DNA of 64,000 bases, taken from the NCBI GenBank assembly GCA_963457665.1, contig OY735220.1:35125194-35189193 (forward strand), written 5' to 3'. Both the position numbers and the translations under genes were made by a program. The DNA is from Thysanoteuthis rhombus. Lineage: Eukaryota; Mollusca; Cephalopoda; Oegopsida; Thysanoteuthidae. The first letter of the stretch is position 1; every line of letters begins with the position of its first letter. This document shows positions 1 to 64,000 of this stretch, piece after piece. Below the pieces are notes generated by a model that saw nothing but the letters and a program-made list of their open reading frames with translations, was not told the origin of the DNA and made no database searches.

Positions 1-172
1 ATATTCAAATAATTAAAATTCAATTATCTGAGAGGTTCATTTTTGAAGAGCACGGAAGCAAGAGTTTTTGGAACCTGTTCAAGCAGAGTTCGACAATACA
101 CAAATGAAAGTATTTGAAAACATTCCAATTATTATATCTATTATTATTTGGACTATCCTCATCTTGGTTGTT

Positions 173-224
173 TTTCATACAATGTTTTGGCCGTTGTACT
201 CTACGGCCTTCATCAGGTATCATA
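173..224 (-). ncRNA. hammerhead-like motif, decayed GAAA box
   Basis: Minus-strand counterpart of the right-arm motif. CTGATGA reads from 216 to 210 and a perfect six-pair stem II lies in 189-208. The GAAAC box has become AAAAC (188-184), losing the invariant G12. Stem I bases GTAT/ATAC are kept. Loss of G12 would be expected to abolish or strongly reduce cleavage, so this arm is probably inactive. Confidence 0.5.
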
Positions 225-292
225 GCGTAGTGGTTACAGAGTCAGACAAAATTACTGCAGGTAATCTGATGGTTCTAGGTTCAATCCCGGTG
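222..292 (+). repeat. tRNA-like segment with A and B boxes (SINE head)
   Basis: TAGCGTAGTGGTT at 223-235 fits the pol III A-box and GGTTCAATCCC at 278-288 fits the B-box, with about 43 bases between them, near the usual tRNA spacing. The bases around them do not fold into an obvious complete cloverleaf with a CCA-ready acceptor stem, so this reads as a tRNA-derived SINE head or fossil. It sits exactly in the loop of the hammerhead inverted repeat. Confidence 0.5.
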
Positions 293-386
293 TGAGACAA
301 TAATAATATTACTAATGCTAAGAGGGGAGTGCGGTCAATATACCCTCGTTGGTTAAATAAAGGGTTCAGTTCATTACTTCCCCACA

Positions 387-438
387 GATAATACCTGATG
401 AAGGCCGTAGAGTACAACGGCTGAAACATTGTATGAAA
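387..438 (+). ncRNA. hammerhead ribozyme-like motif (type I, minimal stem III)
   Basis: CTGATGA at 395-401 is followed by a stem II made of AGGCCGT (402-408), an 8-nt loop and ACGGCT (417-422, one base short of perfect pairing), then GAAA at 423-426. ACAT at 426-429 takes the place of the self-complementary ACGT stem III expected in dimeric Penelope hammerheads, which fits CpG decay. T430 would be the cleavage-site nucleotide, and GTAT at 431-434 pairs with ATAC at 391-394 as stem I. All invariant core bases of the C-loop and the GAAA box are present. Self-cleavage is inferred; the weak stem III means activity might need a dimer. Confidence 0.6.
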
Positions 439-616
439 AACAACCAAGATCAGGATAGTCCGAATAATAATAGAAATAATAATAATACCTCATCTCAAAA
501 ATTCAGAGATATACTAATCCAATTATTGCTATACATCTACATTGACAGTTCCATCATGTAATTAGTTATATATGTATCAATTATCATTATAAACATAACA
601 ATTTGAACTTATTATA

Positions 617-976
617 GTCAAACTAAAAAACTGGAGTTGACTTTATTTTTCTAATGTAACAAGAATAAAAACAACAAGAAAAATCCTCGCCAAAATCAGA
701 GGTATAAACCGATATGTAAAATACCCATTCTCCTACCAAGATTTGAAATCACAACCAACTGGTCCCGACTGTCTTATTGACCGAGCTGAAGTGAAATTAG
801 ATATTATAGAAAGTTTATCATATAGATACACACAGGCTTATATAATTCTAATGAATAAATACATTGATATTTTTATAATTCTTTACCTATCATATATACA
901 ATACAAAAGCTACAGTAATCATCTTTAGTCGGTATAGCAGGAATGGAGTTTGACCCTGCAGCAGACAGTCTTGTTT
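617..976 (-). mobile_element. SINE-like repeat, family E
   Basis: It opens with the block gtcaaact...gagttgacttta and ends with gcagacagtcttgttt, both shared with copies at 10070, 42661, 47293, 52040 and 61289. Reverse-complementing 738-800 gives a tRNA-like stretch with an A-box-like cttcagctcggtcaataaga and a B-box-like gttgtgatttcaaatc, so the transcription direction of the tRNA part is minus. It is diverged and has no coding capacity. Confidence 0.5.
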
Positions 977-1721
977 GATACTCAAATTTATCAAATTTTA
1001 AACCAAAACATTGATGGGCAACCTCTGATTATCTTGAAATCCATAAATGATGGGAAGAGCAGAGAGCAACTCTTCACTTCAGGCATGGAAGATATTGACT
1101 GGTTATTGCAACTGAAAGATGAAGATGAAAAAAAAAAAATCGTATTCTAGCAATCAGTAATGAGAAGTTTTATGGAGGTTTCGGCAGATGGAACTCTCAA
1201 ACTCTCAAACTTATGATAGCTGAACTTGGTGTTTTAGTAATCTTTGTGGACATTTGCTGAATTATAGCAAGAAAGATATTGCCTATGATCAGAGTGTAGT
1301 ATCTGCGCAATCATTGACAAGTGTTACACACACATATGCTAAATATATACAATGGATTCACATTGTGTTTTGTATACGTGGATTCTACTTTAATGGATTT
1401 GACTAAAAACCTGAATGGAAAAACAAAATACTTTCACGGAAATTTCTTGCACTACAGGGCATCATAGCAAAAGACAAACATTTTGCCTTGGGAGATTGCT
1501 GCTTTAGGCTTATTCAGTTAATGAGATCGAGTGAGGTCTCTTGACGGGCTTCATATGACATAAAATTTAATGATTTATAACCTTAATTTGTTCCATTCCT
1601 CTTAAAACCTTGAATAGAGGTGGCAAATCTTAATAGTTTGTTGGCCCAAACCCATAAGTTAGCCAAGACACAAGAAACTAATTAGCAATTGATATTTCCG
1701 ACAATCATTAGTTTTGCGTTG
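977..1721. other. no recognisable feature
   Basis: A short open frame at 950-1150 ends in an A-tract and matches nothing I know. The rest shows no repeat shared with other parts of the window. Confidence 0.4.
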
Positions 1722-2650
1722 ACAGCTTCACGGTATATAATTGGACTACATACTTGGAAAGTCCAAGATAGAAATTTTCCAAGTTAATTAAAAGAAAAAT
1801 TTGCTGGTATGATCATCTTCAGGAAAAAAAAAACTTCTTGTAAAAAAGGTATTCTGTCATGTATAAAACCTACTTTTTGACAATAGGTCTTTAGTCAGAG
1901 CATTAACTCACTTGATTCAAGAGGTCGAGGTTAAAATTTTGAGCCATGCAAGTGAACTTCATTATAAGGAACGATCAACCAAAACTGTCACCATAGGTTC
2001 TGTCAGTTTTTAAGCTGGTCTGGCTGGCTATGTATGTATTGTGCATATAGGTAGCACCAAAGGAGCTAGAAGGCTGAAAATTTCACGGTAAATCAGTGGA
2101 CTACATGCTTGGGAAGTCCAAGATAGAAATTTTCCACGTTAGTTGAAAGAAATATTTGCTGGTATGATCATCTTCAGAAAAAAAAAACAAAAAAAAAACA
2201 AAAAAAAAACTTATTTCTTGTAAAAAAGGTATTCTGTCATGTATAAAACCTACTTTTTGACAATAGGTCCTCAGTCAGAGCATTAACTCACTTGATTCAA
2301 GAGGTCGAGGTTAAAATTTTAAGCCATGCAAGTGAACTTCATTATAAGGAACGATCAACCAAAACTGTCACCATAGGTTCTGTCAGTTTTTAAGCTGGTC
2401 AGGCTGGCTATGCTTGTATTGTGCATATAGGTAGCATGAAAGGAGCTAGAGGGCTGAAAATTTCACGGTAAATCATTGGACTACATACTTGGAAAGTCAA
2501 AGATTGGAATTTTATATGTTAGTTAAAAGAACATTTGCTGGTATGACCACCTTAGGAAAAAGAAAAAACTTTTCCGGCAGCACAATTGGTATTTTGTCGT
2601 GTATAATATCAATTGCTTGACAATGGGTTCTTAGAGCATTTGACCTAAAG
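1722..2650 (+). repeat. family C tandem array (three units)
   Basis: Units begin at the block cacggta at 1729, 2084 and 2464, giving periods of 355 and 380 bp. The longer period comes from an expanded A-rich run at 2178-2215. Units 1 and 2 are close to identical, including the block from tattctgtcatgtataaaac onward. Each ends in a ~110 bp core (about 1985-2083 and 2345-2463) that is also the end module of family B. Unit 3 is more diverged and is broken at about 2640 by a foldback element; its sequence resumes at about 2880-2960. Confidence 0.75.
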
Positions 2651-2655
2651 CAGAA

Positions 2656-2854
2656 CTTTTATTCCCGCAATTCCCTGCCACTTCTTGATACCACTAATTT
2701 GCAAACATAAACACACTCCCTGCCATTCCCTGTCACAAATTTTATTAACATTTGAGATATAGTAGTACTAAGACATGGCAGGGAATGGCAGAGATTTCGT
2801 TCATGTTTGAGAGCTAGTAGTATAGAGAAGTAGCAAGAGGAAATAGGAATAAGA
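2656..2854. mobile_element. foldback / MITE-like element with ~81 bp inverted arms
   Basis: The left arm 2656-2736 and right arm 2774-2854 are imperfect reverse complements. Both carry the block gcagggaatggcag or its complement and the block agtagtatcaagaagt, diverged on the right. The loop is about 37 bp and an A-rich run follows at 2855-2876. The element separates two halves of the third family C unit, so it inserted after the array formed. No open frame; target-site duplication not resolved. Confidence 0.6.
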
Positions 2855-3071
2855 AAAAAAAAACAAAAAAAAAAAACACCTTAGACCCACATGATTAGGA
2901 AGGTCAAGATTGAAACTTGGACTCATACGCAAGTGAACCTCATTATCAATCACCAGTATCCACCACAGACCGATTTAAGCACTGTTGTCAACATTAAGCT
3001 ATTTATGCGTTCTGACATTTATATGTATCCGCACTTTGCTCAATCTTAACTGTTCACAGTAGAAACTTGAA

Positions 3072-3076
<5 letters not shown>

Positions 3077-3114
<38 letters not shown>
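3077..3114. repeat. (AC)n microsatellite
   Basis: About 19 uninterrupted AC dinucleotides. Confidence 0.95.
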
Positions 3115-3118
<4 letters not shown>

Positions 3119-3955
3119 CCCCTCAATGAATTAGAGGAGTTTTTGAATAAGTATTTAGTGAGGGTCCAATTTGCAATGTAATTTTTTCCCAAAATTGATC
3201 TAATGCTAAAATGAATGAAAAAAATAGAAATTCTACTGAAAAACAATAGTATATTCTGAGTCATAAACGTCAGTTATGTCAAGTGACAACTTTCCGATAT
3301 TAACAATTGCTAGAAGTCTGAGAGATATTAGGCAACAACCTGGTGCAACGAACGAGGAAAACAATCCGGGCTGGAACTGCAGAGAAGTAAAGAGGCAGAG
3401 AACCATCCCAAACCTCACCCCCTGCCCTAAATTCCATCTTTTTTTTTGGTTATGTAATTGCTTGCAGCCATATTGAAACATGTATCTGAATTCCAGACAT
3501 AGTACAGTCTTTACGCATCATGCAAGCATTAGATGATTGCCTCGCAATCATTTCAATGCATAAATTAAATACCCCTCTTTTTTTCTATCAATGCTAATTA
3601 AAATTGAAATCACTACTCACTCTCGAAGCATGACCAGGTGAATTATTCCAAGTCAAGACATGTAAGATCTTCATTTCCTAATAGTTGGGCTCAATCAAAT
3701 AATGATGTAAATAAACATTCATAACTAAGATTTGATTTTTACAGATTGATAAGCTCACTTTACCAAGCAAAGATGTATGTTAAAATAATCCAGAGAGTAT
3801 CCAGTTGTTCTAAATATCTTGAGAACCAGTTGCGCAGTCTTGGTTTAACGTGGCAACCAAGCAGAGCGGATGTTACTACATATACATAAACAGAAACCCT
3901 TTAGTTGAGTGTTCAGGTACTGTGTGACTCATTTTCACAATGACCAAGCAAGTAC
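3115..3955. other. no recognisable feature
   Basis: Open frames of 66-82 codons at 3233-3481 on both strands lack homology and overlap each other. I see no repeat shared with the rest of the window. Confidence 0.4.
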
Positions 3956-3968
3956 ATGAGATGATAAG

Positions 3969-4240
3969 CATCTATGTCTTTTGGAAAAACATTGCATCCC
4001 CCAGGTATGTCACCTTTCCACTCCCCCCAACTTCTGGCTTTTTCCAAAACTAAAATCGCTATTGAAAAGGGGGGGAAGATTTCAGACCGTAGATAAGATT
4101 AAGGAGAATACAAGGCAGCTGACAGCAATCCCCAGAGAGGTGTTCGCAGACTGTTTTTACAGATTGAAAAGTCAAAGGGATGCTGAGATTAGTGAGTGAA
4201 GTCCTGAGGGGAGCACTTTGAAGAGCAAATACAATAAGTA
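3969..4240 (+). pseudogene. mariner-like (SETMAR-type) transposase, C-terminal fossil
   Basis: The plus frame reads PPNFWLFPKLKSLLK at 4027-4071, the conserved block just past the last catalytic acidic residue of mariner transposases, followed by GRFQTVDKIKENTRQLTAIP and a decayed CF..LKSQRDAEI. After the stop at 4197-4199, a +1 shift restores the usual GEYFEGD-like ending (GEHFEEQIQ-like, about 4207-4235). The catalytic D,D residues and the DNA-binding domain are absent, and the conserved PYSPDLAP stretch has been reduced to STPP. This is a dead C-terminal fragment of about 80 residues out of about 345 expected. Confidence 0.75.
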
Positions 4241-4617
4241 TTTAATTTTTTAGTGAGCCAAATGGCCATGTAAACATTTTTTTAATTTTAGCCTCAACTT
4301 TCACAATAGTGGATGAACCTGAAAAGGGTTAAACTCACTGCACTAGCAATGAATTGCAAGATAAGCTTTTTAACCATAACTCTACAGAATGTACCTCAAG
4401 CTATTTACAGAACTTAGCTTAGTCTGGCACAAGACCACAATAGTGGGGCACACAGCAAAATCTCAATATATTTCAAAACCTTAAAAAGTCAATCACCTTT
4501 ACCTAGAAATCAGTAATCTGGCAAATATAAGAACTCCGAATGGTCAAATGGTCACTGACTGACCACATGATATGAAATAGAAATTTCTACAATTAATTTA
4601 TATAGAATAATGTCAGA

Positions 4618-5290
4618 TGTGGTTAGACACACAATGAAAACCATCATGTGACCAATGTCTTCTGGCAGCATGCCGTGTTAAGGATAATCAATAAAAAATA
4701 TTTGAAAAAAATGAGTGATCAATGAATAACTTACTTCTCTCACCTTTTGTTGGTCGCTGATTATTAAATTATTTTCTAAATACAAGCATGAATGCTACTA
4801 GAGGCAAACTAGGGTACCAATTTAGTATGAATTTACATAGCAAACTGAACACCCACTAAAATCCCATTATGGGAGGAATTTTAAAGAGGAAAAAAAAGGT
4901 TTTTTTCTGACATAATAGGGGGTAAATGTAGAGATTTTCAGCCCTTTAGCTCTTTTGGTGTTACCTGTACGCATGATACATAAATAGCCAGCCAAACCAG
5001 CTGAGAGAAATGATAAAACTTATGGTGACAGTTTAGGTTGATTGTTTCTTATAATGAGGCTCACTTGCATGGCTCTGAATTTTAATTTCAACCTTTTCAA
5101 TCAAGTGAGTTAATGCTTTTACAAAGAATCTATTGTCAAAAGGCAGATTTTATGCATGACAGAATACTTTTCTTTCAGAGAGATAAGTTCTTTTTCCTAA
5201 GATGATCATACCACTAAATCCTCTTTTAATTAACATGGAAAATACAAACTGCGGACCTGATAAGTATGAAGTCTAACGATTTACCATAAA
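4618..5290 (-). mobile_element. composite of family B and family C
   Basis: 4618-5040 is a diverged family B copy in reverse orientation: vestigial start ggttagacacacaatg, then gtgatcaatgaataac at about 4714 and the shared core at 4935-5045. It runs directly into 5050-5290, the reverse complement of a family C unit, ending atttaccataaagctgtca, the mirror of the array start at 1722. It is the only place here where both families lie end to end through the shared core. Confidence 0.6.
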
Positions 5291-5366
5291 GCTGTCACCT
5301 CAAAGAACCAGCTTGTCTGAAATATCAGTCTCAAAATGAAGAGATATTCACAGCTCATAATTTTTT

Positions 5367-5434
5367 TTTTTTTGTATGACACGAAATCAATTCTAAGAAT
5401 TTTTTTTGTATGACACGAAATCAATTCTAAGAAT
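5367..5434. repeat. perfect 34 bp tandem duplication
   Basis: 5367-5400 and 5401-5434 are identical (tttttttgtatgacacgaaa then 14 more bases). This is a recent duplication with no divergence. Confidence 0.9.
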
Positions 5435-6600
5435 TCAAAGAAAAACAGGAATAAAAAAATAAATGAATAAATAAAAACTCCAAGACTTTGGCAAAGAGCA
5501 ATGAAATAAAAACGAATTTTAAAAGTCTTGTTTAAAAAAAAAAAAAAAAAAAATTCGGAAAGTATGATTACGGGAGGGTTAACTCTTGCAAGATCCTTGC
5601 CCAATTTTGTCTTGTTTCATTTCTCCCATGCCTAGCTTTACCATCCTGTTAGAAAAACTCGTCGGATATTTCAAATCAATATTTTGCCAGAGGGAGCAAC
5701 AATGATATAGTTAAATAACAACATGAAATATCTGTTCAAAAAAAGAAAAAAAAAGAGGAAAAACCAGCTCAAAACAGAAATTGAAAAGGAAAAATGTATT
5801 TCTTATCTAACAAATGACACTGTGCTCATAAAAAGCAGTTCACATCCATTCAACCCATTTAGAGTATTCAGGCATTTCTAGAAAAGTGAGAAAGAAAAGA
5901 TGCAACATAAAAAACCAAAGTCAATTGACATTAATTTCAATTAATCGAAATCACAGATGAGCAAAATATTTTGAATACAAGTGTACCTGTGCCGTCAAAA
6001 ATGACCGAGTATGTGAAATTGATACTTCGTTATGTCGTTACTAGTATTAAAAGGTTTCAACATGCGACAGATGAAAGGAAACACACATACAAAACGAGAA
6101 AAACTGTGCGTGTATTTGTTTAACGTTTACTTGTTGCACACACTACTTCACAGATCAACCGACTGATTCCGATGGCAAAGGAAATCAAGATTATAGGGGC
6201 TGATGGATCCGTTGGTTTGACTTTGAAAAGACACTAGGTATTAGGGGGTTTTTTGCTTTTGATTACATGATTAGGGAAAAAAAAAAAAAGACGTTTTCTT
6301 AGAGCTTTGAAAATGACATTTATCCTTTGATTCTCAAAACATGTCTCTAGACTCAAAATAAATAATAGGAAAAGGCTATCTTTCGTTTCATGTTGGTAAA
6401 TTGAAGAAATAAGAGAGAGCTACTTCCACTAGGTAAAATGAGCATATGAATTTGAAACAAAAAGGTTCATTCATAATAAAATTCTCATTAATACATAAGC
6501 ATAATTTCAAGGGAAATGACGAGAAAGAGAAAATAATTTACAAACAAAATCAGCCAGCATACATTTTTCTATATATCTATCTATGTAGATATCCCTTTGC
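5435..6600. other. no recognisable feature
   Basis: AT-rich sequence with poly-A runs near 5534-5551 and 6278-6290. No homology or shared repeat seen. Confidence 0.4.
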
Positions 6601-6604
6601 ACCA

Positions 6605-6944
6605 AGTATCACCCATAAATGTGTACACCCATCGCATTTTTTTTAAAAGAAAGTTAATTTTCTTCTAAAACAAACACAGCAGGATTTTATTATTTCTAGT
6701 TGAACATTACACAATCAAAATCAATATTATTAGGTATTATTTAACTTTAATACATGAAATTGCTGCCTTCCAAAAATGACTACACCCCTTGGAAAGAATA
6801 TTTTTGGCAACAGAGTTTCAATGCTGCAGTGTTGGGTCATAAATAATATAATAAATAATGCAATCATGCTAAGTTTGGTTTAGGAGAAAATTACCTTCCT
6901 ATTAAAAAAAAGTGGCAGGGGTGTACTCATTTATGAGCGACCTG
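6605..6944. mobile_element. Tc1/mariner-like MITE
   Basis: Terminal inverted repeats of about 36-40 bp: left 6605-6646 contains cataaatgtgtacaccc, right 6903-6944 contains ggtgtactcatttatg. About 29 of 36 aligned bases match and both inner ends run into a poly-T/A tract. Right end is followed by TA. The GTACACCC-type terminus and ~340 bp length fit a nonautonomous Tc1-like element. A left TA target site is not clear and no transposase remains inside. Confidence 0.6.
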
Positions 6945-7714
6945 TAAGTATGGATTACTAATAGTATATTTTCTCCGACGAAGAATACATAATTCCCTCC
7001 CTCAAGAACGTCAATATCAGTTTAAATGGGGCAGAGCTAATTGTCTCCCGTAAATAGCTCACCTGAAATAAAACCAGGCTGTTACCTGTTATATACATGA
7101 TTTGATTTTCAAGTATAATTTATCATCTCCCACCATTTATAACCTACACTATACATAATATTATTGATACATCATTGCCAGGAGAAAAAGACAACAAACA
7201 AAAAAACTACAAAGAAGCAGAGGCATAGCTGTGTATCAGAGAACCCAGGGAGGCGGTGCTCCTTGAGGGATCCCCTTTGACATTTGTCGAGATTTGTCAG
7301 TAGAAATGCCATCGGTTAACTACTATTCATAAAGCTTATGGGGGTTCTCTTTATTGAGGCCCCCAGAGGTGTTTTCAAATTTCAGCCCACCCCCCTAATC
7401 TCCCCAAAGCTACACCTCCATAAATAAGTTTGTTTCCAAACCTAATTCCGTGTTTCAGCCAAAGAAGAGAATTCAGCAAAATATAACTGATGTCAATCTT
7501 GGTAGATTAGACAGTTACTCTACCCATCTGTTCCAATCTTCACAGGTGAAAAATACATCCTTCTTGATTGGCAGATTAATACAAATGTAGAGGTATACAA
7601 AATATGTATACCTTACACAGTTCCAGGTTATCTCCGGTAAGGTGTAGCAGATGTCAGCCTCCCTCCGATATGTTAGGAAGCAAAAAACAATCAACAGCTA
7701 TAGATATTCTTAAG

Positions 7715-8040
7715 CTCCTACAATAGAGTTCTGACTTTATTTTTGTACGTAACAACAATGACTAATGACAATGACCAGACCAAATACCATTGATGTCATG
7801 CACGAATAACAGTGACACAGTGACCTGCGCTAAAATTAATGATAAATTCACTCCCACTTCTAAAGCCCAACTCAGGTAGACTTGAGTTGCTAAAGTTTAC
7901 AAATCCTATTTATAGAAACTACTAATGAAGGAGCTAAAGTAGGACATACAGATTTAGAATAATATTGTATGGAGAAATGAATTCTGTTTTGTTTACCTTT
8001 TAAATTTTGATGAAGCAAGGAGGTTTTGACCCTAAAACAG
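7715..8040. repeat. dispersed repeat, one of a pair with 32470-32790
   Basis: Shares gagttctgactttattttt, then tatggagaaatgaattctgt and taccttttaaattt with 32478-32740. The opening gttctgacttta resembles the family E start, so this may be a distant E relative. No tRNA-like part is visible. Confidence 0.5.
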
Positions 8041-8207
8041 CCAAGTTATTTTTTTGATTGAATATTTGATTATCGACGCAGGATTTATAGACAAAATAAT
8101 TTTTGTCAATTAATGGTCATTACACACATTTCAACGGTTAATAAATCCATTTATTTCATTTGAAAAGTTTTTGCTTATGCAAACAAATATATTTGGTTTT
8201 ATCTAAT

Positions 8208-8760
8208 TCCTTTTAACCCTTCGAGACTGCTGAGACATATATACTGACACTAAAATTGCACCATCCTGTACATGTATTTCAATTTACTCAAGATCAAACA
8301 TACAGGTAACACACAGCTGGATTACAGTAAATGATCACGTATACAAATCAATATGTGCACAAGTTAAAAAATAGGGGTTATATCGACTAGTATGTAAACC
8401 CAATTATAATACTTTGTATATCTTCCTTTAGTTTATGATCATAGTTAAAGGAGGATGATCAGTATAGTAATATGGGGCCCGACGACTGTTGGTATACCCC
8501 TTATTTTGGGAACCTCTGCATGTAGTTATCTGTATAATCATTTACTGTAACCCAGCTATGTTACCTGCATGGTTGATCTTTTGAGTAAATTGAAGTACCT
8601 GTTCAGGTTGTTGCAATTTTATTTTTTCTGTAAGTGTACATCCCGTGGATTCTATGACTGCTGGGATATATATGTCCCATAGACCCCTTTAAGAAATCTA
8701 CTGAGACATTTCAAATCAGGCATTAAGCACCTCAATAGGTTATTCTTGAAAGGGTTACCC
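8208..8760. mobile_element. long hairpin (foldback) element
   Basis: The left arm (about 8240-8345) and right arm (about 8525-8632) are reverse complements over about 105 bp, including gatcaaacatacaggtaaca against the block at 8558-8582. Outer parts also mirror each other loosely: acccttcgag at 8217-8226 against cttgaaagggttac at 8746-8759, with a gctgggatatatatgtcc-like motif on each side. The interior (8350-8520) is single-copy here. No coding potential. Confidence 0.6.
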
Positions 8761-10069
8761 AAAAATAAAACCATTCTTTCAATGTTCCTTCAATCTACTC
8801 AGATGACATAATCAAGGCAGGTAAACACATGTTCGTCAAGACAAATCCCACTCACCTGGAACAAAAGGAGCTTCCATGTGAAGGTTTTTTGTCTTATTGT
8901 GATCTTCAGGACAGGCACATACCTGCCCTGGAATCAGGATGTTTACAAAGGGGTGGCAAATGTAATAAGACCTGATGGAGACACACCCTATCTCTTGTGA
9001 GGATAGATTCTGTTATACAACTGTATAACATGCAAACAAAAAAACAAAAAAAAGGGGGAAGAAAATTTGGAATTTTCCATTCATCTAACATTTTATGGCA
9101 TAGCACTTCCAAAATATTCAGGGTGACAAATTTAGGATGATATAAAGAGTAAGAAATATCAGTAATCGCACCAGACTTTCCATTAAAGATAACCCGACCC
9201 ATCAATATATTAAACACTTTGGTTGAGAAAAAATAACTTTCATCAGCAAATTATATATTGTATAATAAAAGTGAAAATGAAATCAAAAGTAAAAATGAAA
9301 TAAAAAAAATTTTTTTTTTAAAAAAAAGAAAAAAGGGGAGATAATTCAAGTCAGAATATATAAAAATTTCTTACCTGTTACTTATATGTTTGTATTCAGA
9401 ATACCTGAACACTGGTTCCATTATCACAAAGGTTGAGAAAAGAGAAAAAAAAAAAAAGAAAAAAAAGGGGCAGATTATGACGAGAGAGAGAAGGCGGGAG
9501 ATGGCAATCAAGGTAGAATGACGAGCCAGTCGAAGTAAAGTCTGTTCTGCCCCACTGGGAACGGGAGAAAAATGAGAAAATTAGATAAGCACTGACTTAG
9601 CGTCTCAAATCTTGAGAACACTATGGAAACGAAGCTGCTAGTAAACAAAAGATATTATAGGATCTCAATGTACGAGAACAATGCTACCAGCCGTTGGATA
9701 GTCACAGTAGGTTGCCGGTCCAACAATCCATTGGTAACATTGATCCAATACACAGCTACTGACTCCGGTCACTACAACTACTACCAGGCAGATGCAGAGA
9801 GCAGCAGCAGCAGCAGCAGCTGCAGCAGTTATGGTAGCAGCAACAGCGGCACCCACAGCAGCCGTTAGTAAAGAACTATAAGACTTTGCACACTTCATAG
9901 AATTTCATTCTACAAGATTTTACTTACAAAGCTTTCTCTTAAGAAACCTGCGTCCTTACTAAATGAGATTTTGTCATGAGAGTCTAATTTTGATTGAAAT
10001 CTCCTGTCAGGATGAAATATCAACTGCCTTATGAGATCTCCAAGGATATTATTCATAATGTTAGATATA
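8761..10069. other. unassigned sequence with short (AGC)n run
   Basis: An (AGC)n tract at about 9800-9830 encodes a serine run in one frame and alanines on the other strand. It lies in frames without other protein character, so it is treated as a microsatellite. Poly-A/T runs at 9300-9330 and 9437-9460. No gene seen. Confidence 0.4.
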
Positions 10070-10575
10070 ATCAAACTCTAGTCCAAATCTGGAGTTGATT
10101 TAGTTTTCCTACTACAACAAGAACAATCCTCATGAATACTGCAGAGGTAAAAATTAACATCCCTCTACCATGATTTTTAGTCAGGTCTCTTACCAACTAA
10201 GCTAAAGTGACAAGTCTTATCTACCAAAATATACATTAGGAACATGCAACACCTTATTTTATTCCACTAAATAAATACTCTTGTAAAATTCAGATTTCTC
10301 TACCATGATTTGAAATCACAACAAACTGGTTGGAAGGCTGGTGTCTTACTAACTGAGCTAAACTGTCAAATCTCTTATATCTAAAAAAAACTTATCGTAC
10401 GGATACACATGAGTTTATTATTTCTTTCTAAATAAATACATTACTAAAAAAAAAAAAAAAAATATATATCTTCTATAATTTTTTATCAATTATATGTACA
10501 AAACAAAAGTCGCAAGAATCATCTTCATCCAGGATAGAAGCAGGGACTGAGTCTGACCCTGGAGCAGCTTGTTAA
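10070..10575 (-). mobile_element. SINE-like repeat, family E, with two tRNA-like segments
   Basis: The longest E copy. Starts atcaaactctagtcc with gagttgattta, ends ccctggagcagctt. Reverse complement of 10165-10215 gives ttagcttagttggtaagaga (A-box); that of 10300-10370 gives ttagctcagttagtaagaca and, after a normal tRNA spacing, gttgtgatttcaaatc (B-box). It therefore carries a whole tRNA-like head plus a second A-box half. The poly-A run at 10446-10461 lies in the body. Confidence 0.6.
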
Positions 10576-10814
10576 TCATGAAACAATTTCTCTCAAGATA
10601 TTACCAATGTGATAAAGGTCTTCACAATTTTTTAATCAGTTGAGGATATCATAGAATCATTACATTAGGTATCACTGATATGACAAGTCAGAACATTCTC
10701 CTATAAGGCACCACTGATAAGAAAAGGTCCAGTTACTTCGGCAGTCACATTTGCCTGAAGGAGAGGTCTAGGAACATGACAGTGACAGGAGTGTGATTGT
10801 GGGTGGGGAAAATC

Positions 10815-10880
10815 AAAGATGAGGATGATAGTCTGAAAATGATAATAATGTTACTTCTCAGAATTTCAGATAAAATTTAT
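10815..10880 (+). repeat. fragment of the hammerhead-bearing Penelope-like repeat
   Basis: agatgaggatgatagtctga and ttctcagaatttcagata match the sequence downstream of the hammerhead motifs at 450-510 and 38935-39003. The ribozyme part is missing. An (AT)n run follows directly. Confidence 0.4.
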
Positions 10881-10881
10881 G

Positions 10882-10884
<3 letters not shown>

Positions 10885-10918
<34 letters not shown>
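10885..10918. repeat. (AT)n microsatellite
   Basis: Uninterrupted AT run. Confidence 0.95.
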
Positions 10919-10924
<6 letters not shown>

Positions 10925-11092
10925 CCATCATTTATTGCAGCTTGTCACGGATGAGATTTGACCCCCCAGTTCAAACTTGATGATTCAATCCTTATTACTT
11001 TATACTTGATGTCTTCATTTCAGGAAAGGATCCAGGGTTGATACGTTAGAGGTCACAGATTCTAAATTGCCAGCTTTTTATGAACTAGAATA

Positions 11093-11445
11093 TACTCAGA
11101 GAGCACATACCTTAGCCAATGCTATTGTCAGGGGAAGTAATTGTAAATGGATCCACCCTAAAATTTAATCACTTTTTCTATAGCCAGTTGGCCATCCTTC
11201 CACAAAATATAATAGGAATTTACAGAGAACTTCTGGAGATATTGTGCAGACAATTATGAAATGTACTTAAAAAAAAAAAAAGGAAAAATATCTTTTATTC
11301 ACTTGATAACTTTTTTTTCAGCCCATTGTCCACTATTCAACGAAATTTGCTTGAAATTGATTTTTCGGAGATACCATGTGGACAGACTGACAGGTGGAAA
11401 GACCAACGGAAAGACACGATTCAATACACATAGCTTTCCAACTTG
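11093..11445 (+). mobile_element. family D repeat, dimeric
   Basis: First half from gagagcacataccttagcc through ggatccaccctaaaatttaa to cttctggagatattgtgcag; second half 11291-11445 repeats the later part (cagcccattgtccac, then ggagataccatgtggacaga and cggaaagacacgattcaata). The order gagagcacatacctctgcca / ggatccaccc / ccttccacaaa / gacagacagac resembles a repeat type widespread in animal genomes, often linked to RTE-mobilised nonautonomous elements. That link is inferred from memory of the motif. Confidence 0.55.
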
Positions 11446-12519
11446 CAAGCCAGAGATAATAAAAATGAGACAAGGTCAAACATTTTTACAACAAGAGTAT
11501 GTGATGGAAATATAAAAGAAAAAAAATAGTTCAGTCCTCAACAAGTGTTGGCAGAGGCACACTTATTCAGATGATATCACCCAATAATGGCTGGAGAATA
11601 CACCGGTCAAAAGATTGACAAAAGTGAATAAAACGCAACTCCTCGATTCTCAAGCAAAGTCATTAAGTACATTCGTATAAAAACCCTCAAGGAACAGTAG
11701 GTAATTAGAAACAATGCTAATTGAATATTTGTTTTTTCCTGAATATTTTCCATCTACATTGGCACCAATTTGTGAAGAGATTTCCTAAAAGACTATTTTG
11801 AGGTTGCTCAAATGATTTATAACCAATCTCCATAATTATGAATGCAGGAAATTAATGATTTAACGACTCATTCTTTTGAACAACAAAATGGGGCACAGAG
11901 GGATCACTCGAAGATATTCTAGCCAAGGGAGAATGGCTTGAGGATGAATTGTTGAAAAATCAATCGTCCAAAAAGTTTCAAAAGGAAGAATCAGAACGGT
12001 CTTCCAGTATAAAAATACACAAAATTTCTTGTAAAGATTATGACAATACCCTGTGGGGATGAAGGAAAAAAAAATCACAAAACAAAACACAAACAAATCT
12101 CTCATTTTATTGACGTATATTATGTATATATATGTGTGTTGAGATGAAAGAAATAGATGTACATACAAAAACATAAATGTATATATGATACATATGCTAA
12201 CGTGTTATTCTCTTATTCAGATGATATTTATTTGCCTTCCCATGAAGGCAAATATATGACAAGGTATGGTTTGATGTGGGGGCCCCACACATATTCACAT
12301 GGGCAGTGGTGAAAATAGACCAGTCCCTGCAGCTTTTGTCACAAAGGAATTAGGGCAACCTAAGACAATCCCTCCTTAGTGCAATGGGAAGGTGCTGCCT
12401 TGGAGTCAGAATCTATGGGAAACACTGCCATGCACATTTTTATCCATTTTGTGCCATGCCAAACCAAAACATGAACAAGACTAATGCAGCCTCAAAGGGT
12501 AGGATAAATATTTTGAATG
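11446..12519. other. mostly unassigned; possible tRNA-like bit near 12378
   Basis: Around 12378-12425, ttagtgcaatgggaaggtgc and gccttggagtcagaatct look like the first half of a tRNA-derived SINE head, but no B-box follows in place. The rest shows nothing I recognise. Confidence 0.35.
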
Positions 12520-12955
12520 AAAGTGAGTTAGCGATGTTATTGAACAACCGTGGCCAGGGTTCGATCCTTTTTTTTATAGGTGCATATGTTTGTGTGTTGG
12601 TTTATGTGTTTGTTTGTTTGCCTGCTCAGTTGCTTGTTTGTTTTTTCCAGCACTCCTGGCTATACTGTTTTGTCTATAGACTTGAAAACTGGCATCAGGA
12701 CTCCACTAGACACATTCTGAAAAAAAATTTTCGGAATTTTTTTTTTTTTTTTACGTTTAGGGGGCCTTATTCTGACATGTTTATTATTAGCATCTAGATG
12801 TTATTTTTGTTCTATTTTAGATGTTTTCCAGTGATGTCATGAAAAGAATTTATTCTGACCATAAAAATTCTTTGACAGAATTTTTTTTATATGACTTCAA
12901 ATTACTGACTCTTATGGCAAGTCGTTTTGCATTTTTTTTTTTCATTATACGTACA
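12520..12955 (+). mobile_element. SINE-like repeat, family I
   Basis: A B-box-like gggttcgatcc at about 12558-12568 with an upstream gagttagcgatgttattg suggests a tRNA-derived head. A TG/TTTG-rich stretch, ccagcactcctggctata (12648-12665) and ggactccactagacacattc follow, then a 3' half with ttttccagtgatgtcatga at 12824-12842. The 24170 copy matches all these blocks in order. Confidence 0.55.
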
Positions 12956-13023
12956 TCTCAAATGATTAAGCCCAGATATAAACCATCTTTAGTTTTGGCC
13001 ACAAACTCTCTTTAAACCCATGT

Positions 13024-13046
13024 ATGTGTGCGTGTGTGTGTGTGTG
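13024..13046. repeat. (TG)n microsatellite
   Basis: Short TG run with one interruption. Confidence 0.85.
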
Positions 13047-13510
13047 AACGTCCTTGAGAATAGATTTTCAAGAACATTAATAAGAAATATCTGAAAACTT
13101 TGTCAACACAAACTGTATCAAACATTTTGGAACTAACTTGTGTCTATATATTTTCCATGCTATGGAAAATTTCAAAATACCCAAGCAATAAAATTCATGT
13201 ATACAGTTTTATTGTTTTTTTTTTTAATTTAAGATTGGCTGAAGGTTCTATTTAACAGTGAACAGGAAGATTGCAGAAAGTTTGCTAGCAAAAGAAACAA
13301 TTAAATACTGGGCAGAGGAAGACTAAGTGATTTCCAATGCACTTAAGCATTAAATTCAATCAAAACCAAAATCACGATTTGTACTGAAGATGAAGCACTT
13401 GTGAAAGTTTGTCCCTGACATAAAAAAAAAAGTCATAGCATGGCTATCAAGTAGTATTTTTATGGCTAGATACAATCATTAATGTCGAACATAAATAACA
13501 CTGAGCATCT

Positions 13511-13818
13511 TTTCTTTGTTCCTGGGTAGTAAGTGTTATTCTTCTGATTGATTATGTTTAAAAAGTTTAGAAAAAGTCAATTATTTCCTTCAAACATTGC
13601 TTTTGTAACTACGACAGTGATAATTCGGAATTTACTTATTTTCAATCGGAGAAAAGGCAAATTAGCACATTTTTAATAACAAAGTAGGAAGAACAACTAG
13701 TCATGACTTTCAGACCTGGTCACAAAAGCAATATTTGAAGGGAATAAAGCCATTTTTTTAATACTTTTCAGACATAAATAATCAGAAAATAACACTCATT
13801 ACCCAGGAACAAAAATCT
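13511..13818. mobile_element. long hairpin element, copy 1
   Basis: Left arm 13513-13618 and right arm 13712-13815 are reverse complements over about 105 bp: gttcctgggtagtaagtgtt against aacactcattacccaggaac, and caaacattgcttttgta against cacaaaagcaatatttg. The loop is about 95 bp. A second copy of the same hairpin, with a later insertion, lies at 42403-43018. No coding potential; a foldback MITE is the simplest reading. Confidence 0.65.
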
Positions 13819-14038
13819 TGTTGCATGGTTTGATTTGTCAATTTGAAAATGTTTGTCTTAGAACATCCATTTACATTCAGTGTGAGCCTTGGGAGAATAA
13901 TTCATTTCTCGTTTTCATTTTGAATAGAACTAGGACAACCTGATAAATAATTCAGGGTTCACACCGGAAATCTCCGTTAATGTGTATTAATGCTTACCAT
14001 TCGACACCCCATACAGATATCAATGTGCAAAGTTTATA

Positions 14039-14845
14039 TTTCATCATCAACATCAGCCTTTAAGTGTCAGTCATTAAACATAAACCTCCCCTCCAGATTC
14101 ACCAGACCTCTCTATCATGGACATTGTGGAGCCAATACTTTCTGAACTTGTCTCGTTCATCGCATCATCTTATGTTTTGTTGGGCAACAGTTTTGCATGT
14201 GATCTCTAGGGATCCACGTTGTGAGTTATGATGTCTACCATTCTTGCAACATGACCAGCCCATTGCTATTTGAATTTACAAATAGATTCTATATTTCAGA
14301 CTGCTGTTTTTCCTCTAATATATTGTGCTGTCTTGTCATTACTCTATGCGAGATTGAGCATGATTTTCTCCTATGCACATTGTTTGGTTCTCAGTTTAAA
14401 GGTCAATCTTTTATTTGAGTCCCATGTTTCAGCTCCATAGGTGACTATCAATAGGATGCATTGATTGTAAACCCATCTCTGCAGGACTTCTTGAAGGTTG
14501 AGCTTTTTCCACAAAAAGCTTGCCATCCTAGAGTAATTCTTCATAGGTTTCTTCTTTTGAGGATTTCATGGAGATTCATAGTCCTAGATAGACGTATGCG
14601 TCTACTTTCTCAAGTTCTGCGTTCTTGATTGTTGTGTCTTTGTCTTCTGCATGTTCAGTGAACATGATATTGGTTTTACTGAAGTTCATGCAAAGACCAA
14701 CTTTTTTGCTGTCACCATAAAGTTTGTCAAGCATTATTTGGAGGTCACAAAGTTTCTCAGCAAAAATGATGATGTTGTCAACAAATCTGAGATTGCTTGG
14801 GCATTTGCCATCTATTCTGATTTACTTACCCTATTTGATGGCCTA
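14039..14845 (-). pseudogene. RTE-type LINE, 3' fragment reaching the RT palm
   Basis: Minus-strand relative of the intact frame at 63211-64000, aligned from the (ATC)-type tail at 14039-14056 to the region of the RT FADD box near 14780-14800. About 800 bp survives with many frameshifts, stops and small deletions. Expected full length of an RTE element is about 3 kb with one ORF for endonuclease and reverse transcriptase, so this is a 5'-truncated dead copy, older than the one at the window edge. Confidence 0.75.
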
Positions 14846-14996
14846 TACGACCCCCCCGACATCCACACACACAAAATGGTTCAAAGGTTAGTCTTCGTTG
14901 TCCAGTCCCACATTGACCAGAACTCAGGGAGGCGATTAAAAAAAAAAGATAAAAAAAACCTGGGTGATAAATGTGAGGAATTCAGAGAAATGCATT

Positions 14997-15423
14997 TTAG
15001 AAACTGTCAACATAGTAATCGTAATGGGTTTACTCAGTTTTTAAGTGATTCTGGCTGGTTTGCTTGCCATGTATGCATGTATATATGTACCATACCATGC
15101 GTACAGGCAGTACCAATAGAGGTCTGAATAACATTTACTCCTTATGTCTAAAAGAATATTTTTTTGTTTTTTGAAAATCATCCGTCCAAAATAGTTTATA
15201 GTGATGGGTTCAATTTCACATGTTTATGCTTAATTGGTCCCTGAGTTTAATGATCACCACCCAACAAAAGGTGAGAGCATTCATTCATTGATCACCCTTT
15301 TTTTCCAATTTTTTCATTGATCACCCCTTTTTTAAAATTTTTTAATTGATCGCCTTTAACACAGCATGCAGCAAAATAACGTTGGTCACAAGACGGTTTC
15401 AATCTAATAACTAACCAGACCTG
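14997..15423 (+). mobile_element. family B element, forward
   Basis: Near full length. Begins tttagaaactgtcaacatag with the core (ctggctggtttgcttgcc, then gtacaggcagtaccaatag), carries cattgatcacccttttttt twice in tandem (about 15284 and 15316), and ends gcatgcagcaaaataac ... taactaaccagacctg. 150 bp downstream of an RTE fragment. Confidence 0.65.
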
Positions 15424-15500
15424 TAGTCTTATTATCCCCAGGTGAAAAGAGGACGAGGGGTGGGGATGGGGGGCTCTTATATGCCATCAAATAGAGTACT

Positions 15501-15938
15501 CTATGAAGTTGATTCTGCGCTAGACATTATCTCGGTTGCAGTATCATTAAGTGAATCCAATAATTCAATAAAGCAATGAGGTGAACAGGATAAAGAAGAT
15601 AAAACAGTTGATAAAAATTTGCAGGTGCTGAGGAATATGAAGACACTAATTTCAGTGGAAGATTTTCCCCCCCAACTAAAATCATAGTGATCAACGCCTC
15701 TGAAGAAAAATACAAGCATTCGCAAATAATCAAATGTAAAAACAATAATCATGAGTTCAACGATGCAACCCACCATCCCTGGTAGAAGGAGGAAGAGGAA
15801 GATGCGGATAGTTTTTAGAAGGTCTGGACAAAGTTTTGTATCAATCCAATGTGAAACAGCTAAGAAAATTGGTATTAGAAATACATTAGGGACCAACCAA
15901 CCAAAAACTGTCTCAGATATACGTCTTTGAGTGTTCAA
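15501..15938 (-). other. unassigned 145-codon open frame
   Basis: The longest open frame outside the RTE copy. It has no ATG at its 5' end (first codon TTG directly after a TAA). The translation shows two hydrophobic stretches, near residues 12-30 and 45-80, suggesting membrane segments if translated. No homology recognised, no clear splice sites weighed. In AT-rich DNA a frame this long can occur by chance; it could also be a host exon. I assign no function. Confidence 0.2.
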
Positions 15939-16499
15939 TTATCATTGCCATGATGCTTCCCCATTTTCACTCAGTCATAAAACTGGATTATTTTGGCAAC
16001 TACAGATATACCTTGATTAGTATGACTAATTTGTTCCAAAATTTTCTGTACTGTGCAGAAGTTCACTGTTCAAAGTATTATTATTATTATTTGATATGTT
16101 TTTGTTTCTAGCTTATACTCACATCAATTTGTAAAGCTATACCTTAACCATACTACATCAAAACCGCACTCTTCAAAGTAAAGCTGTACATGAGTCAGAT
16201 TATCATAGATAATGACTGGAGTCTTTACCTTATCCAGGCTGACAAGGGGGTAACAGTTTTTGTTGCTACTGTCACGGCAGGAAAAGTGATAATCGGAAAG
16301 TGTTTTGCACACTCGCCCACTCTATTCCCCATCAACCATTGGTAACAGAACACAAGGACGTTGGTGTGAAATGCATACAATGAGCCTTAGCTAGAACTTG
16401 AACTCTGTCTGCCAATTCCATTTTCCTACCAGTAATTGTAAGCAACCCATCCCAGTTTCAACCCTACAGGTCATGACAAAGATAGCAACTACCAGTTTA

Positions 16500-16662
16500 A
16501 CTTTCGAATTCTTATTAAAAAAAATTTAAATCCCCAATCAAGAGGAGTAACTCTGATTAAAATTACTCCCCTTGCATTTTTAGCTTAAATTTGAAAGTAG
16601 AGACTTTCACTGTGTTTAGCAGCGGTTTCAAGCTGTTTGCAAATTTATGAATTAACTGGGGA
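16500..16662 (-). repeat. family K repeat fragment
   Basis: cagcggtttcaagctg near 16619-16635 and atttatgaattaactg match the reverse complement of the K copies at 54889 and 55640 (ttaactcttaaattcatgaa, then cacttgaaacc). Contains the paired motif gagtaactctgattaaaatt seen also near 61230 and 19490. Confidence 0.4.
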
Positions 16663-16876
16663 AAAGTTGCCATCTTTCAGACAAGATAAATGACTGTATT
16701 ATTCCCTGCAAGAACTTCAAAATGCTATTTTGTTTCCATTTTCATAGACCAATTATATCTTTTGTTGACGATGGTGGTAATAAGGTATTTGTTATGTGTC
16801 TGAATTGCAGTTATTTTCAGGCAAATAAGGACAGTTTGCAATAAACTATTATTAACTATCAGATACCCAACACAAG

Positions 16877-17250
16877 TTAGAGACTATCAACCACAACAGT
16901 CAACATCAACATAGGTTTCTCCAGTTTAAGTAGGTCTGGCTGGCAATGTATATATTGTGCATACTGGCAGCACCAATTGGGCAAGAGAGATGAAAATTTC
17001 CAGATTCATTCCACGAGTCTAGAAAAAAGGGGTTCTAAAACTTTATCTCCAGAATAGGTTTTTGTATGGGGTTCAATTAAAAAATGTGAGTTTATGCTAA
17101 ATCAGACATTTTCAGTGATCACTGCCCCAACAAGAGGTGAGAGAAGTAACTTATTCATTGATCATTACTTTTTCCAATTTTTGATTGATCATATCAACAC
17201 TACATGCTGCAAAATGTGTTGGTTCTTATTGAATAACTAACCAGACCAGT
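16877..17250 (+). mobile_element. family B element, forward
   Basis: Starts gttagagactatcaacca, core to about 16985, then gtgatcactgccccaacaag at 17119, cattgatcattactttttcc, and ends taactaaccagaccag at 17233-17248. Confidence 0.65.
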
Positions 17251-17454
17251 CTGTCTATCATTTGAAATTCTAAGCATAGCCATTATCATCATTACATCAC
17301 AAGTTGTTTAGACAAACAAAATTTTTCTCCTCTTCAGTGGATGCATTCTTTAGCCTTCCTCAGATGTATAATTCAGTGAGTCAAAAAAGTTGGTCCTAAA
17401 CACTTTATAAAAATGAATTAGATATTTTAAAAAATAAATTTTTTGTTAATTTTT

Positions 17455-17498
17455 CATCATGTAAAGTACTTTATTTCAACGAATTTATTTACATGATG
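17455..17498. repeat. short palindrome
   Basis: catcatgtaaa (17455-17465) and tttacatgatg (17488-17498) are exact reverse complements around a 22-base spacer, in otherwise unassigned AT-rich DNA. Confidence 0.6.
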
Positions 17499-17760
17499 AC
17501 AATGAATGTAAATAGTTTCAGTTTATGTCCTTTGTTTAATGTTATCAGCCGATTATTATCTAAAAAACCTGTACAAAAATGACCACAATAAGCAACTTCT
17601 AAAGTAAATACCGATTTGAATGAACATATTTAAAAAGAATCTTAGTTAAAATGGATCAAAATAAGGATGAAAGATTTTGATAAAATATTTGAATGTAAAA
17701 TAAAAACTGACTTTATTTGCAATAACTTTGTTATATTTCAATTGTTAAGGTGTCATTAAT

Positions 17761-18228
17761 ATCAGTCTTTTATCTTTGAACATAGATCTTGCCCAGATCT
17801 CTCTACCATAGGCATCACAGAGCGAATACTTTCTTAATTTGTCTAGTTAGTCACGTCATCTTATATTCCGCCGGCCTCGGTTTTGCATATGATCTCTGGG
17901 GATCCACACTGTAAATTGTGATACCCAGTGGTTGTCTGCGATTCTTGCAACATGACCAGCCCACAGCCATTAAAGTTTTCTGATAGATATCATGATGTCT
18001 CAGACCTCTGCTTTTCCCCGATATATTGTGCTGTCTTGTGACGTTGAGAATGATTCTTCTATGTGCACATTGAACGGTTCTCAGATTGTAGTTTAGTCTC
18101 TTGTTTAGGTTCCATGGTTCAGCTCAATAGGTGACTATCAGGAGGATGTATTGGTTGTATAGCTTTCTTTTTAGAACTAATGGGACTTTCTTCTCTGAAG
18201 ATTGAACTTGCTCGACTGAAAGCTTGAA
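17761..18228 (-). pseudogene. RTE-type LINE, 3' fragment
   Basis: Minus-strand relic ending at the tail (atcagtctttt at 17761-17771) and reaching cttgctcgactgaaagcttg at about 18209. It covers the C-terminal zone with the AGHVARMAD-like block around 17940-17970. Small deletions remove parts seen in the intact copy. No (GAT)n tail is left. Confidence 0.7.
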
Positions 18229-18895
18229 AAATAAATATGGAGGGAAAACAAAAAATGAAAGAGAAAAAGACGTGTATATGCCTGGATGTATGAAGAGAAT
18301 GAGTGGTTTACAAAGCAAATAATGGCTTTTTGCAAATAAAAATGGAATCTTCAAATTTTAAGATGTCAGAAGAAAATGTCTTTTGTATGGTAACAAGAGA
18401 ATAAAACACTAACTCTTTCACATCAATAAAAAAAATAAATGATAAATAAATGAAACATACACAAAAACTATTTGACATTGTGGCAAGTGAATTACTCAGA
18501 AAATAAACCCTTGAAAAACATGCTTTTTTTTTTGTTTTTTTTTACAAGTTTGTAAGATTCCAATTTTCCAATTCATGTCATATAAAATCACAAGACAGCA
18601 AAAATGAAAGTCATTTTTTTCCCAACATTGTGAATTCCATAACGAGCCAGTTATTCTTTTTTCTTCACCTCTCCCTCCCCTTGTTGTTTCAGAGACATCA
18701 TTTTTTTTCCAACCAACAATTTGCCAGCAATGACATCTTTGGAAAGAGGAATTTAAGAAAACTATTTTATCACAAATAAGCATTCTTCTATGGTGGAAAA
18801 TGGTTGCAATTGGCAGATTTCCAATACTCTTCGATTATGATGGTGTCAAGAAAAACTCTACCAATTATTTCAAGTAGCTAATTCAGCAGCAAAAC

Positions 18896-19275
18896 CTGTC
18901 AGAAACTGTCAATTAAAACTGCTGGTGTAGGTTTCTTGAGTTTTCAAGAGAGTCCGGCTGGTTATGTACATAAGTGTCACAAATACAGATCAGAGCAAGG
19001 AGCTGAAAACTTGAACATTCACTACTATTATGTATTTTTTTAAAAATTCAATGGGAGGGCATCAATTTACAATGTAAGTTTTTGCTACATTTGTCCATTA
19101 GTTTGTGTTCAGCAATGTTCACTCTTGTTTACTGCCCAATAAAAGGCTAGTGGAGTAACTTATTCATTGATCACCTCTTCTTCCAATTTTTTGATTGATT
19201 ATCCCCAACATAGCATGCTGCTAAAAGATGTAGGTGATGTGACAGTTTCCATTGAGTGACTAACCAGACCTGTGT
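18896..19275 (+). mobile_element. family B element, forward
   Basis: gtcagaaactgtcaattaaa at 18898, a diverged core, cattgatcacctcttcttcc near 19166, and a well-kept end tttccattgagtgactaacc with agacctg at 19267-19273. Confidence 0.65.
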
Positions 19276-20454
19276 TTCTCTGAGATTTTGAGATGTTTAT
19301 ATTCAATGTTTATTTTGGATTATTCTCTTTGTAATAGTTTTACTTTGTTTATTGATGTCTTATACAATGCTCTCACAGATCTTTGTACTTTTCCAGTTTA
19401 GATTGATATGCGCAATCAATATTTACCTCGAAAGGAACCATTTACTCTTAAATTCATACAAAGAAGATAGAATGTCATTATTAAGGGAAATAACTCCTGA
19501 TTGAAATGATCTCTGTTTCACCATTTGGTGAATTTAAAGAAAAAAAAAATCACAGAAGAGTGTTAATTGGATGCAGTTCATGTAATTAAGTATGAACAAA
19601 AATGGTACAGATACAATATTTTGAACTTTGCTGTAATTTGCTAAGAAAACTGTCTCTATGCAATTTGAAATGAAAAGAAAAAAATTCTCACAAACGGTTG
19701 TTTCAGTTTTATTCATTGCACTAGTAAAATACCCACTGCTTTGCTAACAGTATACCCAGGGGTGGAAATTTGAAACACAGTTGTATCTGAGAAGACTCCC
19801 TCTTTCTCTTACTATCCTCCACTTAACACCCTAACCCATCAAATTTCTAGTCTTGATTTTAGAAGTAGATAGTGTAAAAGGACAAGACTTACACATCAAT
19901 AGTAGAAGTAGTAGAAGCAGTTATATAACCAGTAGCCAACAAACACATACACACACAGCAGAACTAGCTCAGCACCAGCCAATTTTGTGTTCCTTACATC
20001 TTTCCTCTTTCTGTTCGTGATGTGACAGAGAGACATGTTGCTAATTATTGTAATAGATGGATTTAAAGTAAAGCAGACAACAACATTATCTAGCAATCAT
20101 TGTTTTGAAAGCACTTTTAACCTAGTTAATGTTGGATAACCTTGCTATTTAAACATAAAAATGGGCTACACAGTAAATGGCTAGGCAATAAACACTTAAA
20201 CCATGAAGACCAATAAATCAGAAGTGAAAAATCTCTTATATAAAAAAAATAATTGTTGTATAAGTAAACAATTAATAAGAATAATAAAAATATAAGTAAA
20301 CAATTAATAAGTGGCCACATTTCATTCTCAATTATATTAAGTGTCAATGAAATTAATGATGTCTGTTTCAGGGAGACAATTAACAATTCTAAATCCATTC
20401 TCATTAAAAATGAATGTCAACTAGAATGCATTTGGACAAAATGAAAACTAATAA
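19276..20454. other. unassigned, with a small K-like match
   Basis: 19440-19520 (ttactcttaaattcataca, then gggaaataactcctgattg) matches 61185-61260 and the K family. The remainder, including several open frames of 60-92 codons on the minus strand, shows no protein homology. Confidence 0.4.
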
Positions 20455-20820
20455 GCACACAGAGAGCACACACCCCTGCCATAACATTGTCAAGGGAGGT
20501 AATTGTGCATGGATCCATCCTCCAAATCTTCTGTAGCTTATTGCCCACCCTTCAAGAAAATTTCATGGAAATTCATGGAAAAGGTGTGTGGACAGATATG
20601 AACTTTTGGCGATTACGTGATGCATATATCACAATAACATAAGGCAGGTAATTGGGCATAGACCCACCAAAAAATTTAATCTCTCTTTCCATAGCTTATT
20701 GCCCAACCTTCCACAATATTCCATTGAAATTCATACAGTAATTTTGGAGATATCATGAGGACGGACAGACAGACAGACTGACGGGAAAATGGACATGGCA
20801 GAGATGAATATATAGTTCCA
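20455..20820 (+). mobile_element. family D repeat, dimeric
   Basis: First unit: gagagcacacacccctgcc, ggatccatcc, cttattgcccacccttcaa. Second unit from about 20640: gcaggtaattgggcatagac, ccaaccttccacaatatt, ggagatatcatgaggacgg and a (CAGA) run gacagacagacagactgac at 20763-20781. Same dimeric layout as at 11093. Confidence 0.55.
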
Positions 20821-21119
20821 AGTTGTTTTGAGATTTTGAGATGAAGTCTTTTAATCTTTATATACAAGTCTATGACCTGTTGATTTGCTGATGATTATCA
20901 TATGGCTCAGGTGATGGCTGCTACTGTAACTATGTAACAGACACCATAGGGAGAGTGAGAGAGAATAGAAGAAATTTATATGAGTTTAACAAGAGGGATG
21001 AAAGAAAGAAAGGAGAAAAGAAAGGTAGTTTAATAAGCAGACAGAAAGGGAGAGGGCTGATGGCTGCTACTGATACTCAAGATTTGTCAGATTTGGATCT
21101 TGTTATATATTATATGCAT

Positions 21120-21475
21120 AGAGATGTGATGATTTTGAATCACTGTGGCCTCACAAATGGGCGCATGACCAACCAGCCAAGTGGGCTACAGATTCTTCTC
21201 TCCTTGTTTGATTATATGTGTGTGTGTGTGCACACTCATAGTGACATTTTTGGGGCTACAACCTTGAAAATTGACATGGGAACATCACTAGACACTATCT
21301 AAAATCAGCTTTTGTGTTTTCACAAAAAAAGTGCTTTTGGGGGTCTCAATGCACATTTTGGACCAACAATGCCCAAATCTTATACAAGTATTTTTAGATA
21401 ATTCTACATAGAATATCAATTCCTTCAGATTATTTTGGATAATTTTTTTTAGATAATTAATTCTGATACACGCAC
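21120..21475 (+). mobile_element. family I repeat, diverged copy
   Basis: gtgtgtgtgtgtgcacactc at 21219, then gacatgggaacatcactagacac, whose last part matches the catcag..ctccactagacac block of the 12520 copy. A gtggcctcacaaatggg stretch at 21145 may be the tRNA-derived head. The 3' half is poorly conserved. Confidence 0.35.
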
Positions 21476-22600
21476 AGGCAATGGTAACTCATTTACACCT
21501 GATAAAGATATTATTATCAGGTTTCCTTCACTTTCTGTTGCTTCTTTCTTTTAGATAATATATTTTTGGATACCAATTTAGAATGGAAATCTAAAATAAG
21601 TAGCTTCTGGTGAGACTTGCATCTGATGAACTTGTGTTTCATCCCCCAGCACTGGTCTACCAAAGCTGTTGTGATAAGGAAAGTCACATCCTTAATCTTC
21701 TTTACAATTAAACAGCTGACACAGAGAAACACATAAAAAATAAATATAAGATATCAGTCAAAACTAATCATAAAATCTACTTCTACAATGAAACAAGTGT
21801 TATTCTCTTAGTTCTCTGCCCATAACCATGAGCTTTTCCCAAAAAAAAGTAAGGATTTTGCTGATAAAAACATATCCTATCCACCATTTGAAACAATATC
21901 ATCTCAAAAGAGACTTTTTTTTTTCATTATTTTTTTAAACCAAACTCTTCTGCGCCAAATAGGATGGGAGTTCAAGTCTTATTGAGAATTCATTCTTCAT
22001 TTCCGATCCGTACTGCTTGCTCACTGTTTAAGATCGACCTGATTCAAGCAAAAAAAAAAAAGAACCATAAGTTCAACATCCTGCCAAAAAAGTGGTCATA
22101 AAAACTTGTAAGTACAGAGTCCTGGTCTCGACCAGAATTGAGACTTGCAAGGATCACTGAGATGATTCATGCAATAGAAACCAGGACTTCATTACCAGCT
22201 TCTATTCTCCATTTGGGGTTGTCTCTTGAGAGACATGATGCTCTACCTTACCTTATTGCTTTTTTTAATTACAAAAATGCACACTCCGGACATTCTATAA
22301 TGACATCATTAGCAAACTGGTAAAAAGAATTGATCAGAACTGTTCTATCAACGATGTCATGCCTTTTAATGACATCACACCTCTTCCTTCCTTTCTTTTG
22401 TTTAACATAACTGCGAGTGACAGACCGACTGACCAAAAAGTGTCTTATACAGATGGGTGGAAACATCTCAAAACATTAAAAAAAAAAATTTTTTTTAAAT
22501 CAAGACAGAGGAAAATAGTATTCAAAGAATTATAATCATGGTTCAGTAGAAATTAAAAAATATCCGTAAATTTTTCACAGCAATTAAATACATGCAATAA
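21476..22600. other. unassigned
   Basis: 22345-22410 (tgacatcacacctcttcc, ctttcttttgtttaacataa) has a weak counterpart at 33825-33905. Otherwise nothing recognised; the open frames here are short. Confidence 0.35.
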
Positions 22601-22604
22601 AAAA

Positions 22605-22925
22605 CATGGCGTACTATCATAAAAACACTGTTAACTGATAGATACACCCACTCCTGGTTTTATGCACCTTCTACCACCCCTTATTTGACTGAGAGTATAG
22701 CTCTTGTCTTTGCAAGAAGCATATTTTCTGAGATGGTTCTGTTTTGGAAGCAACACGTGGGAAGCTATGATGTAAACAGTGAGTCAAGATGCAAGTCAAC
22801 CGTTCTGGGAGCAACAGACCATAAACTGAATTAAGATTCAAGTAATCAGAAGAAGATATCATATTATCTTGTGTGACTAAAAAATGGGCCAGTCAGGATT
22901 ATGCGAATATAAAATATAAAAACTG
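22605..22925. repeat. family G, first copy
   Basis: tactatcataaaaacac, ctttgcaagaag, cagtgagtcaagatgcaagt, cagaccataaactga and gtcaggattatgc are matched in the same order at 23438-23790. A family B element follows each copy. A 90 bp stretch (22926-23017) between G and B here is absent after the second copy. Confidence 0.6.
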
Positions 22926-23017
22926 ATACATAGAACCCAACATTGGCAATAAAGTAAAACTGGATGATATAACAAAATGAAATCATTTTGTTCCAAAATG
23001 AAAAAAATCAGAAACAA

Positions 23018-23428
23018 GGTCTGGTAGGTCACTTAATTGAAACTGTCATGTGACAAATGCCTTTTGGCAGCAAGCCATATTGAGGGGATGATCAATTAAA
23101 AACTTAGAAAAGCATGATGATCAATCGACTGATTATTTCACTTGCCTTCTGTTGGGCAGCAGCGATAATAATGATAAGTGTGATTTCAACCACGAATGCT
23201 GCCAATACAAACTAACGGACCAATTTAACATTTACTAACATTCCCACTACAAACCCATTGGAGAGAGGATTTTTCAAAAAAATATTTCTTCTAAGCATAA
23301 TAAGGAGTAAAGTTTTGAATTTTTAGTCCTGATCAACTGGTGTGGATTGTATATGCAGCACATACATATCCAGCCAGAATCAGTTAAAAACTGAAGAAAT
23401 CCGTGTTGACGGTTTCTGATGAGTACAG
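23018..23428 (-). mobile_element. family B element, reverse
   Basis: From caaggtctggtaggtcactt to the core and gttgacggtttctgatgag. ccttttggcagcaagcc, gatgatcaatt and accaatttaacatt are kept. First B of the G-B-G-B duplication. Confidence 0.65.
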
Positions 23429-23437
23429 TAAAAACAA

Positions 23438-23790
23438 CATGATTTACTATCATAAAAACAAAACTATAAGCCGTTAGGTACTCCCACTAATACTGTGATG
23501 TCACCTCCTCCTACAACTTATTCGGCCGAGTGTCGAATCTCACAGGCTCATAACTCATCTTTGCAAGAAGTGTACTTCCGGAGAGAACCCTGTTCCAGGA
23601 GTAACACATAAGAAGCCATAAGGTAAATAGTGAGTCAAGAAGCAAGTCAACGGTTCCGTGAGCGACAGATCATAAACTGAGTTACTGTTCAAGAAACCAG
23701 AAGACGATATCTCATTACTTTGTATGACCAGAGGCAAAATGGACACAAAACACTAAAATCGGACGGTCAGGATTACGCCGACATATAACA
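23438..23790. repeat. family G, second copy
   Basis: Aligned to 22605-22925 with moderate divergence, with small insertions such as ggccgagtgtcgaatctc at 23523. Directly abuts the next B element at about 23791. Confidence 0.6.
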
Positions 23791-24095
23791 AGTCTGGTTA
23801 GTCACTCAAAAGAAACTGTTATGTGATCAATATCTTTTTATAGCTTGCTATATTCACGGTTACAATTGAAAAAAATTGGAAAAGGAGGTGATCAATCAGC
23901 AAGTTACTACTCTTGCCTTTCGTTGAGCAGTGATCACTAAAAAAGATTGAATTTTCAATGTAGGCTGCCAGACACGACCTAAGGGATCAACTTAGCATTA
24001 ACTTACATTGCAAAATGACCCCACCACTAAAAACCTATTGGGAGGGGGGTTCAAGAGACAAAAAATAGGGTTTTTTTCTAGACATAATTAAGAAT
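23791..24095 (-). mobile_element. family B element, reverse, core lost
   Basis: caagtctggttagtcactca through gcagtgatcactaaaaa to tctagacataattaagaatc. It breaks off before the core, so about 100 bp of the usual end is missing. Confidence 0.6.
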
Positions 24096-24169
24096 CAATA
24101 TGCCTCAGACCATATTCTTTAGGATGGCCAGAGAAATGTTCAGTGCATAACAACTGTAGTCAACAAAGG

Positions 24170-24500
24170 TGGTGAAGGGTTCTATCTTCTTTATGTGTGT
24201 GTGTTTGTGTGCTCCAGCACTCCTGGTCACACCTTTTTGCCAACAGACTTGGCATCAGTACTCCACTCTAAATTCTTTATTTGATTATTTCTGTGAATTA
24301 AAGCTTTCTCAACTTGGGGGGGGGTTATTTTGTGGGGTTTATTTATAACATCTATTTTCTCCAGAATTTAGAGGTTTTTTCACTCTACATTTTCCAGTGG
24401 AAAGCACCAGTGATGTCATGAATAGAATTTATTATGACCATATTCATTCTCTGACACAATTTCTTTTTACATGACATCAATTTTTCACGGTCTGGTTGTC
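24170..24500 (+). mobile_element. SINE-like repeat, family I
   Basis: gtgtgtgtgtttgtgtgctc, ccagcactcctggtca, gcatcagtactccact, then ttttccagtggaaagcacc and agtgatgtcatgaatagaa. Matches 12560-12955 block by block; the tRNA-like head is reduced to aagggttctatctt. Confidence 0.55.
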
Positions 24501-24831
24501 CAATTATTGACACTGCAGGTCAGTTTCAATCAAGTTTTCATACAATCGACAAATTTTCAAAACTGTTTCCATTACGTTCCAGCTGATGCGCTCATTAGCC
24601 AAACTCAAGTCTATGTTGCATCTGATGGTTCTTATAAAGAGTCATTTCTTACATCACCTGAGAAAGATGAGGGTTCAATAATAGCACAACTGTGCTACCC
24701 AACAGCAGCTAAATAGTAAAAAGCATTCAGATTCCTCTTCACAAACAAATTATTGATAAAAGCCAACCATAAACGATGCCAGGGAGGTTAACAAAAGAAA
24801 AAAAAAAAAAAAAAAAAAAAATATTTATCTT

Positions 24832-25250
24832 GTAATTAGAAACTGTCAACATAGGTTTCTTCATTTTTCAAGTTGGTCTGGCTGGATGGATATTCATGCA
24901 TGTATGTTTTGTGTGTACAGGTAGTAACAATGAAGCTAGAGAGCTGGATATTTCAACATTTAATTCTGATTTTGTCTATAAAAATTTCTTCTGTTTTTTG
25001 AAAATTACCCCCTAAATAGGGTTTTTGAGGGGGGGGGGGGTAATTTGCAGTGTATATTAAATTGATCACTTAGTTTGCAAAATCGTTTTTTTTTTAATTC
25101 AGAATTTTTAGTGATCACCATCCAACAAGAGAGAAGTTATTTATTGATAGGGGTGATTTCCAATTTTTTAACTGATCACCCCCAAAACAGCATGCTGGCA
25201 AAAGACGTTGGCCGCATGATGGTTTCTATTGAGTGATTAACCAGACTTGT
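24832..25250 (+). mobile_element. family B element, forward
   Basis: Follows a poly-A run of about 30 bases (24797-24821). Very clear start attagaaactgtcaacatag, full core, a G-tract of 12 at about 25030, and end gagtgattaaccagacttg. Forms a tail-to-tail pair with the reverse copy at 25366. Confidence 0.7.
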
Positions 25251-25365
25251 TTTTTTTATCATTTACACATCAAAGTTTTGAAAGCGGGTGGAGGACAGAG
25301 GGCAGGGGAAAATGGCTCAGACACTGACCCATGAATATCAATAAATTTAATCAATAAAAGAATAG

Positions 25366-25726
25366 ATCTGGTTAGTTACTCAATAGAAACCGTCACATGA
25401 CCAACCTGTTTGGCAGCATGTCATGTTGGAATGATAGATCAAAAAATTGGGGAAAGGAGTGATCAATCAATAAGTCATTTCTCTTGCCTTTTGTTTGGCA
25501 GTGATCATTGAAAAAAAGTCTGAATTTTCAATAAACAAGGACGACACAAAGTAAGAGAAAAGTTCTTTTCTAAACATAAGGAGGAAATGTTTGAATTTTC
25601 AGCCCTTTAGCTCCAAAGGTGAGCCTTATATACAATACATACATATATTGCCACAGTCAGACCAACTTGAATACTGAAGAAACCTATGATGACAGTCTTA
25701 CCTGACAGTTTCTAATTAGGTAAAAC
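25366..25726 (-). mobile_element. family B element, reverse, internally deleted
   Basis: gatctggttagttactcaat to gacagtttctaattagg, with a deletion of about 60 bp around 25555 (the accaatttagcataaact block is lost). The core is complete, ending cagaccaacttgaatactga. Confidence 0.65.
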
Positions 25727-26264
25727 GCAAACAGAACTAAACGCAAAAATATGCAGGTTCATCCACCTACGTTCTTTTTGGAAGATTTCTTACAAGTCCG
25801 TGGGATGATGTTCAAATGCGAGGCATTTGATTTGGCAAAACCAGACACTTGGGGGGGGTGCAGATGCTGCAACTGCTACAATAAATGCTTTCAAAGCAAA
25901 AGATTGCAATATGGAAATAAAACCATTCCCATCTTTGCCTTTTCTCAAAAAGAAAAAAATATATTGCTATCTTTGCTGTTATTATTGGATGAAGTATTAT
26001 AACATATCTTTATTAAATCTGACTTGTTTTTACTTTCGTCTTGATTTTTAGTTGTTATGTATAAAACTTTCAATTTGAGCCATTGTTTCTATGGCTACGA
26101 GTAAAGCACAATCAGAATTGTATAAAAACAAAAGAAAAATTAAGATGCTGAATCAAGGCAAATTTAATAAAAATAATGCTATTATCATAATAAGTTATTA
26201 TTTTCATGATAAATAATAATAGTAGCATTATATATATGTAATTTATCTATTTGACTATTTGGAA

Positions 26265-26395
26265 TAACAACTAAATTATAAATTTATCATATTTTTTTCA
26301 TTTTCAATAATGCATTTTGCAATCAGTCAGATGACACTACTGATTGCGAAATGTATTATAAAAAGTATGTGAAAAATAAATAATTTATTTGTTTT
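26265..26395. repeat. strong hairpin, possibly a small MITE
   Basis: Inner arms 26307-26327 and 26339-26359 pair at 19 of 21 positions (ataatgcattttgcaatcag against its mirror) around an 11-base loop. Outer A/T-rich flanks continue to pair loosely to about 26270 and 26395. Confidence 0.55.
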
Positions 26396-26444
26396 TCCAA
26401 ATCGTCAAATTAATGAATTACACATTTACAATCTTTACCATTTG

Positions 26445-26712
26445 GAGGTACAGAGTTGTATAGCAGTCACTGACATAAAAAACAGAAACAGCAAGCAGAG
26501 TTCAAGTTTGAGTCAAAGCTGCTTATATTCATTTGGCATCTATCATTAATGCCCTCGGGAAAGGCATGAAAATACTTCTTCCCTTAGCTATGAATCAATA
26601 GCAGGGGCAGTTGGAGCTCTTTAACCTGGTCCATCTTGGGAGAGGGGCTAGCTACTCCACCCTATCAAACCTTCTTGCTACTAAAACTGCAATGCAACCC
26701 TATGCTCCACAA
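26445..26712 (+). mobile_element. SINE-like repeat, family J
   Basis: Starts ttggaggtacagagttgtat as in the 39281 copy; B-box-like gagttcaagtttgag at 26499-26513. Body: ggaaaggcatgaaaatactt, cttagctatgaatcaatagc, ctggtccatcttggga. A-rich 3' end at 26720-26740. tRNA-derived head plus unique body is the classical SINE plan. Confidence 0.6.
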
Positions 26713-27008
26713 GGAGCAGAAAAAAAAAAGAAAAAAAAAAAATTTTTAAATCTGGGAATTTCTTTTCATTCCTGCTAAGAATTTCTTTTTATCTCATGCT
26801 TGGAAGAATTTTTTTTTTTAACATGAATTGTTAATTTGATTACCACTAACATAAAACTAAAAAAGCCAAAAAAAAAAAAACATGATTATTAATCTATTTT
26901 CCTCTTCAAATTCATATGTAATAGACAGATTCTTAGTTAAGAGGAAGGGGGTCTCCATCATGATGTGATGATCAGCACGCTATTCTTGCCAATTATTACT
27001 ATTAAATC

Positions 27009-27303
27009 ATAATCAGTCTTTTAACATCCATTGTTAGACATATACTTTCCCAGGATTCGCCACATCTTTCTATCATGGGCGACATGGAGCCAGTATTTTC
27101 TAAAAATTGTCTAGTTCATTTCTCCTGGTCAGCCTCGGTTTCACATGTGATCTCTGGGGATCCATGTTGTGAGTTGTGATGTCCATCAGTTGTCTGCAAT
27201 TCTTGCAACATGACCTGCCCATTGCCAATTAAGTTTTCTGATAGATTCTATGATGTCTCAGACTCCTGTTTTCTTCCATATATACTGTGCTGTCTTGTGG
27301 AGC
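27009..27303 (-). pseudogene. RTE-type LINE, short 3' fragment
   Basis: From atcagtcttttaacatcca at 27012 to ctgtgctgtcttgtggag at 27285. Covers only the C-terminal 95 or so codons, with frameshifts. One of the shortest copies. Confidence 0.7.
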
Positions 27304-27381
27304 TTAGTAAATATGATAATAGTGAACAGAACTTGAAATCATAGAATTAGCCTCAGGGTTTTTGGATATGGCTCATCAACC

Positions 27382-27401
27382 AGAGAGAGAGAGAGAGAGA
27401 T
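27382..27401. repeat. (GA)n microsatellite
   Basis: Ten GA units. Confidence 0.85.
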
Positions 27402-27897
27402 ACATTTGGACATATACAAAAGCATAAGTCAAGAGAATAACAGCAGATACTCCAGAAAAAAAAAATTGGGGGCCTGAATAAGACAGAAAAGTCTTCATTC
27501 TCAGAGTTAATCACATGCTTCAAATCATGGACTTATGAGAACTCATTCATTAAGGGCAGCAAAATGATCAATTTTGCCAGAAATTTTATATGGTTTTACC
27601 CGAATTATACTGATATGCCCCAAATTTAACATGTTTCAGCCAAATAGAGGGGGGGTCATTAAACTGGTTTATTTTCAAAGATTAAAATGTAATTAATCTA
27701 TACTAGCAGTGAAAAAAGATCAATTAATATTCCAGAAGTTTGTATCTGCCAATCTGTGGTCCCAGTTCCCCCTTTGAAAACCTGGAACATCCCCAAGGAA
27801 GGGGTTGGGATGATTCTACCCTAGTTAAGAAGCTCTTAACTAGACCAATGTTAATATTATTGCGACCCTGTTTCAGACAGAATAAGCTTTGCCAATA

Positions 27898-28222
27898 GGT
27901 CTGGTTAGCCACTCAATAAAAACTGTCTTGTGACCAACACCTTTTGATAGCATACAATGCTAGGGTTCATCAATTAAATGATTGTTAAAAAAGGTGATCA
28001 ATGAATAAGTTATTTCTCTTATCCTTTGCAAGGAGGTGATCATTATTAAAAAAAAGTCTGAATTGTCAAAAAGAAAAAGAAAAGTACCAACCCTGCCGGA
28101 CAAAAACTAAGGGGCTCAAATTACATAGCCAGTTAGCCAGCCAGATCAACTTGAAAACTGAAAAAACCTATTTTGATATTTACTATATCGATGGTGACAG
28201 TTTTGGTTGAAGGTCTCAAACA
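27898..28222 (-). mobile_element. family B element, reverse, shortened
   Basis: ggtctggttagccactcaat to gacagttttggttgaagg. About 100 bp of the middle (the gcataaacttacattg block and the poly-G/A part) is missing. The core keeps gccagttagccagccagat. Confidence 0.65.
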
Positions 28223-31185
28223 GAGATAGATAAACAATATGTACAAGTGTTAGCAGAATATTTGCTGTAATAACCTGCGACACCTGAGTAGTAAAACTAA
28301 TAAAAGCTGTTTATTGGTGATGGGGAGGGGGGGGGATGACATAGTCAGTTCCAGGGACTTGACTTTACACTAACAACAGTTGCTAAGCTATCAAGTTTTC
28401 TCAGCTGGTAACTTCCCACATAAAACGACTTCTTGCAAGGCAACGTAGTAGGTTTACAATGACAGTTCAAGTTATCTATAATAATAGGTTACCCGTACTG
28501 TCAAAAATGATAGCATATATGAAATATATGGATACATGATGCATTTCATATATGTATGCATTACCATCAGAATTATTGCATATTCTTTTTAAATTTTGAC
28601 ATATATTTCATTTTTAAATCCTATAAGAAGTTTACAGATGTAAACAGTAATAAATGTTCTTATGCACTTGAAATTCTGCATCTATTTTGGTATTCTGTAC
28701 AAGGAGAATTTTAACTATTGTTGACCTCATGGGATCTCTGACTGACATCAAGCAAACATGACCACATCTTAACCTGGGATTATGACTGATCTCAGGTGAA
28801 CTTGCATGCCCTTTCAAGACTCCCTATTTCCTACTGTGTATCCATTTCAAAATATGTGAAGAAATTTGATGTAAAAATGTATACAAAAATCTAGTCCATT
28901 CCAAAAGGGAAGAAATTTGCCAATAGAAACAGAAGAGGAGATGCATCAAATTCACAAACAATGGAAACCCATTAATAGCACAAGTATGATACAGAATTAA
29001 TTAATATGCTTCAATGTGGTCAAGTATTTGTTATTTATAGGTAAAATTGTCTTTAAAATGGCAAAAGTGGCTAAATATTTCCATTTACAGCCAGCTTTAT
29101 AGCTAAAATTTTATATAAATATAAATACTCATTCAAAGCACATTCATCAAATAGAATAAGTATACGCACAGACAGATTATTGATAAAAATTGAACTCTTA
29201 CTTTTATCAAACTGAGATTTAATCTGCTATCATTGATTTTTTTCATAAGTAAAACAGGGGAAAATAAGCATGATGTAACCAAAATATGGCCAGTTTGGCA
29301 ACCCAGCCTTATGGCAGTCCATTTGTAAAAACAAGTTATCTGTATCCAAGGGCATTCTTATTTGAAATACTATATGTGTGCATAAACATTTATTTTTATT
29401 CACAAAAGTGCTTGAATTACTTTTTGGGGCTGAAATATTTCTCAAGAACACATCTCACGTTTATAATGGAGGAAAATTGGAAAATATGTTTCACTTTATA
29501 GAATTTTGCAATACAGTTAATTTTCCACGGGGAAAAATTCCCTCCATGATGCAGGGGATACCAGTATATTGATATAAATAAAAAGATTATAATCTTATCT
29601 GGTAGAAAAAAGGTATTTTCCATTATTTTTTATGCAGAAAGAGGATTTTTTTTAGAAGTTCAGTTGCATAATGTTGAAACTAAGTATCTTTTGATGATTT
29701 CATCTTTTGGGCAAAAACACTTTATTTCTAGACTATTTTTGAATTGCAGATTTCATTTGAAAAACTAAATTAGTCATAAAGTTATGCAGTTTAATAAAAG
29801 GATACATGGAGGGAAATTAAGTTAGATAGAGAAAGTAGGTAGATTTTCACAGCAGAAACTAATTACTGTTTGCATAATGTTTCGATAAAAACATGGACAA
29901 GCAATGGAGATTGGAAAGGATAAGGTAGAAAATGAGAAGATGTATGAGATAATGGTTAATTTTAGTAGTTGACACCTGTGGAATTTCCACAGATTCAGAT
30001 AGTTAGTGATAATCGATTTTGTGAAAACTTGAGTGGGACTTCAACATTATGCCTACAGGTTTAAATAGGTAGTTTTGTATTTTCTTCCACTGCCAGATGT
30101 CAGTGTTTAAGTTCGAGTAAAATAAAAACAAAATCAGGATTTTGAATGCTGATTTTCAAGGCTGGCAGGCCCTCCAAACTTGAAAGTTTGGCACAACAAT
30201 TTTTCTACCCCACATTCGGCCTTGTACCACACTAAGCTGAGTTAAGTAAATATCAACTTCAACACTGAATATAAATCCATTTGTTTTGTGTGCGACTAGA
30301 GGCAACTGCCAGAAATTGATGGAATGTAATCATTCCACTTTGGAAAATACACAACAGAAATAAATCTGCCTTCCCCCCCTCATCATCATCATCGCCATCA
30401 ACAACAACAATCAATCAAAATAAATAAAATTATTGCACAACAACATGACAAGATGTGACAGACAGATTCACAGACTCCAACCTCCATACCACTGTAAAGG
30501 ATCATGTAGAGAGCCTTCCTCAGGCAATTCCTTTTTATTCTCCAAGAAAGAGACAAATCTCTATAACATGCTAAATAGCACAAGCTATAGAGCTGTATGC
30601 TGTTGCAACCCCCACCAAAACCCTTTGATTCCCCTACCATTTGACTGGTTTAGCTGAGTTATTAGAGCAACAAGATATGAATGAGCAAACCCATTGTAAT
30701 TTTGCTCATCTGAGATGTAACTGCAGTGGACCAATGAGAGTTGCTCATAAAATATTCATAGCAGAGGGAGGCTTAACCCTACAGACTTGAAATATTCTAG
30801 GCATTTACTTACAGATTAGATATTGTAAATTAAAAGCTTTAATTAGTTGATTATAAGAATTGACTGCGATGATCAAGAAGTTTCCCTGAGTATTAAACTC
30901 CTGATTGAAAAAAATTTGATTTCAAACCCTTGAGACTATAATTGAAGGAAAAAAAAAAAATACTTATCTACATATACTTCATGCTATTTTTTCTTCATAA
31001 GTAGTTATAACATTATCGCACAATTGTCTTGATTGTCCTTGATTAAATAAATTATCATGGAACCTGAGTGGACCCTTTATGGCGTTGCTAAGGAAAATGG
31101 GTCATAATAATCATCACTTCTCTAACTAATGCATGACAGGTTGTACTGGATTACATGGTGCGAGCCGCCTATAATCCCTGACCTA
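28223..31185. other. longest repeat-poor stretch; no gene recognised
   Basis: About 3 kb without a family repeat or protein homology. Open frames reach 80 codons (30398-30640) but overlap antisense frames and lack domain character. This would be the place to look for host regulatory DNA, but I see no specific signal. A (CATCAT)/(CAACAA) patch lies at 30380-30415. Confidence 0.4.
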
Positions 31186-31189
31186 ACCT

Positions 31190-31290
31190 ATTGAGAAAAA
31201 TGGATTTATGCCTTTCCCAAGGGCATTGATGTGAGGGGAATACACACTGCCTCAGCCAGTATATTGAGAACTGAGTAGATAAAAGTTACA
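31190..31290 (-). mobile_element. family J SINE fragment
   Basis: Reverse complement reads ctcagttctcaatatactgg, ctgaggcagtgtgtattccc and gcccttgggaaaggcataaa, aligning to 39330-39405. Head and tail are missing. Confidence 0.5.
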
Positions 31291-31359
31291 ACAATAGCTA
31301 AGAGCATCCAAATCCATCAACATTCAGTGTTTCTCTTAGTGTTGCAGTTAATCATAACA

Positions 31360-31660
31360 AGCTTTGTAATGATTGTCCTTACCAATCAAACCCCTGTGAT
31401 ACTCATCCTTGCCAAAAAAAAAAACACTGTAATATTCATCCTTTCTAACTTAAGTCCTGTAATACGCATCCTCTTACAACCTAACTCTTGTAATACGCAT
31501 CCTTTTCCAACCTGACTCTTGTAATACGCATCCCCTTCCAACCTGACTCTTGTAATACGCATCCCCTTACAACCTGACTCTTGTAATACGCATCCTCTTA
31601 CAACCTAACTCTTGTATTACACATCCTTACCAACCCAACCTTGCAGTACTTGTTGCCAAC
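31360..31660. repeat. 31 bp minisatellite, about nine units
   Basis: Unit core cttgtaatacgcatcc followed by a variable c/t-rich part and aacctgact. Central units (31460-31610) are almost identical; outer units decay on both sides (ctgtgatactcatcc at 31393, cttgtattacacatcc at 31611). Open frame across part of it is incidental. Confidence 0.85.
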
Positions 31661-32277
31661 CCAACATATCGGGAAATAAAACAAAAGAGTGGATAATTGT
31701 TTTATTGAAAGAAAAAAAGGCTTAAACAACAATCAGAATCATCTTAACAAAACAAAATGATATTTGGATATATAATGTTTTTAGTTAGTTTTCGAGTTCT
31801 CTATTTCACTGTTCTTAAAGGAAATCAATATAACATTTGGCAGCTGATAGACAGTGGAATCCAAGAGATAATAATCATGGGAAAGTCAAAACACAAAAGT
31901 TTATTCCAACGGAAAGCTAATGTTGCTTCTATCTAATGAATAGATGACCTAAGTTCAAAAAAAATCTCCTTTGTGCTCATTAATTTATCACAAACCAAAG
32001 TTTATCAAAAGTAAAATGATAAAACACATCATTCCTGTTATAAAATAAGTTAATTAGCAATGGTTAATCAAAACTTACGAGGAACACAAGTACAATTGAA
32101 TAGTTAATGAATTCCTGAAAAGTTGCATTTCCAGAAAATGCACTGAGATGAAGTTATCTCTGGCTATTCAAACATAACAAAATCCAGGGAAATTCACACA
32201 TCGAGTCAGATTGATGGAAATTCTCAACTGCATTTTTACAATTTAGAAACAGAATACAAAGAAATCAATATATTTTT

Positions 32278-32440
32278 GTCAAACACTTAGAGTTGACTTT
32301 ATTAAGGTGAATTTGTCAGACATTGGTATTTAAGATTTTCTAATTCAAGGCATGAATAACAGACAGAGGGAAAAAGAAAGTGTGATGCTATGATGTCATA
32401 TCAACATGCATTCGCGAGTACTTTTTTTATTTGTAAATAT
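32278..32440 (-). mobile_element. family E fragment
   Basis: gtcaaacacttagagttgac start, then gacagagggaaaaagaaagt and gctatgatgtcatatca, the same order as in the 42661 insertion. 3' boundary uncertain. Confidence 0.4.
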
Positions 32441-32469
32441 TGGATTTCTGCTATGAAAAGTATTATTGT

Positions 32470-32790
32470 CAAAATCATTCTATCGAGTTTTGACTTTATT
32501 TTCATTTGTTACAACAAAGACAATGACCTTACCAGAGACTAGTGACGTCACAACTCAGATAAGAGTTATGTATGCAAAGACTGATGACAAATCCACTCTC
32601 TGAACTCAGGTCAGCTCGATTTACTACGAGAACTATTAATACAGGAGTTTGAAATGGGATATGTAGTTTAGAAATGATATGGTATGGAGAAATGAATTCC
32701 GTTTTTTTTTACCTTTTAGATTTCAATGAAGAGAGGAAATTAACTCTTAAACTCATGAACTGCTTGGAACTGCTCCAGAACAAGTAGAAT
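32470..32790. repeat. partner of 7715-8040, running into K-like sequence
   Basis: gagttttgactttattttca, atggtatggagaaatgaatt and taccttttagatttcaatga match the 7715 copy. From 32735, attaactcttaaactcatga and actgcttggaactgctcc are the K family motif. Confidence 0.5.
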
Positions 32791-33114
32791 TTGAAGAAAT
32801 AAATCTCTTCTGTGAATTGTATTAAAAACAAGAACTACAGTTGAATGATGTGTCCACCATCCATACATCCATATCTGTGATTTTCAAATTCAAGGAGATT
32901 CTAAACAAAGTAGAAAGAGCATTACAAGTTATTGTTGTAGTAATAAGAGGAGGAGGAAGAGGAAAATCAGGCTTGTTCCTCAAAAAACCTGGCTATTAAA
33001 AAAAAACAAATAGTAAGTTAAAATCAAAGGGTATAGTTTTTATAATTCATTCTGGAGACTTAATGTATAGTCATTTTATATGATAAGAGTGCTTTAAATG
33101 GGTATATCAGGGAA

Positions 33115-33680
33115 AAAGACGACGATAAAAATCGAAAAGCAGAGCTGGACAAAGTACACCACTACATCTACTTAGGACAGCAAGTCTCCATGAGGTCATC
33201 AAAAGAAAATCCCATTAGTCCTAAAAAGAAGGGTATACAACCAATATATCCTCCCCATGGTCAAATATGGAGTTGAAACGTGGTACATAACTTAAAGATT
33301 GACCCACGAACTGAGAACCATGTAACGTGCACATGAGACAATCATGTTCAACCTCACATAGAAAGATCATAAGACAGCATAGTGTATCAGAGAAAAAACA
33401 GGAGTTCAGGATATCATAGAAAATGTTAAAAAACTCAAATGGCAATGGGCTGGACAAGTTGCAAGAATGGCAGACAAGTGCTGGACATTATATCTCACAA
33501 CATGGATCCCCATAGGTCAAGTGCAAGGCTGTGGCTGACAGAAAGTAAGATGGCCTGATGAGCCAGATAAATTCAGGAAGTACAGGCTCCTCGATGCCCA
33601 TGATAGAGAGGTCTGGTAAATCTTGAGGAAGGTCTATGTCCAATGCTGGACATCAATGGAATGATAATGATGATGATAAA
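33115..33680 (+). pseudogene. RTE-type LINE, 3' fragment with internal deletion
   Basis: Plus-strand copy starting in the region corresponding to the DHYIYLGQ block and running to the (GAT)-type tail at 33661-33680. About 80 bp is deleted near 33205, where the codons for the IKRRITLGWQAF block should be. A W-to-stop change and other stops follow. Covers about 190 codons of the intact frame at the window edge. Confidence 0.75.
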
Positions 33681-34372
33681 TTTTTTAGCTATAGAGTTAG
33701 CTGGAAATTGAACAGTTGCTTTTAGCCATTTTTAAGATACTTTTGGTTATTGATAACAAATGATACTCGGCTACACTGTAAAAAAGAAAGAAAAATAAAA
33801 TATAAAAAACACTTGGTTGGTGACATCACATCTCTTAAGGCATAATAACCGCTGGTAAATATACAGAACCTGTTCTGTCCTCTTTCTGTTGTTTAACATA
33901 ATTGGGACTGTCCAAAGTTAAACCCATTCATTTACGATTTGAAATTTTTATATGAATTTAAATGTTGATATTATAGTGGCCGAGGCCAAAGAAACTTCAT
34001 AGACCTACAACTCGTGTCTTTTTTGTTTTATTCCCCCCCCTCCTAAAGAGGGACAAATATTGGATACAAGCATCTGATTCGGAATAACTGCATTGTAAGA
34101 GAGAGATACTTTCTCAGGATATATTTCATTTTTTCGAAACAAAATGAAAATCACTTGTCAGACTGCTTTCCTCAAGTGGTGGAAAATTTGCAGCGATTCA
34201 TAACGACAAAGTTAAATTTCCTCAAAAGCTTCACTTCATACATATTGCTTTACAAACAGTTCAAAGTTTGAATTGATAAGAAACACTTCAAAATCATAAG
34301 AATTGCTTCGTTGCAAACACATTTTGCTTCCGGGTGAAATGAGTAAACAGTTCTTGAATGCAAATGACAAAC

Positions 34373-34758
34373 AGGTCGGGCGAGTGACTCAATAAAAACA
34401 GTCACATGACCAACCTCTTTTAGCAGCATGCCATGTTGCAAGTGATCAATTAAAAAATTGTTAAAAAGGGTGATCAATGAATAAGTTACTTCTCTTGCCT
34501 TTTGTGAGGCAGTGATCACTGAAAAAGTCAGAATTTTTTTTTTTTTTCAAGTGTGAATGCATACGAGACTAACTTAGGAATCCAATTAGTATGAACTTAG
34601 ATTGCAAATTGAATCCCCTGCTAAAAATCTATTGTGGGAATGATTTTTCAAATAACAAAAAATACTTAGTCATCCAACCAGACATACCAACTTGAAAACT
34701 AAAGAAACCTATGTTGATGATTTGGGTGACATTTTGGTTGAAGGTTTCTAATTAGGTA
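34373..34758 (-). mobile_element. family B element, reverse
   Basis: aggtcgggcgagtgactcaa, gcagtgatcactgaaaaagt, core shortened to ccaaccagacataccaactt, end aggtttctaattagg. Followed after only 26 bp by another B copy in the same direction. Confidence 0.65.
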
Positions 34759-34783
34759 AATCACAAACAATACAAATCCCGAA

Positions 34784-35084
34784 ACATGTCCAAAGTGATC
34801 AATTAAAAAATTGGTAAAAAAGAGCGATCAATGGATAAGTTATTTCTCTTGTCTTTTGTTGAGCAGTGATCACTAAAAAAAGTCTGAATTTCCAAAAACG
34901 AGCATCAATGAAAAATGCTGAGCACTAAGGACCAATTTAGTATGAACTTATATTATAAATCCCTCCACCCCCCAAAAAACTTATGGGGGGGGTAAAAAAA
35001 AAGGTTTTTCTAGATTTAAGGAGTAAATGTTGAAATTCAAGCCCCCGAGCTCCACTGGTACAGCCTTACACACAACACATACAT

Positions 35085-35130
<46 letters not shown>

Positions 35131-35196
35131 ACCAACTTTAAAATTGGAGAAACCTCTGTTGATATTGACAGCTTTGGTTAACATTTTCTAATAGTG
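34784..35196 (-). mobile_element. family B element, reverse, with expanded CCAG repeat
   Basis: Lacks the first 70 bp (starts catgtccaaagtgatcaatt). In the core, the usual single or double ccag motif has expanded to about 12 units at 35082-35128, encoding a WLAG repeat in an incidental frame. Ends ttaacattttctaatag. Confidence 0.7.
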
Positions 35197-35774
35197 GTTC
35201 ATTTTTGATAAGATGTTGTTGGAAACAAAAACACAGTAATATGTCGCAAAGCTAAGCAGGAAAATACAAGTCGGAGATAGAGAAAGAGAGTGCTTGATTG
35301 ATAAATGAATAAAAAGAAGACCCCCAAGTGTTTGGAAGACAAGCAGGTTAAGACTTTAAATCTGAAGATAAAAAGATGGGGGAGGGTTTAAGATTAAGTG
35401 CCAGTCTTGGTTAATGCAGGAGGGATTTAGCTGCAGATTTAGCAACAAAACTAGGCCTCTTCTATCCAGGCACAGCTGTGAGGAGGAAAGAAAAAGACTG
35501 ACTTGAAAGGGGGTAGGGTAAGAAAGGATTTAGATTTTACAAGGGAGGAATTGTACATAAAGAGAAATTCATGAAAGATGCACAGTTGATATACATGTAT
35601 AATGGATGTGAAGTGATCTGACAGAATGTTGATGAAATTGACAATTGGAAGGTGAAGAGAAAAACTCAAGAAATATGTGTTACATCTCAAAATCTCTGAT
35701 TATTCCATAGGCATGTTTTGATGCATTTTGACCGGAGCCAGCAATCTTTTTCACCTTCCAATTGTCATTTTCAT

Positions 35775-35778
<4 letters not shown>

Positions 35779-35823
<45 letters not shown>
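35779..35823. repeat. (AT)n microsatellite
   Basis: Over 20 AT units. Confidence 0.95.
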
Positions 35824-35827
<4 letters not shown>

Positions 35828-36142
35828 TACATGATTGGAATAATTAACCGTTGAATCAGGGAAGTGTTTGTTTACATGGGTGGACAGTAATGTAATGTTT
35901 TGGTAGTGATAATTCTTCCTAAGATCATCAGCAAGTATGCACAATGACTTGATATAGTAAAACCTGAGTCTTAAGATGGATTTTGTCAGAGCAAATATAA
36001 TAAAAGACAGGAAAAAAAACCGATACAGTATTTCGATACAATAAGTCTAAGGCACATTAGGTTGTAACAGAGATGTTCTCAGATCTGTCCACACATCTCT
36101 ATAAGACACTTTCTGATCGTTAGTTGGCCCGCAATATGTTGA

Positions 36143-36475
36143 ATATTAATTTTCTCAAATGTATCGTATTGATTGATATGAGAATTGATCCACACCTTTG
36201 GGTGAACCATCATCATCATCTTCCTCCAGCTAAAACAGACACAACAAATTATCTTAAACATCAATTTTCTCAGCCATATCATGTTGGATTGATTAAAAAA
36301 CAATGGCTCAGACCTTTGGGTGAACCATGATCATCTTCCTCTTTCTCTTCCTGCTGCTATTATAACTACAACTAATAATGCTGAATATCAATTTTCTCAG
36401 CCTTATCATATCAAATTGATATGAAATTTGGTCCAGACCTTTGTGTGAATCATCTTTCTCCTCCTCTTCCTCCAC
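36143..36475. repeat. three-unit tandem repeat of about 120 bp
   Basis: Units start at aatattaattttctca (36143), aacatcaattttctca (36257) and aatatcaattttctca (36384), spaced 114 and 127 bp. Each contains cctttgggtgaaccat or a variant and a (TTCCTC)-type pyrimidine run. Diverged, so old. Confidence 0.7.
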
Positions 36476-36744
36476 ATGCTAATGCTACCATAGATGGAGG
36501 TCGCAACATTTAGCTTACGGTTCTTGTTTTGTTACATCATAAAGAATAATGCTAAAAGTGAAAGATTTATTACTGTGATTGATTTTTTAGTAGATTTAAA
36601 GGGATACAATTCAGTATCATTGGAGGTTTTTGAGCCTTGAACAGCAACGTTGTTTACCCAAGAAATAAGACTAATATTCGAGTTTGATTTCAAATCAGGA
36701 TATATTGCAGCCCATGTTGCAGAAAGTGTTAAAGCATTTGTAGT

Positions 36745-37085
36745 GAATACAACAACAGTTCAAACTGGAAAGATTGACACTATTAATAAGCCTTCGCAGG
36801 AGACCCAAACCTGTTCTTAATGATGTGGAATTATCAACAGCAGTGGCTGACAATGAATTACTGATCAAGGACTTTCTGGAGACTTGAGGACTTCAACAGC
36901 AACCATATCACATAATCTCAAGGTGATAAGAAAGGTTAACACGTTGGAAAAATGGGTTCCGCATGAACTGGATGAAATGCCCCATGACACCTCTCAGCTG
37001 ATTCTTCACAGACACAAAACTACAAGAGCAAATTTCTTCATGCGAATGAAAACCTTATACAAAACTTGGTAACTATATACAAGCT
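36745..37085 (+). pseudogene. mariner-like (SETMAR-type) transposase, N-terminal and linker fossil
   Basis: Reading frames joined by shifts show LRRRPKPVLNDVELS (36790-36835, the GRP linker between the two DNA-binding domains), TATISHNLKVIRKVNTLEKW then VPHEL (about 36896-36970, second helix-turn-helix and the signature WVPHEL motif) and a decayed TW.LYT near 37060-37077 in place of the family CDEKWILYDN block that holds the first catalytic aspartate. That aspartate is lost. About 110 codons, several stops; clearly dead. Confidence 0.75.
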
Positions 37086-37604
37086 AACTTTCAAAAATGA
37101 ATATGGATTTGATTAAATTTAATTATGTCCCAAAAGTAATTAAAAGTCCCAAATCTGGAAGGACAAACAAGAAGTTAAAAAAGAATGCAGATGAAGACTA
37201 CATGTATATGGCAATAATAAAGAGAAGGGCCACACTTGGAACCGATCAGAAATGATTTAAACAGACGTCGTACAAAAAGAAAGATCAAGAGATGCCAAGT
37301 TAATAAGGTGAAAAAATATCTCTATTGCCACCCTCAGACCGTGTAAGGCAAAGAGATAAAAGTGTTCAACTCAAAAATCTCGCCAAACAAAGAAAAAAGA
37401 TCTTTGAAAAAAACGATTTTTTTCTTCATAGTCTCTAAGTAAATTGGCATCAACAGGTAGGAACAGAAAGACAAATCAGGGTTAATCAAAATGCATTTCC
37501 GTTTTTGGAGCATGAGGCCAAAGAATCTTTTTCTTTGCCACCATGAAGTGACATGAACTGATATGATTCTATCAGCACAAAAGATAATGCAAGACCATCA
37601 TGCA

Positions 37605-37735
37605 GGGGCACCGTTGAGGGGGGCTGCAGACGAGGATACCAATGGAAGGGCTGGTTTGACAACATGAAAGAGTGGATTGACATGAACATTTCACAACTCT
37701 CAGTGTAGGCCACAGACAGACTGGTACAGGGAGGG
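37605..37735 (+). pseudogene. possible LINE C-terminal fragment of another family
   Basis: The plus frame reads RRGYQWKGWFDNMKEWIDMN and then ISQLSV-stop-ATDR. This resembles the R..WxDNIKEW...A.DR block at the C-terminus of many non-LTR retrotransposon proteins. The match rests on one short motif, so it is tentative. The Tc1-like look of 37133-37200 (SPKSGRTNKK) is weaker still. Confidence 0.35.
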
Positions 37736-37960
37736 ACTTCAGCTTACTTTACCCTCAGGTCCCTCTCCCCATGACAGAACAGATTTATTTTTCTAATTTT
37801 AAGATCTGCACTCTAGCCCTTCCCACACACACACACACACAGAGAATTAGTGAGTGAATGTCCAATTTGAAAGTACTTCAATCTGTAACTTGAACAGATT
37901 ATCAGACAGAAACAAATACAGCAGTAATGCCAATAATATATATATATGTATAATAAGTTG

Positions 37961-38335
37961 CACGTATGGAACCTAACCAAGAGACAGACCTACCAACTGA
38001 AAAGCATGCAACATGCACACGAATAAATCATGCTCAACTTTACATGGAGAGATCACAAGACAGCACAGTACATGAGGAAGAAAATGGGAGTCCGAGACAT
38101 CATAGAAACTCAAATGGCAATGGGCAGGCCATGTTGCAAGAATGAAAGACAACCGATGGACATCACATCTCACAACATGGATCGCCAGAGATCACATGAG
38201 AAACCGAGGACAACACAACACAAGATGGAGAGATGAACTAGACAAATTCAGGAAATACAGGCTCCGCGACGCCCATGATAGAGAATTGCAGCAAATCCTG
38301 GGGAAGGTCTATGTCCAATGACGGATGTTAAAAGA
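37961..38335 (+). pseudogene. RTE-type LINE, 3' fragment
   Basis: Starts at a position equal to TWNLTKRQ of the intact frame and runs to KTDD at the tail. About 12 bp is missing in the AIKNLKW region (38105) and frameshifts split the rest. Its (GATGAT) tail is expanded to a long microsatellite. Confidence 0.75.
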
Positions 38336-38336
38336 C

Positions 38337-38377
<41 letters not shown>
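38334..38377. repeat. (GAT)n microsatellite at a LINE tail
   Basis: About 14 uninterrupted GAT units directly after the LINE stop codon. Confidence 0.95.
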
Positions 38378-38767
38378 CATCAGACTAGAAATAAACACTA
38401 AGAAAAAAGACAAAGCGTACAACATCAAAAAGCCATCGATACATATGAGGCTATGGATTCATGGCTGACATCATCTTATAATCTCAAGAACCTGGCAATC
38501 TCTAATTTGTCGTACTTAATGTGCACAAAAATCCTATGTAGAACATTTGTTTTTCCTTTGACAAAAGTATGTGCACACTTTTGTATTCAACATAAGGAAT
38601 CAACATTTTTCCAATAAAAACTCAGTAAGCTACTTACATAAGTTGAAATCTTTTGTGTGCACACTGATTTTCTTTGTGCACTGGCTGCAAAGCGTGTGTG
38701 TGTGCAAACGTGGACAAAACAGCTTAAAAGGAAGTATGATCATGAATTCTATAACTACAACATCAAT

Positions 38768-39005
38768 TCTTTCAAACTAGCATCCTCATCTTTTTTTTTT
38801 AATTACATTTTGTCTGAAGTATCCTACACCCTTAAATACCTGTCAACCTAACAATCTTCAGTATATTTTGAATAGAAGTGATATACAATAATGATGGCTG
38901 AAGAAAATAACAGCCGAAACTGTAATAAAAACAACAAGATGAGGATGCTAGTGTGAAAGGATTATTGAATGAAAACAATACCCTGTCTCGGAAACTCAGA
39001 TATAA
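38768..39005. mobile_element. second Penelope-like inverted pair with hammerhead-like remnants
   Basis: Left arm (about 38768-38840, minus) and right arm (38891-39005, plus) both carry gatgaggatgctagt. In the right arm TGATG (38892-38896), a stem ggctg/cagcc around a 10-base loop, and GAAAC at 38916-38920 line up with the hammerhead of the 387-438 locus, but C3 and A9 of the core have changed. The left arm has an even more decayed version (cagacaaaatgtaatt in reverse complement). The downstream block ctcggaaactcagatata matches ctcaaaaattcagagata at 494-511. Confidence 0.5.
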
Positions 39006-39280
39006 TATTCTGTTACATTCTTTCAGTATGTCAACCATTTTACACTTGAAGCTATTTGAATTCTATTGAATCCCCTAGAGTAAAGCAGTTGACGTATTGA
39101 AGAGACACTGCTCTTCCAAGTGGTTTTCATTAATGTCTTTGTATTCAGGATACCACAGATCCTAGGCTCATTGAATCCAGGAGGTCTATTGTACTCTATC
39201 AGATCAATATCTAGCAAACCCCAAAAGACTGTGGCTATTGATCTTTTATTTGTACATAAAACATAATGAACTGACCAAAA

Positions 39281-39612
39281 GGAGGTACAGGTTGCCTAAT
39301 GGTTAACAGCATGGAGAATGGGATCAGCAAACCAAGTTCAAACTCCGGCTGGCACAGTTTGTGTTAATTTTGCACTGATAACTTCAGGAAAGGCATGAAC
39401 CCTGACCCCCACCCTAGCTATGAGTAAAATAGCAAGGTAGTAAGAGGCTTTAAGACCTCTCAACCAGTCCATCTTTGGCATCAGGCTACCATTAGCATCT
39501 TGGGCTCTTAAAAATCCAGGACTGCAACATAAAATGAATCATTGAATGGAAGAGGTCTAAATCATTGCCTCATGTATGATTTCACAAAGGAGCAGCTGTA
39601 CTGCAGTAATTA
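39281..39612 (+). mobile_element. SINE-like repeat, family J, fullest copy
   Basis: ggaggtacaggttgcctaat gives an A-box-like head (gttgcctaatggttaac); aagttcaaactccg at 39334-39347 is the B-box. Body: ctggcacagtttgtg, ataacttcaggaaaggcatg, accctagctatgagtaaaat, aaccagtccatctttgg, then acaaaggagcagctgtact near the end. About 330 bp; tRNA-derived by plan. Confidence 0.65.
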
Positions 39613-40339
39613 CAGTTTTAACCTATGCAGTTTTGTTTTTCTCACCAGAATCAAAAAACTTTTTAAAAAGGATAAGATAACTTATAAAAAGGATAAGGTA
39701 ACTTGATCAAATAAGTTCAACATTCGTAGTAAAAAAGGCGACAACATAAGGTTTCTACTACGAAAAAAGCATAAGGGCATCTGTTAGGATTCAGAAGGTT
39801 TTTCAATTAATTTTATCTAGTAAATTTCTTTCTATCCTTTTTTTTCCAGAGACAGAGAGAATTACCTGACATTCTTTTGACACCTATGAACCTTGACAGA
39901 TTAAAATAGATGCTGATTTTTTCTTTCTCTCAATCATGAAATTTGAATTTTAAAAAATCATTCAAAACGTGTCAAAATTAAAAATCTTAGAGAAAAGAGC
40001 AAAAAACAAAAGAATAACCTCAAATTGATTCATAATGATTATAATAAGCAAAAGTGTCTCAAAAGAAATGGCTTCCAAACTATTCAATTCAAACCTTTTA
40101 TTTGTCTTAGATCAATGGATGGTACCTTTATATTCTAGCACCCCAGGGACTTACAAGTTCCTTATGAAATCATTCATTAGCTCACCTACACAGTGTGAAT
40201 AGTTGTTGCTATTAGATAGCATTATAAGCATTTACTTTTGACTAACTTCATTAAAAAATTGCTTTCGATGGTATTCTGATAGTCATATTAATAACTTTTT
40301 TTTTATTGTAAAAATTGGCTTATTTTTGTTTCTTGATTT

Positions 40340-40570
40340 CAACATTGAAGAAGCAATACTTTCAGCATATCATGATTTCATATTTTAAGAAAGGTAAAAA
40401 TGTGACTGAAATGCAAAAGAAGATTTGTGAAGTTTATCGAAAAGGTACTGTGATAGAGAATGTGAAGAGTGGTTTGCAAAGTGTATGTATTAGTGTCATT
40501 TTCTGCAGTGACAAACTAATTGTGTCTGGTAATAGCAAGAGTTATGATGATCAAAAGTGAATTTGGGAAT
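40340..40570 (+). pseudogene. mariner-like (SETMAR-type) transposase, N-terminal fossil
   Basis: Frame 40354-40450 reads FQHIMISYFKKGKNVTEMQK and then KICEVYRKGTV, the first helix-turn-helix of SETMAR-type mariner transposases. A frame change then gives CEEWFAK, the family's CQKWFAKF motif. The rest is scrambled. About 50 codons recognisable; no catalytic domain. Confidence 0.75.
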
Positions 40571-42400
40571 TATTTTTACCCCAAATTTGTTTAAACACTT
40601 TTACCAATCGATTTTCTTTCAGCTATACAGTACTGCTCGGTATTAATACAAGTATTGTGTTAGACAAGCAGTGTATCAAAGCACAATGTAGTGCTGAATT
40701 AACACTTGGTTTTAACTGGAGTTTATTCCTAGTGTTCATCTGAATAACAATGACCAGTATCGATAAAAATGTTGCTCTACCGGTAAGGCAAAGATGGCAG
40801 ATATCTTGACCAGTAAAAGGGTCGAGTTCTGCAACTTATATATATGTCATGCACTAAAAATTAGGAAAAAGGGGATTGTCAGTGGTCAAGAATAAAGGCA
40901 AATGTAACAGAACAATGTAGGTATAATTTCATATAAACTATATAATATATAACTGTGCTACAAAGATACTTGAGTAATGGCATGAGGATCTTACAAGCTA
41001 TTTTTCAATTTTCTGAAAAACTAACCACTTTAGATCACTTTATGCAGTGGCAGCAGCTGTGCGAGTGTTACCAAAGTTAGCACCTGAAAATACCACAAGC
41101 ACAATTTCTGATTGATGAACAATGTTATCAGAGCCACAAAGAAACTACTTCTCTCTCTCTCTCTCTCTCTTTCTCATAATATAACTGAGATATACAGATG
41201 CATACAAATATGAATTGACGTAGGTACACAGAGGCCGAGATCAAAAGAGTTACAGGCAGATATTTGATAGCAAAATATAGACTGAATGAATAAATTATGA
41301 GTGGCTTGGATGATGCTAAATGAAAAGACAGGGTTAGGAGATGATGTCAAAAATTTTTCCAGAATTGAAAGATATGAATGAAATTTAAAAAAGAAAAAAA
41401 AACTATGAAAAAATTAAATACTTATACATAAATGTAGATAGACACTAAAATACATGATGCATTCCTGGATATATACACACAAGTAAAGGAAAGCCCGACA
41501 GAAATGGCTTTAAGCCAATTAAACCAATCACACAAATTTTTAATGTTTTTTTTTTTCAGGACAAAAGATGAAAATAAAATTTCAGTCAAAAAACAAGTGG
41601 TTTTGTAACAATTTACAATTCAAGGGTAATCTACACATGTTGTATGTTCTTCTGTAAACTTACCATGTAGACGATTTTATATTAAAATGTGTTTAGATCC
41701 ATTTGATCCATTAAGACACAATCGCCTTTTAGGCACATAGTTTGATAGCTTTCCATTCCACCTTGGAAATATAAAAGCTATAGTACACTTTATTTATATC
41801 TATAGGATTCTACCGTCCTTGACTGTGAACACGGAGCCTTGCAAAATATGTCACTAATTGGGCCCCTCAGCCCATAAGGCCGGGCCCTTGAACTTTGTAC
41901 CGCACACAAGATATATTCCAGGTAAATAGCTTTAGGTAGTGGTAATGTGTGTAATAGCCCAACACATTTTCTTACAAGCATTATTAATCTGGATGACAAT
42001 CTTTTTATGTATAACTGGAATAATTTCATGCGATATCATATTTTATTTTAATGTCAGTGCATGCCGTACAAAGCACCAGCATGCAGTAGCCAGTTTTGTG
42101 TGCACTAGTATGGCAGGCGGTACCAGGCTTTCCTGCAGACTCATCTTTGTCCCAAAAATAAAATTGACTTTTATTTCTTCTTTTTCTCTCTTTATTGTCT
42201 GCTTCAGCAAAAAAAAAAGAAGCAAAGGACAAAAGATGACATTTTTCTTGTCTCTATTAATAAAGAATACAAATGTACACTTCCCAAGCCACAGACAAAA
42301 AAAAAAAAAAAAAAAAATGTAGCATTCAATCAATAACAATTCCAGTACCAAATACTCCATCAATGCCAAATAGATTACGCTGTGCAAAATTTTTTTTTCT
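40571..42400. other. unassigned; weak tRNA-like segment near 40772
   Basis: gctctaccggtaaggcaaag at 40772 and agggtcgagttctgcaac at 40817 loosely suggest A and B boxes of a SINE head, without a second copy to support it. (TC)n at 41152-41172, poly-A at 42297-42316. The open frames at 41939-42387 overlap on both strands and have no domain character. Confidence 0.35.
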
Positions 42401-42402
42401 AC

Positions 42403-43018
42403 TTATTTTTGTTCTTATGTAATAAGTGTTATTTTCTGATTGATTACATCTAAAAAGTATAGAAAATGTCAATTATTTCCTTGAAACTCTGCTTTTGTTA
42501 CCAGGACAATGATAATTTGAAATCTACTTATTCTCAATGTGACAACGGGGCGAATTTGCACACCTTCAATCACGTAAAGTAAAATAAAAAAAGCAACTCC
42601 ATATGAATATTACTATCCTGGTCAAAAAAGCAAATTTGGGAGAAAATAATAGCCATTATTGTCAAACTCCTAGAGAGTTGACTTTATTATTGCAATTATC
42701 CAGATGGTACATTGAGGAAGAGGGAAAAGAAAGAGTAATGCCATGACATTATGTGGTATTAACGCGACTAGGAAGAGAAAGAAATGAAGGGAAATTGGAA
42801 TTTTTATCAGAAAATTTGTTCGCTCTGATCACGTTCTTTTGGAATTTATTCTGACAAAACTTTTCAGTAAATTATTCTTTACCCAAACCAATATTCATAT
42901 TTGAACTTCAGTCAAATAGGTGTTCGATTCTGAAGCAGCTAGTCTTGTCTATACTTTTTACACAAAAGCGATCAGAAGATCAGAAGATAATACTCACAAC
43001 GCAGGAACAAGAATCATA
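42403..43018. mobile_element. long hairpin element, copy 2, split by an insertion
   Basis: Left arm 42403-42508 (aataagtgttattttctgat, cttttgttaccaggac) mirrors a right arm in two pieces: 42618-42658 (atcctggtcaaaaaagc...) and 42950-43018 (tatactttttacacaaaa ... aacgcaggaacaagaat). Removing 42661-42949 restores a continuous right arm, which aligns with 13712-13815. Confidence 0.65.
42661..42949 (-). mobile_element. family E element nested in a hairpin arm
   Basis: gtcaaactcctagagagttg start and gaagcagctagtcttgtc end. Because the host hairpin has a known uninterrupted form, both ends of E are well fixed here: about 289 bp. Lacks the recognisable tRNA-like stretch of longer copies. Confidence 0.65.
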
Positions 43019-43799
43019 TCATGTGGTGTTATTATATAATCATTCAGTGGTTCTACCTCTAATGAATTAACTACAGTAATAGATGATTATCTTATGCTTT
43101 TTAAGGAATTTCATTAATGGCATTCCTTTTTCTACGTATGGGTAAGTGGTTTCATTCTACCCACTTGGGGACTTAGAATAACATGCTAGCAATAATTGTA
43201 GTTCATTACAAGGTATTTTACATAACAGTCCACTGTCAGAACTAATCTGCTCTAAAAGAATATATGGAGAAAGACTTCTATAATAGAGCAAGGGAAATTG
43301 AGGTTCTTAAATAAATTGACAGCAGTGGTAATGAGATTTTCAAAAATAACACCCCTCCTCTTATTATAAACGATATAAATTTTTAATATTCTGTCTATTC
43401 TTCCACATCTACAGTCAAATTATTTTTCCCAATCACTCCCCCATTTGTAGCTTCTCTTTTTCTCTCAGTTTGAGACCTTCTCTATTTCTCTAACTTTCTC
43501 CCCTGTCCCACCCTTCTCATTCTTTCCTCAGATTAATTCTATTTTTCAACTCTTGACACAGATCTTTTCTTTCTGATCATAACTTTCTCAGTTTGGTACA
43601 TCAATTATCCATAAACAAATATGGAAGCAACAGAACTGGCCACTAAAAACTAACACCACCAAAAGAAGGTATCATAGATTTTACAAGTAACAGACTGACC
43701 AACAAAACAATGGATTCTTCCCGAATTACTTGGCGAATTGACTGGTCTTCTTTCAATCAGCTTGCACTTAATTTAAGTTTCAGAGTTTAGACATTTGTC
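43019..43799. other. unassigned; pyrimidine-rich patch
   Basis: 43430-43560 is strongly C/T-rich (ctctttttctctcagtt and similar). Nothing else seen. Confidence 0.35.
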
Positions 43800-44000
43800 A
43801 ACTTTTGAATTTTGAACTAATTTCTTTTTAATTGAATAAAGGGGAATAATTTCTGATAAAAATCACTTTGCTTGCAATTTTGGATAATTTTTTTTTCAAG
43901 TCACAAAAGAGTTGCTTTTTTTTTCTTAAATCCGTTCATTGGAGAATTCCAATATGTTAAGGAGCGGTTTCCAGCAGTTCATGAATTTAAGAGTTAATGT
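43800..44000 (-). repeat. family K repeat
   Basis: gtcaacttttgaattttgaa, ggggaataatttctgata, cattggagaattcca, gcggtttccagcagttcatg and atttaagagttaat form the reverse complement of the K copies at 54889 and 55640. Confidence 0.45.
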
Positions 44001-44614
44001 GTGCACATGTATGTGTGTGTGTATGTTCATTTCTATGGTAACACCATTGAATTTTGGTATTCAGGATGTTTGTCCAGTTTGTTTTGTTTTTTTAAATTAT
44101 CTTATCTAACCTTGTGTTGTTGTAAATGTTATAATCAAGAAATAGACAGGACTGTGTATTGTTTCACCATTAGATAATACAAGGAAATATAATCGTATAA
44201 TAATAAGGTATTAAATAGTAAAGAAATTTCTATCCTTTTTTTTACCAATAGATGCAACATATCCTGCAGCTACAGTCAGGGAACTGATCAAACCATTCAA
44301 TGTTTGCCATTTGATTGTTCCTTGCATATTGAAAAAACTAGAGAAAGTATCAAAAGATGGAAAAAGTGTCCTATATGATATATCGTTAACAACATGCAAA
44401 TTGTTATGAGTCCCTGCATTCTCACCAACTTTTTTTTTTTCCAGGCAGAGTTGTCACTGGGGATTGAAAATGGATCTTTTTTTTCACATCGGCAGAGGCT
44501 CAGTCATGATGATAGACCTGTGCCCCAACCAGGAACTGGCCTTCATCTGAAGATCTTATTGAGCGTTTGGTGGTAAATGCAAGGAATCATCAGTTACAAA
44601 CTTTCAAATAATAA

Positions 44615-45047
44615 TAACCAATGCATCCTCCCAATATTTACTTATGGAGCTGAAACATGGAATCTAACCAAGAGACAGATCCACGAATTGGGAACCATGC
44701 AATGTGCACATGAACGAATTATGCTGGGTCTCACATGGAGAGACCACAAGACAGCACAGTACATCCGAGAAAAGACAAAAGTCAGGGACATCATAGAATC
44801 CATTAAAAATCTCAAATGGCGGTTGGCTGGCCATGTTGCAAGAATGGCGGACAACCAATGGACATCACAACTCACGACATGGATTGCCCAAGATCACAGG
44901 TGCAAACGAGGCCAGCAGAATATTAGATGGAAGGATGAGCTAGACAAGTTCAGAAAGTAATGGCTCCGCGACGCCCATGATAGAGAAGTGTGGCGAATCC
45001 TGGGGAAGGTCTCTGTCCAACGACAGCATTAAAAGACTGATGATGAC
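44615..45047 (+). pseudogene. RTE-type LINE, 3' fragment, one stop codon
   Basis: Open through 115 codons from QCILPIFTYGAETWNLTK to DELDKFRK, then TAA at 44958-44960 where the intact copy has tyrosine; the frame continues as WLRDAHDREVWRILGKV to the terminal TGA. Contains AGHVARMAD at about 44827-44853. 5'-truncated. The best-preserved truncated copy, so relatively young. Confidence 0.8.
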
Positions 45048-45364
45048 AGGCAAAGTTCACTCCCAACGAGGTAAAAACACATTTCATAAAAAAATGCGCT
45101 TCCTTAGTGAACAGAAGTGAGGTCATTGCCCATCACAATGATGAAACATCCTCTAATCACTCCAGTGACCCAAAATCTCATAGGGGTATTCAACTGGTTA
45201 AAAATGATTCATTCAAAATACTTTCCTGACCTTACTCCTATCAATTATCATTACAACATTATTTTCATTTTTTTTTAATCTATTCATTTATATACCATTA
45301 AAAGTATTGAAACATCATTTTAGATTTTGACTAGCATTTACCATCATCCTTTCAGTTGCTTTTT

Positions 45365-45561
45365 ATTACAACTTGGAATCAAGATCATAATCCAACAGTA
45401 ATGATTAAACAATGCAATCGGAAAATAAAGTTGTCAGACGTATACTGGACCCTTTCTAGCAAGAGGGTGCGAGTCTGATTCTCTCTGAGGGCTCGCTCTT
45501 TATTTTCCGATTGTACTGTTTAATTATCACTGTATGATTATGTCCTGATTCAAAATTAATA
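45365..45561. mobile_element. MITE with ~65 bp terminal inverted repeats
   Basis: Left arm 45365-45430 and right arm 45498-45561 pair at most positions; the inner ends ggaaaataaag and ctttattttcc match exactly. The 67-base interior is G/C-richer (gagggtgcgagtctgattct). About 197 bp in all, no open frame. Single copy here. Confidence 0.65.
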
Positions 45562-46039
45562 ATGATGTGACTATAATTAGTTTAAGAGTTTGCGAAACTA
45601 CTTATATGAACAGAGACTCACTCTGAGAAAATGGGTTGAGAATCAGTCTATTATTTGAGGTCAAAAAAAGAATTTTACGAATCTGATACGTAAAAACTTG
45701 TTGATAGCAAAGGAAAAAATAAATGATTCAGTGTATCTTGAATTGCAACAAGGTAAAACATCAGACAGAACTATTGTTACAACATGATACTTTATTAATA
45801 CCATAGCAACGTATGACACCTGTTGATTGCCGGGGCCAAGGATTAGCTGCAGTATAATCAGGTGAAATAAATTAGCAACTTGGTCATCTCCTAAGAGTGC
45901 AGCACATAAATAAAACATTAAATGATTGTTTTTTTTGCTCTTGTCTTTAGACAGTTGTTATGCATTCCTTAGTAACAGGAACCATAAGATATAAACAACC
46001 GCAATCTTTACAGCAACCAATGACAAACAAAGCTAAATT

Positions 46040-46041
<2 letters not shown>

Positions 46042-46070
<29 letters not shown>
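46042..46070. repeat. (AT)n microsatellite
   Basis: Simple AT run preceding a SINE-like segment. Confidence 0.9.
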
Positions 46071-46071
<1 letters not shown>

Positions 46072-46094
46072 CGTTCCGCTCATCCCTTCAGGGT

Positions 46095-46330
46095 TGAGCA
46101 GTATTGAAATGGGCACCCATCTACAAATTGCAATTATGCAACGCTCTTAGGAGTCTTGAATTGAACATTCAGGTAGAGGGTGAATTACAGTTAAAAACAT
46201 ACCACCCAATCCGGACCATCTACTTCTATATGGAGTGGGGGAGAAATACAGGACTCAGAGTCAGGAGCAAAGATTTTAATCCCACCTAGCAGCACTGAAG
46301 TGTATATTGAGTTTTTACCCACACTGAAAA
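46095..46330 (+). repeat. possible tRNA-derived SINE
   Basis: ggactcagagtcaggagc at 46250 and a B-box-like aagattttaatccc at 46270-46283 look tRNA-derived, with an (AT)n before and an AC/AT-rich block after. No second full copy is seen here. Confidence 0.35.
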
Positions 46331-46379
46331 GTTGCAATGGCATGAAACAGCTGTCAGTAGGTGACACTATAATCATTAT

Positions 46380-46699
46380 ATACATACACATATATACACG
46401 TACATATATACATATAAACATACACATACATACAGACAGATGTGTATTCTTATATATATAGAATATATACGTACATATAGCTATACGTATATATACACAT
46501 AGATACGCATGTATATGAATTACATATACATGCGTATATATACATACATATATATATTACACATAAATATATGTATAAAATGGTTACATATATATACACA
46601 CACACATATATACATATGTAAATAAACATGCATATATATATATAAATAAATATAAATATAAATAAATATATATATATGTGAATATATATATATAAAAAA

Positions 46700-46765
<66 letters not shown>

Positions 46766-46815
46766 AATATATATATAATTATATGAGTATGTATATACAT
46801 ATATATTATTGTATT
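46380..46815. repeat. AT/ACAT-rich low-complexity block
   Basis: Alternating purine-pyrimidine tracts, including a long (AT)n at about 46706-46762 and tacatacata-type runs. Confidence 0.9.
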
Positions 46816-46864
46816 ATCTACAGACAGCTGTACTGTTGTATTACAACTCTCCAGTGTAGCTATA

Positions 46865-46985
46865 GACAATCCATTGTCCCATCCAGTACCACGAGGCAGG
46901 ATTGAAATCCTCGCTTCAGACCCGGTGGCTGGTATCCTACCACTGGGCCACAGAAATGGGGGATTAGTAAGGCTGAATTTCGAGC
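46865..46985 (-). repeat. tRNA-derived SINE head
   Basis: Reverse complement gives ctgtggcccagtggtagga (A-box, about 46955-46937) and gaggatttcaatcctgcc (B-box, about 46914-46897) with normal tRNA spacing. Lies between two long AT microsatellites. Confidence 0.55.
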
Positions 46986-47045
46986 TATATATCTATTTAG
47001 CTTCTCAAATTTCCCGTCCACCGGAGTGCTCTATTCCTATGGAAG

Positions 47046-47047
<2 letters not shown>

Positions 47048-47128
<81 letters not shown>

Positions 47129-47230
47129 ATATATAGAGAGAGAGAGATCTCTATATATAGATAGATAGATAGATAAATAAATGAATATATATGTATATAT
47201 ATATATAAATATACATACACATGTATATGT
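47048..47230. repeat. (AT)n, (GA)n and (GATA)n microsatellite block
   Basis: (AT)n at 47048-47121, agagagagaga at 47136-47147, then gatagatagatagata at 47159-47174. Confidence 0.95.
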
Positions 47231-47292
47231 ATGTAAATATACATACATAGACATGCACACATGAACTTTATTCACTTACCAATTGTTGTTTA

Positions 47293-47656
47293 TGCCAAAT
47301 TCCAGCACAAAGTCTGGGTATGACTTAGTTTTTCTACCATAACAACAAGAACAGCCTTCACCAAAATGAGGGATGTAAAACCCATATACCCGTAATCCCG
47401 ATTTGACTCATAACTGATTGCCAATATACTTTATCATTGTCCGAACTTAACTGACACATCTTCATAGATATTGATGAAAATTTATCATAGAGATACAGAC
47501 ATCCACATTTCATTCTAATAAATAAATACACTTTTTACAAAAAATACACATTTTCATCATTTTCAATTCGTTATATGTACCATACAAAAGTTGAAGTAAT
47601 TTCCAGTCAAAATAAAAGTTGGATTCAAGTTTGAGCCGACAGCTTCCAGTCTTGTC
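47293..47656 (-). mobile_element. SINE-like repeat, family E
   Basis: gccaaattccagcacaaagt and ccataacaacaagaacagcc at the start, attctaataaataaataca in the body, gacagcttccagtcttgtc at the end. The tRNA-like part is worn. Confidence 0.55.
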
Positions 47657-48580
47657 TTTCAATATTGTCATAGTAAATATAGTCTTCAATGAGAATTTTC
47701 CTTATGCAACCGTTATGATATTAATGGTAATAGCTTAACAGATTCACCTTTATAGAATCAGACAGCTGTTTCCCTGTTAGTACTTATGCTAGTTAAAAGG
47801 CAAGCTTTATAGGCAACTCCTCAAATTAAGTTAATCATTTATGATTAACTGTCACTATTTATTTTGTGTTGGGGGTAACAAAAATATAACAGTACTTATC
47901 AATACTACTACTTACTTTTGCAACTGTTTCATTGATCAGAAAATGCGATGAAAAAACGCCCCAAACTTTTATAAAATTGATTTCATCGTAAGAAATCCAT
48001 TTGCCATTCATAAGATAATTAGGAGAAGATTTTGGTATAAAAATCTTGTTTGATATAATTAAAACTGGAAATTACTGAGTTTCTAGTCAGCAAGAAAAAA
48101 AAATGCAACTCAATCTTTTATGTTTTTTCAGGCTTCCATACATGAAAATGATGATGGTCAGTTTTTGGCTGGACCCAAATTCAAGGAACTCTTTGGAAAT
48201 AATAGTTTAAAACCTGTCCCCATGAAATATCTTTTTTTTTAAAAATATACATCTTCCACACAGAACCTTTTTATTTGGGTGTATAACTCAATTTTCTGGG
48301 AGAAAAAATTGCTTCAACCACAAGGCAATTTACAGAATTGGGATTCTCATAGAAGTAAGGATTAGTAATGGTAGAAGAGTAACTTCTTTTTTTATCAATA
48401 CCAGAAGATTATTTTTACGTCATTTATGGATCAGCACTTTTGCGCATCCAACAGTGGTCAAAACTCAGTTTTCAAGATCTGTTCAAATGCTCAAAAAGTC
48501 AATTTATTTATTGGTATATGTAGTATACATGTATTAACAAGTATATGCACATGAGTGCACAAAAAATACACACTCAAAAA

Positions 48581-49170
48581 CACAATCATAGATAGACAAG
48601 TTTGCATTAGGCCACATGTTAGCATATTGTGCAAGAGCATATCTTTATACATACAAACATCTAATAACATTTCACATCAAAGCACACAGACATGGAGAAA
48701 CATGACCATAGATAAATTTACATTAGTTTCCATGTATTTACTTTTATATATAAATGTCTAATAATATTTATCATACACGCATACGTATGCTCAAACACAA
48801 TCATACAATAGATGAATCAATATTAGGTTACGCGTGAACATGCTGTGTATGTGTGTAAACACAAACATCTGATAATATTTCCCACATGCACGAACGCAGT
48901 CATACAATAACAGATAGATTTACATTGGGTCACATGTAAACATGTAGTGTATGAGTACATTTATATACACCAATATCTAATGATATTTCCCACATGCACA
49001 AAAGCAATCATACAATAACAGAGATTTACATTGGGCCACATGTAAACATGTAGTGTATGAGTACATTTATATACACCAATATCTAATGATATTTCCCACA
49101 TGCACAAACACAATCATACAATAACAGATTTACTTCAGGTCACATACAAATATACTGAGCATGTTTGTAT
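48581..49170. repeat. tandem repeat, about six units of 95-120 bp
   Basis: Units marked by caatcatacaataacaga-like blocks at 48581, 48701, 48796, 48895, 49003 and 49109. Units 4 and 5 are nearly identical over 107 bp (acatgtaaacatgtagtgta, gatatttcccacatgcac); the outer ones are diverged. Confidence 0.8.
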
Positions 49171-49741
49171 ACACAAACATCTCATATACATACATCTGTT
49201 GTACAAATGTACACAGATAAACATTACAGTTTTTCAGACGTAGAGGAAGAGGAGATTTCTTTCCACAATTCTAAGATCCAAATGAAACTGATTTTCCGAT
49301 TCACACTGGCTTGCTTTTCATCTTTTATTATTTTGCATTCAGCTTTCTCTCTTCAATTTCACAGAAGAAAATTAGTTTTTGCCTACACCGCATGCAACAA
49401 GACTTGTGTCTACATCTCGCCAGAAATATTTTGGCTTTAAACACACACGCACACACACAAAATCAAAACAGCAAAAAAAACAAAAAAAAAAACAAACATC
49501 AGAATGCTTAAAGTCATGAATGAACCAAATTCCAAGCAAATGCAAAACACAAAAAAAAAAAAAAAAATCAATGAAGGTAGGGGGAGGGAGGTTGTGAGAG
49601 GGGAGGGCAAGAGAGCAAGTCAATTGACATTCAAGTTGAGCAATCAACTTCTTTCTATTTGATTGGTAATGGATAGATAAAAATCAAAAGGTACAGGAAA
49701 GAGGATGATTACAATTTTACAAGAAAAACAGAAAATAACTC

Positions 49742-50035
49742 AAAAGCACTCAGAGAGCACATATCTCTAGCAATGCCATAAAAGCTGAATGAAAATTAGT
49801 TCATATATAGTTATATGTATGTAGTTGTAGTAAAGTTCAATTTCCTATATTTTATACATTCGTCTTAATATACAGAAAAATATTTCTCAGTTGAAAAAAA
49901 AAAGTCCTGGAACCGCCATCATCATCTTAATTCTTCCTCAGCCTGTGTTCCATCTTTTCAAAAAATGTCATTGAAATTCATTGAGAACTTTTGTAGGTAT
50001 TGTGTAGACAAGCATGGGTGAATATATACACCTTT
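49742..50035 (+). mobile_element. family D repeat, interrupted
   Basis: Head gcactcagagagcacatatc then a 110 bp AT-rich interruption, and the later part from ccatctttt through ttgaaattcattgagaactt. The ggatccaccc block is lost. Confidence 0.45.
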
Positions 50036-50227
50036 CCCAATATCAATAACAGATGTAAAAAGCTGAGTACTTCTGCAAATGTTGCGCAAGGCTCCTCTTC
50101 CATTTTCATTTTCTGTCAAACACTTCTCTGGCAATATTCATTGGTTTGGTTCTGTCGAGGAACAACATATCAACTGAATTGGGATTAAAATAATGATCTT
50201 GCCTTCTATGTCTCTCTAAAAAGACAT

Positions 50228-50768
50228 GGGCAACTACAAAAGCACTCTGAGAGCGCGTACCTCTGCCAATACAATCACTAATCAAGATAATTGTGCCTGG
50301 ATCCACCCCAAAAATTGATCACTTCTTTTGTAGCCCATTGCCCAACCCTCTACAATAGAAATTGATAACTTTTGCAGATTTTGAGACAGACATGAAATAT
50401 TGGCGAGGTTATGTGGTATGGACATATAAGCATAACATAGGGGATGTAATTATGCATGGATATACAACGAAATTCAATCACTTCTGCTATAACCAATTGC
50501 CAAAACTTGCACAAAGTTTCATAGACATTTATGTAGAACCTCTGGAGATACTGACATGAGCATATATATAAAAGTATCTTTTTTTTTCTTTTTTTTTTTA
50601 ATGAAAACATTTCTCTCAATCAAAGGATAATTGTTGGATCTGTCCCCAAGCATTACCCTATTGTCTATCCTTCCACAAAATTCAATTGGAATTCTCAGTG
50701 TATTTTCTGTCTTGTGGAAAGACAGATAGACGGAAAGATGCGACTGAACACATATACCTCTCCGGATG
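50228..50768 (+). mobile_element. family D repeat, three successive units
   Basis: Units near 50228 (gagagcgcgtacctctgcc, ggatccacccc), 50440 (gggatgtaattatgcatgga) and 50620 (ctatccttccacaaaattc), each with the thrifty ...ttccaca/cacaaa... block. The last ends gacagatagacggaaagatg and catatacctctccgg. Confidence 0.55.
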
Positions 50769-52039
50769 TAATAACTGGATCAAGAAGTATAATTCAACTC
50801 AAAGAACATGTTTCTCAGATCACTGCTTGGAACAAAACAACCACCACTGACACTAGCCTGCACAGAATTATTTATGTCAATATTTCTGCAAAGCTAACAG
50901 AAGAATTCTCTTTGTGGTCTGTAAATGTCTACTTTAATTTATTAATTGCCTTCTAGGCAAAGTTTCAATCATTTAATTGAGTAGTAGATTTGAAATTACA
51001 AGAGACAGTGTCCAACTTATCCTCTCGCAATTCTGAACATCAAATAAACATCAATGAGACATTGGATGAAATTCTCGACGGAACTTGAGATTGAAATTCT
51101 TCAAGCATACCAGACATAAGAATCGATACTCAAAAATAAGTGGTATGTCTCTTCTGACATTTATTCTTCAGACACTGATTTGTGTAACATTCAGTGATTT
51201 TCTTCTTGTGGAAATACACTTAGCTCAGTCTTTTGGATCGAATCGTGGTTAATATATTTCAAATTAAGTTCTCTCTCCTTAAACATAAGACCAAATTGCA
51301 TTGGACATGCCACTTCTCATACGATCACCAAAGTTGAGCAACATCAAATCTGGTCATTATGTAGGTGGGTGATTGTCTGGGACTACCAGGTACTGAATCC
51401 AATAACATGATTGTTCTGCAACTGTCTTTTATTTCAAATTAAGTTTTTTCTCTTTAAGCATAAGACCAGATTGCATTGGATATGCCAACTCTCATCCGGT
51501 CAACAATTCCAGGGTAATAATCCATGTTTGTTTAAATTTTTGAACAGTAAGATACACAAGTCGAAGAAATGAGAAGTCAGACTTATGGGTTAGTGCATCA
51601 GTTGTATAAAGAAAACTGACAACAGTCTTGTCAATTCAACTATTTTTGTTTCACATACAAAACCATAATGTCAGGAGAACTTATAATTGAACTTTTTTAA
51701 ATCAAGAATATACAGCAATTTGTTGGGGTGAGGGGAATACTGACCTCCTCAATTGATTGTACAGCTGAAGCCATCATTGCTTGGCTTCCTATTCATGATA
51801 ACTCAGGAATGGACAGCGTAATATCTCCTTGGTTCTCAGACTTTTTTTCTTTTCTTTCAGTTAGAGTAAAGGGTGTTTTATAAGAGAGTAACTATAACAA
51901 CAATTCCCTTCCAATCAATTCATTGAATTTAAGCAATGAGCATCATCCCTTTTATAAGCCATCTTAATGAAACTGAATGGATTGTTGAGACTTTGGCAAA
52001 GAGTGAATTCCTAGAGCAAAAATCCCAATCGAACAGTAA
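50769..52039. other. unassigned; short local duplication
   Basis: 51256-51320 and 51429-51490 share tttcaaattaagtt, aagcataagaccagattgca and gatatgcca..tctcat; a duplication spaced about 173 bp. No gene recognised. Confidence 0.4.
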
Positions 52040-52312
52040 TAGGCTCCTACTCAGATATTGACTTTATCCCCCCCCAACGTAATGACAATGATCCACAACA
52101 AAATTAGAACCCTCCAAGACTACTGAGGAAGTTGAAATTTGGAAGACTTCCTCATTTCAAACCCACTAGAAGATTAATAAAAAAAAATTTTTTGAAAGTT
52201 CGACCAAGCAGCTGAAATAGTTGCATTCTTTGATCAATGTATGTCTGTCATATGTCCAGACCACACCAATGGAGTCAAAGTGAAGTTCGAGACTGAAGCA
52301 GCCAGTCTTGTT
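52040..52312 (-). mobile_element. family E fragment
   Basis: gatattgactttatccc near 52054 and the conserved end gactgaagcagccagtcttg at 52291-52310. Middle poorly conserved. Confidence 0.45.
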
Positions 52313-52352
52313 TATTTATTTTTTTTATCTCTCAATAATTTCTGATTTTACA

Positions 52353-52353
<1 letters not shown>

Positions 52354-52395
<42 letters not shown>

Positions 52396-52443
52396 TACAT
52401 ACACATATATACATACATATACACATATATACAGATAGATAGA

Positions 52444-52495
<52 letters not shown>

Positions 52496-52550
52496 ACGGA
52501 TAGATAGATAGATATTATATACATATAGTTATATATTATATACATATATT
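52354..52550. repeat. AT, AC and GATA microsatellite block
   Basis: (AT)n at 52354-52382 and 52450-52491, (AC) at 52384-52394, (GATA/TAGA) at 52499-52514. Confidence 0.9.
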
Positions 52551-52655
52551 CTGGCTGAGGCAGTATATTCACTTTGTGTAATTTGAACTCAGTTTCCTGC
52601 TTCTATTTTGTATGCTGATAACCCTTAAGCCATCCCACACTTCCAAGGACATATT
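52551..52655 (-). mobile_element. family J SINE head
   Basis: Reverse complement gives ggcttaagggttatcagc (A-box), ctgagttcaaattac (B-box) and actgcctcagccag, the head of family J. Body missing; the AT block takes its place. Confidence 0.5.
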
Positions 52656-54120
52656 TTGGTAACAATAAACAATAGGTTTTATAAACAACAAATAACATGA
52701 GTGAATATATAGGAAGAATGTTTTTGTATTGAAATGATAGTAACTGAGAGTGTGTCTGTGTGTCTATTGTCAGTGACTGTTTACAGCCATGCTTCGATTT
52801 GAGGCTGGGTTACACTCTGGTGGTATAGACGCCACTTGATCAGTATAGGACGAAGTGAAAAATATACAAACTGCACAACATAAGACAGTATGACACATAC
52901 ATATTACTTAAACCTTTATATTGTATACACTGCTACCTTGCCATTCTGAAGAGAAATGAACAAATGTCATCCATTACATTTCTTTCACTAAGTCATTCGC
53001 TCAACCCAGCAAAGTGTCTACTCTTTTGATTTCTCTATCTTATGAACAATAAGATGTCAAGAGTTTATCTCATTCGCAGTTAAGTCATAGAACAGTAATG
53101 ACTGAAATTCCTGACATGCACAGTTAATGGGTTTAAAGCTCTTATGGGGACTTATCTATAATCAGAAACAAGTCAGTCGTCGGGCATACAAGGATGTATG
53201 ACTGTATATTAGTGAATGAATCTAAGCAGTAAGCTAACTTATGCAACAAGTGCTAAGAGCACAATATTAACTGATAGATAAGAAAGAGCACAATGAATAA
53301 GATGACAAAGAAGATTTGCCTTGAAATGATGAAATAGTTAGATGAAAGAAAAAGATAAAAAAATTTTTTGACAGACTGTTATTTATTAGCGGAAGGGGTA
53401 TCGGATTGCCATCGTTACTAGGGGTACAGGTGCAGCTGCGAAAAGAAGAAGGGCAATGAAATGAAAATACAGGCGTTGTAAAACTGAAGAGCTGGTGCAT
53501 CGAGGCAAAACACGCCGTTGAGAAAAATTATTTTGCATATATCTTTTTTGTGGACCAAGAAAGCAAGACTTCTTTTTTTCAAAGCATGAAACGGTACCAG
53601 ACAAATCAAAAGATGCAATATATATGACTGGCAATGGATATAAAATGCATAGGGGTTAAGCTCAGTCCCAGGTGGATATGTCTCAGCCACTTTCTTAGCT
53701 TTGATATAATTGGCCTTCATATACCATTGCAACTGTTTTTCTCAAATAAATAGCTTTTTGCTATCCTTTGTCCTGTCCAGTCTATTCCAGTCTTCCAACC
53801 ATCAAAGGCTCTGCCTCCCACTTGAGAGGCCACTAGAGATTCTAGCTTTATCAAGAGGCCACTTCAGATTTCAGCATTATCTGGATTCCACCCACGCTGT
53901 ATTATGTTTGAGGTAGATCAAGTGGATATCTTAGAAGGAATGAATCAGATTAGTTGAGAATCATTTATTGACTTGAGACAAATTTAAATTGAGTTTATGA
54001 TGAGAATTTACTTCTCAATCACTATAGTTTTTTGCAGACATTTCCTCAACATATTCAAATGAAATCACATGCACTGACAGTTATCAATAAATAGTTCAAT
54101 TCAGAGAGTAGAATATACCA
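52656..54120. other. no recognisable feature
   Basis: Several overlapping short open frames on both strands at 53267-53916 with no shared domain. No family repeat seen. Confidence 0.35.
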
Positions 54121-54126
54121 CGGATT

Positions 54127-54567
54127 ACAAGAAACTATCAACCAAAACTGTCAACATAGGTTTCTTCAGTTTTCAAATGGGTCTGACTGGCTATATATCA
54201 CATGTAAAGGGCAATACCAATGGAACTACAAGGCCAAAAATTTGAACTTTTACCCTTCATATCTAAAACAAAAACAAAAAAAGTTTTGTTTTTTTCAATT
54301 CACCTCCCCCAAATATATTTTTGATGTGGTGTTCACGTTACAATGTAACTATATGCTAAATTTGTCCCTCATTTTGTGCCTGGGAGCATTCATACTTGTT
54401 TTTGTAAAACGGATTTTTCCAGAAATCAATGCCCAACAAAAGGCAAAAAAAGTAACTTATTAGTGACCCTTTTTTCACAATTTTTTAATTGATCATCCCC
54501 ACAATAGCATACTGCCAAAAGACATTGGACATGTGACAGTTTTTATTGAGTAACCAACCAGACCTGT
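54127..54567 (+). mobile_element. family B element, forward, nearly full length
   Basis: caagaaactatcaaccaaaa, full core to 54240, aatgcccaacaaaagg, ttaattgatcatcccc, ccaaaagacattgg, and gagtaaccaaccagacctg at 54548-54566. A good reference copy of about 440 bp. Its first 16 bases and last bases show a weak inverted similarity (agaaact.tca). Confidence 0.7.
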
Positions 54568-54888
54568 TTTTTTCTAGATCTACCACTGGTTATTTGGTTT
54601 TTGCTTATCTTTAATTCCCTAAAGATCAGACACCAAAATCAAATAAGGAATTTCTAACAGATATCAAGGTTTACAGACTAGGAATCGAAGTAGATGGCTG
54701 GAAGCCATACAATGTCAAATCAAGTAGCGAAATGCTAAGAAATATCTATAACAACCTCAATACTTTATTTAACTTATAAGAACAAAACTCAGAAGTTGAT
54801 CAATAACAGACATTAGGTTATTTAACTTCCATTCTGAATTGGTATGGGCATTTTCTTCTTTCAGAAGTTAAGAAAAATACAAACAATA

Positions 54889-55200
54889 TCTGCTATTACA
54901 TTTTATAGGACAAAGTTGTTTGCCAACTGCAGAAAATACATTCAATCTTTAACTCAACATTTCAATTAAGAAACTTTCAGAGACATCTACAAAAAAGAAA
55001 TTTTTAAAAAAAAGTAATTTATTTCTTTATTTTTGAGTAGAAGATAAAGATACTAACTAATCTATAATTTTTAATTGTATCTCCAAGTGATTAACTCTTG
55101 AATTCATGAAACACTTGAAAACGCTCCCTTACACAGTGGAACTCTTCAATTACTGAAATTTCAACTGTTTTGTATGAAGTTATTTCCCTTGATTCAAGGT
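54889..55200. repeat. family K, first of a direct pair
   Basis: ttgccaactgcagaaaatac, ttaagaaactttcagag, ttaactcttgaattcatgaa, cacttgaaaacgctccc, gtggaactcttcaatta. The second copy lies at 55640-55975, about 755 bp on. Confidence 0.6.
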
Positions 55201-55232
55201 TTGAATTCTTTTTATATGGATTAAAGAGTTGC

Positions 55233-55650
55233 AAAGGTCAGGTTAGTCACTCAATAGAAACCTTCACATGACCAATATCATATAACAGTATGCTGTGTTG
55301 GGGGTGATCAATTAAAAAATGGAAAAGGCGGAGTTCAATAAATAAAAATTATTTTTCTCGCTGTTCGTTGGACTGCGATGACTAAAAGATTATGAATTTT
55401 TCTCAAAGTACGCCTGAATGCTGCAGAACACCAACAGACCAATTTAGCATAAACTTACATTGTAAATTGACCCCCCCACTAAAAACCAGGGTGGGGTCAG
55501 AAAACAAAAAAAAATGTTTTTTCTACACATGAGGAGTAAATGCAGAAATTTTCAGCCTTCTAGCTCTTTTAGTCTGGTCTGTAACACATAAAAGATAGAT
55601 ATAGCCAGACCAACTTGAAAACAGTTTTGGTTGATGGTTTCTAATATCTG
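55233..55650 (-). mobile_element. family B element, reverse, between K copies
   Basis: aaggtcaggttagtcactca, ccaatttagcataaacttac, core with gatagatatagccagacc, end gttgatggtttctaatat. Confidence 0.65.
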
Positions 55651-55975
55651 TTTTTTCATTTTTAAAACAGAGATGTTTGCCAAGTGTGGTAAATACATTC
55701 TGTCTTCAACTTCACACTTTAATTAAGAAACTTTCAGTGAAAAAATTTCACAGAAAAAGAAATTTTTTAAACAAAAAGTAATTTTTCTTAGTAATAGATG
55801 AAAATACTTACTAATCTATTTTTTAATTGTATTTTCAAGTGATTAACTCTTAAATTCATGAACCACTTGAAACCACTCCCAATCATAGTGGAACTATTCA
55901 ATAAATAGAAATTTTAGAAAATGAAACTCTTTTGAGAACTGAATTGAGGTTATTCCCCTTGATTTGAATAGTGAA
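55640..55975. repeat. family K, second of a direct pair
   Basis: ttgccaagtgtggtaaatac, aattaagaaactttcagtg, ttaactcttaaattcatgaa, ccacttgaaaccactccc, gtggaactattcaataa, then ggttattccccttgattt. Confidence 0.6.
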
Positions 55976-56035
55976 AAATCAGGAACAGCCATTCAAAGTC
56001 TTTAATGCTCTTCTGTAACCAAAGTAATTATAAAA

Positions 56036-56545
56036 CGAGAGAGCACTCAAGGAACATACACCTCAGCCAACACGATTGCCAGGGGGAATAATTGAGCACA
56101 GATCCACCAACAAGCTAATCACCGTTTGTCCAACTTTTAGAGATAGCGTAGACAGACATGAAAATTTGGCAATATTCTGAGGTTTGATCATGAAACCACA
56201 ACGGTAATTGTGCAGGGATCATCACAAAATTCAATCAGTTCTGGCATAGCCTATTGTCCACATTCCAGTACAAAATATCATTGGAATTCATTGAGAACTT
56301 TTTAAGATATCATGTGGACAGTCAGGAGTGTATACATAGAAGAAGCCGGGGGGAGGGGGGAGAAAAATATCTTTCAATCAAAAAAGGATGCCTGGATCCA
56401 TCCACTCTGTTCCCATCACCTTGAGCATTTGCACAGGGCGACCAAATTTGATATACGTACTAAGTGGACATCAGGAAAGAACTTGGGACTATTTGCTTTC
56501 ATGAAATTTTTAAGCGTTTTAGAGGGAAGGTTCAATTTACGAATA
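56036..56545 (+). mobile_element. family D repeat, multimeric
   Basis: First unit gagcactcaaggaacataca / agatccacc; second gtaattgtgcagggatcatc / gcctattgtccacattcc / ggaattcattgagaact; third from 56388 ggatgcctggatccatcc with gaccaaatttgatatacg and aagtggacatc. The third unit keeps the otherwise lost aaatttgatata block, common in related animal repeats. Confidence 0.5.
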
Positions 56546-56554
56546 ACTTTTGTT

Positions 56555-56826
56555 CCACAGTGATCACTGAAAAAATCTTTCAAAAAACAAGAGTGAACCA
56601 AACTAGGTGATCAATTAAGTGATCAATTAAGCAGAAAATTACTGTGAAAACCTCATAGTAAAAACGTACTTGGGGGAGAGAATTGGAGTAACTATTTAAA
56701 TCTTCAGCCTTCTAGCTCCATTGGTATGATCTGTATGCAAATAGATAGGTAGATAGATAGATAGACAGCCAGACCAACTTAAGAACTGAAGAAATCTGTG
56801 TTGATGTTAAAAGTTTCTAAAAATTA
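56555..56826 (-). mobile_element. family B element, reverse, partial
   Basis: cacagtgatcactgaaaaa onward to the core; the first ~120 bp is missing. A gatagata run (56744-56762) sits just before cagccagaccaact. Directly abuts the D repeat upstream. Confidence 0.6.
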
Positions 56827-57240
56827 ATAAAAAGTAATGAAATAGAGATATTTCTACCGGAACATTACAGTTGTTTGTTCAATAAAATAATTTCTTTTAC
56901 TTTATCAACTTTATTAAATAATCTAATAAGTATAACATTATATATTATACATTTACATAATTATATGAACTTCTTATCATTATTATATACAAACCAGAAA
57001 AGAGGCAACATCTGCTCCTTGAGACAAGTGAGTGCTTAGTCAAATGAAGACATTCTTTCATACTCAAGACAAACTGTGGGAGAAGGGGAACAGATTGCAT
57101 GACCTCTGGTTCAAAAGTAATTTCTTTAATTCAGAAGAATTCCAAGCGAGAAGTACTTCAACCCTTTGAACACTGACCAATCCCCCACCAACTCACATGT
57201 ATAATTACCTCACATTGTCATTCTCAGAGATATATATAAC

Positions 57241-57415
57241 ATGCACTGTGTTTGATCAATATCCCCAGAGATAGATAATGAACAAAAGGTCATGATTCCA
57301 GGAGCACAAAAGCTCACACAGACAGACAAACAGCAAATATAAAGTGTGCTGTGTCTGATCAATGTCCCCAGGTCAAATAAAGTCAATGGGTCACAATTCC
57401 TGGGGTGTCAGAGCA
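57241..57415. repeat. two-unit tandem repeat, period 103 bp
   Basis: gtttgatcaatatccccag (57251) and gtctgatcaatgtccccag (57354), followed by gtcatgattccagg / gtcacaattcctgg. Confidence 0.65.
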
Positions 57416-58559
57416 TATCAATGTTTGTAAATGAAATGCACATGTCAGTGGCAATTAAAAAACAATGCCTGTGATAAAAAAAAGAAATATATAATTAACC
57501 AAAAAAAAAATATTTTTTCAAACTAATCATCAATGCAAATAAAACTAAATTACCATATTTCCCTGGCTCCAAAATGTTAGTTTTTCCAGAAATAAATCTT
57601 GAAAATTTACCCTACTTTTTAGAGGCCAAAAATTTCACATGCTTATCTTGACCAGTGTTGCCAATTTAGCACTTTCTTGTGCAAAATTTAGCATGTTTCC
57701 TGTTTTGACAGCTCAAGAATTCAACATTTTGCACTATTTTTGCACAGTTTAAGCACTATTTTTCGGTACATTTTGGTGTTTTTTGACACTTACGAGGTTA
57801 ATTTTGTGTGAATAATTTCTCGAGTAAGCAATGCTGATCCTAACCCCAAAGAAAGGTAATCGAATCCGAACTCTTATATATGATCTCTGAATAAAGTACA
57901 TGATATACATTTAGTATGAAATCGTAAAATTAATTCCTGTATCAATGTATTACGGTAAACCAGCCAAGCAAATGTAATCTACGTGTGATCTTCTGGTATA
58001 AACTTTCAGTCTTCATATTGAGAGAGAAAAATGCAGACTATTAGTGATGACAAGGATCTGCATACCACTAAACCATCCAAAAAACATTTTGCCAAGGTAT
58101 GTTAAAGTGTTGAAACTTTAATTCTATTTTTTTTTTCTTTTCTTTGGGGTACAGCCTTGACATCTGAAAATATGATAAGCCCAACATTGTGTTCCTACTG
58201 AAAAACAATGACATCCTTCACTTAACCTCCAGGGATTCTATTAATTGACTTTTTGAATAAAATGAATTAGTCTTTAACACAGTTGAAAGTATTTAAGGTA
58301 AATTTTGGTAAATTGTACTATAATTTAAAGAGTCCTAGAAAATTAATACCCTGGAACATCCTAAACTCTGGGTGAACAGTTTTTTTTCAGGGAAAAATAA
58401 TACTAACAGCAAAAAGTTTGTTTTTTATGGGCAATAAGACATTTTCAATGTTTTGGACTTTTCAATGTGTTTTCCATTGTATCATTATTTGCTTAACTAT
58501 CATATTCAGAATAACGAATTTAAATATTACATCAAGGTGAGTAACTTTTGATTAAAGTT
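57416..58559. other. no recognisable feature
   Basis: 57655-57790 has several ttgcacta/tagcacttt-like echoes (tttagcacttt, tttagcatgttt, aagcactattttt), a loose degenerate internal repeat. Nothing else. Confidence 0.3.
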
Positions 58560-58760
58560 ACAACCATTGCACTATTTCAAAAATTTTTTTTTTTTAATTC
58601 TCTTTAATTCAATTTTTAAGAAAAGAGTTCAATTCTTTTTTTTTAAAATTCTATTTATTGAAGAGTTCCACAGCGGTTTTCAAGCAGATCATGAATCTAA
58701 GTGTTAGAATCCAATTTGTTGGTAAAGTTGTCAGAAGTAAAACTGCTTAGATATGTTTCT
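58560..58760 (-). repeat. family K repeat
   Basis: tattgaagagttccacagcg, gttttcaagcagatcatgaa and ctaagtgttag mirror the K motif. T-rich 5' part. Confidence 0.45.
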
Positions 58761-59620
58761 TTTTTTGTCTTCTTTTGTGGATTTTGGTGGTAACCAAAAA
58801 ACTAAGTTTTTTTTTCCTTCAACCAAATTATATTCACATCAATAGATATTACAGGTATAATTTTTGAGCAAGTACAAGATACATTCCTAAAGCTGATTAG
58901 AGAACCAAAATATCTTTACCTCACAAACAACAAAATCTGCTCCATTGATATTTAATTAAAAACTCCTGAAGGTTGATTTAGAAGGGAATTTTTTTTTTTT
59001 TTTTTGAAGCTGTCAAGGCATGAAAGTTATTTATAGGCAGAAGGGCAAGGTACAAGAAGTTGTTTCAAGGCAAAAAAAAAAAAAATAAAAAAAATAACAG
59101 TGTTGACCAAGTGGTTAATTGGTCATATCATGACTGACCAATCACAAACTGAAAAAAAGCGTATGACACAATGCAATAAAAACAGACTGCAGTTAATTAA
59201 TTAGCTCCCAAGATTCGTTATTGTATCCAAACAAACTGGGGATATGAACTAACAGTGCATTTGCAAACTGTCTTCAACATGAGAATATGAAGGACATCAA
59301 GAGAAAAAACATAACAGCATCTGTTGACGTACCCACATCACAAGAAGCTAGCCAGTAAGGTTTCTCTTCTCTGATGAATTTATACAAACAAAGTGTGCAA
59401 GCATAGACAAAGAGAAAATTAGGAAGAGAATTCATTTTTAAATTAACTGACAGAGCCAGACTTATGGGTAGCAGCTCCCAAACATTTTTTGCAGGGCCTC
59501 ATGATTCACTGTCTGAGGTCTGGGGAATAAATAAAGTTTATTATAGACTTCATAAGTTAGAATGGAAAGCAATCAAAATGTATGCTCAAAAAATTTCAAG
59601 GAAATACATTTCACTATTCT

Positions 59621-59914
59621 GAGAAGTATGCAACGTGCATATGAGAGAATCATGCTCAACCTTACATGGAGAGATCACAAGACAGCACAGTATATAAGGA
59701 AGAAAACAGGTGTTCGTGACATCATGTCTCACAACATGGATCCCCAGAGATCACATAAGAAACCGAGGCTGACAGAACACAAGATGGAGAAATGAAATCG
59801 ACAGATTCAGGAAATACTAGCTCTGCGATGCCCATGATATGGAATTGTGGCAAATCCTGGGGAAGGTCTATGTCCAACGACGTATATTAAAAGACTGATG
59901 ATGATGATGATGAC
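59621..59914 (+). pseudogene. RTE-type LINE, 3' fragment with deletion
   Basis: Reads RSMQRAYERIMLNLTWRDHK then TAQYIRKKTGVRDI, after which about 75 bp (the AIKNLKWRWAGHVARMAD zone) is deleted and a shifted frame continues to the tail. Ends tgatgatgatgatgac. Confidence 0.75.
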
Positions 59915-60125
59915 TATCATTAATTTACTTATTATTAAATCGAAGTACAGTGGGAAAATTTCAGAATATGAACAGTATAAACAAACACTACTGCTTTTTT
60001 AAGAATTCAGAAAACAATTAAAATCTTTGTTGTTCTCTGTAAAACCTGTAAATATGGTATTACATATACGTTGCAACGTATTGTGTGTATTTGACAAGAC
60101 TGGAGTAGCTTATCCTGGTGCAGGC

Positions 60126-60183
60126 CCCCATGGGGCCCAATTTGGAGTAATTGACCCCATGGGGCCCAATTTGGAGTAATTGA
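60126..60183. repeat. 29 bp tandem duplication
   Basis: ccccatggggcccaatttgg plus 9 bases, at 60126-60154 and 60155-60183, without a mismatch. Each unit holds the palindrome ccccatgggg. Confidence 0.9.
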
Positions 60184-60369
60184 CCCAATCGTCTTGAAGC
60201 TGGCCTGGAAAAAAACTAAGACAATGACTTAGTCACAGACAAAGATATTCATGTTGCCTGATGAATGAGGAAATGATTTTTGTGTCCCTTTTTCAAATGA
60301 TCCATAGAGACCTGATCACTGTTCCTGTAGCTGTTGTAAAGTGCAAGCCTAACACACAACAGTGATTAC

Positions 60370-60500
60370 CACACAGGGCTAAAGGGCTCCAACTTTCCTG
60401 CTATTTTACGATAACTGGCAATAGAGTGAAAAATGCAAACTGCCCCAGCCAGAGTTTGAACTCAGTTCGCCTATTCTATTTTCATTGCCGACAAAATAAT
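60370..60500 (-). mobile_element. family J SINE fragment
   Basis: Reverse complement reads ggcgaactgagttcaaactc (B-box), tggctggggcagtttgca and gtaaaatagcaggaaagttg, matching 39320-39445. Confidence 0.55.
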
Positions 60501-61184
60501 GGTAAAACATTTTTTTTTCCAGAAATAGAGTTGGGACAAAAGTGTGAAGTTATTTCCTAGACCCCCAAAAAAGAAAAAAAAGAAAAATGAAGATTAGATC
60601 TACCATTTTCATTTTTTAGACTTAATTCCACACTGCATGAACATCTCATCAACTTCAAATAACTCTTTAATAATTTCAGGGAACTCGCATCTTATCTTTG
60701 TTGTTTCTATCGAAACCTTTCAGCCAGCATATCTTACAAAATCTCATTGAGAATCTTGTTTCAGAAATTCAGACAGAAATCGATAACAACTCTTTGGTTG
60801 TCTGTTTCAGGCAAAAAATGGCAAATAACGATTGGGAAAAATACTATAAAACATGAAAGAGAATATAAAAAAGAAAAAAAAGAAAAGAAAAAAAAAACAA
60901 AGCTGCTATGAATTTTCAATACCCAAATAATTTTGATGGAAATTACTTATGGAATATGAGAGTGATTACCTGGAAAATGGGATTATAGAAAACTAAACAA
61001 ATTTGAAGAAAGAGTTAAGCAGTTGAAAGCATTTTGGGATGAATAATGCCAAATTTATCTCTCAGAATCCAGTTATGAATGCCAATCTCTTTGGCATTTC
61101 AAAATTACAGCAATATATACCAATTCCCTCATTAACATAATGGTTATGTTCCTGAAAACCCCAATTTGAACTGGAACAACATTA

Positions 61185-61265
61185 ACCCTTAAATTCATAC
61201 AAAGAAAATAGATCATCAATTTCAAGGGAAATAATCCCTGATTGAGATTACTTCCTTCCAACCGA
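61185..61265. repeat. family K-like fragment
   Basis: ttaacccttaaattcataca, aagggaaataatccctgatt and gagattacttcc match 19435-19512. It abuts the family E copy. Confidence 0.4.
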
Positions 61266-61288
61266 TTTGTGAACTTTTTTTCGTTTTT

Positions 61289-61572
61289 GTCAAACTCCAG
61301 TCCAAATCTGGAGTTGGCTTTGTTTTTCTACCCTAACAGCAAGAACAGCTAAAACAATCCTCACCAAATTTAAGGGAGTAAAAATTAACATTCACATGCC
61401 GTGATTTAAGATTATGACTGATTTGTAGTCGCATTTCCTGCAAACTAAATTGACAAGTCTTACATATCTGACAAGATTTATGTTATAAATAAACAAGTGC
61501 TTATTTCATTCTAATTAATGAATACATTCATAGTAAAAAAAAAATTGAGTTTGTCCCTACAGCTGCCAATTC
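61289..61572 (-). mobile_element. SINE-like repeat, family E
   Basis: The cleanest E start: gtcaaactccagtccaaatc, tggagttggctttg, aacagcaagaacagctaaaa. Ends gtttgtccctacagctgcc. The tRNA-like part near 61410-61460 (gcaaactaaattgacaagtc) is decayed. Confidence 0.6.
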
Positions 61573-62655
61573 AGAGAGGTGTTTCACTATTTTCCTTGTT
61601 TTTCATTAAAGTGTTGGGGGTGATCAATTATAAGTGGCTCCAAGTGGTTTATCAATTTATGAGTTGAGTGGAACTGTAGACTAAGGCAACAAACAACAGT
61701 GAAATTCAATCTATTGTAAAGTAAGAATTTTCCAACGAACTCATGTCAAGTCAGATAATTAACTTAATTCATAATTCTACCAAAGATATTTTATATTATT
61801 GTATATCTATATATTTTTTTTTCCTCAATGACGTTATGATAAAACAAAGTTGAATGAAATGATATTGATGTATGACAGTCTCCAAGCACAGAAGCGAAGC
61901 ACGCAGTATAGATTTTCTGATAAAAGGATTCGTTTCCTGTATTGGTCGGTCAAGCTTTCCTCGTCCTAAATAAGTGAACTTCTAAACTTGTAAAAATTCT
62001 ACACATTCAGACAGTAAAGAGCTCTGCATTAAGAGGGAAAAAGTTTTCAAATTTTTTTTTTTAAATATGGAACTAGCAAAGGGAGGAAGAGACAGATATA
62101 GAAAGTTTGTAGCATTTTTCTCGAGAGCCATTAACAGAATTGTGCGTGTCTGAGAAAACTGGTGCATCTTACAGACGTGGGCAGAATTAAAGATAGATTC
62201 TAAGAAGATTCCCAGGAAAGTTTAGTTTAAGAAGTAAATCGTATCCATGGCAAAAACTAGATTTTCATTTTGTTTCCATGTAAAGGAATAGACAATTGTA
62301 AAAAAGTGAGAGGGGGATAAGCAGAGAGAGAGAGGAATTGAAAATATGAAAGAGAGGGGGAACACAGAAAGAGAGAGAGAGGATAAGTTAAATAAACGGA
62401 GGATATACAATAATAAGAGATTAGGAGAAAGTGTAACAGAGATGGAATCAGTGGATGAGACAGAGAAACATATAAAGAAAAAAAGATCATGAATTTCTGG
62501 TCCATTGATATTTACATGGGTTCTGGAATGTCAGGTGATACTTTCATTTTTTTATGCTTTAATAAGAGCAGAGAAGAAAAAAAAAGTACTTGGTTAAATC
62601 TCCCAAACCAACAGACAAGAACATCTTTCCCCAAAATTTTCAAAAACAGAAAGAA
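61573..62655. other. no recognisable feature; purine-rich patch
   Basis: 62308-62390 is a G/A-rich tract with several agagagaga runs. The antisense open frames there are low-complexity Ser/Leu/Pro and are not accepted as genes. Confidence 0.4.
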
Positions 62656-62659
62656 AAAG

Positions 62660-63035
62660 ATAACACTTAATGGAAACCATCATGTGACCAATGTCTTTTT
62701 ACAGCATGCTGTGTTGGGGGAGATCAATAGAAAAAGAGGTCATCAATAAATGTTACTTTTTTTGCCTTTCGTTGGGTGTTGATCACTAAAAAAAAGTCTG
62801 AAAAACAAGTGTGTGCTGCCGGACACAAACTAAAAGACCAATTTAGCATAAACCTACATTGTAAATTATCCCACCACAAAAAATGTTTCTTCTATGTATA
62901 ATAAGGAGTAGATGCTTGAATTTCAAGTCCTCAAGCTCCATTGGTATGACCTGTAAGCGTGATGTATACATATTCAGCCAGACCAACTGAAAAACTGAAG
63001 ACACCTACGTTGTCAATTTGGGTTAATGGTTTATA
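62660..63035 (-). mobile_element. family B element, reverse
   Basis: aacacttaatggaaaccatc, gcatgctgtgttggggg, ccaatttagcataaaccta, core with tattcagccagaccaact, end gggttaatggtttatatc. The first ~15 bp (ggttagtcac) is worn. Confidence 0.65.
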
Positions 63036-63190
63036 TCTAGGAATGAATGATGGGTAACAGAAAGAACATGTAGCTTAAAGGAGGAAAGTAAGCATAGCCA
63101 TAAACAAAAATAGAATAAGGATCTGAAAAAAAAAAAAAAATGGGTATCGACATTGGCCATAATAATCAAACCCTGGGAGACAGGATTCTG

Positions 63191-64000
63191 TTTCATCATC
63201 ATCATCATCATCAGTCTTTTAGCGTCCGTCGTTGGACATAGACCTTCCCCAGGATTTGCCACACTTCTCTATCATGGGCGTCACGGAGCCAGTACTTCCT
63301 GAACCTGTCTAGTTCATCTCTCCATCTAATATTTTGCCGGCCTCGGTTGCGCATATGGTCTCGGGGAATCCATGTTGTGAGTCGTGATGTCCATCGATTG
63401 TCAGCCATTCTTGCAACATGGCCAGCCCACCGCCATTTGAGATTTTTTATGGCTTCTATGATGTCTCTAACTCTTGTCTTTTCCCGGATGTGTTGTGCTG
63501 TTTTGTGGTCTCTCCATGTGAGGCCCAGCATTATTCTTTCATGTGCACGTTGCATGGTTCTCAGCTTACGGGTCTGTTTCTTGGTTAAGTTCCATGTTTC
63601 AGCTCCATAAGTGACTATTGGGAGGATGCATTGGTTATACACCCTTCTCTTTAGGATTAATGGGATCTTATTATTTTTGAAGGTTGAGCTAGCTCTGCCA
63701 AAGGCTTGCCATCCTAGTGTGATTCTTCGCTTGATTTCTTCTTCTTTTGAGGGTCTCATGGAGATTCGTTGCCCTAGGTAGATGTAGTGGTCTACTTTCT
63801 CGAGTTCTGTGTCCTCGATTTCGATCTTAGTGTTCTTATCTCCAATGTGGTTGTTGCACATGATCTTCGTCTTGCTGAAGTTCATGTGCAGGCCGACTTT
63901 CTTGCTCTCCTCATTTAGTTCATCTATCATTAGTTGGAGGTCGTGTAGGTTCTCTGCAAAAAGGGCTATGTCGTCTGCGAATCTGAGGTTGCTCAGATAC
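63191..64000 (-). mobile_element. RTE-type LINE, 3' end of a long copy running out of the window
   Basis: The tail on the minus strand is (TGA)n (63191-63213) and the coding frame is open from there to the window end. Seven other 3' fragments of this family occur in the window, all truncated at the 5' side as expected from target-primed reverse transcription. The rest of this copy, including any endonuclease domain, lies beyond 64000. Confidence 0.85.
63211..64000 (-). CDS. RTE-type LINE polyprotein, C-terminal part (reverse transcriptase palm to C-terminus)
   Basis: About 262 codons, unbroken, entering from beyond the window and ending in TGA at 63213-63211. The first visible residues are YLSNLRFADDIALF, containing the FADD box: two aspartates of the reverse-transcriptase active site. 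They are followed by the ELNEESKKVGLHMNFSKTKI block (RT box 6), the YLGQRIS motif (box 7), a thumb-like stretch with YGAETWNLTK, and a C-terminal domain with ERIMLGLTWRDHK, AGHVARMADNRW, IRWRDEL and DAHDREVW. This order is typical of RTE-clade LINEs, whose single ORF of about 1,000 residues carries endonuclease and RT for target-primed reverse transcription. A methionine at 63928-63930 is internal, not a start. Absence of any stop suggests recent activity; completeness cannot be judged here. Confidence 0.85.
   Translation of the reverse strand, partial: YLSNLRFADDIALFAENLHDLQLMIDELNEESKKVGLHMNFSKTKIMCNNHIGDKNTKIEIEDTELEKVDHYIYLGQRISMRPSKEEEIKRRITLGWQAFGRASSTFKNNKIPLILKRRVYNQCILPIVTYGAETWNLTKKQTRKLRTMQRAHERIMLGLTWRDHKTAQHIREKTRVRDIIEAIKNLKWRWAGHVARMADNRWTSRLTTWIPRDHMRNRGRQNIRWRDELDRFRKYWLRDAHDREVWQILGKVYVQRRTLKD

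What the first reader, a model, noticed from the sequence alone, without database searches (positions are those of the whole stretch)
130..478. Inverted pair of hammerhead ribozyme motifs
The right arm holds every core base of a hammerhead: CTGATGA (395-401), a 6-7 bp stem II, GAAA (423-426), a minimal ACAT stem III, T at the cleavage position and a 4 bp stem I. The left arm is its mirror with G12 lost. Hammerheads with tiny stem III are known from Penelope-like elements and metazoan retrozymes. A head-to-head pair in a perfect ~93 bp inverted repeat means a transcript from either strand could carry one ribozyme and its antisense, an arrangement I do not recall described.
Basis: partly seen in the sequence, partly recalled or inferred. 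Interest (0 to 1): 0.75.

Follow-up and report, generated by a model that had tools for sequence, protein, structure and literature searches.

The report
Penelope-style inserted SINE with hammerhead-like arms
The inverted pair of ribozyme-like motifs is one copy of a very abundant short mobile element whose two mirrored ends seem to be made afresh at each insertion by two DNA copies started from opposite sides of the target, so the mirror image is a fossil of how it jumped rather than a designed ribozyme pair.

Summary
The inverted repeat is real: arms 128-223 and 388-483, 96 nt, 94% complementary. It is one copy of a dispersed family: 3,328 exact matches to a 28-nt end of the element in a 2.73-Gb genome. 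The element is S (SINE-like body with A- and B-box-like motifs), then A (the arm, with a minimal hammerhead-like motif), then t (a ~39-nt tail). Each of the 40 best-scoring whole copies has the tail on exactly one end, and S lies in either orientation to it, 20:20. The join between the inverted arm and S varies (86 distinct of 95). Target duplications flank the insertions. This fits two target-primed cDNAs from both target strands, one started at a tail site and one at a no-tail site, then joined: the insertion signature of Penelope-like elements (PMC3846280, PMC11167929). The hammerhead reading is partly right: the motif lacks helix III, carries an extra A, hits no Rfam model, is not consistently conserved above its flanks, and lost G12 on the left. 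No autonomous Penelope with this end was found. New, as far as I could search: a SINE-like passenger of Penelope-type insertion with thousands of dissectable junctions.

The parts
124..133 (.). Left target-site duplication TCCAATTATT
   Evidence: Identical 10-mer abuts the right end; family-wide control
134..223 (-). Left (untailed) arm: inverted copy of A, read as the cDNA started at the no-tail site
   Evidence: Inverted repeat; untailed start shared by the family
177..220 (-). Left hammerhead-like motif, G12 equivalent (188) changed, CpG decay
221..223 (.). Junction of the two cDNAs, CAT microhomology
   Evidence: Read; microhomology statistics
221..384 (+). S: SINE-like body of the right cDNA, 5' part missing compared with the consensus
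223..233 (+). A-box-like motif TAGCGTAGTGG
   Evidence: By eye against a recalled consensus; no tRNA model hit
278..288 (+). B-box-like motif GGTTCAATCCC
   Evidence: By eye against a recalled consensus
385..477 (+). A: right arm, Penelope pLTR-like 3' module
391..434 (+). Right hammerhead-like motif: stem I ATAC/GTAT, CTGATGA 395-401, extra A402, stem II 403-408/417-422, GAAA 423-426, no stem III
478..516 (+). t: tail, present on one end only
518..527 (.). Right target-site duplication TCCAATTATT

Best explanation
The locus is one insertion of a high-copy, non-autonomous SINE-like element whose RNA is S-A-t: a body with Pol III-like box motifs, then a Penelope-type pseudo-LTR module (A) holding a minimal hammerhead-like motif, then a tail (t). 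A Penelope-like protein nicked both target strands. Each 3' end primed reverse transcription inside the RNA, one cDNA starting at the tail site and the other ~35 nt upstream at the no-tail site. Here the untailed cDNA stopped after A and the tailed cDNA ran into the 5' part of S. Their 3' ends were joined at a CAT microhomology, giving arms in inverted orientation and a 10-nt target duplication. Shown from sequence: the family, one tail per two-armed insertion in the sets examined, both S orientations, variable junctions, target duplications, short microhomology. Inferred: that the enzyme is Penelope, Pol III transcription, and which strand is primed first.
For: All 40 scored whole copies carry two arms (picked as best matches to the window copy): 20 have the tail right of S, 20 left, 0 both, 0 none. 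Of 90 insertions anchored only on the tail, 62 have an inverted part of variable extent and 28 do not; 50 of the 62 parts start at element position 273-285, and the two that scored beyond it have untailed outer ends on reading. Junction coordinate pairs: 86 distinct of 95 located among 130 insertions, 32 distinct of the 40 whole copies; overlap of 2 nt or more in 54%, against 28% of 558 blunt control joins. A shared word of 10 nt or more at the two ends occurs in 46 of 92 insertions, against 0.000 for permuted partners. The Penelope literature matches: inverted pLTRs with a 31-bp tail optionally on one of them (PMC3846280); two RT start sites that delimit the tail, both target strands cut and extended, a protein-assisted hammerhead (PMC11167929). 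GIY-YIG sequences that I take, by recall, for Penelope type are abundant in this genome: 150 scored of 1,561 candidates, all 150 listed as matches; the query piece hits Pfam GIY-YIG.
Against: No autonomous Penelope carrying this A-t end was found: none in the 7 loci L042-L048 nor in the 16 stretches L139-L154, one of which (L152) reads mostly N. The Penelope label of the coding pieces rests partly on recall; the N-terminal piece hits no Pfam family. 28 of 90 insertions show no second cDNA by this method. 10 of 62 inverted parts start further in than the no-tail site, so they do not show which start was used. Microhomology of 4 nt or more is no commoner than in control joins (0.09 against 0.09). 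No tRNA model or ARAGORN hit in S. No copy was seen to continue past the tail into a Penelope ORF (30 read, 1). [quoted passage not shown]
Confidence: 0.75

Rival explanations
1. A MITE or other DNA transposon with long terminal inverted repeats around a tRNA-like centre.
For: Long inverted arms, thousands of copies.
Against: Ends are asymmetric (tail on one side in 40 of 40); junctions vary; insertions without any detected inverted part exist (28 of 90); shared end words vary up to 16 nt with a mode of 12.
Confidence: 0.04
2. A functional inverted pair of hammerhead ribozymes kept by selection, each transcript carrying a ribozyme and its antisense.
For: Core letters are present in the right arm; 46 of 73 and 74 of 94 arms that cover the core keep all ten fixed core bases; in the tail-anchored set the nine fixed non-CpG core sites average about 0.025 divergence against 0.033 for the rest, and N7, the free position, is the most variable core site (0.18).
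Against: In the other set the core is no more conserved than the rest; no Rfam hit; the inverted arm appears remade at each insertion; the window's left arm lost G12; an extra A precedes stem II; the minimum-energy fold pairs the core differently (-13.8 against -12.9 kcal/mol for the consensus).
Confidence: 0.05
3. Inverted arms arise by self-priming (hairpin extension of one template or cDNA), as proposed for Adineta Penelopes on an antisense template (PMC3846280).
For: Inverted pLTRs are common to both; arms within an insertion share more derived non-CpG bases than permuted partners (14 against 6.0; 46 against 25.5; 0 of 500 permutations reach either).
Against: The two arms start at two different outer sites (tail and no-tail) and end at differing inner positions. 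At arm position 74 the two arms carry different subfamily bases in 11 of 40 whole copies, more than decay should give; in the tail-anchored set it is 1 of 27, which decay alone could give.
Confidence: 0.12
4. Two unrelated nested or head-to-head SINE insertions that happen to lie together.
For: Left arm looks like a 3' fragment of a second copy.
Against: 40 of 40 whole copies have the same arrangement, and across the sets target duplications flank the pair.
Confidence: 0.01

Closest known systems
Penelope-like elements (Penelope/Poseidon clade), PMC11167929 (parts 1 and 2 of 4 of the text seen) and PMC3846280 (passages and Discussion seen)
   Same: Inverted pLTRs, a 30-40 nt tail on one of them, short target duplications, minimal hammerhead near an ORF start; in PMC11167929 RT starts at two adjacent internal sites and both target strands are extended.
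   Different: This element is ~310 nt without a long ORF, has a SINE-like body with Pol III-like boxes, occurs in thousands of copies, and shows one tail per two-armed insertion in the sets examined.
[quoted passage not shown] 2017; paper not held, known from its title in a reference list)
   Same: CUGANGA / stem II / GAAA core with little or no helix III (PMC7761336 and PMC6155905, passages, for Penelope hammerheads).
   Different: Extra A between A9 and stem II; whether that family allows it could not be checked. Activity untested.
Metazoan non-LTR retrozymes (PMC7229834, abstract and part 1 of 3 of Results seen)
   Same: Non-autonomous, hammerhead motif, proposed to be mobilised by Penelope-like elements (PMC7761336, passage).
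   Different: [quoted passage not shown] here dispersed insertions with inverted arms and a minimal motif.
tRNA-derived SINEs (general knowledge)
   Same: A- and B-box-like motifs at the 5' end, no long ORF, 3' module apparently borrowed from a partner retroelement.
   Different: Usual partners are LINEs; here the 3' module has Penelope features.

Membership tests
Hammerhead ribozyme (Rfam hammerhead families) | Covariance-model match | tested here: not met
   0 in window at gathering, none in 1-1000 at E<=5, none in 8 loci chosen as better preserved at E<=3
Hammerhead ribozyme (Rfam hammerhead families) | Core CUGANGA ... GAAA with stems I and II | tested here: inconclusive
   Core letters and stems present in the right arm and the consensus, but an extra A before stem II and no stem III
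Hammerhead ribozyme (Rfam hammerhead families) | Self-cleavage | not testable with these tools
   Needs in vitro transcription
Penelope-like insertion | Inverted pLTR-like arms with a 30-40 nt tail on one arm | tested here: met
   40 of 40; of 90 tail-anchored insertions 62 have an inverted part, 50 of these starting at the no-tail site, 10 further in, 2 scored beyond it and found untailed at the outer end on reading
Penelope-like insertion | Short variable target-site duplications | tested here: met
   46 of 92 share 10 nt or more, permuted partners 0.000
Penelope-like insertion | GIY-YIG plus RT encoded by an autonomous partner with the same ends | tested here: inconclusive
   GIY-YIG sequences of presumed Penelope type are abundant, but no copy with A-t ends found in the 23 loci or stretches checked
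tRNA-derived SINE | tRNA-related head with A and B boxes | tested here: inconclusive
   Box-like motifs by eye; no tRNA hit by cmscan or ARAGORN
DNA transposon / MITE | Symmetric inherited terminal inverted repeats and fixed target duplication | tested here: not met

The most novel reading that the evidence does not exclude
This is a SINE that exploits Penelope-like machinery, and its thousands of copies show that Penelope-type insertion proceeds through two cDNAs with a strict division of labour: one target strand primes at the tail site and the other at the no-tail site, possibly on two RNA molecules, with the 3' ends joined by short microhomology. The optional 'tail' of Penelopes would then be the signature of a dimeric, two-sided target-primed reverse transcription.
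Probability: 0.55. Interest if true: 0.75.

Novelty: new variant of a known kind. Interest (0 to 1): 0.6.

Why it matters
How Penelope-like elements integrate is still open. PMC11167929 says that the later steps are yet to be validated, and PMC3846280 proposed self-priming for the inverted repeats. A short element with thousands of copies, known start sites and readable junctions turns that question into a counting problem: it can separate two-sided priming from self-priming, and it suggests that the inverted arms and the lone tail come from one process. It would also widen the set of retroelements that non-autonomous passengers can parasitise, and it explains this mirrored hammerhead-like pair without any need for a paired-ribozyme function.

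Tried and rejected
Rfam, ARAGORN and cmscan for hammerhead or tRNA: nothing; the only strong permissive match was a long-hairpin microRNA model far below its cut-off (79.6 bits, cut-off 230). Viral contig scan with a CpG-tolerant arm pattern: 0. Autonomous partner: GIY-YIG loci L042-L048, windows 5' of GIY-YIG hits (L139-L150) and stretches near presumed Penelope N-terminal regions (L151-L154) carry no A-t arm; two same-strand end hits 3.5 kb apart on C36 suggested a pLTR pair, but the 531 bases read after one of them are unrelated flank. An apparent 961-aa open frame lies beside a run of N in the stretch read and was dropped. My first count of core divergence used too lax an alignment cut-off and gave inflated values; one search replaces it. 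The concordance test used the same lax cut-off and was also repeated. Folding of the whole S-A-t RNA is no better than shuffled sequence (z -0.42), so I make no claim that a hairpin stops the short cDNA. Both cDNAs reach within 30 nt of the RNA 5' end in 0 of 62, but about 4 would be expected by chance from the printed totals (19 and 12 of 62), so I draw no conclusion from it.

Full report
What was claimed and what is there. The window starts with an inverted repeat, arms 128-223 and 388-483, 96 nt, 94% complementary, 164 nt apart. No hammerhead model recognises them: no match at gathering in the whole window and no hammerhead among the four matches at E<=5 in bases 1-1000. An extra A (402) precedes stem II and there is no stem III. 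The right-arm stretch folds better than 200 shuffles (z -3.77), but its minimum-energy fold pairs part of the core differently from a hammerhead.

It is a family. The window is G000:C25:35125194-35189193 of a 2.73-Gb genome in 514 contigs; the organism was not identified. A search with bases 120-490 gave 4,502 first-look candidates; 40 were scored, and all 40 have two inverted arms and the spacer. These are the best matches, so whole copies by choice. Their alignment gives the arm core CTGATGAAGGCCGTAGAGTACAACGGCCGAAACGTTGTATG. The window's two arms are CpG-decayed versions of it, so the lost G12 of the left arm is decay. I call the spacer-derived part S, the arm A and the extra end t.

One tail, two orientations. 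The ends of the 40 copies show that one end carries a further ~39 nt (t) and the other stops at ATTTCTATTATT. Counted: tail right of S in 20, left of S in 20, both 0, neither 0. So the body lies in either orientation to the tailed end. The query held 13 nt of the tail, mostly AAT repeats, so it favoured but did not demand one.

Each inverted arm looks made anew. The inner end of the inverted arm and the start of S differ between copies, while the S-A junction is nearly constant. To lessen the bias of the first set I took the exact 28-nt tail as anchor: 3,328 matches genome-wide, reversed-pattern control 0. I dissected the first 90 of the 100 listed places, all on contigs C1 to C3 (L049-L138). 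62 of 90 have an inverted part and 28 do not. Of the 62, 50 inverted parts start at element position 273-285, the no-tail site; 10 start further in, so their start is not known; 2 scored beyond it. Reading those two, L086 has an untailed left end and its hit is chance, and L065 starts with an untailed piece and then jumps into a partial tail. In the 62, the untailed side reaches further in 41 and the tailed side in 21. Over 130 insertions a junction could be located in 95, with 86 distinct coordinate pairs (32 distinct of the 40 whole copies). Overlaps of 2 nt or more occur in 54%, against 28% of 558 located blunt control joins of 563 made (Mann-Whitney p 8.8e-6); overlaps of 4 nt or more show no excess (0.09 in both). 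Inserted bases occur in 23 of the 95.

Target duplications. In 92 insertions with both ends located, the two flanks share an exact word of 10 nt or more in 46 and of 8 nt or more in 63; permuted partners give 0.000 and 0.025. The window copy has TCCAATTATT at 124-133 and 518-527.

One RNA or two. In both samples the arms of one insertion share more derived non-CpG bases than permuted partners: 14 against a mean of 6.0, maximum 13 (40 insertions); 46 against 25.5, maximum 33 (31 insertions). Shared rare bases alone are not beyond the permutations (1 and 5; maxima 4 and 8). So both cDNAs usually come from the same or a related source. At arm position 74 the arms differ in 11 of 40 whole copies, more than a decay of about 2-3% per arm should give, but in only 1 of 27 of the tail-anchored set, which decay could give. 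Use of two RNA molecules is therefore suggested by one sample and not by the other.

Why Penelope. PMC3846280 (passages and Discussion seen) describes Penelope insertions bounded by inverted pLTRs with a 31-bp tail optionally on one of them, with 8-10 bp target duplications. PMC11167929 (parts 1 and 2 of 4 of the text seen) shows that a Penelope protein cuts and extends both target strands and starts at two adjacent RNA sites that delimit the tail; its hammerhead cleaves only with protein present and is not needed for insertion in vitro. That paper reports no difference in start site between top and bottom strands in bulk, which neither supports nor excludes a one-each rule per insertion. PMC6155905 and PMC7761336 (passages) say Penelope hammerheads usually lack helix III. 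In the consensus A-t is an open frame with an asparagine-rich run after an ATG just downstream of the hammerhead-like motif, as might be expected for a Penelope ORF start; this is read by eye. GIY-YIG sequences related to one locus are abundant here (7 Pfam matches of 150 scored; 150 of 150 scored), as are relatives of a presumed N-terminal piece (144 matches). That they are Penelopes rests partly on recalled motifs; Pfam confirms GIY-YIG for one piece and knows nothing of the other. The partner with this exact end was not found.

Is the hammerhead alive? Non-CpG divergence of core sites (N7 included, G12 excluded as CpG) against the rest of the arm is 0.024 against 0.019 (80 arms of the 40 copies) and 0.040 against 0.033 (108 arms of the tail-anchored set). 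Leaving out N7, the printed values average about 0.023 and 0.025, above the rest in one set and below it in the other. 46 of 73 and 74 of 94 arms covering the core keep all ten fixed bases. So there is no consistent constraint among copies, as expected for dead copies; N7, the free position, is the most variable core site in the second set (0.18), a weak hint of constraint in the source. None of this tests activity.

Novelty. Searches of the held library for Penelope with SINE, mobilised, tRNA, hammerhead, twin priming or non-autonomous, judged from listings and from passages of a few papers, showed no description of a tRNA-like SINE inserted in Penelope fashion. The nearest are short non-autonomous Penelopes mentioned in Heliconius (PMC6685494, passage) and the proposal that Penelopes mobilise retrozymes (PMC7761336). 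Most subscription papers are not held, and three central papers could not be read, so absence is not proof.

Verdict. A good observation with a different meaning: the mirror-image hammerhead-like motifs are most likely two cDNA ends of one Penelope-style insertion of a SINE-like element. The value lies in the insertion record, not in a ribozyme pair.

Noticed in passing
window 63214-63999 (-): Open frame with a reverse transcriptase match (RVT_1, 32.6 bits), probably a LINE that runs past the window edge.
   Followed up: partly
L036, L002, L022; C47:15592661 and C47:20964067-20964462: Short tandem units of the arm end plus tail (about 74 or 104 nt) follow some tails, as if reverse transcription restarted at the same site.
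   Followed up: no
window 660-780 and L155: Both hold similar-looking sequence around AATCCTC and a later GATTTGAA, possibly another dispersed repeat family; seen by eye only.
   Followed up: no
window 31428-31627 and 48859-49129: Tandem arrays: 31-nt unit x 6.5 and 106-nt unit x 2.5.
   Followed up: no
G000: Many of the listed best A-t peptide matches lie on contigs C41-C47; by eye, not tested; may reflect young copies or local spread.
   Followed up: no
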